Part shown: positions 1-33,371 of the stretch, piece by piece
How the letters are laid out: every line of letters begins with the position of its first letter
How positions within the stretch are numbered: position 1 is the first letter of the stretch
Assembly (NCBI GenBank): GCA_024694145.1
Contig: JAILKD010000078.1
Location: 1 to 33,371 of the forward strand
DNA from: a bacterium
Lineage (GTDB): Bacteria > Bacillota_I > Bacilli_A > Acholeplasmatales > JAEDCM01
Reading direction: 5' to 3'
Length of the DNA stretch: 33,371 nucleotides
Translations under genes and position numbers: made by a program
Notes under the pieces: generated by a model
Seen by the model: the letters and a program-made list of their open reading frames with translations, nothing else
What the model was told of the DNA's origin: nothing
Databases searched by the model: none

Positions 1-190
1 TAGGCAAGAAATAAAAGGATTTAAAAGGTTTTTATTTAGACATTATGGTCGTCGTAAAATGAATAAAAATGTAAAAAGAATAAGAGGTCACTAACATTAG
101 TGACCTCTTATTCTTTTTACATTTTTATTCATTTTACGACGACCATAATGTCTAAATAAAAACCTTTTAAATCCTTTTATTTCTTGCCTA
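1..190. repeat. 94-bp perfect inverted repeat with 2-nt centre at window edge
   Basis: Bases 1-94 are the exact reverse complement of 97-190, separated only by CA at 95-96. The right arm carries the end of the transglutaminase-like gene, so the left arm re-encodes the same C-terminal residues (RQEIKGF...RIRGH, stop) on the plus strand. The inner part (about 80-111, A-rich / stem / T-rich) would by itself be a normal bidirectional terminator. A perfect arm reaching deep into coding sequence at the very end of the window is more typical of a snap-back or assembly chimera at a contig end than of a natural element. Confidence 0.95.
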
Positions 191-795
191 TGACTATTAA
201 ATAAAAGATCTGGATTATCATATATGCCAAAGTCCTGATTAATACCTTCGCTTTGAATATATGTGTTATTCTTGTTAAAATCAATAACTGGATTTTTAAA
301 ATCAGATACTGCTACACCATAACCAAAAAATCTTCCATCTACATTCTTAAACTTATCTTGTAAATGTGTTAAATATGGCTTATCTAGGATAAATCCTTCT
401 AATTCATACCAATTATTATCATAAAAAACTTCTACCCAACTATGTAATACATTATTAGGTGCCTTTTTATATACGAAGCCTGTCATAGCTCCTTGTTGTA
501 ATTTTTTATCAATAGTAAAACCATGTATTCTACAACTTATATTACAAGCTCTAAGTAAAGCCATAAATAATATACCTTTTGTATTACACTGTCCATATCC
601 ATCTTTTAATACTTTTGAGGCTTTAATTTTATCATCAATGTTATATCCAAAGAGTATTTCATCTCTAATATAGTTATAAATAGACTTTATTCTATCTAAT
701 TCCTCTAGTTTCATCCAAGATTTTTCATATATTAATTTTTGTATATTATCATTATCATAATCTAATAACTCAGTCTTCTCTAAGTATTTATTCAT
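97..795 (-). CDS. transglutaminase-like domain protein
   Basis: A 232-residue protein with a transglutaminase-like (papain-fold) core. The motif GYGQCNTKG puts the likely nucleophile at Cys70, LHSWVEVFYDNNWYELEG gives His118, and an acidic residue (Glu131 or Glu133) stands where Asp is usual. There is no signal peptide, so it is probably cytoplasmic. It starts inside the end of the P-type ATPase gene (8-nt overlap) and is therefore the last gene of the arsR-HMA-ATPase operon. Prokaryotic members are often peptidases or amidases rather than cross-linkers; the substrate is unknown. The basic C-terminal tail (RHYGRRKMNKNVKRIRGH) lies in the inverted repeat at the window edge, so the exact C-terminus and stop should be treated with caution. 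Confidence 0.8.
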   Translation of the reverse strand: MNKYLEKTELLDYDNDNIQKLIYEKSWMKLEELDRIKSIYNYIRDEILFGYNIDDKIKASKVLKDGYGQCNTKGILFMALLRACNISCRIHGFTIDKKLQQGAMTGFVYKKAPNNVLHSWVEVFYDNNWYELEGFILDKPYLTHLQDKFKNVDGRFFGYGVAVSDFKNPVIDFNKNNTYIQSEGINQDFGIYDNPDLLFNSHRQEIKGFKRFLFRHYGRRKMNKNVKRIRGH

Positions 796-2635
796 ATTTT
801 TTCATTCCTACTCTCATAGCATTTAAAATAGCTAGAATAGCAACACCAACATCAGCAAATACGGCAATCCACATATTAGTTATACCAAGTGCTGAAAGAA
901 TTAATACAGCTATTTTTACTCCAAGAGCAAATATAATATTTTCTATAACTACTCTCATAGTTTTTTTAGCTATTTTCTTTAATGTAATTAATCCACATAA
1001 ATCATCCTTCATTAAAACTATATCACTTGCTTCTATAGCGGCATCAGATCCTAATGCTCCCATAGCTATACCAATATTTGCACTAGCAAGTACTGGGGCA
1101 TCATTTATACCATCGCCAATAAAACATGTTAAACCAGTATTATTATTCATAATATTATTTAATTCTTCTACTTTATTTTGTGGAAGTAAAGATGCTTTAT
1201 AATCGCTTAAATTAAGCATTTCTTTAACATAAGATGCTTGTTTTTCATTATCTCCAGTAAGCATTATTGTCTTACTAAAGTTGTTTAGTGATTTAATTAC
1301 ATAACTTGATTCTTCTTTAATTTCATCAGTTATTAATATATAACCTAGATATTTATTATTTCTAGCAACATAAATTATAGTCCCTGCTTCATCTACTAAA
1401 TCAAAAGAAATATTATTTTCATCAAGTAATTTCTTATTACCACATAGAATTATTTCATCATTCTTTTTAGCTATTACACCCATACCACTAACATTAGTTA
1501 AAACATAACTATCATCTATTGTGTTATTAAAATATTCAACTATACTTCTAGCTATAGGGTGGCTACTATTATATTCTGCAATTGCTGCATATTTAATGAT
1601 TTCTTCTTTATTTTCATCTGGATATATTTTAGTTACTTTAAAGTTTCCTTTAGTAAGGGTTCCTGTTTTATCAAAAACAAATGTATTAACTTTATTAAAT
1701 TGCTCTAAGTAGTTAGAACCCTTAATTAAAATGCCACATTTGCTTGCTGCTCCAATACCACTAAAAAATGATAGAGGAATAGATATTACTAGTGCACAAG
1801 GACAAGATACAACTAAGAAGTTTAAGGCTCTATAAAGCCATTCTTTGTAATCACTTGTAATTATTCCAGGTATTAAGAATAATAATAGTGCTAAAAGACA
1901 AACTATAGGTGTATAAAACTTTGCAAACTTAGTTATAAAGTTCTCATATTTAGCTTTTTGACTTGTCGCATTTTCTACTAAATCAAGTATTTTAGAAGCT
2001 GTTGAATCATAAAATTCCTTTTCTACTTTTACCTCTATTTGACTAGTAATATTAACACAACCACTAACAACTAAATCATTAGCGAATGCATCTTTTGGAA
2101 GTGATTCACCTGTTAAACTTTTAGTATCAAGACTAGTTTCTCCTTTAATAATTATTCCATCTAAAGGTATTCTTTCACCTGGTTTAACTAAAATAATATC
2201 TCCAACTTTGACTTCTTCAGGATCAACAGTCCTAAATTCACCATCAACAAGCAAGTTTGCATAATCAGGTCTAATATCCATCAAACTTGAAATAGACTTT
2301 CTACTTCTATTAACTGCATAATCTTGGAAATATTCTCCTATTTGATAGAATAGTAATACCGCAACTGCTTCACTAAAAGCAAATATAGCATAAGCTCCTA
2401 TTGTTGCTACACACATCAAGAAATTTTCATCAAATATTTGACCATGACATATATTTCTTATTGCTTTAAAAATAATGTCATAACCAATAATTAAATAAAC
2501 TACTAAATATAGACAAAATGGTAGAATTGGAAAATCCATTTCAACAACAGATTCTAAATCTATTATTTTATCTACAGTAAATAAACTAAAAAATAAGATT
2601 AAAGATATAATAATTCTTATTAATCTTTTCTTCAT
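788..2635 (-). CDS. P1B-type heavy-metal-translocating ATPase (Zn/Cd/Pb type)
   Basis: A 615-residue inner-membrane ATPase that probably exports Zn2+, Cd2+ or Pb2+. Visible motifs: actuator TGES near 175-178, the membrane metal site SCPCALV with CPC at 278-280, phosphorylation motif DKTGTLTKG (Asp322), the SSHP nucleotide-domain motif, and GDGINDAP in the hinge. A Lys in GVKIAVL and the Asp of FADVGVAIL in the last membrane helices are the P1B-2 signature, which argues against copper. The usual N-terminal HMA domain is absent and is supplied by the separate gene immediately upstream, whose TAA overlaps this ATG (TAATG). Expression is expected to follow the ArsR-family gene at the head of the operon. 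CadA or ZntA would be the nearest named relatives; the metal is inferred from motifs only. Confidence 0.93.
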   Translation of the reverse strand: MKKRLIRIIISLILFFSLFTVDKIIDLESVVEMDFPILPFCLYLVVYLIIGYDIIFKAIRNICHGQIFDENFLMCVATIGAYAIFAFSEAVAVLLFYQIGEYFQDYAVNRSRKSISSLMDIRPDYANLLVDGEFRTVDPEEVKVGDIILVKPGERIPLDGIIIKGETSLDTKSLTGESLPKDAFANDLVVSGCVNITSQIEVKVEKEFYDSTASKILDLVENATSQKAKYENFITKFAKFYTPIVCLLALLLFLIPGIITSDYKEWLYRALNFLVVSCPCALVISIPLSFFSGIGAASKCGILIKGSNYLEQFNKVNTFVFDKTGTLTKGNFKVTKIYPDENKEEIIKYAAIAEYNSSHPIARSIVEYFNNTIDDSYVLTNVSGMGVIAKKNDEIILCGNKKLLDENNISFDLVDEAGTIIYVARNNKYLGYILITDEIKEESSYVIKSLNNFSKTIMLTGDNEKQASYVKEMLNLSDYKASLLPQNKVEELNNIMNNNTGLTCFIGDGINDAPVLASANIGIAMGALGSDAAIEASDIVLMKDDLCGLITLKKIAKKTMRVVIENIIFALGVKIAVLILSALGITNMWIAVFADVGVAILAILNAMRVGMKKYE

Positions 2636-2853
2636 TATCTTTTAACCTTACAGTCTGGTTCTATTTTTTTGATTGTTTTTTCAACTTCATTCATGACTTC
2701 ATCAAAAATATCATCATTAATATCAATAGTTATTTTTTGCATCATGAAGTTTATACTACAACTATTTACTCCTTTAATCTTATTAATTCCACGTTCCATT
2801 TTTGCAGCACAATTTGCACAATCTAAATCAATTAATCTAAAACTCTTTTGCAT
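2635..2853 (-). CDS. stand-alone heavy-metal-associated (HMA) domain protein
   Basis: A 72-residue ferredoxin-like HMA domain. LIDLDCANCAAKMERGI contains the metal-binding DCxxC loop, followed by GVNSCSINF and the strand QKITIDI. The start is set at the ATG at 2853, preceded by AGGAGG, which overlaps the stop codon of the ArsR gene; a longer reading from an upstream ATG has no SD. It overlaps the ATPase start by one base. In most CadA-type pumps this domain is fused to the ATPase N-terminus; here it is a separate chain that may deliver metal to the pump or act as a detached regulatory domain. CopZ-like copper chaperones are an alternative by fold, but the partner pump has P1B-2 rather than copper-type features. 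Confidence 0.88.
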   Translation of the reverse strand: MQKSFRLIDLDCANCAAKMERGINKIKGVNSCSINFMMQKITIDINDDIFDEVMNEVEKTIKKIEPDCKVKR

Positions 2854-2863
2854 ATATATCCTC

Positions 2864-3175
2864 CTATTCATTAATGTGGTCTAATCCACACTCAATTATT
2901 TTTTCAACATGATCATCATCTAAACTATAATAGACTTCTTTTCCTTGTTTTCTTGATTTAATCAAAAAAGCATTCTTTAAAATTCTAAGTTGATGACTAA
3001 CAGCGGATAACGTCATATTAAGTGCTTCTGCAATATCGTTAACACATAATTCGCTTACCTTTAAACATGAAAGTATTCTTATACGTGTTGAATCTCCAAA
3101 CACTTTGAATAATTCAGCTAAATCATATAGTGAATCTTCATTAGGTAATTCTTTTTTTATTTCTTCTACTGACAT
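2864..3175 (-). CDS. ArsR/SmtB-family metal-sensing repressor
   Basis: A 103-residue winged-helix repressor. The ATG at 3175 is chosen because AAGGAGTGA lies just upstream; a longer TTG-started reading would run through the promoter and operator. The helix-turn-helix is in ELCVNDIAEALNMTLSAVSHQLRIL, and the wing in KQGKEVYYSL. The C-terminal helix has D87-x-H89 and H100-x-x-E103, the spacing of the alpha-5 zinc site of CzrA/SmtB-type sensors with Glu in place of the final His. The ELCVCD-type alpha-3 site of CadC is present only as ELCVND, a single Cys, so zinc/cobalt sensing through alpha-5 is the better guess. First gene of the operon, probably autoregulated through the inverted repeat between its promoter and RBS. 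Confidence 0.92.
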   Translation of the reverse strand: MSVEEIKKELPNEDSLYDLAELFKVFGDSTRIRILSCLKVSELCVNDIAEALNMTLSAVSHQLRILKNAFLIKSRKQGKEVYYSLDDDHVEKIIECGLDHINE

Positions 3176-3192
3176 ATTATCACTCCTTACAC

Positions 3193-3208
3193 TTGAACGT
3201 TTATTCAA
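3193..3208. promoter_or_regulatory. putative ArsR-family operator
   Basis: TTGAA-N6-TTCAA inverted repeat between the -10 box and the RBS of the ArsR gene, with a further GTTCAA half-site beside it (3211-3216). Sites of this kind just downstream of the -10 are typical for SmtB/CzrA-type repressors. Operator identity is inferred from position and symmetry. Confidence 0.6.
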
Positions 3209-3220
3209 CTGTTCAACTAT

Positions 3221-3248
3221 ATTATAACGCAATAAATAAAAAATGCAA
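3221..3248 (-). promoter_or_regulatory. promoter of the metal operon
   Basis: Read on the minus strand: TTGCAT (3243-3248), 16-nt spacer, TATAAT (3221-3226). The -35 box lies inside the stem of the terminator of the preceding DUF2156 gene. Confidence 0.65.
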
Positions 3249-3267
3249 GATGTTTTCTTGCATTATT
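3239..3267 (-). terminator. intrinsic terminator of the DUF2156 gene
   Basis: Minus strand: stem AATGCAAG / CTTGCATT around a 7-nt loop, then a T-rich tail. The TAA stop of the DUF2156 gene is at the base of the stem. Confidence 0.8.
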
Positions 3268-4078
3268 TTGTAAAATATTTTTTATAATAAGTTACAGGGT
3301 AATAACTTCTTTTTGCTTTTCTAAGTCCTTCAAACCCTGCATCATCTTGTCTATTAATATATTTAATATTATAGTTTTCTAACATATATTTAGAATATAA
3401 ATTATTAATTACTTGATAAACTCCCTTATATTCTATATTAGCTTTTTCTATATGAACATGTAATATATCAAATAGAATTTCTCCAACAGTAAAAGCAACA
3501 ACTCTTTTATCTACTCTTAGAAGCATCCCAATAAAGTTAAATTTATCATAATGCTTTAACATTTCTAATGCCATATTAGCCTCATATATAGCCATTTTCT
3601 CAACAGGTCTAGTTAAATTAGAATATTCATTTATAATATCTTTAATATTATCTTTATTAATTATTTCAAAAGAATAATTAGGATATAAATTATTAAAGTT
3701 TTTAATATGATCTTTTTTCTTATCATATTTCTTATCAGTTAGATAAGCTAAATCCACTGCATTATATACATAATCTTTTCTAAAATCTATTTCTTCTACT
3801 TCTTTATTTTTAAATAAACTTAAATATTGTTCAGGAATTAGTGTTATTTTATTATTCTTTAATGCATCAAGTGCTTTTTGGTAATCACCTAATGGAAATA
3901 AATATCCATCATCTGATTTTATTATTAAATAATCATTAGTATAGCATATTTCATATCCATAAAAATCCTTCCACATAAATATGGCCCCAACAGTTAAATC
4001 AGATATGTAATAGTTGTTCATAGATACAAATTTTTTTATTATGTCTAAATCTTTACATGTTATTTTCTTGAAACTCAT
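3263..4078 (-). CDS. DUF2156 (GNAT-fold) domain protein
   Basis: A 271-residue DUF2156 protein, the fold shared with the C-terminal domain of phosphatidylglycerol lysyltransferase (MprF) and related to GNAT acyltransferases. Family features: VGAIFMWKDFYGYEI near the N-terminus, DDGYLFPLG, and the C-terminal signature YINRQDDAGFEGLRKAKRSYYPV. No membrane segment, so this is the soluble stand-alone form, not a flippase-linked aminoacyl-lipid synthase. The N-terminus matches the family, yet the ATG sits only a few bases after the T-run of the yebC terminator and has no recognisable SD. It may be translated from readthrough mRNA or a weakly leadered transcript. Substrate unknown. Confidence 0.82.
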   Translation of the reverse strand: MSFKKITCKDLDIIKKFVSMNNYYISDLTVGAIFMWKDFYGYEICYTNDYLIIKSDDGYLFPLGDYQKALDALKNNKITLIPEQYLSLFKNKEVEEIDFRKDYVYNAVDLAYLTDKKYDKKKDHIKNFNNLYPNYSFEIINKDNIKDIINEYSNLTRPVEKMAIYEANMALEMLKHYDKFNFIGMLLRVDKRVVAFTVGEILFDILHVHIEKANIEYKGVYQVINNLYSKYMLENYNIKYINRQDDAGFEGLRKAKRSYYPVTYYKKYFTK

Positions 4079-4082
4079 TTTT

Positions 4083-4115
4083 TAAACAAAAAAAGTCCAG
4101 ATAAATCTAGACTAT
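4083..4115 (-). terminator. intrinsic terminator of yebC
   Basis: Minus strand: AGTCTAGAT / ATCTGGACT stem (one G-T pair), 2-nt apparent loop, then seven T. It begins at the TAG stop of yebC. Confidence 0.8.
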
Positions 4116-4849
4116 TCTTCTTCCTCTACTACAGGCATATTTACATTGTGATATACATCTTGAACATCTTCATTATCTTCAAGCATATCTAAGAATCTTT
4201 GGAACTTTTCCATTTGTTCATCATCTAGATCTACATAATCATTAGGTGTCCATGTGATTTTATCATCTTCGAATTTGATTTCAGGATCTGCATCTGTTAA
4301 AGCAGTTCTAACTGCGTTATAAGCTTCTGGTTTAGCAGTAACTGTAACCCATCCATCTTCATCAACTGTAACTTCATCAACATCACAATCAGCCATTAAA
4401 AGAATTTCAAGTACTTCATCTTCTGTTTTTCCTTCAAAAGTGAAGATTGATTGATTCTTGAAGCTATGAGCTGCACAACCAGGTACACCCATTTTAATTC
4501 CACATTTTGAGAAAATTGTTGGAATTGTAGCTGCTGTTCTATTTCCATTATCAGTTAAACAGTCAACAATAACCATTGAGTTATTGTGTCCGAAACCTTC
4601 AAATCTTTTGTAGATATATGATTCAGCTGATCCACCAGCTGCCTTTTCTATTGCTCTTTTAATAACATCTGCAGGAACTTGATCTTTTTTAGCTCTAGCA
4701 ACAACACCTCTTAAAGCAAGGTTGTTTACTGGATCAGGGTTTCCTTTAGCTGCCATATATAATTCTTTTCCATATTTTGCATATAATTTTGATTTTGCTG
4801 CGGCTGTCTTTGCCATTGATGCAGCACGTACTTCATGTGCTCTTCCCAT
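4112..4849 (-). CDS. yebC: YebC/PmpR family protein
   Basis: A 245-residue YebC-family protein. The ATG at 4849 is supported by AGAAAGGA upstream and by the family N-terminus MGRAHEVRAASMAKTAA; a longer reading adds 15 unlikely residues. Other hallmarks: VPADVIKRAIEKAAGG, YEGFG-type loop (FEGFGHNNSMVIVDCLTDN), the acidic second domain, and the C-terminal LEDNEDVQDVYHNV. The family was long annotated as transcriptional regulators; recent work on bacterial YebC and mitochondrial TACO1 supports a ribosome-associated role easing translation of proline-rich stretches. The MGRAHEVR start is typical of a subfamily common in Bacillota. It has its own consensus promoter and an intrinsic terminator. 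Confidence 0.95.
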   Translation of the reverse strand: MGRAHEVRAASMAKTAAAKSKLYAKYGKELYMAAKGNPDPVNNLALRGVVARAKKDQVPADVIKRAIEKAAGGSAESYIYKRFEGFGHNNSMVIVDCLTDNGNRTAATIPTIFSKCGIKMGVPGCAAHSFKNQSIFTFEGKTEDEVLEILLMADCDVDEVTVDEDGWVTVTAKPEAYNAVRTALTDADPEIKFEDDKITWTPNDYVDLDDEQMEKFQRFLDMLEDNEDVQDVYHNVNMPVVEEEE

Positions 4850-4885
4850 TAATAACACTGTCCTTTCTAATTTTAATACATTAAG

Positions 4886-4914
4886 ATTATACAAAAAAAA
4901 GACTTATATTTCAA
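4886..4914 (-). promoter_or_regulatory. yebC promoter
   Basis: Minus strand: TTGAAA (4909-4914), 17-nt spacer containing eight consecutive T, TATAAT (4886-4891). A near-consensus housekeeping sigma promoter. Confidence 0.75.
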
Positions 4915-4969
4915 GATTTAATTATTATATATTTTAGTAAATATATATATTAATATAAGACTTTTTTTA
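4893..4969. repeat. long AT-rich imperfect inverted repeat between yebC and rlmI
   Basis: About 4893-4910 pairs with 4952-4969 with one internal mismatch, enclosing about 40 bases of almost pure A/T. The left arm overlaps the yebC promoter spacer and the right arm touches the rlmI stop. It may stand in for a terminator after rlmI or form a cruciform; no GC-rich stem is present. Confidence 0.55.
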
Positions 4970-6139
4970 TTGTACTCTTAAAATTATACATTTTAAATAT
5001 AATTGTTCTTCTGAATTCATTAGTGATGGATGATCAGGAGATTGTATTCTAAAATCTATAAATTGTACTTTTCTTTTTGAATCATGTATAGCATCTTTTA
5101 GCATATCCATAAATAAATTTGGTGTCATGTGCTGACTACAACTAAATGTTAATAAGTATCCACCACTTTTTATCATTTTTAAAGCTTGTAGATTTATTTC
5201 CTTATATCCTTTGTATGCTTTTTTTACTGAATCCTTATTTTTTGTGAAGGCAGGGGGATCAAGAACGATAGTATCAAAATAATTAAAATATTTATTATCT
5301 CTTAAGACATTAAAAGTGTCTTCACAAACTACCTTCATTTGATTAAAATTATTAAGTTTAGCATTGACTAAAATGTCATCACATGCTTTTTTAGATATAT
5401 CTACTGCACATACTTCTTTAGCTCCATATTTACATGCATGTAGTGCAAACCCACCGACATTTGAAAAGCAATCTAAAACAACTTTATCTTTAGCATATAA
5501 CCTAATAATATCTCTATTAAACTTTTGATCTAAGAAATATCCTGTTTTTTGGCCGTTTTCAACATCAACAATAAACTTTATACCATTTTCAATAACTTCA
5601 ATTCTAGGATTAAATTCATTATACAAGAATCCTTTTTTTATTTCTAAGCCTTCCTTATGTCTAACTTCAACATCTCCGCGCTCATATATTCCCTTACAAT
5701 TAGTTTCTTCAACTAATATTTTCACTAGCATATCTTTTATTTTATCCATTCCTAAGCTTAAGAACTGAACTGATAAATAATCTGCATATTTATCAACAAT
5801 TAAACCAGGAAGAAAGTCCGCTTCGGCAAAAATAAGTCTATAACAATTTGAATTATTTAAATTCATATTAGTTCTATGACTTATTGCATATTTAATTCTA
5901 TTTCTAAAAAATGATTCATCAATTATTTCATTTTCATCAAGTGATAATATTCTAACCATTATTTTACTAATAGTGTTAATAAAACCATATGCAATGAAGT
6001 TACCTTCAAAGCTTAATACTTTAACAACTTCACCATTAACAATATTACCATTAAAATGATTTACCTCGTTATTAAATACCCAAGGAAATCCATCTAATTT
6101 TTCTTTTTCTTCATTTTTATTTAAGTATACTTCAAGCAT
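4967..6139 (-). CDS. rlmI: RlmI-type 23S rRNA (cytosine-C5) methyltransferase
   Basis: A 390-residue class I SAM-dependent RNA methyltransferase with an N-terminal PUA-like domain (about 1-75), a central region with FAEADFLPGLIVDKY, and a C-terminal Rossmann domain. Visible motifs: GQKTGYFLDQKFNR, VLDCFSNVGGFALHA (SAM loop), EVCAVDIS, the catalytic-loop motif DPPAF, and SCSQHM. The length matches E. coli RlmI (396), which methylates C1962 of 23S rRNA; the same site here is inferred from family membership. RBS AAGGAGA precedes the ATG. It follows the GH43 gene by 21 bases with no terminator between and is probably co-transcribed with it. Confidence 0.92.
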   Translation of the reverse strand: MLEVYLNKNEEKEKLDGFPWVFNNEVNHFNGNIVNGEVVKVLSFEGNFIAYGFINTISKIMVRILSLDENEIIDESFFRNRIKYAISHRTNMNLNNSNCYRLIFAEADFLPGLIVDKYADYLSVQFLSLGMDKIKDMLVKILVEETNCKGIYERGDVEVRHKEGLEIKKGFLYNEFNPRIEVIENGIKFIVDVENGQKTGYFLDQKFNRDIIRLYAKDKVVLDCFSNVGGFALHACKYGAKEVCAVDISKKACDDILVNAKLNNFNQMKVVCEDTFNVLRDNKYFNYFDTIVLDPPAFTKNKDSVKKAYKGYKEINLQALKMIKSGGYLLTFSCSQHMTPNLFMDMLKDAIHDSKRKVQFIDFRIQSPDHPSLMNSEEQLYLKCIILRVQ

Positions 6140-6160
6140 AATAAATCTCCTTGTTAAGCA

Positions 6161-7645
6161 CTAAAATGCTATATCTAATAAATCAAGCAATCCATCAATT
6201 TCAAAATACAAATATAGTGGTCTAGTTCCATCTTGGAAGTTAATATCTATTATTAGTGTTGTAAAATCACTTACTGGGTTAATCTTAATCTTCTTTATAA
6301 ACTTATTAGGTAAATCATTACTAATATTAACAAACCCATGAGCTAGTCCTCTATAAGTTATTTTTAATTTTTTATTGTGGTTAAAATCAAAATATTTAAA
6401 ACCTATCAATGTTTTATCAGTTATTTCACTAATAAAACGTAGTTCTTTTTCATTATTAACATTCGGAAAATGTTCAGTAAATATTTTGTTTGATCCATGA
6501 GGCATTTTACCATTAGTTATATTACATGCAATACATGCACTATATTTTCCTTTTGCCTCAAGAGCTGCTCCATTTAATCCACATGATGTAATTTCAACTT
6601 GATTAAATGTGCCATCTTTATTCATTTTTATTTCTTCAGCACATGCTTGTCTACTATAATCAGATTTATGAGTTAACCTATGATAAAAAATATAATATTT
6701 ACCATTAATATATTCAACAGAACCATGTGTTGTACCTGTCATATTTAATCTATTTTCTTCTTTTCTTCTATTTAAACCAATATCACCATTAGATACTAAA
6801 GTTCCTTTAAATACAAAGTCTTTATCAGGATAATTACTCATCGCATAACACAATTCATGATTTTGTTTAGATGAATATATAAAATAATACTTATTATTGA
6901 ATTTTCTAATTGATGAGCCTTCAAAAAATGGATGTGCTTCAAATTTAGTACCTTTAGTATTATATGGAATAATATGTTTTGGCTTTTCTTTTACAGTAAT
7001 CATATCATCCTCAAGTATTGCCATAACCGCACCATTAACACTATCAGCTTTTGCATATTCAATTATTTCTTCTTTTGTTTTGCCAAACATATTAGCTTCT
7101 AAGGTTATTAATTCATCATTTTTTAAGAAGCTTTCTAGGCTTTCTTCATAATCATATTGAGTACCATAATATAGTCTAATTACGCCATTATCGTTTATTA
7201 CAGCTGGATCAAATGGAACATAATCTAGCATAAGACTACCATCTTTATGCTTTACAAAACCAACAAACTTAAATGGCCCATATGGCTTATTACTAGATGC
7301 AACACTTATAGGTCCAAAGTAACCACCTACACCACGATAACCACTCATTGCGTAATATAAATAATATAACCCATCATTACCCTTTACGCAATCAGGTGCA
7401 TACATATAAGGACGTTCTTTAAAATTTGGATCGTTTTTAGCATCATAGCTTATTCCTTCATATTTCCAATTTTTTAAATCAGTAATACTTGCTGAATAGA
7501 CGCAATAATCCCTCATACAGAAAGTATCTCCTGCTTCCATGTCATGTGAACCATATAAATAAACTCTATTTCCAAATACATGTGGTTCACCATCTGGAAT
7601 ATATTCATTTAAAGGCAAAAAAGGATTAAAAACTTGTTTTCTCAT
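6161..7645 (-). CDS. glycoside hydrolase family 43 enzyme
   Basis: A 494-residue GH43 five-bladed beta-propeller glycosidase with a C-terminal beta-rich accessory region (about 370-494). Candidate catalytic residues by position: Asp18 (IPDGEPHVFGNRVYLYGSHD), Asp146 (VPFDPAV) and Glu242 (FEGSSIRK). No signal peptide or anchor, so it probably cleaves imported oligosaccharides in the cytoplasm. GH43 activities include beta-xylosidase and alpha-L-arabinofuranosidase; the specificity cannot be read here. No sugar transporter or regulator lies beside it, which is unusual for a carbohydrate gene. RBS AAGGACG precedes the ATG. A -10-like TATAAT lies near 7674-7679 without a clear -35. Confidence 0.9.
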   Translation of the reverse strand: MRKQVFNPFLPLNEYIPDGEPHVFGNRVYLYGSHDMEAGDTFCMRDYCVYSASITDLKNWKYEGISYDAKNDPNFKERPYMYAPDCVKGNDGLYYLYYAMSGYRGVGGYFGPISVASSNKPYGPFKFVGFVKHKDGSLMLDYVPFDPAVINDNGVIRLYYGTQYDYEESLESFLKNDELITLEANMFGKTKEEIIEYAKADSVNGAVMAILEDDMITVKEKPKHIIPYNTKGTKFEAHPFFEGSSIRKFNNKYYFIYSSKQNHELCYAMSNYPDKDFVFKGTLVSNGDIGLNRRKEENRLNMTGTTHGSVEYINGKYYIFYHRLTHKSDYSRQACAEEIKMNKDGTFNQVEITSCGLNGAALEAKGKYSACIACNITNGKMPHGSNKIFTEHFPNVNNEKELRFISEITDKTLIGFKYFDFNHNKKLKITYRGLAHGFVNISNDLPNKFIKKIKINPVSDFTTLIIDINFQDGTRPLYLYFEIDGLLDLLDIAF

Positions 7646-7693
7646 AATATCACGTCCTTAATAATATAATTATATTATATGCTTATTTATAGT

Positions 7694-7722
7694 AAAAAAA
7701 AAGAAGCATTTTAAATGCTTCC
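7694..7722 (-). terminator. intrinsic terminator of small membrane protein gene
   Basis: Minus strand: palindromic stem GAAGCATTTAAAATGCTTC (7703-7721) followed by nine T. It abuts the stop codon of the 7722-8099 gene. Confidence 0.9.
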
Positions 7723-8099
7723 TATTCTATTTGGCCTTGATTAGAACTTCTACTTCCAACAATTAATCCAAATATTGCAGCTAGAATATTTATTTCAATT
7801 CCTGATAAAGCACCAAATACGATATTGATAATCATAATACCTTTAGAATTACTATTTCTACCCTTAAAGCTTAAGACTGCATTTACTATAGACATAATTG
7901 CAAAGAAAATAAACATTACGCCTACAACCATAAACATTGCTTTAATAACTTCAACATCTTCTCCATCAGCTGCTTTTTCGATTACTTCAGCATTGTTAGC
8001 ACAAACAATAAATACGATTCCTAGGATTAACCATAGTACAATACCAACAATTGATAAAACGCCTGAGACTGTAAATAATATCCTTTTTGCTTTTTCCAT
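7722..8099 (-). CDS. small integral membrane protein, tandem paralogue A
   Basis: A 125-residue hydrophobic protein with about four membrane-spanning segments (roughly 8-33, 54-75, 82-103, 104-118) and short polar ends. Function not recognised; it resembles small uncharacterised membrane families of Bacillota. It is clearly homologous to the next gene upstream: shared INxxLSxKG, MxINIxFGxxSGIxIN and AIFGL segments at the same positions. Each copy has its own terminator and a promoter-like sequence, so they are separate transcripts. RBS AAGGAGA lies about 13 nt from the ATG, slightly far. Confidence 0.75.
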   Translation of the reverse strand: MEKAKRILFTVSGVLSIVGIVLWLILGIVFIVCANNAEVIEKAADGEDVEVIKAMFMVVGVMFIFFAIMSIVNAVLSFKGRNSNSKGIMIINIVFGALSGIEINILAAIFGLIVGSRSSNQGQIE

Positions 8100-8124
8100 A
8101 TAAATAAATCATCTCCTTATATAT

Positions 8125-8153
8125 ATTTTAATAGATATTAAGATAAAATACAA
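8125..8153 (-). promoter_or_regulatory. promoter for paralogue A
   Basis: Minus strand: TTGTAT (8148-8153), 17-nt spacer, TAAAAT (8125-8130), upstream of AAGGAG. Confidence 0.55.
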
Positions 8154-8170
8154 GTTTTCTATTTTTAGCA

Positions 8171-8200
8171 AAATAAAAACTGATTTATTCATCAGTTTTA
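8171..8200 (-). terminator. intrinsic terminator of paralogue B
   Basis: Minus strand: stem AAAACTGAT / ATCAGTTTT with 6-nt loop and a TATTTT tail. The stop codon lies at the stem base. Confidence 0.8.
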
Positions 8201-8569
8201 TTCTTTCTTGTTATCAACAAGCCCAAATATTGCTCCTAGCGAATTAATATATATGCCTGATATAACTCCAAATATAATATTTATAACCATTAAGCCAATT
8301 CTATTACTCTTAACCCCTTTAATTGATAAACATGCATTAATTAAAGCTAAGAATGCAAATATGGCAAATACTACTCCTGCTATGGTAACTAAAAGCTTAC
8401 CGTCATCTAATGATATATGCTGTTTATTTAATCCATCAAGTAATTTTGTTAATAGTTCTTCATTATTTATGCTAATGAAAAATGCAACAGCACATAGAGC
8501 AAAAGTTAAAACTGCTCCAATTGATAAAACAAATGCTATAATCATTAGAACTTTTCTTGCAGCTGACAT
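8198..8569 (-). CDS. small integral membrane protein, tandem paralogue B
   Basis: A 123-residue protein with about four membrane segments, homologous to the 7722-8099 product over most of its length, with divergence concentrated in the polar loop after the first helix (residues about 33-58). Function unknown. The ATG is preceded by AAGGAG at good spacing. The two genes look like an old tandem duplication that kept topology while the loop diverged. Confidence 0.75.
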   Translation of the reverse strand: MSAARKVLMIIAFVLSIGAVLTFALCAVAFFISINNEELLTKLLDGLNKQHISLDDGKLLVTIAGVVFAIFAFLALINACLSIKGVKSNRIGLMVINIIFGVISGIYINSLGAIFGLVDNKKE

Positions 8570-8592
8570 TTTATCATCTCCTTACCGAAAAA

Positions 8593-8620
8593 ATTATATC
8601 ACTATATTTAATAATGTAAA
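8593..8620 (-). promoter_or_regulatory. promoter for paralogue B
   Basis: Minus strand: TTTACA (8615-8620), 16-nt spacer ending in TGA, TATAAT (8593-8598); an extended -10. Confidence 0.65.
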
Positions 8621-8647
8621 GAAAAAAGCGTTCTCAAACGCTTTTTA
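8618..8647 (-). terminator. intrinsic terminator of ddh-ACT operon
   Basis: Minus strand: AAAAAGCGTT / AACGCTTTTTT stem with TGAG loop. It overlaps the TAA stop of the ACT gene, and its far side borders the next promoter. Confidence 0.85.
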
Positions 8648-9010
8648 CTCTATTACATAATTATTCTTTTCTAAAATATCTAATGTTTTTGAAAAATGCT
8701 CTTCTTTTACTAATACATAATCTGTATTAAATGTAGATACTACAAAAATAGGAATATTATTATTAGCAAGTATTGTAGATATTTTTTTAATAATACCTAT
8801 TAAGTTAAAATCTAATTGTTCTTCAACTCTAAAGCCTCTCCAATAATTAGATTCCTCTATAACATCTTCTAATAAATAATCTTTATCATGAACAATTGAT
8901 ATTTCTTCATCAGTTTTTGCTAAAAAGATGAATTTTTGATTAAAATCAATTGTTTTTATGCTTTTTACTTTAGAAATTGATAATATATTATCTATTTTTT
9001 TAATTTTCAT
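8645..9010 (-). CDS. ACT-domain protein (aspartokinase-type ACT fold)
   Basis: A 121-residue protein with two small ACT-like modules, related to the ACT_7/COG3603 group. Recognisable segments: DEEISIVHDKDYL, the WRGFRVEEQLDFNLIGIIKKISTILANNNIPIFVVSTFNTDYVLVKEE core and a C-terminal helix. ACT domains usually bind amino acids and regulate enzymes. It sits one base after the ddh stop, so it is translated from the same mRNA; a lysine- or diaminopimelate-pathway sensing role is a reasonable but unproven inference. No catalytic domain is present. Confidence 0.82.
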   Translation of the reverse strand: MKIKKIDNILSISKVKSIKTIDFNQKFIFLAKTDEEISIVHDKDYLLEDVIEESNYWRGFRVEEQLDFNLIGIIKKISTILANNNIPIFVVSTFNTDYVLVKEEHFSKTLDILEKNNYVIE

Positions 9011-9011
9011 T

Positions 9012-9992
9012 TTATAATAAATGTCCTAATATTTCTTCATATTCTTTATCAATTAAATATTTAGGAGCAATATCAAATGCTGTATAGCATCCGCTATGTC
9101 CTTCCTTATTTAATCTATAGCAAGCTCTTGCAAAGCTAATTAGAATTGAACCAGTAAAAAATGGGTTAGAATCTAATTCTAGAGTTAATTCAATCATATC
9201 TTTATATTGATTTCCAAGCCCTGTAGCACCTGTTCTAATTACATGCCCTCCATGAGGCATTCCAGAATGTTTTTCTTTTAATTCTTCTAATGAAATGAAA
9301 TGAACTGTTGTATCATAATCAGCAAAGTAGTTAGGCATTTCTTTGATTTCTTTTTCAATTCTTGCTTTATCAGCGCCTTCTTTAGCAACTACATAACATA
9401 ATCTTGTATGTTTTTCTCTTGTAGTAAGTTCTGGGTTAGAACCACTTCTAACAGCATCTAAAGCTTTTTTAACTGGTACTGTATATTGTTTTGCATCAAG
9501 TACACCATCAATTCTTCTAATAGCATCGCTATGTCCTTGACTAACTCCCTTACCCCAGAATGTATAATCGCATCCATTAGGTAAGAAACTATTAGAATAT
9601 AATCTTAAGATTGAGAAGAATCCTGGATCCCAACCTACTGAAATAACACCAACATTATTTCCTTTTTTAGCGCTTGCATCAACATTTTTAAAATGTTCTA
9701 ATACTCTTGCATGAGTATCAAATGAATCAACTACATTAAAGTTTTTAGCAAGTTCTGGTGTTTGTACTGGTAGATCAGTTGCACTACCTCCGCATAATAC
9801 TAAAACATCAATTTTATCTTTAAAACTTAAAATATCATTTGCACTAAAAACTGGTGCGTTTGTTTCAGTTTTAACAGTTGAAGGATCACGTCTAGTGAAT
9901 ACTCCAACTAAAACTGTATCTTTACTATTCTTAATAGCGGCTTCTACCCCTCTACCTAAATTTCCATATCCATATATACCTATTCTAATCAT
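9012..9992 (-). CDS. ddh: meso-diaminopimelate D-dehydrogenase
   Basis: A 326-residue NADP-dependent enzyme interconverting L-tetrahydrodipicolinate and meso-diaminopimelate, the one-step branch of lysine and peptidoglycan precursor synthesis. Rossmann motif GIYGYGNLGRGVEAAI at the N-terminus; VGVFTRRD; the family signatures LCGGSATDLP, SFDTHARV, ISVGWDPGFFSI, FWGKGVSQGHSDAIRRI, and MPHGGHVIRTG. Length matches known Ddh proteins (about 320-330). It implies a DAP-containing cell wall or at least lysine synthesis. AAGGAGG RBS and its own promoter; the ACT-domain gene follows directly. Confidence 0.95.
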   Translation of the reverse strand: MIRIGIYGYGNLGRGVEAAIKNSKDTVLVGVFTRRDPSTVKTETNAPVFSANDILSFKDKIDVLVLCGGSATDLPVQTPELAKNFNVVDSFDTHARVLEHFKNVDASAKKGNNVGVISVGWDPGFFSILRLYSNSFLPNGCDYTFWGKGVSQGHSDAIRRIDGVLDAKQYTVPVKKALDAVRSGSNPELTTREKHTRLCYVVAKEGADKARIEKEIKEMPNYFADYDTTVHFISLEELKEKHSGMPHGGHVIRTGATGLGNQYKDMIELTLELDSNPFFTGSILISFARACYRLNKEGHSGCYTAFDIAPKYLIDKEYEEILGHLL

Positions 9993-10017
9993 ATGAATTC
10001 CTCCTTAAATCACTAAA

Positions 10018-10046
10018 ATTATAACATTATAGACTTTAAAAAACAA
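10018..10046 (-). promoter_or_regulatory. ddh promoter
   Basis: Minus strand: TTGTTT (10041-10046), 17-nt spacer, TATAAT (10018-10023). An AT-rich stretch with a short TGTCTT/AAGACA repeat (10096-10110) lies upstream, of unknown meaning. Confidence 0.6.
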
Positions 10047-10125
10047 TAAATATACATATTGTTATTTATTATTATAAATATAAGATTAAATTATATGTCT
10101 TCTTAAGACAATAATTTTTAGTTAT

Positions 10126-10152
10126 AAAAAAGGAAGTGAATTAACACTTCCT
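10126..10152 (-). terminator. intrinsic terminator of the giant repeat protein gene
   Basis: Minus strand: AGGAAGTG / CACTTCCT stem with 6-nt loop, then a run of T, just past the stop codon at 10159. Confidence 0.9.
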
Positions 10153-10158
10153 AATTTA

Positions 10159-13100
10159 TTAAATTGTATAAGTTGTATATCCATTTAATGTAGCATCACT
10201 TGGATAAAATGACCAATCTATTGGACTATTATTTACAGTAATATTTACATCTAAGCCAAGTACAGCAGCAAGTGTTGCATCTGCACTAATAGTTGATAAG
10301 TAATCCATATCTTCTATCTTAGTAGTTTTTAGTTGTAAATTAATATCTCCAAATATATTAGATCCAACAAGCTTAGCTCCATCAAGTGTTACTTTATAAG
10401 TGTTATTAGAACCACTATAAGATTTTAATACTTCTTCAATCTTTGGATCTGCCTTTTCAGCATTTCTAATTGCATTAGCAACTGTTGAACCAAAATTGAA
10501 TATCCAAATAATTTGTTCTAGTGCATCTTTGCCAAAATCAGATAAGCTCATCTTTCTAGTTTCTGTAGAACCAGCAACTCTCTTTATATAGATCATATCA
10601 TCTTGGATATAAATATAAGTCTTTGTATCTTTCTTAATTAATAATCCAAGGAAATCAATTCCAAGTTTTGAAATATCTAAATAGATATACCCTCTAAGTT
10701 TTCCGTTATGATCAAAATCAAGCATACAATCTAAATCAACACCTGCACTTAAGTTTAGCCCAAGTAGACTCATAGATACACTACCGCTTAATGCTAATTC
10801 ACCATTATTATAATTGTTTAATCCAGCTTTAACCAAATTACCAATACCATTAAAATCTAAGCATCCTGCATAGTTTGCAGCTGTAATGTCTTCATTTTCT
10901 AATAATTCAAAATGACCATTTAATATATCATTATTGATTTCAAAGTCAACTACATCTAAGCCACTAACTACTCCACCAGTTCTAAATACTTTAAATGTTT
11001 GTAAGTTGTTTTCTGTATTATTTCCTAAATCAATTGTTAAGTAATCACTATTAACTAATAATTCAATTTCATTTAGATTAATAATATCTTTAACCATTGA
11101 TAAGTCAATAGTTTTTACTTTTGAACTAATATCATCATATAACTCATCAAAATCACCATTAGTATTAACGATAGTTCCTAAATAAGTTATAGCCATCTTA
11201 ATAGTGTCATTATCAATATTAAGTGCATCAAGTGCATAATTAGCTACATCAATTAGTTCATTAAAGTTAATCTTAAATTTAATTGATTGAGTTGTTGTTG
11301 AATTAATTGGGTTACTACTATTAAAGTTTGTAATTGTTTGACTGAAGTTTAAGAATGCTACATTTTCAATAATACTTGCTTCAATGTAGTATTTCTTATC
11401 ACCTTTTACAAGAATTACTTTACCATATAATGATAAGCCTTTATCAGGTTTAAATGTTACAATGTTTGCTCTTGCATATACATCATAGCCATTAACATGA
11501 AGTTCAAATCCAATATTGTAACGCCATTTTTCTACTATATCCTTTAATTGTTTAGCATATTCAATTAATAAATCTAATTCATCTTTATTAATATTAGCAA
11601 CAGGCATTACTACTTCTTTAGCACCATCTTCAATTAATGTAGCATCAATTAAAACATCACTTGCGCTAACTTCAAATTTTAATCCCTTTTCAATATTAAT
11701 ATTAACATTAGAAAGCAGACTGCTAATAGAACTTAAATCAGCACTAATCATTAATTTATTAGTAATTGCATCAATTGTAATATTGTTTAAAATGCTATTA
11801 ATATCAAAATCAGTTTTAATACTATCTGTACTAATATTTAAGCCAAATTGAGTATTAATTTCAGCTATAATTCCATTAATATCATTAATGTTAAACATAA
11901 TAGATGTTTTACCAAATGATACATAAATATTTTTATTCTTATAGATTAATTTAATGTTATTTATTTCAAGTCCGCTATAATTAACATTTAATAATGCTTC
12001 TACTTCTAAATCTTTATTTAAATAAATGTTTCCATCTACTTTTAAATCTTTATAAGTAGCACTTATGTTAAAGCTATATCCATCATAATTTAATGCTTCT
12101 TTAATGTCATCTACTAAGAAGCTTATTAAACTAAAGTCTAGATATTCATCTTTATTAATTGTAATTATTTCTTTAGTAGTTTCAGTTAATTTAATGCTTG
12201 ATACTAAATCTTCTGCCTTAACAATTACGCTAGAATCTTTATTCACTGTTAAATTAACATTTCCTAAAATACTAGTAATGCTTGATAAGTTAGCACTAAT
12301 ATCTAATTTATTTTCATCTAGTTTAATTAATAATCCTTCAAGTAAGCTATCAATATCTATATTAGATGTCTTAACATCTCCAACTAAAGCTAAGATATCT
12401 TCGATACTTGCTTTTACTTTGATGTTAAATAAACTAATATATAATTCGTTATCAATAAAGTATGCCTTAATATCATTAAATTCATAGTCTTTATATTTAA
12501 TATTAAGTGTTGCACTAACATTTAAATCTTTATCTAAATAAATATTACCACTTACTATTACATCTTTATAAGTTAGATTAATAGCAAAATTATATGCATC
12601 ATAATTAATTGCTTTAGTTATTATATCAATTAACCATGTAACATTAGCTACATCATTATATTCAACATCAGGATTTATTAATACTTCTTTTTCAGTTTCC
12701 TTAATGCTTAATTTTAAATTGTATTTACTAATAACTACATTAAGTGCATCATCTTTATAAACACTAATCTTAAAGTCTTTTAATAATTCAACATACTTAG
12801 ATAAGTCAATTGATAAATCAAATGCCTTTTCACCAGTTATATCAATATTAAGTGACTTAATAACATCTAATATATCAGTTAGTTTAATACTTACATTTCC
12901 TAAATCAATTGTTTTATCACTGAATTTATTTATATCATTAATATTGAACTTAAAATATAAGTTATCAAAGTTTGCATAAACTGTTTCGTTATTGTAATAA
13001 ATATTAATTTCATATTTATCATTAACTTTGATAATTCCACTAGCTAAGCCATTATTATATAATACATTAGCATTTATTTTTATATCTTTAACAGTTGTTT

Positions 13101-14616
13101 CTAAATTAATTTCAAGCGGTTTATTAATTAATGATTTAACTTCATCAATTATAAAGAACATATTAGCTATATCTTCATAAGAATCATCAATAATTGGATA
13201 TGTATGCTTTTCAGATGGCTTCATAGTTAAAACTATTGATTTGCCAAATACATCAACTGTTGCATAAATATCTTTGAACTTATAAGTATCACCACTTAAT
13301 GAAGCATTTATTGCTGCATTAGCTTTAATACCCATTAAATCTAATTTAATATTTATTGTTACATCGTTACCATTTTTAATAATTTCTGCATTTTGTACTT
13401 GAGATAGTAAACTATTTAAATCTATAGCACTAGTTAATGCGCTACTACTATTATTATCTTTTAAGTACTTATTTAAATCATTTATATTTAGCTTATATTT
13501 GTTTTCACCAAGTTTAATATAAACATCATTACCTTGATAGCTTACAAATATATCACTAATATCAGCATTGACTTTTACACCACTAGCTTCAAGCTTAATG
13601 TTTAAATCTCCTTCAAGCTTTGTATCTAAGGCATCAACAGATATTTTAAAGTCATTCATATTACCTTGAATAAGTGGTCCAAAGATTTCTTGAAGATAAC
13701 CAATTACATCTTTTTCTCCTTCTTCAAGATCGGTTGCTACATCATTAATATGAGCTTTGAATGCTTCTTTATCTGGAATTTCAAATAGACCATATTCTAT
13801 TTTTTCTTCCATATTACATTTACAAGTGATATCACCTATACCTGGCATACCAATATCATATACTTCATAAGTGTCTACTTCAATTGGTGTCCAATCGCTA
13901 GATAGAGTAATTGTTAAAACTGTTTCTTTATATCCTGGATATCCTTTAGCTCCACCTATTGTTTTTGTTTCTCTTTGCTTTTTAGGAACTGCTTTTACTG
14001 GATCCAAATCTAATGTTAATGTATAGTTTCCATTTTCAGCTGCTTCTATTTTAGCATCTCTAATAGTTTCTTCATTTAAAATATATGCTTGGAACTCTTT
14101 TGGATGCCATCCATATTTTTCTAGGAAAACATCATTTGTAATTGTTTGGTATTTATCAGAATGATTCTTTCTAACAACTACTTGATTGTTTTGTAAGAAT
14201 TTTTCTTCATAAACATGAACAAGTGAACTATCAGAAATTGTTTCAATATAACAACCATCTTTTGTTACGATTCTTGTATTATGAATATCTTGTTTATAAT
14301 TAATTACCGCAACCTTTGCAGAAACTGTACCAGTAGTAACAGATTTAAATTCTTCTGTATGTCTTATTACCCAGTTACAAATAGCTGCATTATCAAGACC
14401 ACTATAATCTAGTGGATTACCTGATGTAGGACGTTCCTTTTCAAACGAATCTGTTTCTTCAGCTAAAGCATAGTGCTTTGAGCTAAATGCTTTTATAATA
14501 AACACTGCTGCAACAACAAGTATTGCAGAAAATAGTATGATTAATTTTTTATGCTTAATTCTTGGTGTCTTCTTTTGTTTTTTCTTCTTATTATCATCCA
14601 TGATATTATCAGCCAA
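10159..14616 (-). CDS. giant membrane-anchored extracytoplasmic repeat protein
   Basis: A protein of 1485 residues if read from TTG at 14616, which sits 9 nt after AAAGGAG; an ATG at 14625 abuts that SD too closely and an ATG at 14601 is also possible. Residues below count from the 14625 ATG. A lysine-rich cytoplasmic start (11-27), one membrane helix (28-46), then an entirely extracytoplasmic body without LPxTG or C-terminal anchor. Residues about 76-290 form one beta-rich domain. From about 320 to 1130 there are at least four, probably five, repeats of 172-186 residues, aligned by xINDINxxx (381, 562, 741, 913, 1121) and by the strand pair before it (325, 503, 678, 850, 1036). A degenerate copy may occupy 1290-1370. 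Alternating hydrophobic/polar strands suggest long curved beta-sheets, possibly lipid-binding. Function unknown; no enzyme motif seen. Confidence 0.85.
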   Translation of the reverse strand: MADNIMDDNKKKKQKKTPRIKHKKLIILFSAILVVAAVFIIKAFSSKHYALAEETDSFEKERPTSGNPLDYSGLDNAAICNWVIRHTEEFKSVTTGTVSAKVAVINYKQDIHNTRIVTKDGCYIETISDSSLVHVYEEKFLQNNQVVVRKNHSDKYQTITNDVFLEKYGWHPKEFQAYILNEETIRDAKIEAAENGNYTLTLDLDPVKAVPKKQRETKTIGGAKGYPGYKETVLTITLSSDWTPIEVDTYEVYDIGMPGIGDITCKCNMEEKIEYGLFEIPDKEAFKAHINDVATDLEEGEKDVIGYLQEIFGPLIQGNMNDFKISVDALDTKLEGDLNIKLEASGVKVNADISDIFVSYQGNDVYIKLGENKYKLNINDLNKYLKDNNSSSALTSAIDLNSLLSQVQNAEIIKNGNDVTINIKLDLMGIKANAAINASLSGDTYKFKDIYATVDVFGKSIVLTMKPSEKHTYPIIDDSYEDIANMFFIIDEVKSLINKPLEINLETTVKDIKINANVLYNNGLASGIIKVNDKYEINIYYNNETVYANFDNLYFKFNINDINKFSDKTIDLGNVSIKLTDILDVIKSLNIDITGEKAFDLSIDLSKYVELLKDFKISVYKDDALNVVISKYNLKLSIKETEKEVLINPDVEYNDVANVTWLIDIITKAINYDAYNFAINLTYKDVIVSGNIYLDKDLNVSATLNIKYKDYEFNDIKAYFIDNELYISLFNIKVKASIEDILALVGDVKTSNIDIDSLLEGLLIKLDENKLDISANLSSITSILGNVNLTVNKDSSVIVKAEDLVSSIKLTETTKEIITINKDEYLDFSLISFLVDDIKEALNYDGYSFNISATYKDLKVDGNIYLNKDLEVEALLNVNYSGLEINNIKLIYKNKNIYVSFGKTSIMFNINDINGIIAEINTQFGLNISTDSIKTDFDINSILNNITIDAITNKLMISADLSSISSLLSNVNINIEKGLKFEVSASDVLIDATLIEDGAKEVVMPVANINKDELDLLIEYAKQLKDIVEKWRYNIGFELHVNGYDVYARANIVTFKPDKGLSLYGKVILVKGDKKYYIEASIIENVAFLNFSQTITNFNSSNPINSTTTQSIKFKINFNELIDVANYALDALNIDNDTIKMAITYLGTIVNTNGDFDELYDDISSKVKTIDLSMVKDIINLNEIELLVNSDYLTIDLGNNTENNLQTFKVFRTGGVVSGLDVVDFEINNDILNGHFELLENEDITAANYAGCLDFNGIGNLVKAGLNNYNNGELALSGSVSMSLLGLNLSAGVDLDCMLDFDHNGKLRGYIYLDISKLGIDFLGLLIKKDTKTYIYIQDDMIYIKRVAGSTETRKMSLSDFGKDALEQIIWIFNFGSTVANAIRNAEKADPKIEEVLKSYSGSNNTYKVTLDGAKLVGSNIFGDINLQLKTTKIEDMDYLSTISADATLAAVLGLDVNITVNNSPIDWSFYPSDATLNGYTTYTI

Positions 14617-14642
14617 AAGAATCATCTCCTTTTCCTATTTTT

Positions 14643-14661
14643 GTTTAACTTATAGTTAAAC
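14643..14661. promoter_or_regulatory. inverted repeat in leader of the giant protein gene
   Basis: GTTTAACT-TAT-AGTTAAAC, perfect 8-bp arms, between the promoter and the RBS. It could be an operator or an mRNA hairpin; not followed by a T-run in the reading direction. Confidence 0.5.
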
Positions 14662-14679
14662 CCCATAGTTGTCGATTAT

Positions 14680-14708
14680 ATTTTATTATTTTTTATAAAA
14701 AAAGTCAA
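14680..14708 (-). promoter_or_regulatory. promoter of the giant protein gene
   Basis: Minus strand: TTGACT (14703-14708), 17-nt spacer, TAAAAT (14680-14685). A TATAAT box (14675-14680) is also present but at 22-nt spacing. Confidence 0.6.
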
Positions 14709-14780
14709 ATTAAAGCGATTTCCTTTGCATTTTCTTTACAAAATTTAAGAAAAACACTACAAAATGAGACTTTTTGTTTA

Positions 14781-14806
14781 AAAAATAAAGCTCCTTTTAA
14801 GGAGCC
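14781..14806 (-). terminator. intrinsic terminator of cdaA operon
   Basis: Minus strand: GCTCCTT / AAGGAGC stem followed by TTATTTTTT, at the stop codon of the 59-residue gene. Confidence 0.85.
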
Positions 14807-14985
14807 TATTTAAACCATAAATAGAATGATAATGTCATAACTGCTGTAAGAATTAAAGTTATTCCATATACAATATATATTCTTTTAGAAATAGATTTTG
14901 TAATCTTTTCACTATTAACATGACTTGTTACTTTTCTAAAAGGATCTGTGATAAATCCAAAAATAATTGAAAGTACTCTTTTCAT
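14806..14985 (-). CDS. 59-residue single-span membrane protein downstream of cdaA
   Basis: A short ORF encoding 59 residues starting MKRVLSIIFGFITDPFRKV, with a charged middle (SHVNSEKITKSISKR, about 21-35) and a hydrophobic C-terminal helix (IYIVYGITLILTAVMTLSFYLW, about 36-57). Translation is well supported: AGGAGGT lies at good distance from the ATG and uses the last bases of the cdaA stop codon (TAGGAGG), and a terminator follows the TAG stop directly. It is therefore the second and last gene of the cdaA transcript. Not recognised as a known family. It occupies the place where cdaR (YbbR) commonly follows cdaA, but is far too small and has no YbbR repeats. Confidence 0.8.
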   Translation of the reverse strand: MKRVLSIIFGFITDPFRKVTSHVNSEKITKSISKRIYIVYGITLILTAVMTLSFYLWFK

Positions 14986-14995
14986 ATGATACCTC

Positions 14996-15751
14996 CTACT
15001 TTAAGAACATATCAATGTATTCAACAAGCTTTTCTCTATCGCTAACTCTAAGCATGATACCTTCTGTTGTAATACTGATATGACCTGTTTCTTCACTACA
15101 TACAATAGTTAGTGCATCACTTACTTCACTTATACCAAGTGCAGCTCTATGACGTGAACCCATTGTTTTATCACCAGATTCAGATTGAGTTAATACATAA
15201 TATGCACCAGCACAACGTATTTTATCTCCTCTAATAATTACAGCACCATCATGTAGTGGTGTATTTGGTTCAAATATATTGATTAGTAATTCTTTTGAAA
15301 TATCAGAGTTCATTTGAATTGCTTTTTCAGCATATTGGTCTAATGAGTTATGCTTTTCAATTGTAATAATAGCACCAATCTTTCTTTCAGCTAAATAATA
15401 GACTGCATCTATTATAGCTCCCTTTGAGCTTTGTGAGCTAGAAATAGTCCTTATTGTACCGATTTCTTGAGGTCTGATACTATCAAGTTCTAAGCGTAAT
15501 TCATGTCCAATTAATACCATAAATAAGAAAGGAATATAGAATCTTAAATTGATTCCTTCCCCTGTAAATAACCATTTAGCCATTTTTAATCTTCCACTTG
15601 GAGCTTTTTCAACTAATATCGCAATAGCTAAAACTACTCCACAGAATAAAGAATAAATAAATATTTTCTTATTCTTTAAAACTATTGATAGGATAAATAA
15701 AAATACTACAAAGATTATATAAATATCTAAAATCATCCATAAAATATCCAT
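14996..15751 (-). CDS. cdaA: membrane diadenylate cyclase CdaA (DacA)
   Basis: A 251-residue c-di-AMP synthase: three N-terminal membrane helices (about 5-25, 30-47, 70-88), then the DAC domain. The catalytic motifs are intact: LHDGAVIIRG (DGA at 168-170) and GSRHRAALGISE (RHR at 200-202), followed by SDALTIVCSEETGHIS. It joins two ATP into c-di-AMP, the messenger controlling potassium and osmolyte transport and wall homeostasis in Bacillota. The usual partners cdaR and glmM are not adjacent; instead a 59-residue membrane protein is co-transcribed. Promoter is an extended -10 with a very short leader, divergent from hflX. Confidence 0.95.
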   Translation of the reverse strand: MDILWMILDIYIIFVVFLFILSIVLKNKKIFIYSLFCGVVLAIAILVEKAPSGRLKMAKWLFTGEGINLRFYIPFLFMVLIGHELRLELDSIRPQEIGTIRTISSSQSSKGAIIDAVYYLAERKIGAIITIEKHNSLDQYAEKAIQMNSDISKELLINIFEPNTPLHDGAVIIRGDKIRCAGAYYVLTQSESGDKTMGSRHRAALGISEVSDALTIVCSEETGHISITTEGIMLRVSDREKLVEYIDMFLK

Positions 15752-15768
15752 AATCTATCACCAATTTA

Positions 15769-15777
15769 ATTATATCA
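15769..15777 (-). promoter_or_regulatory. cdaA extended -10 promoter
   Basis: Minus strand: TGATATAAT, then 6 nt, GGTGA, 6 nt, ATG. No clear -35. The spacing puts the expected transcript start close to the SD. Confidence 0.6.
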
Positions 15778-15807
15778 TTATAATTAATGTAAAACAAATA
15801 TAAAATG

Positions 15808-15816
15808 TGATAAAAT
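15808..15816 (+). promoter_or_regulatory. hflX extended -10 promoter
   Basis: TGATAAAAT, then 8 nt, GAGGTGG, 4 nt, GTG start codon. It lies back to back with the cdaA promoter. Confidence 0.5.
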
Positions 15817-15835
15817 AATAATATGAGGTGGTTCT

Positions 15836-17080
15836 GTGGAAGAATTATATGATGCTATAATAGTTTCTATCGATTATGACGATGGATATATTAATTATTA
15901 TGAAAAAGAATTAGCTAATTTATGTGAAGCAAATAATCTTAATCATGTTTATAAGGTTAGACAAAAACTTGATAAACCAAAGGTTGGTTATTATGTTGGA
16001 GTTGGTAAACTTGATGAGATAAAAATGATTGCTACTACTTATAACATTGAATTAGTTATTTTTAATGATGAACTTTCTCCAAGCCAACTAAGGAACATTG
16101 AAAATTACCTTAATCTAGAGGTTATCGATAGATCAATGCTTATATTAAATATATTTGCTGATAGGGCAAAAACCAATGAATCAATGATTGAAGTTTCCCT
16201 TGCACAATATAAATATATGCTCCCTAGACTTGCTGGTTTATCAAATAGTTTATCACGTCAAGGCGGTGGATTTAATGCAAAAGGTCCAGGTGAAACACAA
16301 CTAGAACTAGATAGACGTAAAATTGAAAAAAGAATATATAAGCTTGAAAGTGATTTAAAGAAAATAAACATTAGTAGACAGAATAGAATTAATAAACGTA
16401 GTGATAAAACTGTTGCGCTTGTTGGTTATACAAACTCTGGTAAATCAAAACTAATGAATGCTTTAATAGAGTTATATCAAGATAACAAGAAAAAAGTATT
16501 TTCAAAGGATATGCTTTTTGCAACACTTACTACTTCTAATAGAAAAATAACATTTCCTGATAACCAGTCATTCATATTAACTGATACAGTAGGTTTTGTA
16601 TCAAAACTACCACATCATTTAATAAACTCATTTAAATCAACTTTGCAAGAAATAAATGAAGCAGATTTGATACTACATGTAATAGATTGTGCTAATCCGA
16701 ACTTCAAATTACAAATTGATGTAACTAATAAAGTATTAGAAGAACTTGGATGTAAAGATATACCTATTTTATATGTATATAATAAGTGCGATTTACTTGA
16801 TGAACAGTTCTTCCCTGAAGAAGATAATGCCATTATGATTAGTGCAAAAACTGGTTTTAATTTAAAGCTACTTGCTACAACAATTAAAACAACTATATTA
16901 AATGAAGTAACTACTCTTGAGCTATTTATTCCATATAATAGAGGAGATTTAGTTAATAAAATAAGAGAAAATGAAAACTTGTTAAAAATAGAATATAAAG
17001 ATAACTGTATAAATTTGCTTGCTACAATCAAAAACAAGAATTTGCACATTTATGAAGAATATAAAAAAGCGCTTGACTAG
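15836..17080 (+). CDS. hflX: ribosome-associated GTPase HflX
   Basis: A 414-residue GTPase with GTG start (GAGGTGG 4 nt upstream). N-terminal HflX domain with VGVGKLDEI and the linker signature GGGFNAKGPGETQLELDRRKIEKRI (the usual GIGTRGPGE has drifted to FNAKGPGE), then a coiled segment and the G domain: G1 GYTNSGKS at 197-204, G3 DTVGF, G4 NKCD, G5 SAK. In characterised bacteria HflX binds the 50S subunit and splits stalled or hibernating 70S ribosomes under stress. Single-gene transcript ending in a bidirectional terminator. Confidence 0.95.
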   Translation: MEELYDAIIVSIDYDDGYINYYEKELANLCEANNLNHVYKVRQKLDKPKVGYYVGVGKLDEIKMIATTYNIELVIFNDELSPSQLRNIENYLNLEVIDRSMLILNIFADRAKTNESMIEVSLAQYKYMLPRLAGLSNSLSRQGGGFNAKGPGETQLELDRRKIEKRIYKLESDLKKINISRQNRINKRSDKTVALVGYTNSGKSKLMNALIELYQDNKKKVFSKDMLFATLTTSNRKITFPDNQSFILTDTVGFVSKLPHHLINSFKSTLQEINEADLILHVIDCANPNFKLQIDVTNKVLEELGCKDIPILYVYNKCDLLDEQFFPEEDNAIMISAKTGFNLKLLATTIKTTILNEVTTLELFIPYNRGDLVNKIRENENLLKIEYKDNCINLLATIKNKNLHIYEEYKKALD

Positions 17081-17090
17081 CGCTTTTTCT
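17063..17090. terminator. bidirectional terminator between hflX and SMP-30-like gene
   Basis: AAAAGCGC / GCGCTTTT stem with 7-nt loop. A- and T-runs flank it on both sides, serving the convergent genes; the hflX TAG stop is in the loop and stem. Confidence 0.85.
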
Positions 17091-17091
17091 A

Positions 17092-17934
17092 TTATATCTT
17101 GACTAAATTAATGTCTAGACCTATATAATTTGTTTTTACCTTAAAGATAATACCTGCATATTCGTCAATTCTATCTAATTTAGCTGTTGTTACTAGTAAT
17201 GTATCCATCTTATCTCCTATAAATATAGATGAAGTAACTAATTTTGTTGGTATTATTATTTCATCTATAAGAGAACCTGTTTCACTATTTCTAACTTCTA
17301 TTTTCCCTCCATCCCAAATAGAAATAAATAGTTTATCTTTATTATCAATAGTCATTCCATCAGGTGTTTCAATTCCCATATCACATAATACTTTTTTATT
17401 AGAAATAGTTCCTTTTTTTAAATCAAAGTCATATACATATATTTTATGATTTGCACTATCATTTAAATAAAACTTGGTATTATCTTTATTCCATGACATT
17501 CCATTACCTAGTTTTAGATTATCATCCATTAGTTTTATCTCATTATTAAAGTAACAATATAGAGAACTCTTAGGTTTATGTATTCCATCATCTACTATTA
17601 TAGAAAACCATAACCTTCCAGCCTCATCTGCTTTTGCATCATTACACCTATTTGTACCATTAGTTATACCATCTAAGCTTTTTAATACCTTTATTTCATC
17701 ATTCTCATATAAAAATAAGTTTGTTGTCCCGCAAACAATATATCCATTTCTACCATCTATAGGAATAGCCGCACCTATTCTTTCATTAAATTTTATTTTC
17801 TTTATATCGTTTTCACTCTTAATATATAAAGATTCTCCTACTATATCAACCCATGAGATAGTTTTAAACCTATAATCATATATAGGTCCTTCTCCTAAAA
17901 TATATTTTTCATTATTAAATAGTTCTATATTCAT
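17092..17934 (-). CDS. SMP-30/gluconolactonase/LRE-like family protein
   Basis: A 280-residue six-bladed beta-propeller of the SMP-30 (regucalcin/gluconolactonase) family. Putative metal ligands: Glu of ILGEGPIYD, Asn of NRCNDAKADEAGRLWF, Asn of GNGMSWN and Asp of TPDGMTID. Members hydrolyse sugar lactones or related esters in a divalent-metal-dependent way; the substrate here is unknown. The ATG at 17934 is preferred because AAGGTGA lies 5 nt upstream; an in-frame GTG at 17943 overlaps that SD. No signal peptide, so cytoplasmic. Monocistronic: its own extended -10 promoter and the shared terminator with hflX. Confidence 0.88.
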   Translation of the reverse strand: MNIELFNNEKYILGEGPIYDYRFKTISWVDIVGESLYIKSENDIKKIKFNERIGAAIPIDGRNGYIVCGTTNLFLYENDEIKVLKSLDGITNGTNRCNDAKADEAGRLWFSIIVDDGIHKPKSSLYCYFNNEIKLMDDNLKLGNGMSWNKDNTKFYLNDSANHKIYVYDFDLKKGTISNKKVLCDMGIETPDGMTIDNKDKLFISIWDGGKIEVRNSETGSLIDEIIIPTKLVTSSIFIGDKMDTLLVTTAKLDRIDEYAGIIFKVKTNYIGLDINLVKI

Positions 17935-17952
17935 ATCGATCACCTTAGTTAT

Positions 17953-17961
17953 ATTATACCA
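17953..17961 (-). promoter_or_regulatory. extended -10 promoter of SMP-30-like gene
   Basis: Minus strand: TGGTATAAT, then 8 nt, GGTGA, 5 nt, ATG. No convincing -35; the upstream region is the ABC operon terminator. Confidence 0.6.
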
Positions 17962-17975
17962 TTACATTAAGTATT

Positions 17976-18003
17976 AAAAAATCCCTAAAGTTAGGGATTT
18001 TAT
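17976..18003 (-). terminator. intrinsic terminator of the ABC transporter operon
   Basis: Minus strand: AAATCCCTAA / TTAGGGATTT stem with 3-nt loop and T-run; overlaps the permease stop codon. Confidence 0.85.
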
Positions 18004-18902
18004 CTTTTTTTACTACTTACTTTAATTATTACTATATTAATTATCAAGAATATAATTGTTGAAATAAGTAAGAATGTAAACATTCCTGTTTTATCTATTT
18101 GATTATTAAATAAATTAATCTTAATAGAGAAATAATCACTTAAAGAGTTTGCTACTTCTACTGATTTAGAACTAGCTTCTTCCATATAATTATTAAGTAG
18201 TGATACTCTTGCTAAACCTGCAGTATGACTACCAGGAATTATACTACAAACATATTGTATTGGTTTAGGGAAACTTGATAGAGGCATATATGCACCAATC
18301 AAAAACCCTGATACGGCACAAATTAGGCCAGTAAATGCACCATGTGCACCTGTTGTTTTAATGAAGCTAGTTAGTGCATAAGCAAATAGTGATGCATTAA
18401 AACTACCTAAAATAATTGATCCATATAATATTAAGTAATCTACTACTTTCATATTTAATGAACCACTTATTGCAAGGAATATTAATCCAGCAAATGATAC
18501 TATTATCATTATTAATAATGTAGATAAGAATACTCCTAAAATATATGATATATATACTTTAACATTTGATATAGGACTAGCTTTAAAATCATTTTCTATT
18601 CCTTTTTCTCTATCACTAATAATTACAGATAAACAAGAAAATGATACAGTTATACAGCTTACACCTAAAACACCAGCTATTAACCAGTTATAGGCAACTG
18701 CTTTTGGAAAGTTTGATTCAAATAAGTTTAATACTCCATTAGATTCTAATGCTCCCTTAACTGAATCTATTTGTAAATCACCTAAAAATAATATAAATAG
18801 TAATAAAACTAAAAGCGGTGAAAGAAGGGAAAAGAATACTCCTGTTTTATCTCTTAAAAAAACAGTCATATTTCTTTTTGTTAAAGAAAGAATTTGCCTC
18901 AC
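18000..18902 (-). CDS. ABC-2 type transporter permease
   Basis: A 300-residue membrane protein with about six spans, in the ABC-2/DrrB-like fold: first helix FSLLSPLLVLLLFILFLG after a short cytoplasmic start (LTKRNMTVFLRDKTGVFFS), a large external loop (about 45-70), then FKASPISNVKVYISYI in the coupling region and VSGFLIGAYMPLSSFPKPIQYVCSIIPGSHTAG, typical of this family. It begins immediately at the stop of the ATPase gene, so the two form one exporter. Substrate unknown: multidrug, antibiotic and lipid/polysaccharide exporters share this plan. Confidence 0.9.
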   Translation of the reverse strand: MRQILSLTKRNMTVFLRDKTGVFFSLLSPLLVLLLFILFLGDLQIDSVKGALESNGVLNLFESNFPKAVAYNWLIAGVLGVSCITVSFSCLSVIISDREKGIENDFKASPISNVKVYISYILGVFLSTLLIMIIVSFAGLIFLAISGSLNMKVVDYLILYGSIILGSFNASLFAYALTSFIKTTGAHGAFTGLICAVSGFLIGAYMPLSSFPKPIQYVCSIIPGSHTAGLARVSLLNNYMEEASSKSVEVANSLSDYFSIKINLFNNQIDKTGMFTFLLISTIIFLIINIVIIKVSSKKR

Positions 18903-19793
18903 TTATAACAACTCCTTTCCAGTAACATTTAAGAAGACATCATCCATATCTCCTTTAATAACTTCAAAGTCTATTAGTATATCTTTATTCTTTTCTATAA
19001 AACTAATTACATCACTTGAATTATCAAATGGAATATAATAAGCATTTGTTTTATAATCAAAAGCTTTAAATCTAGATTCTATTAAACTATTTTTATCTGT
19101 ATATATTTTTAAGTAATTATTTGTATATTTTTCTTTTAAACTTATTGGTGTATCATTAACTAAAATATGCCCATGATCAATAATAACAACCCTATTAGCA
19201 TCTTTTGTTTCTTCCATATAATGTGTTGTAAGAAAAACCGTTAGATTAGCGTTTTTTCTTAAATTATCGATAACATTCCAAACCATTATTCTACTCTTTG
19301 GATCTAGTCCTGTAGTAGGTTCATCTAAGAATAATATTTTAGGTTCATGAATTAACGCTCTAGCTATATCCACACGTCTTCTTTGTCCCCCTGATAGATT
19401 CTTATATTTCTTATTTAATATTTCATCTAAATCAAGTAGTTTTGTTAGATACTCTATTCTTTCTTTTACATAGTTTTTATCTAAATTATAGCAAGCTGCT
19501 CTAGATTTTAAATTTTCACATACAGTTAATCTATCATCTAAAACCGATCCTTGAAATACTACTCCAATAGATTCTTTTGCTTCTTTACTTGTAATATCTG
19601 CACCACATATTTTAATTTCTCCACTATCTGGCTTTGTTATATTACAAATCATATTAATTGTAGTAGATTTACCTGCCCCATTTACACCTAAAAAGGCAAA
19701 TAGTTCACCTTCTATAACATTAAAACTGATATTATCTACTGCTTTTAATTCACCATATGATTTAGATAAATTATTTACTTCAATAACATTCAT
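18903..19793 (-). CDS. ABC transporter ATP-binding protein
   Basis: A 296-residue DrrA/CcmA-like ATPase. Walker A GVNGAGKST (about 36-44), Q-loop VVFQGSVLDDRLTV, signature LSGGQRRRVDIARAL, Walker B ILFLDEPTTGLDP, and switch His in TTHYMEE. The C-terminal 70 residues form the extra domain seen in drug-export ATPases. RBS GGAGG precedes the ATG. It lies about 60 bases downstream of dus with no terminator, so it may be co-transcribed with dus. Paired with the ABC-2 permease that follows. Confidence 0.93.
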   Translation of the reverse strand: MNVIEVNNLSKSYGELKAVDNISFNVIEGELFAFLGVNGAGKSTTINMICNITKPDSGEIKICGADITSKEAKESIGVVFQGSVLDDRLTVCENLKSRAACYNLDKNYVKERIEYLTKLLDLDEILNKKYKNLSGGQRRRVDIARALIHEPKILFLDEPTTGLDPKSRIMVWNVIDNLRKNANLTVFLTTHYMEETKDANRVVIIDHGHILVNDTPISLKEKYTNNYLKIYTDKNSLIESRFKAFDYKTNAYYIPFDNSSDVISFIEKNKDILIDFEVIKGDMDDVFLNVTGKELL

Positions 19794-19852
19794 ATTATTA
19801 CCTCCAGAATAATATTACTTTGTTTTCATTATTATTAATAGATTATTTTACT

Positions 19853-20845
19853 TTACATTTGGCAACTATTGGTTTCGTTATCTAAATAATCGAAATATTT
19901 ATTAATAATATCATAAAATTCTTTTTCTGTTTTCACATTACTAACTGGTTGTTTAAAAATAGTATTATTCTTTAAGCCTTTAACATAATAAGTAGCTATA
20001 CTTCTCATTTCAAGTAAAGCAACTTTCTCACATTTTACTTTTTTTAGTAATTCATAATGTTCAATTAGAGTATTTTTTATTTCAATTGGCTTAGGTCTAT
20101 CTATTATTTTATTATTTTCTATTAATTCATAGCATTCATTAATTAGAAAAGGATTGCCTAAACAGCCTCTACCTATCATTACTGCATCACATTTTGTTTC
20201 TTCTAACATTCTTAAAGCATCAGAGGCACTTCTTATATCACCATTACCAATTACAGGAATACTTACAGCCTCTTTTACTTGTTTTATTATATTCCAATCA
20301 GCTTTACCACCATATAATTGACTTCTAGTTCTGGCATGTACTGCAATAGCACTTGCACCTGCTTTTTCAACTAACTTTGCGACTTCAACAGCATTAATAC
20401 TACTTGCATCAAATCCACTTCTTATTTTTACTGTAACTGGTTTACTAACATTATCTACTATTGCTTTAACAAGCTCATAAATATGGTTGGGTTCTTTTAG
20501 TAGATAGCTTCCTGATTTAGCTTTAACTATTTTATTTACAGGACAACCCATATTAATATCTATAATATCAGCATTAGTCTTATCAACAAGTTTTGCTGCT
20601 TTAACCATTGTATCTATCTCATAACCAAATATTTGCATACTTAAGGGTTTTTCTTTATCATTAACCCTTAACATATCAAGTGTTTTTTGGTTATTAAAAT
20701 CTAAGGCATTTGCACTAACCATTTCCGCATAAACTAATCCTGCATTATACTTTTTACATATTAATCTATATGCCTCATTTGTAATTCCTGCCATAGGAGC
20801 TAATACTATTCTATTTTTTATTTCAACATCTTTAATTTTAAACAT
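19853..20845 (-). CDS. dus: tRNA-dihydrouridine synthase (DusB-like)
   Basis: A 330-residue FMN-dependent enzyme reducing uridines in tRNA. The ATG at 20845 is chosen because TAGGAGG lies just upstream; the longer reading starting 18 bases earlier runs through that SD. Motifs: VLAPMAGITNEAYR, QIFGYE, DINMGCPVNKIVKAKSGSYLL (catalytic Cys in GCP), VKIRSGFD, HARTRSQLYGG, VIGNGDI, and VMIGRGCLGNPF, with the C-terminal helical domain. It matches the Bacillota DusB group, whose target site varies. In Bacillus dusB lies directly before lysS; here it is over 10 kb away and in the opposite orientation. Confidence 0.95.
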   Translation of the reverse strand: MFKIKDVEIKNRIVLAPMAGITNEAYRLICKKYNAGLVYAEMVSANALDFNNQKTLDMLRVNDKEKPLSMQIFGYEIDTMVKAAKLVDKTNADIIDINMGCPVNKIVKAKSGSYLLKEPNHIYELVKAIVDNVSKPVTVKIRSGFDASSINAVEVAKLVEKAGASAIAVHARTRSQLYGGKADWNIIKQVKEAVSIPVIGNGDIRSASDALRMLEETKCDAVMIGRGCLGNPFLINECYELIENNKIIDRPKPIEIKNTLIEHYELLKKVKCEKVALLEMRSIATYYVKGLKNNTIFKQPVSNVKTEKEFYDIINKYFDYLDNETNSCQM

Positions 20846-20868
20846 AGAATTACCTCCTAACATCTCTT

Positions 20869-20877
20869 ATTATATCA
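20869..20877 (-). promoter_or_regulatory. dus extended -10 promoter
   Basis: Minus strand: TGATATAAT, 10 nt before AGGAGG. Divergent from the operator array of the toxin-antitoxin module. Confidence 0.55.
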
Positions 20878-20910
20878 TATATTTTTAAAAAAAATATTTA
20901 AAGTTTTAGA

Positions 20911-20993
20911 GTGCCATTTTGGCACTTTGATTAATTAGCTAGGTGCCATTTTGGCACTTTTATATTGATGTAGAGTGTCAAAAATGATAAACT
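20911..20993 (+). promoter_or_regulatory. three 32-bp-spaced operator repeats and promoter of the MNT gene
   Basis: Two identical palindromic 15-mers GTGCCATTTTGGCAC start at 20911 and 20943, exactly 32 bp apart, and a degenerate third (GTGTCAAAAATGATA) starts at 20975, again 32 bp on. The third lies between a TTGATG -35 (20965-20970) and a TGA-TAAACT -10 (20985-20993). The spacing is close to three helical turns, so proteins would bind the same DNA face. Likely autoregulatory sites for the HTH-bearing antitoxin (inference). Confidence 0.75.
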
Positions 20994-21015
20994 AGTAGTA
21001 GAAGGATGTGATATT

Positions 21016-21489
21016 ATGACACTTAGAGAACTTCGTATTTCATATAATATAACTCAAATTGAAGCGTCTAATTGTGTTGGAGTACCACTTAGAACATATA
21101 AAAGATATGAGCAATTAGATGATGAATCAAACTTAAAATACATAAAAATGAAGGAATTACTTACTGAAAAATATGAAACAACCGAAGAAAAAGGTCTTCT
21201 TTCACTTGATCAAATTAAGCAAATTGTCACAACTGTTTTAGATGAATACAAAAATGAAACAAACTTTTGTTATTTGTTTGGTTCATATGCCAAAGGATAC
21301 GCAAAAGAAACTAGTGATGTTGATTTATGTATAGATACCACTATTACTGGATTGAAATTTATTGGTCTTATTGAAAAATTACGTCAAAATTTGAAAAAAA
21401 CAGTTGACGTATTGAGATTCAAAGATTTAAGTGATAATATGATTCTTATAAATGAGATAATGAAGGATGGAATAAAGATATATGGATAA
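21016..21489 (+). CDS. HTH-MNT nucleotidyltransferase antitoxin (MntA-like)
   Basis: A 157-residue fusion of an N-terminal Xre-type helix-turn-helix (about 1-50: NITQIEASNCVGVPLRTYKRYE) and a minimal nucleotidyltransferase domain (about 62-157). The catalytic motif GSx10DxD is intact (Gly89-Ser90 to Asp101/Asp103), with a third carboxylate at Asp131 (KKTVDVLRF). In MntA-HepT systems this enzyme silences the HEPN RNase toxin by AMPylating a Tyr next to its active site. The HTH fusion suggests it also represses its own operon through the upstream repeats. Its stop overlaps the start of the HEPN gene. RBS AAGGA about 9 nt from ATG. Confidence 0.88.
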   Translation: MTLRELRISYNITQIEASNCVGVPLRTYKRYEQLDDESNLKYIKMKELLTEKYETTEEKGLLSLDQIKQIVTTVLDEYKNETNFCYLFGSYAKGYAKETSDVDLCIDTTITGLKFIGLIEKLRQNLKKTVDVLRFKDLSDNMILINEIMKDGIKIYG

Positions 21490-21808
21490 TATTAAAAATG
21501 ATGCCTACTATATTGACTTAATAAAAAAAGATATAGATAAAATAGAGCAATACACTAAAGATATTAGTTATGATGAATTTATTAATGACGAACTATTAAT
21601 TGATGCCATTATGTTTAGATTAGTACAAATGATTGAAAACATAAAATAATTATCTATAGATTTTAAAAATCAACATAATGACATTGAGTGGATTGAAATA
21701 ATCGGTTTTAGAAATAGAATAGTTCACGATTACGGAAAGACAGATTATTCTGTTGTTTATGAAGTAATTACTCAAGATATAGAAAAATTAAAGTATATAT
21801 TTAAATAA
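21482..21808 (+). pseudogene. HEPN-domain toxin (HepT-like) interrupted by in-frame TAA
   Basis: Starting at ATG 21482 (overlapping the antitoxin end) the frame encodes MDNIKNDAYYIDLIKKDIDK... to residue 55, meets TAA at 21647-21649, then continues uninterrupted for 52 more codons to a TAA at 21806. The downstream part holds the HEPN active-site motif RNRIVHDY (R-x4-H-x-Y, including the Tyr that MntA modifies). The combined 107 residues plus stop match HepT length and there is no frameshift, so one codon (probably AAA or GAA in ENIK-x-LSIDFK) has become a stop. No ATG, GTG or TTG in frame follows, so the catalytic half should not be made. A sequencing error or strain polymorphism is the alternative. 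Confidence 0.82.
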
Positions 21809-21812
21809 TATG

Positions 21813-21821
21813 TGCTATAAT
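21813..21821 (+). promoter_or_regulatory. hslO extended -10 promoter
   Basis: TGCTATAAT, then 6 nt, GGTGA, 5 nt, ATG. It begins right after the stop of the broken HEPN gene. Confidence 0.65.
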
Positions 21822-21837
21822 GAGAAAGGTGATTATT

Positions 21838-22713
21838 ATGGATAGTTTAACAAAGGCTTTAGCCTATAATAAACAAATTAGAATATATGCATGTACTACT
21901 ACTGAATTAGTTAGTGAAGCTCAAAAGCGTCATGGACTTTGGCCATCAAGTAGTGCAGCACTAGGTAGAACACTTACTGCAACACTTTTAACAGCAATAT
22001 TAAAAGAAGAAAATGTTACTGTTAAAATTAATGGTGGTGGGCCAATTAAAGATATAGTATGTGAAGCAACAAAATACGGAACAGCAAGAGGTTATGTAGG
22101 AGATCCTTATCAATTCTATCAATATAACGATAGTGGTAAGATTAATGTTAGTTATGCAGTAGGTACTGATGGATTACTTGAGGTAAAAACTATTATTAAT
22201 AATGAAGTATTTACTTCAACTTCTCCACTTCAAACAGGAGAAATTGCTGATGATTTTACTTATTATTTTGCATCTAGTGAACAAATACCTTCATCTGTTG
22301 GTTTAGGTGTATTAGTAAATGAAGATAATTCAATACTTGCTTCAGGCGGATTTATTATTCAAGTATTACCTAATTGTAGTGAAGAAGTAATAACTGATCT
22401 AGAAAATAAACTTAAAACACTTAAAGAAGTATCTACTATGGTAAAAGAAGGATACACTCCAGAGGATATAATAAAAGAAATTGCTGGAGAAAACAACTAT
22501 GAAATACTTGATACAAACATGCCACTAAAATGGTATTGTAGATGTAATAAAGATAACTTCACTCGTAGTTTAAGAATGTTAAAAGAAACAGATCTAAATG
22601 AAATGATTGATGAAGGAAAAGATATAGAAACTGTATGCAATTTCTGTAATACAAAATACATATTTACAGTAGATGAATTAAAAGATATTTTAAGGTCAAA
22701 AAAGAATAATTAA
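21838..22713 (+). CDS. hslO: Hsp33 redox-regulated chaperone
   Basis: A 291-residue Hsp33 holdase. The ATG at 21838 follows AAAGGTGA at 5 nt; a longer reading from 21820 lies on the promoter. N-terminal core with ELVSEAQKRHGLWPSSSAALGR, NGGGPIKDIVCEA and the substrate-binding sheet, then a C-terminal zinc redox switch with four Cys in CRC and CNFC (WYCRCNKD ... ETVCNFCNTKY), the family CxC-x(n)-CxxC pattern. It is activated by oxidation in the cytoplasm and prevents aggregation. In Bacillus hslO lies just after ftsH; here it is about 6 kb upstream of ftsH with the toxin-antitoxin island on its left. Confidence 0.96.
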   Translation: MDSLTKALAYNKQIRIYACTTTELVSEAQKRHGLWPSSSAALGRTLTATLLTAILKEENVTVKINGGGPIKDIVCEATKYGTARGYVGDPYQFYQYNDSGKINVSYAVGTDGLLEVKTIINNEVFTSTSPLQTGEIADDFTYYFASSEQIPSSVGLGVLVNEDNSILASGGFIIQVLPNCSEEVITDLENKLKTLKEVSTMVKEGYTPEDIIKEIAGENNYEILDTNMPLKWYCRCNKDNFTRSLRMLKETDLNEMIDEGKDIETVCNFCNTKYIFTVDELKDILRSKKNN

Positions 22714-22717
22714 TAAA

Positions 22718-22750
22718 ACAAAAAAGGCTTTCATTAAGCCTTTTTTTGTT
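22718..22750. terminator. bidirectional terminator between hslO and mscL
   Basis: AAAAAGGCTT / AAGCCTTTTTTT stem with 5-nt loop, with A-run and T-run on both sides for the convergent genes. Confidence 0.9.
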
Positions 22751-22765
22751 ATCGAATATTTAAAA

Positions 22766-23365
22766 TTATTCAGCTTTTTCTTCAGCAGCTTCTTCTATAC
22801 CTGCTTCAGCACCTTTTTTTGCAGCTCTTTCAGCAGCTAATTTTTCTTTGAATTCTGTTCTCTTTTGAGCAGCCTTAGTAGCTGTTCTAACGATAATAAA
22901 TAATACTAAAGCAATGATTAAGAAACTGATAACGGCATTAATGAATGCACCCCAGTCAATAACAGCACTCATATTGTAAGTATATTTAGTTCCGTGTAGA
23001 GTATATTTTCCAAGAATTGTTCCTTTAGCACCTTCAACTGCATTAATCCAACCAGCATCTGTAGTTGCTAAATCAGGATAGTTTGCATGAGCTAAAGCTT
23101 CTCCTAATTCTTGTAATTTACTAGCTTCAAAACTTTGAGTTAATCCAATACCTGGATTCATACCTTTTTGCATGTTGTTAGCAGCAGGTAGTACAGTTAC
23201 TAATCCTTTTAAGCCTCCTGGTACGCCCCATAAGCATACGCTTAGTAAAATGTTAACTAGTGCAGTAACGATTGCTCCAAAAGCATTACCAATAACTACA
23301 CCAACAGCCATATCTAGAACGTTTCCTCTAGAAATGAATGCCTTAAAATCTTTAAAGAATCCCAT
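22766..23365 (-). CDS. mscL: large-conductance mechanosensitive channel with enlarged loop
   Basis: A 199-residue MscL. Amphipathic N-terminus [15 protein letters not shown], pore helix TM1 (about 15-45: [23 protein letters not shown]), TM2 (about 138-160) and a charged Ala/Glu-rich C-terminal helix. The external loop runs from about 46 to 137, roughly 90 residues, against about 30 in E. coli MscL, and makes the protein much longer than the usual 130-150. It opens under membrane tension to release solutes on osmotic downshock. AAGGAGG RBS; the ATG is 15 bases after the DUF1846 stop, so the two genes share an mRNA. Confidence 0.95.
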
Positions 23366-23380
23366 AGTTTTTTCCTCCTT

Positions 23381-24862
23381 TTATTTTCTATAAAGTTTCT
23401 TTGCATAGAAATTAGGTTCACATGTTAAATTAATACCTAACTTCTTGAAGACATTAACATCCACATTTGGCAACATTACTGTTGAGTGGACTTCACATCC
23501 TCTCAGTTTATCAAGCTGACTTAATGCAAGTTCAGCCGTTGTATTTGTTGTTGCACATATAGCTAGTGCAATTAATACCTCATCTGAGTGTAATCTAGGA
23601 TTATGATTACCTAATTGATTAATTTTTAAATCTTGAATTGGTTTAATAATATTCTTTGATAATAATAACATCTTATCCTTGATACCTGCTAAATGCTTAA
23701 GTGCATTTAATAATAATGCTGCACTAGCACCAAGTAGATCACTTGTCTTGCTTGTAATAACAGTTCCATCAGGGAATTCAAGAGCCATTGATGGAGTTCC
23801 AGTAAGTTCTGCTTTTTCAAGTGCTGCTTTAACACACTTTCTATCATCAACAGAAATTCCAAGTTGTCTCATTAATAAAGCAATCTTATCAACAGATTCT
23901 TCTTTAATTTTTCCATTTCTATAATCGCATAGTGCATCTAAATATCTTCTAATGATTTCAGCTTTACTTGCTTCACAAGCAGCTTCATCATCAATAATAG
24001 CAAATCCAGCCATATTTACACCCATATCTGTAGGTGATTTATATGGAGATTCACCATAAATTTCTTCAAATATAGTCTTAAGTACAGGGAAAACTTCAAC
24101 ATCTCTATTATAGTTAACTGTTGATTTTCCATAAGCTTCTAAATGGAATGGGTCAATCATATTAACATCATTTAAATCTGCTGTTGCTGCTTCATAAGCA
24201 AGATTAACTGGATGTTTTAGTGGAATTGACCAAATAGGGAATGTTTCATATTTAGCATAACCTGCATTAATTCCCCTTTTGTGTTCATGATATAGTTGTG
24301 ATAAACATGTAGCCATCTTTCCTGAACCAGGTCCTGGTGCAGTAACAACTACAATTGGTTTAGTAGTTTCAATATATTCATTTTTACCAAATCCTTCATC
24401 TGAAAGGATTAAAGATACATTGTGAGGGTATGAAGAAATTGAATAATGAAGATATGTTTTAATTCCTTGGTTGTTTAGTTTAGTAATAAATTGATCAACA
24501 CTAGGGAATGATTTATATTGTGTAATAACAACACTACCAACATATAATTCAGCTTCTCTAAATGCATCAATTAATCTAAGTACCTCAGAAGGATAAGTTA
24601 TACCTAAATCTCCTCTAACCTTATTGTTTTGAATATCATTGGCATTAATCGCAATACATATTTCAACTTTATCTTTAATTGTCTTTAACATTCTAAGTTT
24701 AGAATCTGGGCAAAAACCAGGTAAAACTCTAGATGCATGATAATCATCGAATAGCTTACCACCAAATTCAATATATAGTTTATTATCGAATTTGTTAACC
24801 CTATCTAAAATGTTTTTTGATTGTAATTCCAAATATTTTTCTACATCAAATGCAGTCCTCAT
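23381..24862 (-). CDS. DUF1846 family protein
   Basis: A 493-residue cytoplasmic protein of the DUF1846 family, common in Bacillota and at the usual length. Visible are a P-loop-like VVVTAPGPGSGKMATCLSQLYHEHKRG (about 172-198) and conserved blocks YIEFGGKLFDDYHASRVLPGF, FPIWSIPLKHPVNLAYEAATADL and HNPRLHSDEVLIALAICATTNT. The biochemical role is not established, though the P-loop-like segment suggests nucleotide binding. The ATG follows GAGGTGG. Co-transcribed with mscL, an association that has no clear explanation. Confidence 0.93.
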   Translation of the reverse strand: MRTAFDVEKYLELQSKNILDRVNKFDNKLYIEFGGKLFDDYHASRVLPGFCPDSKLRMLKTIKDKVEICIAINANDIQNNKVRGDLGITYPSEVLRLIDAFREAELYVGSVVITQYKSFPSVDQFITKLNNQGIKTYLHYSISSYPHNVSLILSDEGFGKNEYIETTKPIVVVTAPGPGSGKMATCLSQLYHEHKRGINAGYAKYETFPIWSIPLKHPVNLAYEAATADLNDVNMIDPFHLEAYGKSTVNYNRDVEVFPVLKTIFEEIYGESPYKSPTDMGVNMAGFAIIDDEAACEASKAEIIRRYLDALCDYRNGKIKEESVDKIALLMRQLGISVDDRKCVKAALEKAELTGTPSMALEFPDGTVITSKTSDLLGASAALLLNALKHLAGIKDKMLLLSKNIIKPIQDLKINQLGNHNPRLHSDEVLIALAICATTNTTAELALSQLDKLRGCEVHSTVMLPNVDVNVFKKLGINLTCEPNFYAKKLYRK

Positions 24863-24885
24863 AATGCCACCTCATAACAATAAAT

Positions 24886-24917
24886 ATTATACAACATATT
24901 TAAGTATTCTTAAATAT
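24886..24917 (-). promoter_or_regulatory. promoter with overlapping inverted repeat, DUF1846-mscL operon
   Basis: TATAAT (minus strand, 24886-24891) with a perfect 9-bp inverted repeat ATATTTAAG-TATT-CTTAAATAT at 24896-24917 covering the -35 region. It may be a repressor or activator site; no T-run follows it. Confidence 0.55.
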
Positions 24918-24970
24918 TAAAAGAATAATTTTTTAAAATTATTTCTTATATTATTTATAAGGTGAATTTA

Positions 24971-24998
24971 TAAAAAAGAGCAAGTTTTCCTTGCTCTA
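24971..24998 (-). terminator. intrinsic terminator of maf-lipoprotein operon
   Basis: Minus strand: AGAGCAAG / CTTGCTCT stem, 5-nt loop, run of six T, just after the lipoprotein stop. Confidence 0.9.
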
Positions 24999-25000
24999 AC

Positions 25001-25981
25001 TTATTTTTCATAAATAAAATAATATTCTTCTGTTTTCTTTATCAATTTATCATTTTGATAACGTGAAGTTTCTATTAATCTATTATTTGAATCATATTTA
25101 TATTCTATGGCTACTTGTCTCTCCCAATCTTTCTTACCAGGAACTAAATAAGTTTTTTTAGTCATATTATTATTTAAATCATATTCATATGTTGTTTTTT
25201 TACTTTCAACCCAAGAATCATTTGTTCTATCAACTTCAAATTCTAAATCTTCTTTAATATTACCATCAGCATCATAACTATATTTATCTAGTCTCTCTTT
25301 TTCCCATTTGTTTGACTCATAAGGTTCATAATAAAACACTTTTTCTAATAATCTATTATTCTCATCATAATTATAAACATATCTAGTTCTAAACATCCAA
25401 TCATCACTTTCACTATCTCCATCATACTTAGAACCATATGTTTCTAAAATAAGATTATTATTCAAATCATATTCATATTCACACTTATGTTCACCTATTC
25501 TAGATGGAATAGATGAATCAGTATATTCCAATACTAGATTATCATTTTCATCATAAGAATATGTAGTATATGATTTATACCAGTTTTCATTTTCTACTTC
25601 CATAGCTAGTAGGCCTTTATCATTATAAGAATAATATGTTGTAGTAGAACTACTACTTGCAACATTTATTTTTACGCATTCTTCTAGTTTGTTGTTTTCA
25701 TTATATTTTTTATCTGTTTCAAATATTAATACCCATTCTTTTCCGTTATATTGATATTCATATTTAAATATTTCATTATCATTTTCATCATAAATGTAAT
25801 CAGTTCTAAAATTAGCTTTAATATTTTCACTATATGTATCCATAACAATTTTTATAGTACCACTACCACTATATTCATAATCTATTTTTGAATAAGTTAA
25901 GTAGTCTTCTTTTTTAATTTTACATCCAACAAGTATTAATTGAAAAAATATTAAAAAAAATGTGATAAATGCTTTTTTCAT
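25001..25981 (-). CDS. lipoprotein with YD-like repeats
   Basis: A 326-residue secreted lipoprotein: signal peptide with lipobox ILVGC, lipidated Cys20, then an exported body made of about eight short units of the form Y-x-Y-D/N-x-N-N/D-x-L (YDENDN, YNENNK, YNDKGL, YDLNNN, YDENNR, YDADGN, YDSNNR), resembling YD/RHS-type repeats but without a toxin or core domain. Such repeats form beta-strips and are often surface-exposed; a specific role is not known. It has RBS GGGGAGA and sits 30 bases after maf without a terminator, so maf and the lipoprotein share a transcript. Confidence 0.82.
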   Translation of the reverse strand: MKKAFITFFLIFFQLILVGCKIKKEDYLTYSKIDYEYSGSGTIKIVMDTYSENIKANFRTDYIYDENDNEIFKYEYQYNGKEWVLIFETDKKYNENNKLEECVKINVASSSSTTTYYSYNDKGLLAMEVENENWYKSYTTYSYDENDNLVLEYTDSSIPSRIGEHKCEYEYDLNNNLILETYGSKYDGDSESDDWMFRTRYVYNYDENNRLLEKVFYYEPYESNKWEKERLDKYSYDADGNIKEDLEFEVDRTNDSWVESKKTTYEYDLNNNMTKKTYLVPGKKDWERQVAIEYKYDSNNRLIETSRYQNDKLIKKTEEYYFIYEK

Positions 25982-26011
25982 AGTTTTTTTCTCCCCTAAA
26001 TTGTTATAAAA

Positions 26012-26566
26012 CTATTCTCCTAATAATCGCTTTAAATGGCTATTAACTAAATCTTTAGGCAATCCTATAATTGTATAAATATCCCCTTTAAATGAATCAA
26101 CTAAATCAAAGCCTTTACCTTGTATTGCATAACCTCCAGCCTTATCAAAAGGCTCTTTTGTTTTTATATAATTAAATATTTCTTCATCGCTTAATTCTTT
26201 AAACTTAACATATGCTTTATCAAAAAAAGTAATATGCTCTTTATTTGATGCAATATATACTCCTGTAATAACTTCATGAGTTTTTCCAGATAAGCTTTTA
26301 AGCATATAGAAACATTCTTCTTCAGTCTTTGGTTTATTATAAACTTTACCACCATAATAAACTATAGTATCACTACCAATAACAATACTATCTTTATTAT
26401 AGTCATAAATTCTTAATGCTTTTCTTTTTGCTAGTTCACAAACTAATCTTTCTCCCTTTAGATCTATATTTTCATCAATATCAGCAGGAGCTATTCTAAA
26501 TTTATATCCTAACGATTCTAATATCTCTTTTCTTCTTGGAGAATTAGATGCAAGTATTAATTCCAT
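26012..26566 (-). CDS. maf: Maf-family nucleotide pyrophosphatase
   Basis: A 184-residue Maf protein, a house-cleaning pyrophosphatase hydrolysing dTTP/UTP or modified NTPs. Motifs: LASNSPRRKEIL (phosphate-binding SxRR), ADIDE, SDTIVYYGGKVYNKPKTEEEC, LSGKTHEVITGV, and the C-terminal KEPFDKAGGYAIQGKG. The ATG at 26566 is chosen because GGTGA lies 4 nt upstream and the protein then begins MELILASNSP as in the family; the longer reading starts upstream of the promoter. Divergent from tilS. Confidence 0.94.
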   Translation of the reverse strand: MELILASNSPRRKEILESLGYKFRIAPADIDENIDLKGERLVCELAKRKALRIYDYNKDSIVIGSDTIVYYGGKVYNKPKTEEECFYMLKSLSGKTHEVITGVYIASNKEHITFFDKAYVKFKELSDEEIFNYIKTKEPFDKAGGYAIQGKGFDLVDSFKGDIYTIIGLPKDLVNSHLKRLLGE

Positions 26567-26581
26567 AAAATCACCAAAAAT

Positions 26582-26590
26582 ATTATAGCA
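26582..26590 (-). promoter_or_regulatory. maf extended -10 promoter
   Basis: Minus strand: TGCTATAAT, then 6 nt, GGTGA, 4 nt, ATG. No -35 match at the standard distance. Confidence 0.65.
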
Positions 26591-26649
26591 TATAAACAAA
26601 TCATTTATATACAAACTTTTTCATTATATTTTTAAAATATAATAAAATG

Positions 26650-26658
26650 TGCTATAAT
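26650..26658 (+). promoter_or_regulatory. tilS operon extended -10 promoter
   Basis: TGCTATAAT, then 7 nt, GGTGA, 5 nt, ATG (26676). It is the same module as at hslO and maf. Confidence 0.65.
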
Positions 26659-26675
26659 AACAAATGGTGAAAAAC

Positions 26676-27977
26676 ATGATTGAAACTGTTAAGAATTTTA
26701 TTAAAGAAGAAAACTTAATAGAAAAAGGTGAGACCATTGTTGTTGGAGTATCTGGCGGAATTGATTCAATGGTTCTTTTAAACGTGCTTTATAATTTAGG
26801 TTATAAGCTAGTTATAGCTCATGTTAACCATAATGTAAGAGTTGAATCAAAGGATGAATTAATATTTGTTAAAAAGTATGCAGAAGAAAGAAACATTCCA
26901 TTTGAATCAATAGTCTTAGATAAAATAGATGGAGTTAATTTTCAAGATAAAGCAAGACAACTTAGATATGAATTCTTCTTTGATGTAGCAAGAAAATATA
27001 ATTCAACAAAAATAGCTACAGCTCATCACCTAGATGATCTATTAGAAACAATTTTAATGCGTATATCACGTGGAAGTAATTTATATGGTTATGGCGGAAT
27101 TAAGCCAATTATTAATTACGCTAATGCTTCTATTATTAGGCCTTTGTTATGTGTAACTAGAAGTGATATAAAAGAGTATCAAGAAGTTAATAATATACCA
27201 TTTATGGAAGATAATTCAAACTTAAAAGATAAATATACTAGAAATAGATATCGTCATAAGGTAGTACCTATTTTAGTAGAAGAAAATCCTAATATTTATC
27301 AAAACATTCTAAGATATTCTAAACAAATGTATTTATCATTTGACTATATTAGAAAAAAATCAAAGAAGTTATTTAAAAAGAATAATGGTGAAATTAATAA
27401 TGAGGAATTCTCTAGTTTAGATGATTGTATTAAACTAGATTATATTTCATATATTCTAGAACAAAATAATGTCCCTTGTAGCTATAATAAAATCTTACAA
27501 ATAAAGAATATGATTTTAAGTGATGCTCCTAATGGATATGTAAAAATAAGTAAGGAATACTGTTTTAAAAAGAATTATGCAAATTCTTATGTTACAAGAC
27601 ATATTGATGTTATTGATTACGAATATGTTATAAATCTAGAAGAAAGTGTAACATTACCAGATGGGTCAATTGTTAAATTCACGCGAAATATTGAAAATAG
27701 TAGAGAAATCTATTTAAAATTATGTTATAATACTTTAGTATTACCTTTAAAGATAAGAAATAGACGTGATGGCGATTATTTTATCTTTAAATTTGGTAAG
27801 AAAAAAATAAAGGATTTGTTTATAGATATGAAAATACCAATGGATGTTAGAAATAAAGTTCCATTCGTATTAGATGCTAACAACAACATCTTAGGTATTC
27901 CTGGAATACTTAAGGGTCCTAAAGATGTGGTTGATCCTGTTTATATAGTTTATGAGGTGAATGATAATGATAACTGA
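26676..27977 (+). CDS. tilS: tRNA(Ile)-lysidine synthase
   Basis: A 433-residue enzyme that converts C34 of tRNA-Ile(CAU) to lysidine, essential for AUA decoding. ATP-pyrophosphatase loop VGVSGGIDSMVLL near the N-terminus, then AHVNHNVR, THHLDD-like TAHHLDDLLETILMR, RPLL and DNSNLKDKYTRNRYRH, with the tRNA-binding C-terminal domain (RNRRDGDYFIFKFGKKKIKDLFIDMKIP). The ATG at 26676 has GGTGA at 5 nt; an in-frame ATG at 26664 overlaps that SD. It ends in TGA, confirming TGA as a stop. First gene of tilS-hpt-ftsH-rqcP. Confidence 0.96.
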   Translation: MIETVKNFIKEENLIEKGETIVVGVSGGIDSMVLLNVLYNLGYKLVIAHVNHNVRVESKDELIFVKKYAEERNIPFESIVLDKIDGVNFQDKARQLRYEFFFDVARKYNSTKIATAHHLDDLLETILMRISRGSNLYGYGGIKPIINYANASIIRPLLCVTRSDIKEYQEVNNIPFMEDNSNLKDKYTRNRYRHKVVPILVEENPNIYQNILRYSKQMYLSFDYIRKKSKKLFKKNNGEINNEEFSSLDDCIKLDYISYILEQNNVPCSYNKILQIKNMILSDAPNGYVKISKEYCFKKNYANSYVTRHIDVIDYEYVINLEESVTLPDGSIVKFTRNIENSREIYLKLCYNTLVLPLKIRNRRDGDYFIFKFGKKKIKDLFIDMKIPMDVRNKVPFVLDANNNILGIPGILKGPKDVVDPVYIVYEVNDNDN

Positions 27978-28515
27978 TGACATCAAAGAAATATTAGTCT
28001 CAGAAGAACAAATTGAATCAATGTGTAAAATGCTAGGAAAGCAACTTAGTGATGATTATAGAGATAATACTACTCCACCACTAGTAATTGGACTACTTAA
28101 AGGATGCGTTCCTTTCATGACTAGTTTAATTATGCATATGGATATCCATATCGAAATGGACTTTATGGTTGCAAGTAGCTATCATGGAACAAATAGTGGA
28201 GATGTTCAAATTAAAAAAGACTTAAACTGTAGTGTAAAAGATAGAGATATCATTATAGTTGAAGATATAGTTGATACAGGTAAAACTCTAAAAACTATAA
28301 GTGAAATCTTATCTGTTAGAGGTGCAAAATCAATAGTAATAGTTACATTACTTGATAAGCCTGAACGCCGTATAACTGATATTAAACCTAAATATGTAGG
28401 ATATCAAATACCAAATGAATTTGCAGTTGGATTTGGTTTAGACTATAACGAGAAATACCGTAATCTTCCTTTTATAGGGGTTTTAAAGGAAGAAATTTAT
28501 AAGAGAGGTGAGTAG
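27967..28515 (+). CDS. hpt: hypoxanthine phosphoribosyltransferase
   Basis: A 182-residue purine-salvage enzyme making IMP/GMP from hypoxanthine/guanine and PRPP. PRPP-binding loop [24 protein letters not shown] and SYHGT motifs, and C-terminal [20 protein letters not shown]. Start set at the ATG at 27967, with GAGGTG 7 nt upstream inside the end of tilS; the ATG at 27961 is too close to that SD. The two genes overlap by 11 bases, indicating translational coupling. Confidence 0.96.
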
Positions 28516-28517
28516 AT

Positions 28518-30647
28518 TTGAATAATAAAAAATCGCTAATTACAAGCATAATCATGTATTTGATTGTTGCTGCAATATTAGTAGGATGTCTACTTCTACT
28601 ATTTGGCAACAAATCAAAGAAAACAAAGATCTCATATCAAGATTTCTATAACACATTAGTAGAAAGTCCTGAAAGAGTTCAATCAGTAAATGCTAAACCA
28701 GCAACAGGAAATAACGAAATGTTATATTATGTTTCTGGTACATATTATGCTAATGAAAAGGATGCAGCAAATCATACTAAGACAACTTATTATTTATATA
28801 TTTCAAGATCAATATTTGATGATCAAACAGCTGGTGCTACTACAATTCAAAGTATCATTAAAGCTAATTCAACAATTACAGTTGAATATCAAACAGTAAG
28901 TAATACAAATGTTTTAAGTATTATAATTAATCTTCTTCCACTTGTTGGAACAATCATTGTTTTCATAATACTATTTAGAGCACTATCTAGTGGTGGAGGA
29001 AATAATAAAGCATTTGATTTTGCTAAATCTAATGCAAGACTTGCAAAAGATAAAACAGTCACATTTAAAGATGTTGCTGGTTGTGATGAGGAAAAACAAG
29101 AATTAGAGGAAGTTGTAGACTTCTTAAAGAATCCAAGAAAATATGTAGAAATTGGAGCAAGAATTCCAAAAGGTATCCTTCTATTCGGTTCTCCTGGTAC
29201 TGGTAAAACATTACTTGCTAGAGCTGTAGCTGGAGAAGCAAATGTTCCATTCTTCTCTATTTCTGGTTCTGATTTCGTTGAAATGTTCGTTGGTGTTGGT
29301 GCTAGCCGTGTTAGAGACTTATTTAAAACAGCTAAAGAAAACTCACCTTGTATCGTATTTATTGATGAAATAGATGCAGTAGGTAGACAACGTGGTGCTG
29401 GTTTAGGTGGTGGACACGATGAAAGAGAACAAACACTTAACCAATTATTAGTTGAAATGGATGGATTTGGTAATAACAGTGGTATTATTGTAATGGCTGC
29501 AACAAACCGTCCTGATATATTAGACCCTGCGTTACTTCGTCCAGGTAGATTTGATAGACAAATTACAGTACCTAATCCTGATGTTTTAGGTAGAGAAGCT
29601 ATTCTAAAAGTACATGGTAGAAATAAATTATTTGCTCCAAATGTTCACTTTAATGAAGTTGCTCAAAGAATTCCAGGATTCTCTGGAGCTGAAATAGCTA
29701 ACCTATTAAATGAAGCTGCACTTCTTGCAGCAAGAGCTAATCGTAAAGTAATTGAATTAGCTGATATTGATGAAGCAGTTGATAGAGTATTAATGGGACC
29801 TGCTAAAAAGAGTAGAAAATATTCTGAAAAAGAACGTATTATGGTTGCTCATCATGAAGCAGGACATGCAGTTATTGGTTTAAAATTAGAAAATGCAAAT
29901 ATAGTTCAAAAAGTAACAATTATTCCTCGTGGTCAAGCAGGAGGATATGCATTAATGTTGCCTGAACAAGAAACATTCTTTGAAACTAAGCAAGGCTTAT
30001 TAGATAAGATTACAGGTTTCTTAGGTGGTAGAGTAAGTGAAGAATTATGCTTCAATGAAATATCAACTGGTGCTCATAATGACTTCCAACAAGCAACAAA
30101 AATTGCCAGAGCAATGGTTACTCAATATGGTATGAGTAATATGGGTACTGTTCAATATGAAAATGGCGGAGGTAACGTATTCTTAGGTAGAGATTACCTT
30201 GCTGAAAAGAACTTTAGTGATGCTGTTGCTAAGGAAATTGACGATGAAGTAAGAAAAATTATGGAAGAGTGTTATGCAAGAGCTAAGAAATGCTTAAGCG
30301 AAAATAAAGACTTACTTGAAAATATTGCTAAATACTTACTTGAAGTTGAAACACTTAACTATCAAGATATTCTTGAAATTGAAAAAACAGGAAAATTGTC
30401 TTGGTGGGAAGAAAAGAAAAAAGCTGATCAAGAAAAGAATGAAAAGGTTGAAGTTAATAGCCAAGAAGTTCCTCTATCAGACTTAAAAAAAGTTGTTGAT
30501 GAAAACATCATCAATAAAAAGGAAGATGAAACTTCTACAGAAAAAAATGAAGAGCCTAAAGATTCTAACAAAGATTCATTAATAGATAATGATTCATTAA
30601 TTGATGACAAATCTTTAATTGATGATGAAGAAAAGAAAGATGAATAA
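28518..30647 (+). CDS. ftsH: ATP-dependent zinc metalloprotease FtsH
   Basis: A 709-residue membrane AAA+ protease. TTG start with GAGGTGAG upstream, two bases after hpt. Two membrane helices (about 8-29 and 133-153) flank an extracytoplasmic domain; then the AAA module with Walker A GSPGTGKT (224-231), Walker B VFIDEIDA and second region of homology [18 protein letters not shown]; then the zinc protease with HEAGH at 446-450. The last 60 residues are acidic and low in complexity and end in three near-repeats of DSLIDD. It degrades membrane and regulatory proteins and is typically encoded after tilS-hpt in Bacillota. Confidence 0.97.
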
Positions 30648-30907
30648 TGCGTATAGATAAGTATTTAAAAGTATCAAGATTAATCAAACGTAGAACTGTT
30701 GCTAAAGAGGTTGCAGACCATGAAAAGATTACTATTAATGGTAAAGTTTGTAAACCTTCAACAGAAATAAAAGTAAATGATATTGTACAAATTAGATTTG
30801 GCTTAAAATTAGTTACATTTAAAGTACTAAATACAAACGAATACGTTAAAAAAAATGAAGCCCTTTTAATGTATGAAATATTAAAAGAAGAGAAAATAGA
30901 AGACTAG
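30647..30907 (+). CDS. rqcP: RqcP-type S4 RNA-binding protein
   Basis: An 86-residue single S4 domain: [42 protein letters not shown], as in RqcP (Bacillus YabO). In Bacillus this protein works with RqcH during C-terminal poly-alanine tailing in ribosome quality control; the same role is inferred here. Its ATG overlaps the ftsH TAA by one base (TAATG), so it is the last gene of the tilS operon, which ends in a terminator right after. In Bacillus yabO lies near divIC and upstream of tilS, so its position after ftsH is a local rearrangement. Confidence 0.93.
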   Translation: MRIDKYLKVSRLIKRRTVAKEVADHEKITINGKVCKPSTEIKVNDIVQIRFGLKLVTFKVLNTNEYVKKNEALLMYEILKEEKIED

Positions 30908-30923
30908 CTCTTCTATTTTTTTC
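30894..30923 (+). terminator. intrinsic terminator of tilS-hpt-ftsH-rqcP operon
   Basis: AAATAGAAGA / TCTTCTATTT stem with 5-nt loop and T-run; the rqcP stop lies in the loop region. Confidence 0.85.
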
Positions 30924-31005
30924 TTATAGTATACAAATTGATTCATTCATATTGTATTTTATTAAAAAAAATAATAAAATAAAATCGAAGGAGGATTTTA
31001 TCGAT

Positions 31006-31389
31006 ATGAATGGTTTTGAAAGATGGTTTAATAGAGTACCTAAAGTATTAAAATGTATTTTAGCATTTTTAGGAATTGGAATTGTTGCACGTATCTTTAA
31101 GTATATTGAAACTAAAGATGTATCACCATTATTAGGTGCAATTCTAATGGTTGTTCCTATTGTTGGATTAATTATTTGTATAGTTGACTTAATTACACAA
31201 ATTGCTAAAGATGACTTTACTCTATTATATGCTGCAGGTTCTCTAGATGATTTTACTAAAAAAGAAGAAAAAAAGAGTGATGCAGTTGACGCGGAAGCAA
31301 CTGAAGTAAAAAATGATTCAGATACTACTGGTGAAGACGAACCAGAAGTTCATGAAGAAGAGAAAGATAGCGAAGAAAAAGCTGAATAA
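31006..31389 (+). CDS. small membrane protein with acidic C-terminal tail
   Basis: A 127-residue protein. The ATG at 31006 follows GAAGGAGG; a longer reading begins in AT-rich non-coding sequence. Two membrane helices (about 14-33 and 40-66, with VPKVLKCILAFLGIGIVARIF and LLGAILMVVPIVGLIICIVDLI), then a strongly acidic, low-complexity tail (about 85-127, rich in E, D, K). Not recognised. The tail resembles that of FtsH upstream in composition. It has its own RBS and terminator; the promoter is not clear (an AT-rich region at 30930-31000 with a TTGATT box). Confidence 0.75.
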   Translation: MNGFERWFNRVPKVLKCILAFLGIGIVARIFKYIETKDVSPLLGAILMVVPIVGLIICIVDLITQIAKDDFTLLYAAGSLDDFTKKEEKKSDAVDAEATEVKNDSDTTGEDEPEVHEEEKDSEEKAE

Positions 31390-31391
31390 TG

Positions 31392-31425
31392 AAAACGCCT
31401 CTACTACTTTGGAGGCATTTTTTTA
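31392..31425 (+). terminator. intrinsic terminator after small membrane protein
   Basis: GCCTC / GAGGC stem with 10-nt loop, followed by seven T. Confidence 0.75.
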
Positions 31426-31448
31426 TTGTAGAATTATTATAATAGTTA

Positions 31449-31457
31449 TGTTATAAT
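31449..31457 (+). promoter_or_regulatory. lysS extended -10 promoter
   Basis: TGTTATAAT, 11 nt before the GGAGG of lysS; no standard -35. Confidence 0.55.
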
Positions 31458-31463
31458 AATTAA

Positions 31464-33077
<1,614 letters not shown>

Positions 33078-33080
<3 letters not shown>

Positions 33081-33108
33081 AACGGCTATATTTAGCCGTT
33101 TTTTATTT
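33078..33108. terminator. bidirectional terminator between lysS and the partial PLD-like gene
   Basis: AAAACGGCTA / TAGCCGTTTT stem with 4-nt loop, with A- and T-runs on both sides; it includes the stop codon of the minus-strand gene. Confidence 0.9.
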
Positions 33109-33371
33109 CTTCTATCATTTCTTTATACAATTGTTTATCATTAATCATCATAATTGTATTTATTTTTTTACCACTATCTTTACTTGATGCGCCACAGTGG
33201 TATATCATTTCATTATTTGTATTATAGTCTATTACAATATATCTATCATGAAATCTATTGTTAGTGTTTTTAAAAACTATATTAATACCTGTATCTTTTA
33301 TAAAATCATTAATATAGTTAGATGTAATATTATTTTTAGCCTTGTTATCACTAAAAATAATTATTTCAATA
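33092..33371 (-). CDS. partial C-terminal domain, PLD-like (NRFHDRYIVID motif)
   Basis: The minus strand is open from the window edge to a TAA at 33092-33094, giving 92 residues without a start: IEIIIFSDNKAKNN ... NRFHDRYIVIDYN ... YHCGASSKDSGKKINTIMMI ... EEIKNG. The block FHDRYIVID plus YHxGASxKDxGKK is the C-terminal domain that I recall from ORF6N/RhuM-like and related accessory proteins, where it resembles one half of a phospholipase D-type fold (H-x-K-like motif altered to HDR). The N-terminal part and start lie beyond the window, so the domain partner is unknown. Confidence 0.72.
   Translation of the reverse strand, partial: IEIIIFSDNKAKNNITSNYINDFIKDTGINIVFKNTNNRFHDRYIVIDYNTNNEMIYHCGASSKDSGKKINTIMMINDKQLYKEMIEEIKNG

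Follow-up and report, generated by a model that had tools for sequence, protein, structure and literature searches.

A membrane-anchored chain of seven predicted LolA-type modules in an Acholeplasmatales genome

The locus

The DNA analyzed here (hereafter the window) is the whole stretch of 33,371 nucleotides from contig JAILKD010000078.1, which belongs to a genome of the order Acholeplasmatales. The host cell is a small rumen bacterium. The locus considered is a single large gene, with cdaA and ddh flanking it on the same strand:

10159..14625, minus strand: coding sequence of the giant protein, 1488 amino acids counted from the ATG at 14625
14680..14708, minus strand: promoter-like site TTGACT-17-TAAAAT, 5' of the giant gene (consensus match only)
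14788..14807, minus strand: terminator-like hairpin between the cdaA unit and the giant gene
10131..10152, minus strand: terminator-like hairpin directly after the stop codon of the giant gene
14996-15751, same strand as the giant gene: cdaA
9012-9992, same strand as the giant gene: ddh

The ATG at 14625 overlaps a Shine-Dalgarno-like AGGAG, from which an in-frame TTG at 14616 is better spaced, and on this sequence-based argument the TTG is therefore the likelier start codon. Flanked by hairpins and preceded by its own promoter-like site, the gene looks like a transcription unit of its own, bearing in mind that promoter-like sites are no more frequent than in shuffled sequence, while terminator-like hairpins are commoner. 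The genome contains one copy of it. Neither an Rfam nor a tRNA search of the window gave a match, and no lipid transporter gene lies beside the giant. A role tied to the neighboring cdaA, with the giant in the place of cdaR, was considered and rejected, since the gene context is wholly different in other families, where the neighbors are genes that I take, by eye from their sequences, to be ackA, trmFO and xerC. The terminator lying between cdaA and the giant gene also counters such a role.

Anchor, modules and repeats

The architecture of an anchored modular chain is well supported, and consists of one N-terminal membrane helix followed by seven modules (an N-terminal module, hereafter the N-module, and six tandem repeats, about 175–240 amino acids):

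14488..14544, minus strand: membrane anchor helix, residues 28–46 (TM prediction and sequence)
13756..14400, minus strand: N-module, residues about 76–290 (helix, 6 strands, helix, 5 strands)
13204..13701, minus strand: repeat 1 (R1), residues 309–474 (profile and predicted structure)
12649..13182, minus strand: repeat 2 (R2), residues 482–659 (profile and predicted structure)
12133..12663, minus strand: repeat 3 (R3), residues 655–831 (profile, phmmer and predicted structure)
11593..12147, minus strand: repeat 4 (R4), residues 827–1011 (profile, phmmer and predicted structure)
10903..11583, minus strand: repeat 5 (R5), residues 1015 to about 1241 (divergent, with a longer helical lid; profile match 1015–1214)
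10162..10860, minus strand: repeat 6 (R6), C-terminal, residues 1256–1488 (divergent; profile match 1256–1472)

The protein has one clear TM segment (residues 28–46), preceded by a lysine-rich N-terminus, and is oriented N-in, C-out. This confirms the single N-terminal anchor that had been proposed in a preliminary description of this DNA, in which the TTG at 14616 had been taken as the start. That description had also noted the lack of a wall-sorting signal, and indeed neither a sorting motif nor a C-terminal TM is present in the sequence, which sets the protein apart from LPXTG-anchored wall proteins.

Four to six repeats had been proposed previously. The repeats are real, and their number can be corrected to six, with the N-module of the same predicted layout in addition. 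A profile seeded with three repeats and iterated over homologues recovers six copies, contiguous along the protein (E 4e-8 to 1e-34), while reversed and shuffled sequences reach at best a whole-sequence E of 0.04. R1 to R4 are also recovered by direct comparison with phmmer, though R1 only weakly (R3-R4, E 2e-28; R2-R4, 7e-12; R2-R3, 2e-8; R1-R4, 9e-6). R5 and R6, which are longer, have no pairwise match to other repeats, and are picked up through the family profile only. The INDIN-like motifs at residues 379, 560 and 911 lie where the sixth strand ends and the lid helix begins. No part of the family is better conserved than the N-module; profile comparison detects no sequence similarity between it and the repeats, and their possible kinship is read from the predicted layout only.

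Predicted fold

Structural models were generated with AlphaFold2 on family alignments, for residues 30–659 (31 sequences, mean pLDDT 80.1) and residues 655–1488 (21 sequences, mean pLDDT 78.6). In the N-module and in repeats 1–4 and 6, the predicted order is a helix, six strands, one or more lid helices and five strands. R5 has six strands in its first half and, in its second, four long ones rather than five. The module layout agrees with the 11 strands described for LolA and EPDR proteins (PMC6363788), and all three marks of the LolA-superfamily fold are seen in the models, namely the half-barrel of 11 antiparallel strands, the helical lid between strands 6 and 7 and the N-terminal helix.

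Foldseek searches against the PDB gave, for both models, matches at probability 0.99–1.00 that are mostly to the LolA superfamily, with LolA of several species and VioE among them. For the first model, those at probability 1.00 include LolA, LprG, RseB, LolA3, the ependymin-type EPD-BCP1 and other outer-membrane-lipoprotein-sorting proteins; BFA1 comes first by E-value. The high-probability matches of the second model are LolA (2w7q, TM 0.56 by target length), LprF, LprG, LolA3, MucB and a Borrelia LolA. TM-scores to single LolA structures are moderate (0.42–0.56 by target length). DNA sliding clamps (DnaN) rank above these by E-value for the second model, but with a probability below 0.8 and a TM-score of about 0.1, and were discarded as spurious. 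The predicted structures thus support a LolA-type fold shared by the modules, in keeping with the LolA/LppX-like half-barrel guessed earlier from the sequence.

No such relationship emerges at the sequence level. Scanning the complete protein against Pfam and NCBIfam gave no match, and the LolA (PF03548), LppX_LprAFG (PF07161) and MucB_RseB profiles did not reach their curated cut-offs on it. When 31 N-modules and 57 repeats were compared with the LolA-type families of Pfam, one repeat touched LppX_LprAFG at E 0.02, which is within noise. PDB sequence profiles gave no significant match to the N-module or the repeats, with BPI and an Lmo2119 chain, both at E 0.2, being noise.

The sheets of alternating hydrophobic and polar residues in the preliminary description are borne out, as alternation in the predicted strands is twice the shuffled level (3.92, against 1.91 ± 0.27 in shuffled strands, with 0 of 500 shuffles as high). 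Such strongly amphipathic strands are compatible with a hydrophobic concave pocket, though the lid helices could simply fill it.

Known members of the LolA/LolB/LprG/LppX/RseB/EPDR superfamily (CATH 2.50.20) share with this protein the predicted 11-strand half-barrel, the helices between strands 6 and 7 and the amphipathic strands. However, they possess one LolA-type module (with a second, different domain in RseB), whereas the window protein possesses seven, and its relatives up to about twenty, behind one anchor. LolA proper is a soluble periplasmic carrier that serves cells with two membranes as the partner of LolCDE and LolB; the window protein, membrane-anchored and from the order Acholeplasmatales, is not a LolA in this sense.

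An N-terminal anchor followed by a long chain of amphipathic beta modules raises the question of a bridge-like conduit, in which adjacent grooves would align into a continuous hydrophobic channel, along which lipids coming from a lipid particle or a partner membrane would slide towards the cell. The AsmA/TamB-type design is similar in general outline, with its anchor and long beta chain, and eukaryotic bridge-like lipid transfer proteins likewise combine these with hydrophobic faces. Ordinary Ig-like adhesin domains, which had been named beforehand as the fold that would count against a conduit, do not appear in the predicted structures. However, the models show discrete, LolA-like 11-stranded units whose relative orientation is poorly determined (pTM 0.49 and 0.52), no top Foldseek match is to TamB, VPS13 or another repeating beta-groove protein, and neither an outer membrane nor a wall is expected in the host cell (see below). 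I therefore regard a conduit as improbable.

Homologues and repeat turnover

The N-module is present in 45 of 160 genomes of the order and in 65 of 395 of the class, and among 392 genomes sampled from the phylum matches were confined to the class. The named relatives are metagenome-assembled genomes of Acholeplasmatales, one of them from yak rumen (JAGCWW010000016.1), and giant homologues occur both in this order and in sister families of the class. One protein matched by the whole-protein query (L056, 613 amino acids) is an ABC transporter, and was set aside as a chance match.

Anchor and N-module persist across the whole family, within which three forms can be distinguished. The single-module form, of about 300 amino acids behind a membrane helix, is common in the class, and some of its members are apparently lipoproteins. 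In the split form (families f11 and f21), two adjacent anchored proteins carry the N-module (about 300 amino acids) and four modules (about 955 amino acids), respectively. The fused giants possess 3 to 19 repeats and reach 4623 amino acids, so that homologues of varying repeat number, as looked for from the outset, do exist. Within the window's own genus, a congener (genome G001) has seven repeats to the six of the window protein. In several homologues, modules recur alternately (3/5 and 4/6, for example) at 78–100% identity, and units of two modules have therefore been duplicated recently.

Wide variation in repeat number and recent duplications at such identity are also what is seen in adhesin stalks. 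The main rival to a lipid-binding role is accordingly a stalk-like adhesin or a coat on the cell surface, where the LolA-like modules would act only as spacers, the chain length would set the reach, and the tip would touch plant fibre, host or other cells. Giants of family f3 (in L037 and L045, for example) further resemble InlB/BspA-type gut adhesins, which are N-anchored or secreted surface proteins, in that they end in an extra C-terminal InlB-type repeat (Flg_new) and BspA-type LRR (LRR_5), domains common in surface contact proteins. According to Pfam, however, both are absent from the window protein, whose genus also lacks such tip domains, and its own repeats are not of LRR, Ig or InlB type. 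Adhesin spacers are usually small, stiff Ig-like domains, which makes a 175-residue half-barrel with a lid an odd choice, and the widespread single-module proteins cannot be stalks. A stalk or adhesin is for these reasons rather unlikely, if a serious contender.

In nine loci the split form adjoins a divergent XRE regulator with 3–4 membrane helices, and this membrane-bound neighbor suggests a regulation linked to the state of the membrane. Together with the presence of RseB and MucB among the best fold matches, it also invites a different reading, that of a protein with a regulatory or chaperone-like function that binds peptides or lipoproteins outside the cell, acting in the manner of RseB/MucB in stress sensing or of LolA as a lipoprotein chaperone. 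However, no regulator is conserved beside the fused giants, including those of the window's own lineage, no Lol transporter is seen beside them, and sensing does not need arrays of 6–19 modules. This makes such a role quite improbable.

The host cell

Mollicutes are wall-less and have a single membrane. In the window genome and two congeners (84, 81 and 72% complete), no match to a penicillin-binding transpeptidase, FtsW or a Mur ligase was found, while the same searches do find the controls and walled relatives. The host cell is therefore probably wall-less, a mollicute, and the preliminary suggestion that the chain could span the wall is not supported, as there would be nothing to span.

The fatty-acid synthesis marker ketoacyl synthase is also absent from all three genomes of the genus. 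With completeness of 84, 81 and 72%, joint absence through incompleteness alone is unlikely (a chance that I put at about a hundredth), and the host apparently has no fatty-acid synthesis of its own. Across the order, ketoacyl synthase is lacking in 24 of 37 giant-bearing and 26 of 94 giant-less genomes when genus g12 is left out, kinship being uncorrected. The small genomes of g12 are probably those of phytoplasmas; with this genus included, the giant-less count becomes 55 of 123, and the association is weak (P 0.04, kinship again uncorrected). A link between giants and ketoacyl-synthase absence across the order is thus suggestive only.

The giant also occurs outside lipid-dependent or wall-less cells, since 13 giant-bearing genomes encode ketoacyl synthase and 13 of the 37 have wall enzymes; its occurrence in these walled relatives also shows that it is not a consequence of wall loss. 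An association with wall absence was tested and not found; if anything, giants are more frequent in those members of the order that have a wall.

A possible role in lipid capture

The reading that I favor, with a confidence that is evenly balanced, is that of a surface-exposed binder with multiple pockets, capturing lipids or other hydrophobic ligands and passing these to the membrane. The single N-terminal helix would hold the protein in the cytoplasmic membrane, with seven LolA-fold (beta-clam) modules chained on its outer face, each probably with a hydrophobic pocket beneath its lid helices. Acting in series, these pockets would take up hydrophobic molecules such as fatty acids, sterols or phospholipids from the surroundings, and the cargo would reach the membrane either by relay between modules or because the chain bends, the recipient being a wall-less cell apparently without its own fatty-acid synthesis. 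Binding of a hydrophobic ligand in the pocket is the unifying feature of the LolA superfamily (PMC6363788), and this is why I infer a role as cups for the modules; lipid binding would follow from the fold and its context, and the direction of transfer is proposed in the same spirit.

There is a precedent for membrane-anchored lipid extraction in wall-less bacteria, in the mycoplasma protein P116 (MPN_213 of Mycoplasma pneumoniae), for which lipid capture from the environment has been proposed (PMC10023570). P116 is likewise a large, single-copy protein with a membrane-anchored ectodomain. However, its fold is described as unique, built around one huge cavity, and it contains no tandem array, whereas the modules described here match LolA-type folds, and nothing indicates homology between the two. 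Lipid acquisition by wall-less bacteria outside Mycoplasma is little known, with P116 as the worked example found, and the giant family offers a concrete candidate for lipid uptake in uncultured gut and rumen Bacilli. It may represent a means, so far undescribed, by which cells catch fats from their environment.

The novelty lies in how the LolA-type modules are arranged, in long tandem arrays behind an anchor. In the open-licence papers searched I found no such array described, and as far as they show, no LolA-fold protein has been reported in this form before. A more specific proposal, which I put forward tentatively, is that of a lipid-transfer protein of new design. Wall-less, fatty-acid-dependent bacteria would use a membrane-anchored chain of tandem LolA-fold cups to hand lipids on, or to let them flow, from their environment to the membrane, and the gain and loss of two-module units would tune the capacity of the chain. 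The forms described above suggest a path from a single anchored module to a cassette of two genes accompanied by a membrane-bound regulator of its own and then to the fused giants, if the steps occurred in this order, with the giants subsequently growing and shrinking through two-module duplication.

Architecture and neighbours of the module genes among the relatives

At nine loci, the adjacent genes of the split form, encoding an N-module protein and a four-module protein, are accompanied by a divergently oriented XRE-type regulator with 3–4 C-terminal membrane helices. Regulator, N-module gene and four-module gene apparently form a conserved cassette.

XRE-type regulators at the split-form loci
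L083 9444–10049
L084 9865–10470
L085 5902–6513
L090 6783–7406
L091 12270–12872
L092 7019–7699
L093 11409–12074
L094 1864–2454
L095 10626–11219

In seven genes for the fused homologues, or giants (L042, L043, L033, L041, L044, L060, L061), alternating modules recur at 78–100% identity, and this pattern points to recent duplication of two-module units, with module counts that short-read assemblies may misstate. Two giants of family f3 carry C-terminal extensions with InlB-type Flg_new and BspA-type LRR_5 domains, neither of which is present in the window protein:

L037 12897–14594, Flg_new and LRR_5 extension
L045 14897–16336, Flg_new and LRR_5 extension

In f3 genera g17 and g18, ORFs of ∼800 amino acids with two ketoacyl-synthase C-terminal domains occur beside a normal FabF or in its place (G091, G093, G097, G099, G105, G117, G119, G120 and other genomes).

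Other genes of the window

14807–14986, minus strand, short ORF (∼58 amino acids) with a membrane helix
9012–9992, minus strand, diaminopimelate dehydrogenase
3263–4078, minus strand, protein with a partial match to MprF (271 amino acids)
25001–25981, minus strand, ORF of 326 amino acids

The short ORF lies between cdaA, directly upstream, and a terminator, a place occupied by cdaR in typical Bacilli. Although peptidoglycan synthesis markers were not found, diaminopimelate dehydrogenase is retained, as in the congener G001, and probably works in lysine synthesis. In the 271-residue protein the match to lysyl-phosphatidylglycerol synthase (MprF) is confined to the C-terminal domain, the flippase part being absent, and the 326-residue ORF matches RHS_repeat (E 6e-10).

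Follow-up and report, generated by a model that had tools for sequence, protein, structure and literature searches.

CdaR (YbbR) is the closest described counterpart of the small protein considered here. In two papers, CdaR is reported to contact the diadenylate cyclase CdaA through the membrane region of the cyclase (PMC8573169; PMC6368335). The mode by which CdaR regulates CdaA is said to be one that 'remains unclear' (PMC8573169), and no conclusive regulatory role of YbbR is given for Staphylococcus aureus (PMC6368335). The paper on CdaM, the cyclase of Mycoplasma pneumoniae, contains neither the word CdaR nor the word GlmM, and gives a laboratory strain of Escherichia coli as producing no c-di-AMP (PMC5508000). 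In the literature on CdaA and CdaR, on c-di-AMP in Acholeplasma and RF39 and on YbbR in the Mollicutes, surveyed mainly in openly accessible papers, we found no description of a small protein of the kind reported below.

The window analysed here is a stretch of 33,371 nucleotides from the genome of a bacterium that is probably a member of the Acholeplasmatales. A preliminary description of this DNA had called attention to an overlooked ORF of 59 residues behind cdaA, and the signals on which it relied were recovered: the sequence AGGAGGT lies over the cdaA stop codon and a terminator-like hairpin follows the ORF (Table 1). The start codon of the small ORF is an ATG situated 10 nt past the stop of cdaA, and the encoded protein reads MKRVLSIIFGFITDPFRKVTSHVNSEKITKSISKRIYIVYGITLILTAVMTLSFYLWFK. 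On the minus strand the junction of the two genes reads TTCTTAAAGTAGGAGGTATCATATG, in which AGGAGGT (14997-14991) and the stop codon TAG (14998-14996) have two bases in common; the same arrangement, TAG running directly into GAGG, is present in many relatives (uncounted). Beyond the stop codon of the small ORF, the stem 14807-14788 leads into the T run TATTTTTT. Folding of this hairpin gave -11 kcal/mol (z -2.9), a value equalled by 2 of 200 shuffles. A scan of the 1.3 kb region returned three terminator-like sites (shuffles averaged 0.2), and the hairpin 3' of the small ORF is the sole one of the three that closes the transcript. Amongst NCBIfam models, the best match of the cdaA product is TIGR00159 (diadenylate cyclase CdaA) at 183.1 bits, slightly below the cut-off of 188.8. 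The divergent GTPase is presumably of the HflX type, and an ORF similar to it also lies on the opposite strand in two named loci (L197 and L207).

Table 1 Coordinates of the features at the cdaA locus of the window
Feature	Position	Strand	Evidence
Single-span membrane protein of 59 aa, putatively CdaR-anchor-like ('mini-CdaR')	14806..14985	-	Profile matches, selection, charge bias
cdaA, membrane diadenylate cyclase, 251 aa	14996..15751	-	DAC domain, E 8.3e-39
Ribosome-binding site AGGAGGT	14991..14997	-	Overlaps cdaA stop codon
Intrinsic terminator-like hairpin 3' of the small ORF	14788..14807	-	Scan and folding
Divergent GTPase (context)	15836..17080	+	GTP-bdg_N, GTP-bdg_M and MMR_HSR1 matches

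Comparison of the window protein with Pfam and NCBIfam yielded one match in each, both below the curated cut-off. Matches of the 45 further family members were scattered, with a best E value of 0.0021 among the 25 of 45 Pfam families listed and a best listed E value of 0.0052 in NCBIfam. Searching with the single protein turned up candidates in 21 genomes out of 61, and in 18 cases the candidate lay in an open frame of 56-74 codons. The preliminary description had suggested looking for homologues downstream of cdaA in other low-GC genomes, and within the order such ORFs are present: cdaA was detected in 56 of the 61 genomes of the order, and an ORF of the same build lies 3' of it in 52 of the 56, no further than 15 nt from the cdaA stop codon in 51 of the 52 and at 115 nt in the remaining one (L012). 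All four cdaA-bearing genomes without the small ORF belong to genus g20. Of 12 close pairs, 11 gave a dN/dS ratio of 0.04-0.36 for the small ORF and one was saturated in dS. Such constancy behind cdaA together with these ratios goes beyond chance, and we conclude that the small ORF is a real, conserved gene.

A profile was built from 46 of the 52 members (alignment A2, from which six near-identical sequences were dropped). At E ≤ 1e-6 it matched 74 of 96 order genomes (those at least 90% complete, with the window's own included), once in each, and the matches span 20 of the 21 genera of the order. The 22 misses comprise all 17 genomes of the phytoplasma-like genus g20 together with G031, G040, G047, G357 and G359, and in the first three of these five no cdaA was detectable either. 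In a draw of 296 genomes from the class, a strong match was obtained in 34 of the 40 order genomes, and comparison of coordinates placed all 34 next to cdaA. Amongst the 256 genomes outside the order, the best match of the window-family profile had an E value of 6.7e-5 and fell in a 382-codon frame. These weak matches fell mostly in long frames and, where coordinates were compared, did not lie on YbbR proteins; one, in G100 (family f12), was situated behind cdaA, and the rest were taken as noise. A scan of named genomes with the CdaA alignment placed 17 records of the group (L197-L213) among the best 80, including Acholeplasma laidlawii, Peloplasma, Anaeroplasma, rumen Acholeplasmatales and one phytoplasma. 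The 17 include L203, labelled Erysipelotrichaceae, whose protein is identical to that of L015, and L204, labelled Bacillota bacterium. The small ORF is found 3' of cdaA in 16 of these 17 Acholeplasmatales-like records, the phytoplasma being the exception. On the evidence of these named records, the order is probably the Acholeplasmatales. The gene is assigned to no curated family and is carried by most of the sampled Acholeplasmatales, A. laidlawii included.

It had also been stated that neither CdaR nor GlmM is encoded next door, and this is so. The YbbR domain (PF07949) was found in none of the 61 order genomes, the window's genome included, using a search that picked up the domain in four of the 14 control genomes (B. 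subtilis and L. lactis included) and in 87 of the 296 class genomes. The GlmM-like gene of the window's genome lies on another contig (G000:C60:10815-12062) and scores 366.8 bits, below the cut-off of 447.55. GlmM-like genes scoring at least 339 bits, in every case below the curated cut-off, are present in 37 of the 61 order genomes. The preliminary description had allowed that cdaR and glmM might lie elsewhere in the genome; this proved correct for GlmM-like genes in those 37 genomes, and no YbbR match was found in any of the 61. A dependence of the small ORF on GlmM was ruled out: a strong GlmM-like match is missing from 24 genomes, of which 18 keep the small ORF, two have no cdaA and four are those of g20, and the small ORF therefore does not depend on GlmM.

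A transpeptidase domain was found in all 87 YbbR-positive genomes, and YbbR is absent from 46 of 133 transpeptidase-positive genomes, including all eight of family f12 and seven of the 40 order genomes. Wall loss was therefore rejected as a sufficient cause of YbbR loss, and the disappearance of the outer domains is not simply a matter of wall loss. The window's own genome, 84% complete, gave no transpeptidase match.

Because the conserved membrane protein goes with cdaA and YbbR was not found in the lineage, it is most naturally read as a partner of CdaA. In CdaR of family f14, one Asp and one Pro are invariant in a cytoplasmic stretch (ITPITK), which is followed by a linker and then by the membrane helix; the window family has an invariant Pro of its own in the N-terminal part. 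The f14 set (D14) comprised 34 anchors, loci L171 and L176 being omitted because their N-termini were not correctly read. Thirty of the 34 entered alignment A3 (L125, L164, L170 and L180 were dropped as near-duplicates), in which several rows were cut back, either to an internal methionine or at the C-terminus. Profile-profile comparison of the window family with the f14 anchors gave 84.8-91.3%, and two of the alignments (88.7% and 91.3%) pair the two prolines with each other and also the two membrane helices; one alignment, at 84.8-89.9%, is confined to linker and membrane helix (29-30 columns). When columns were shuffled with the membrane segment held in place, the score of this last alignment was reached by 0 of 200 shuffles. 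CdaR anchors of other families, compared with the same f14 profile, gave 43.7-94.9%. Among 12 membrane windows from seven families in a label-free test, with just 11 unrelated decoys, the CdaR cluster scored highest for the window family (25.4 vs at most 16.8). Furthermore, when the f14 anchor HMM was run against 705 non-CdaR membrane ORFs, the top 12 were all small ORFs of the window family or of f12.

Other comparisons were weaker or negative. Across 61 whole genomes, the f14 anchor HMM (A3) gave no match at the small ORF at E ≤ 1 and matched unrelated places down to 3.8e-5. The window family reached 44% against eight f14 rows on trimmed columns, 18% in one comparison and 36-45% in another against pooled CdaR anchors, and 11-58%, 23-27% and 2% against the anchors of f15, f17 and f22, respectively. 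In tests with the f14 HMM, the highest-scoring decoy was surpassed by seven of the 52 members and by two of the 11 held-out ones; the pooled HMM gave no significant enrichment of the 11 held-out members (AUC 0.60, p 0.13), five further ORF-bearing named records being duplicates of rows already used. Although some of these comparisons are weak or negative, the f14 match and the f12 gene order described next suggest that the small-ORF protein may be a relic of CdaR, of which the anchor would be left and the outer domains gone.

A second small ORF behind cdaA was found in f12, another family of the same class, in which all eight genomes have the order cdaA, membrane ORF, glmM. This ORF occupies the place that cdaR has elsewhere, and YbbR was found in none of the eight. 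The f12 profile was matched with pooled CdaR N-terminal anchors at a level attained by 0 of 200 shuffles, and with the pooled CdaR-anchor HMM all eight ORFs outscore every one of 634 membrane-ORF decoys; the f14 anchor HMM alone put three of the eight above the best decoy. When the f12 ORFs were compared directly with the window family, the profile match was 15-19%, with 2 of 200 shuffles equally good in one comparison. The CdaA tree does not group f12 with the Acholeplasmatales (deep branch 67/85) and the two small ORFs may therefore have separate origins. In one locus of family f11 (L149), glmM follows cdaA directly with zero gap and the cdaR slot is empty.

In the CdaA tree, three g20 genomes and the phytoplasma cluster inside the order (100/100). 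Given this nested position, the phytoplasmas probably lost the small-ORF gene. The ratio of identity in the CdaA membrane part to that in the cyclase domain is 0.28-0.33 in five phytoplasma-like rows without the ORF, compared with 0.33-0.61 in the 22 rows of that family in which the ORF is present. This divergence of the membrane part fits the loss of the small ORF and would weakly support a connection, the two ranges touching and the loss being a single event in a fast-evolving lineage. The loci without the small ORF and with a strongly diverged CdaA membrane part (L058, L062, L063 and L067 of g20, and L209 of the phytoplasma) have directly 3' of cdaA a gene that we take to be degV-like.

The N-terminal side of the membrane helix is more positive than the C-terminal side in 51 of the 52 members, predicting an N-in orientation, and on average about five residues follow the helix. 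The predicted model of the 59-aa protein has helices at residues 2-13, 15-21, 23-34 and 36-58, with a pLDDT of about 94 for helix 36-58 and mostly of 65-79 for the rest; the f14 anchor is predicted to form a long helix and a membrane helix. Accepting these predictions, the protein would consist of one N-in/C-out helix preceded by a short N-terminal part that lies in the cytoplasm and contains a conserved proline. This helix could pack against those in the membrane region of CdaA, in the way reported for full-length CdaR, and a protein cut down to the anchor could retain the CdaR-CdaA contact. The N-terminal segment would then lie on the inner face of the membrane near the cyclase domain, where it might set the assembly or activity of CdaA with no outside signal read through YbbR domains.

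The small-ORF protein is thus probably a CdaR-like anchor without the outer part, acting on CdaA within the membrane. We put at roughly 0.6 the probability that it is a dedicated membrane subunit of CdaA descended from, or standing in for, CdaR, and predict that it binds CdaA. The preliminary description had seen in it a possible new CdaA partner. What stands is a real, conserved, single-span protein tied to cdaA; novelty in kind is doubtful in view of the f14 match and the f12 arrangement. If our reading is true, a CdaR-like anchor alone, kept beside cdaA under purifying selection, separates contact in the membrane from sensing by YbbR, and whether the anchor alone controls the cyclase becomes directly testable.

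The likeness to CdaR could instead reflect convergence of short N-in anchors, the protein being a CdaA partner unrelated to CdaR whose gene arose behind cdaA in the Acholeplasmatales after CdaR was lost. The miss of the small ORF in the genome search with the f14 anchor HMM speaks for such an origin, as do the weak match to the f12 ORFs and the pooled CdaR anchors, the failure of the window protein to match any curated family above its threshold, and the separation of f12 and Acholeplasmatales in the CdaA tree. It accords less well, however, with a score against the f14-anchor profile exceeding 200 of 200 shuffles, with CdaR emerging as the best family among the decoy windows, with small ORFs making up all 12 of the top non-CdaR matches of the f14 HMM, or with a small ORF in the cdaR slot of f12, and we consider it unlikely, if worth keeping in view. 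Similarly doubtful in our estimation is the broader proposition that the Acholeplasmatales evolved their own CdaA membrane subunit independently of CdaR, which would lie amid the membrane helices of the cyclase and set its activity, and that f12 did so separately in the cdaR slot, such that CdaR gave way to single-helix subunits on more than one occasion.

Assigning a small single-span protein is difficult, and the product might serve a general role, for example in translocation or membrane maintenance, and merely share the cdaA transcript. Two members match Sec61_beta (best E 0.0021), and a PAS-GGDEF gene is often next, so that the transcript is not CdaA's alone. Yet all 34 strong matches of the class sample adjoin cdaA, SecE is not among the 25 of 45 Pfam families listed, and the one clear lineage loss, that of the phytoplasma-like genomes, coincides with a diverged CdaA membrane part; a general role of this sort appears improbable to us. 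That the ORF is spurious, or a decayed and functionless remnant of cdaR, might be suggested by its shortness and its absence from phytoplasma-like genomes, but is hardly credible for a sequence present in 20 of 21 genera with a dN/dS of 0.04-0.36 in 11 of 12 pairs.

Further genes of these loci may be recorded here. A membrane protein of about 505-540 aa is encoded 3' of the small ORF in all 16 ORF-bearing named loci (e.g. L197, L207 and L212), and that of A. laidlawii has GGDEF and PAS matches. In family f16 (L146) a 385-aa PAS-GGDEF protein is encoded directly 3' of cdaA, and other membrane proteins of about 390-430 aa are found 3' of cdaA in four f9 loci and one f19 locus. Possibly, the membrane and PAS-GGDEF proteins of cdaA loci are another component related to c-di-AMP. 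In the window, the place of the PAS-GGDEF gene of other Acholeplasmatales is taken by a 1488-aa protein without a Pfam match (10159-14625, minus strand); proteins with a similar start occur in L002 and L003, which belong to the same genus as the window.

Set against the described systems, the locus recalls CdaM of M. pneumoniae in that a membrane cyclase makes c-di-AMP in a genome-reduced mycoplasma; CdaM differs in being a cyclase with one membrane domain of its own (PMC5508000). With CdaR (YbbR) the small-ORF protein shares its position directly after cdaA, both in the window and in 52 of 56 order genomes, and a predicted N-in single membrane helix, and with CdaR of f14 in particular a cytoplasmic N-terminal part containing a conserved proline. 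It differs from CdaR in having almost no extracellular part (~5 residues) and none of the YbbR domains; as these defining domains were tested for and are absent, we do not class the protein as CdaR. Additionally, the small ORF of the window is followed by a terminator-like hairpin in place of glmM. The f12 small ORF resembles that of the window in its place after cdaA, its small size, its membrane helix and a Pro-Phe-like motif near the start, and is distinguished by its length of 75-80 aa, by glmM as the next gene and by a clearer match to the pooled CdaR anchors (93%).
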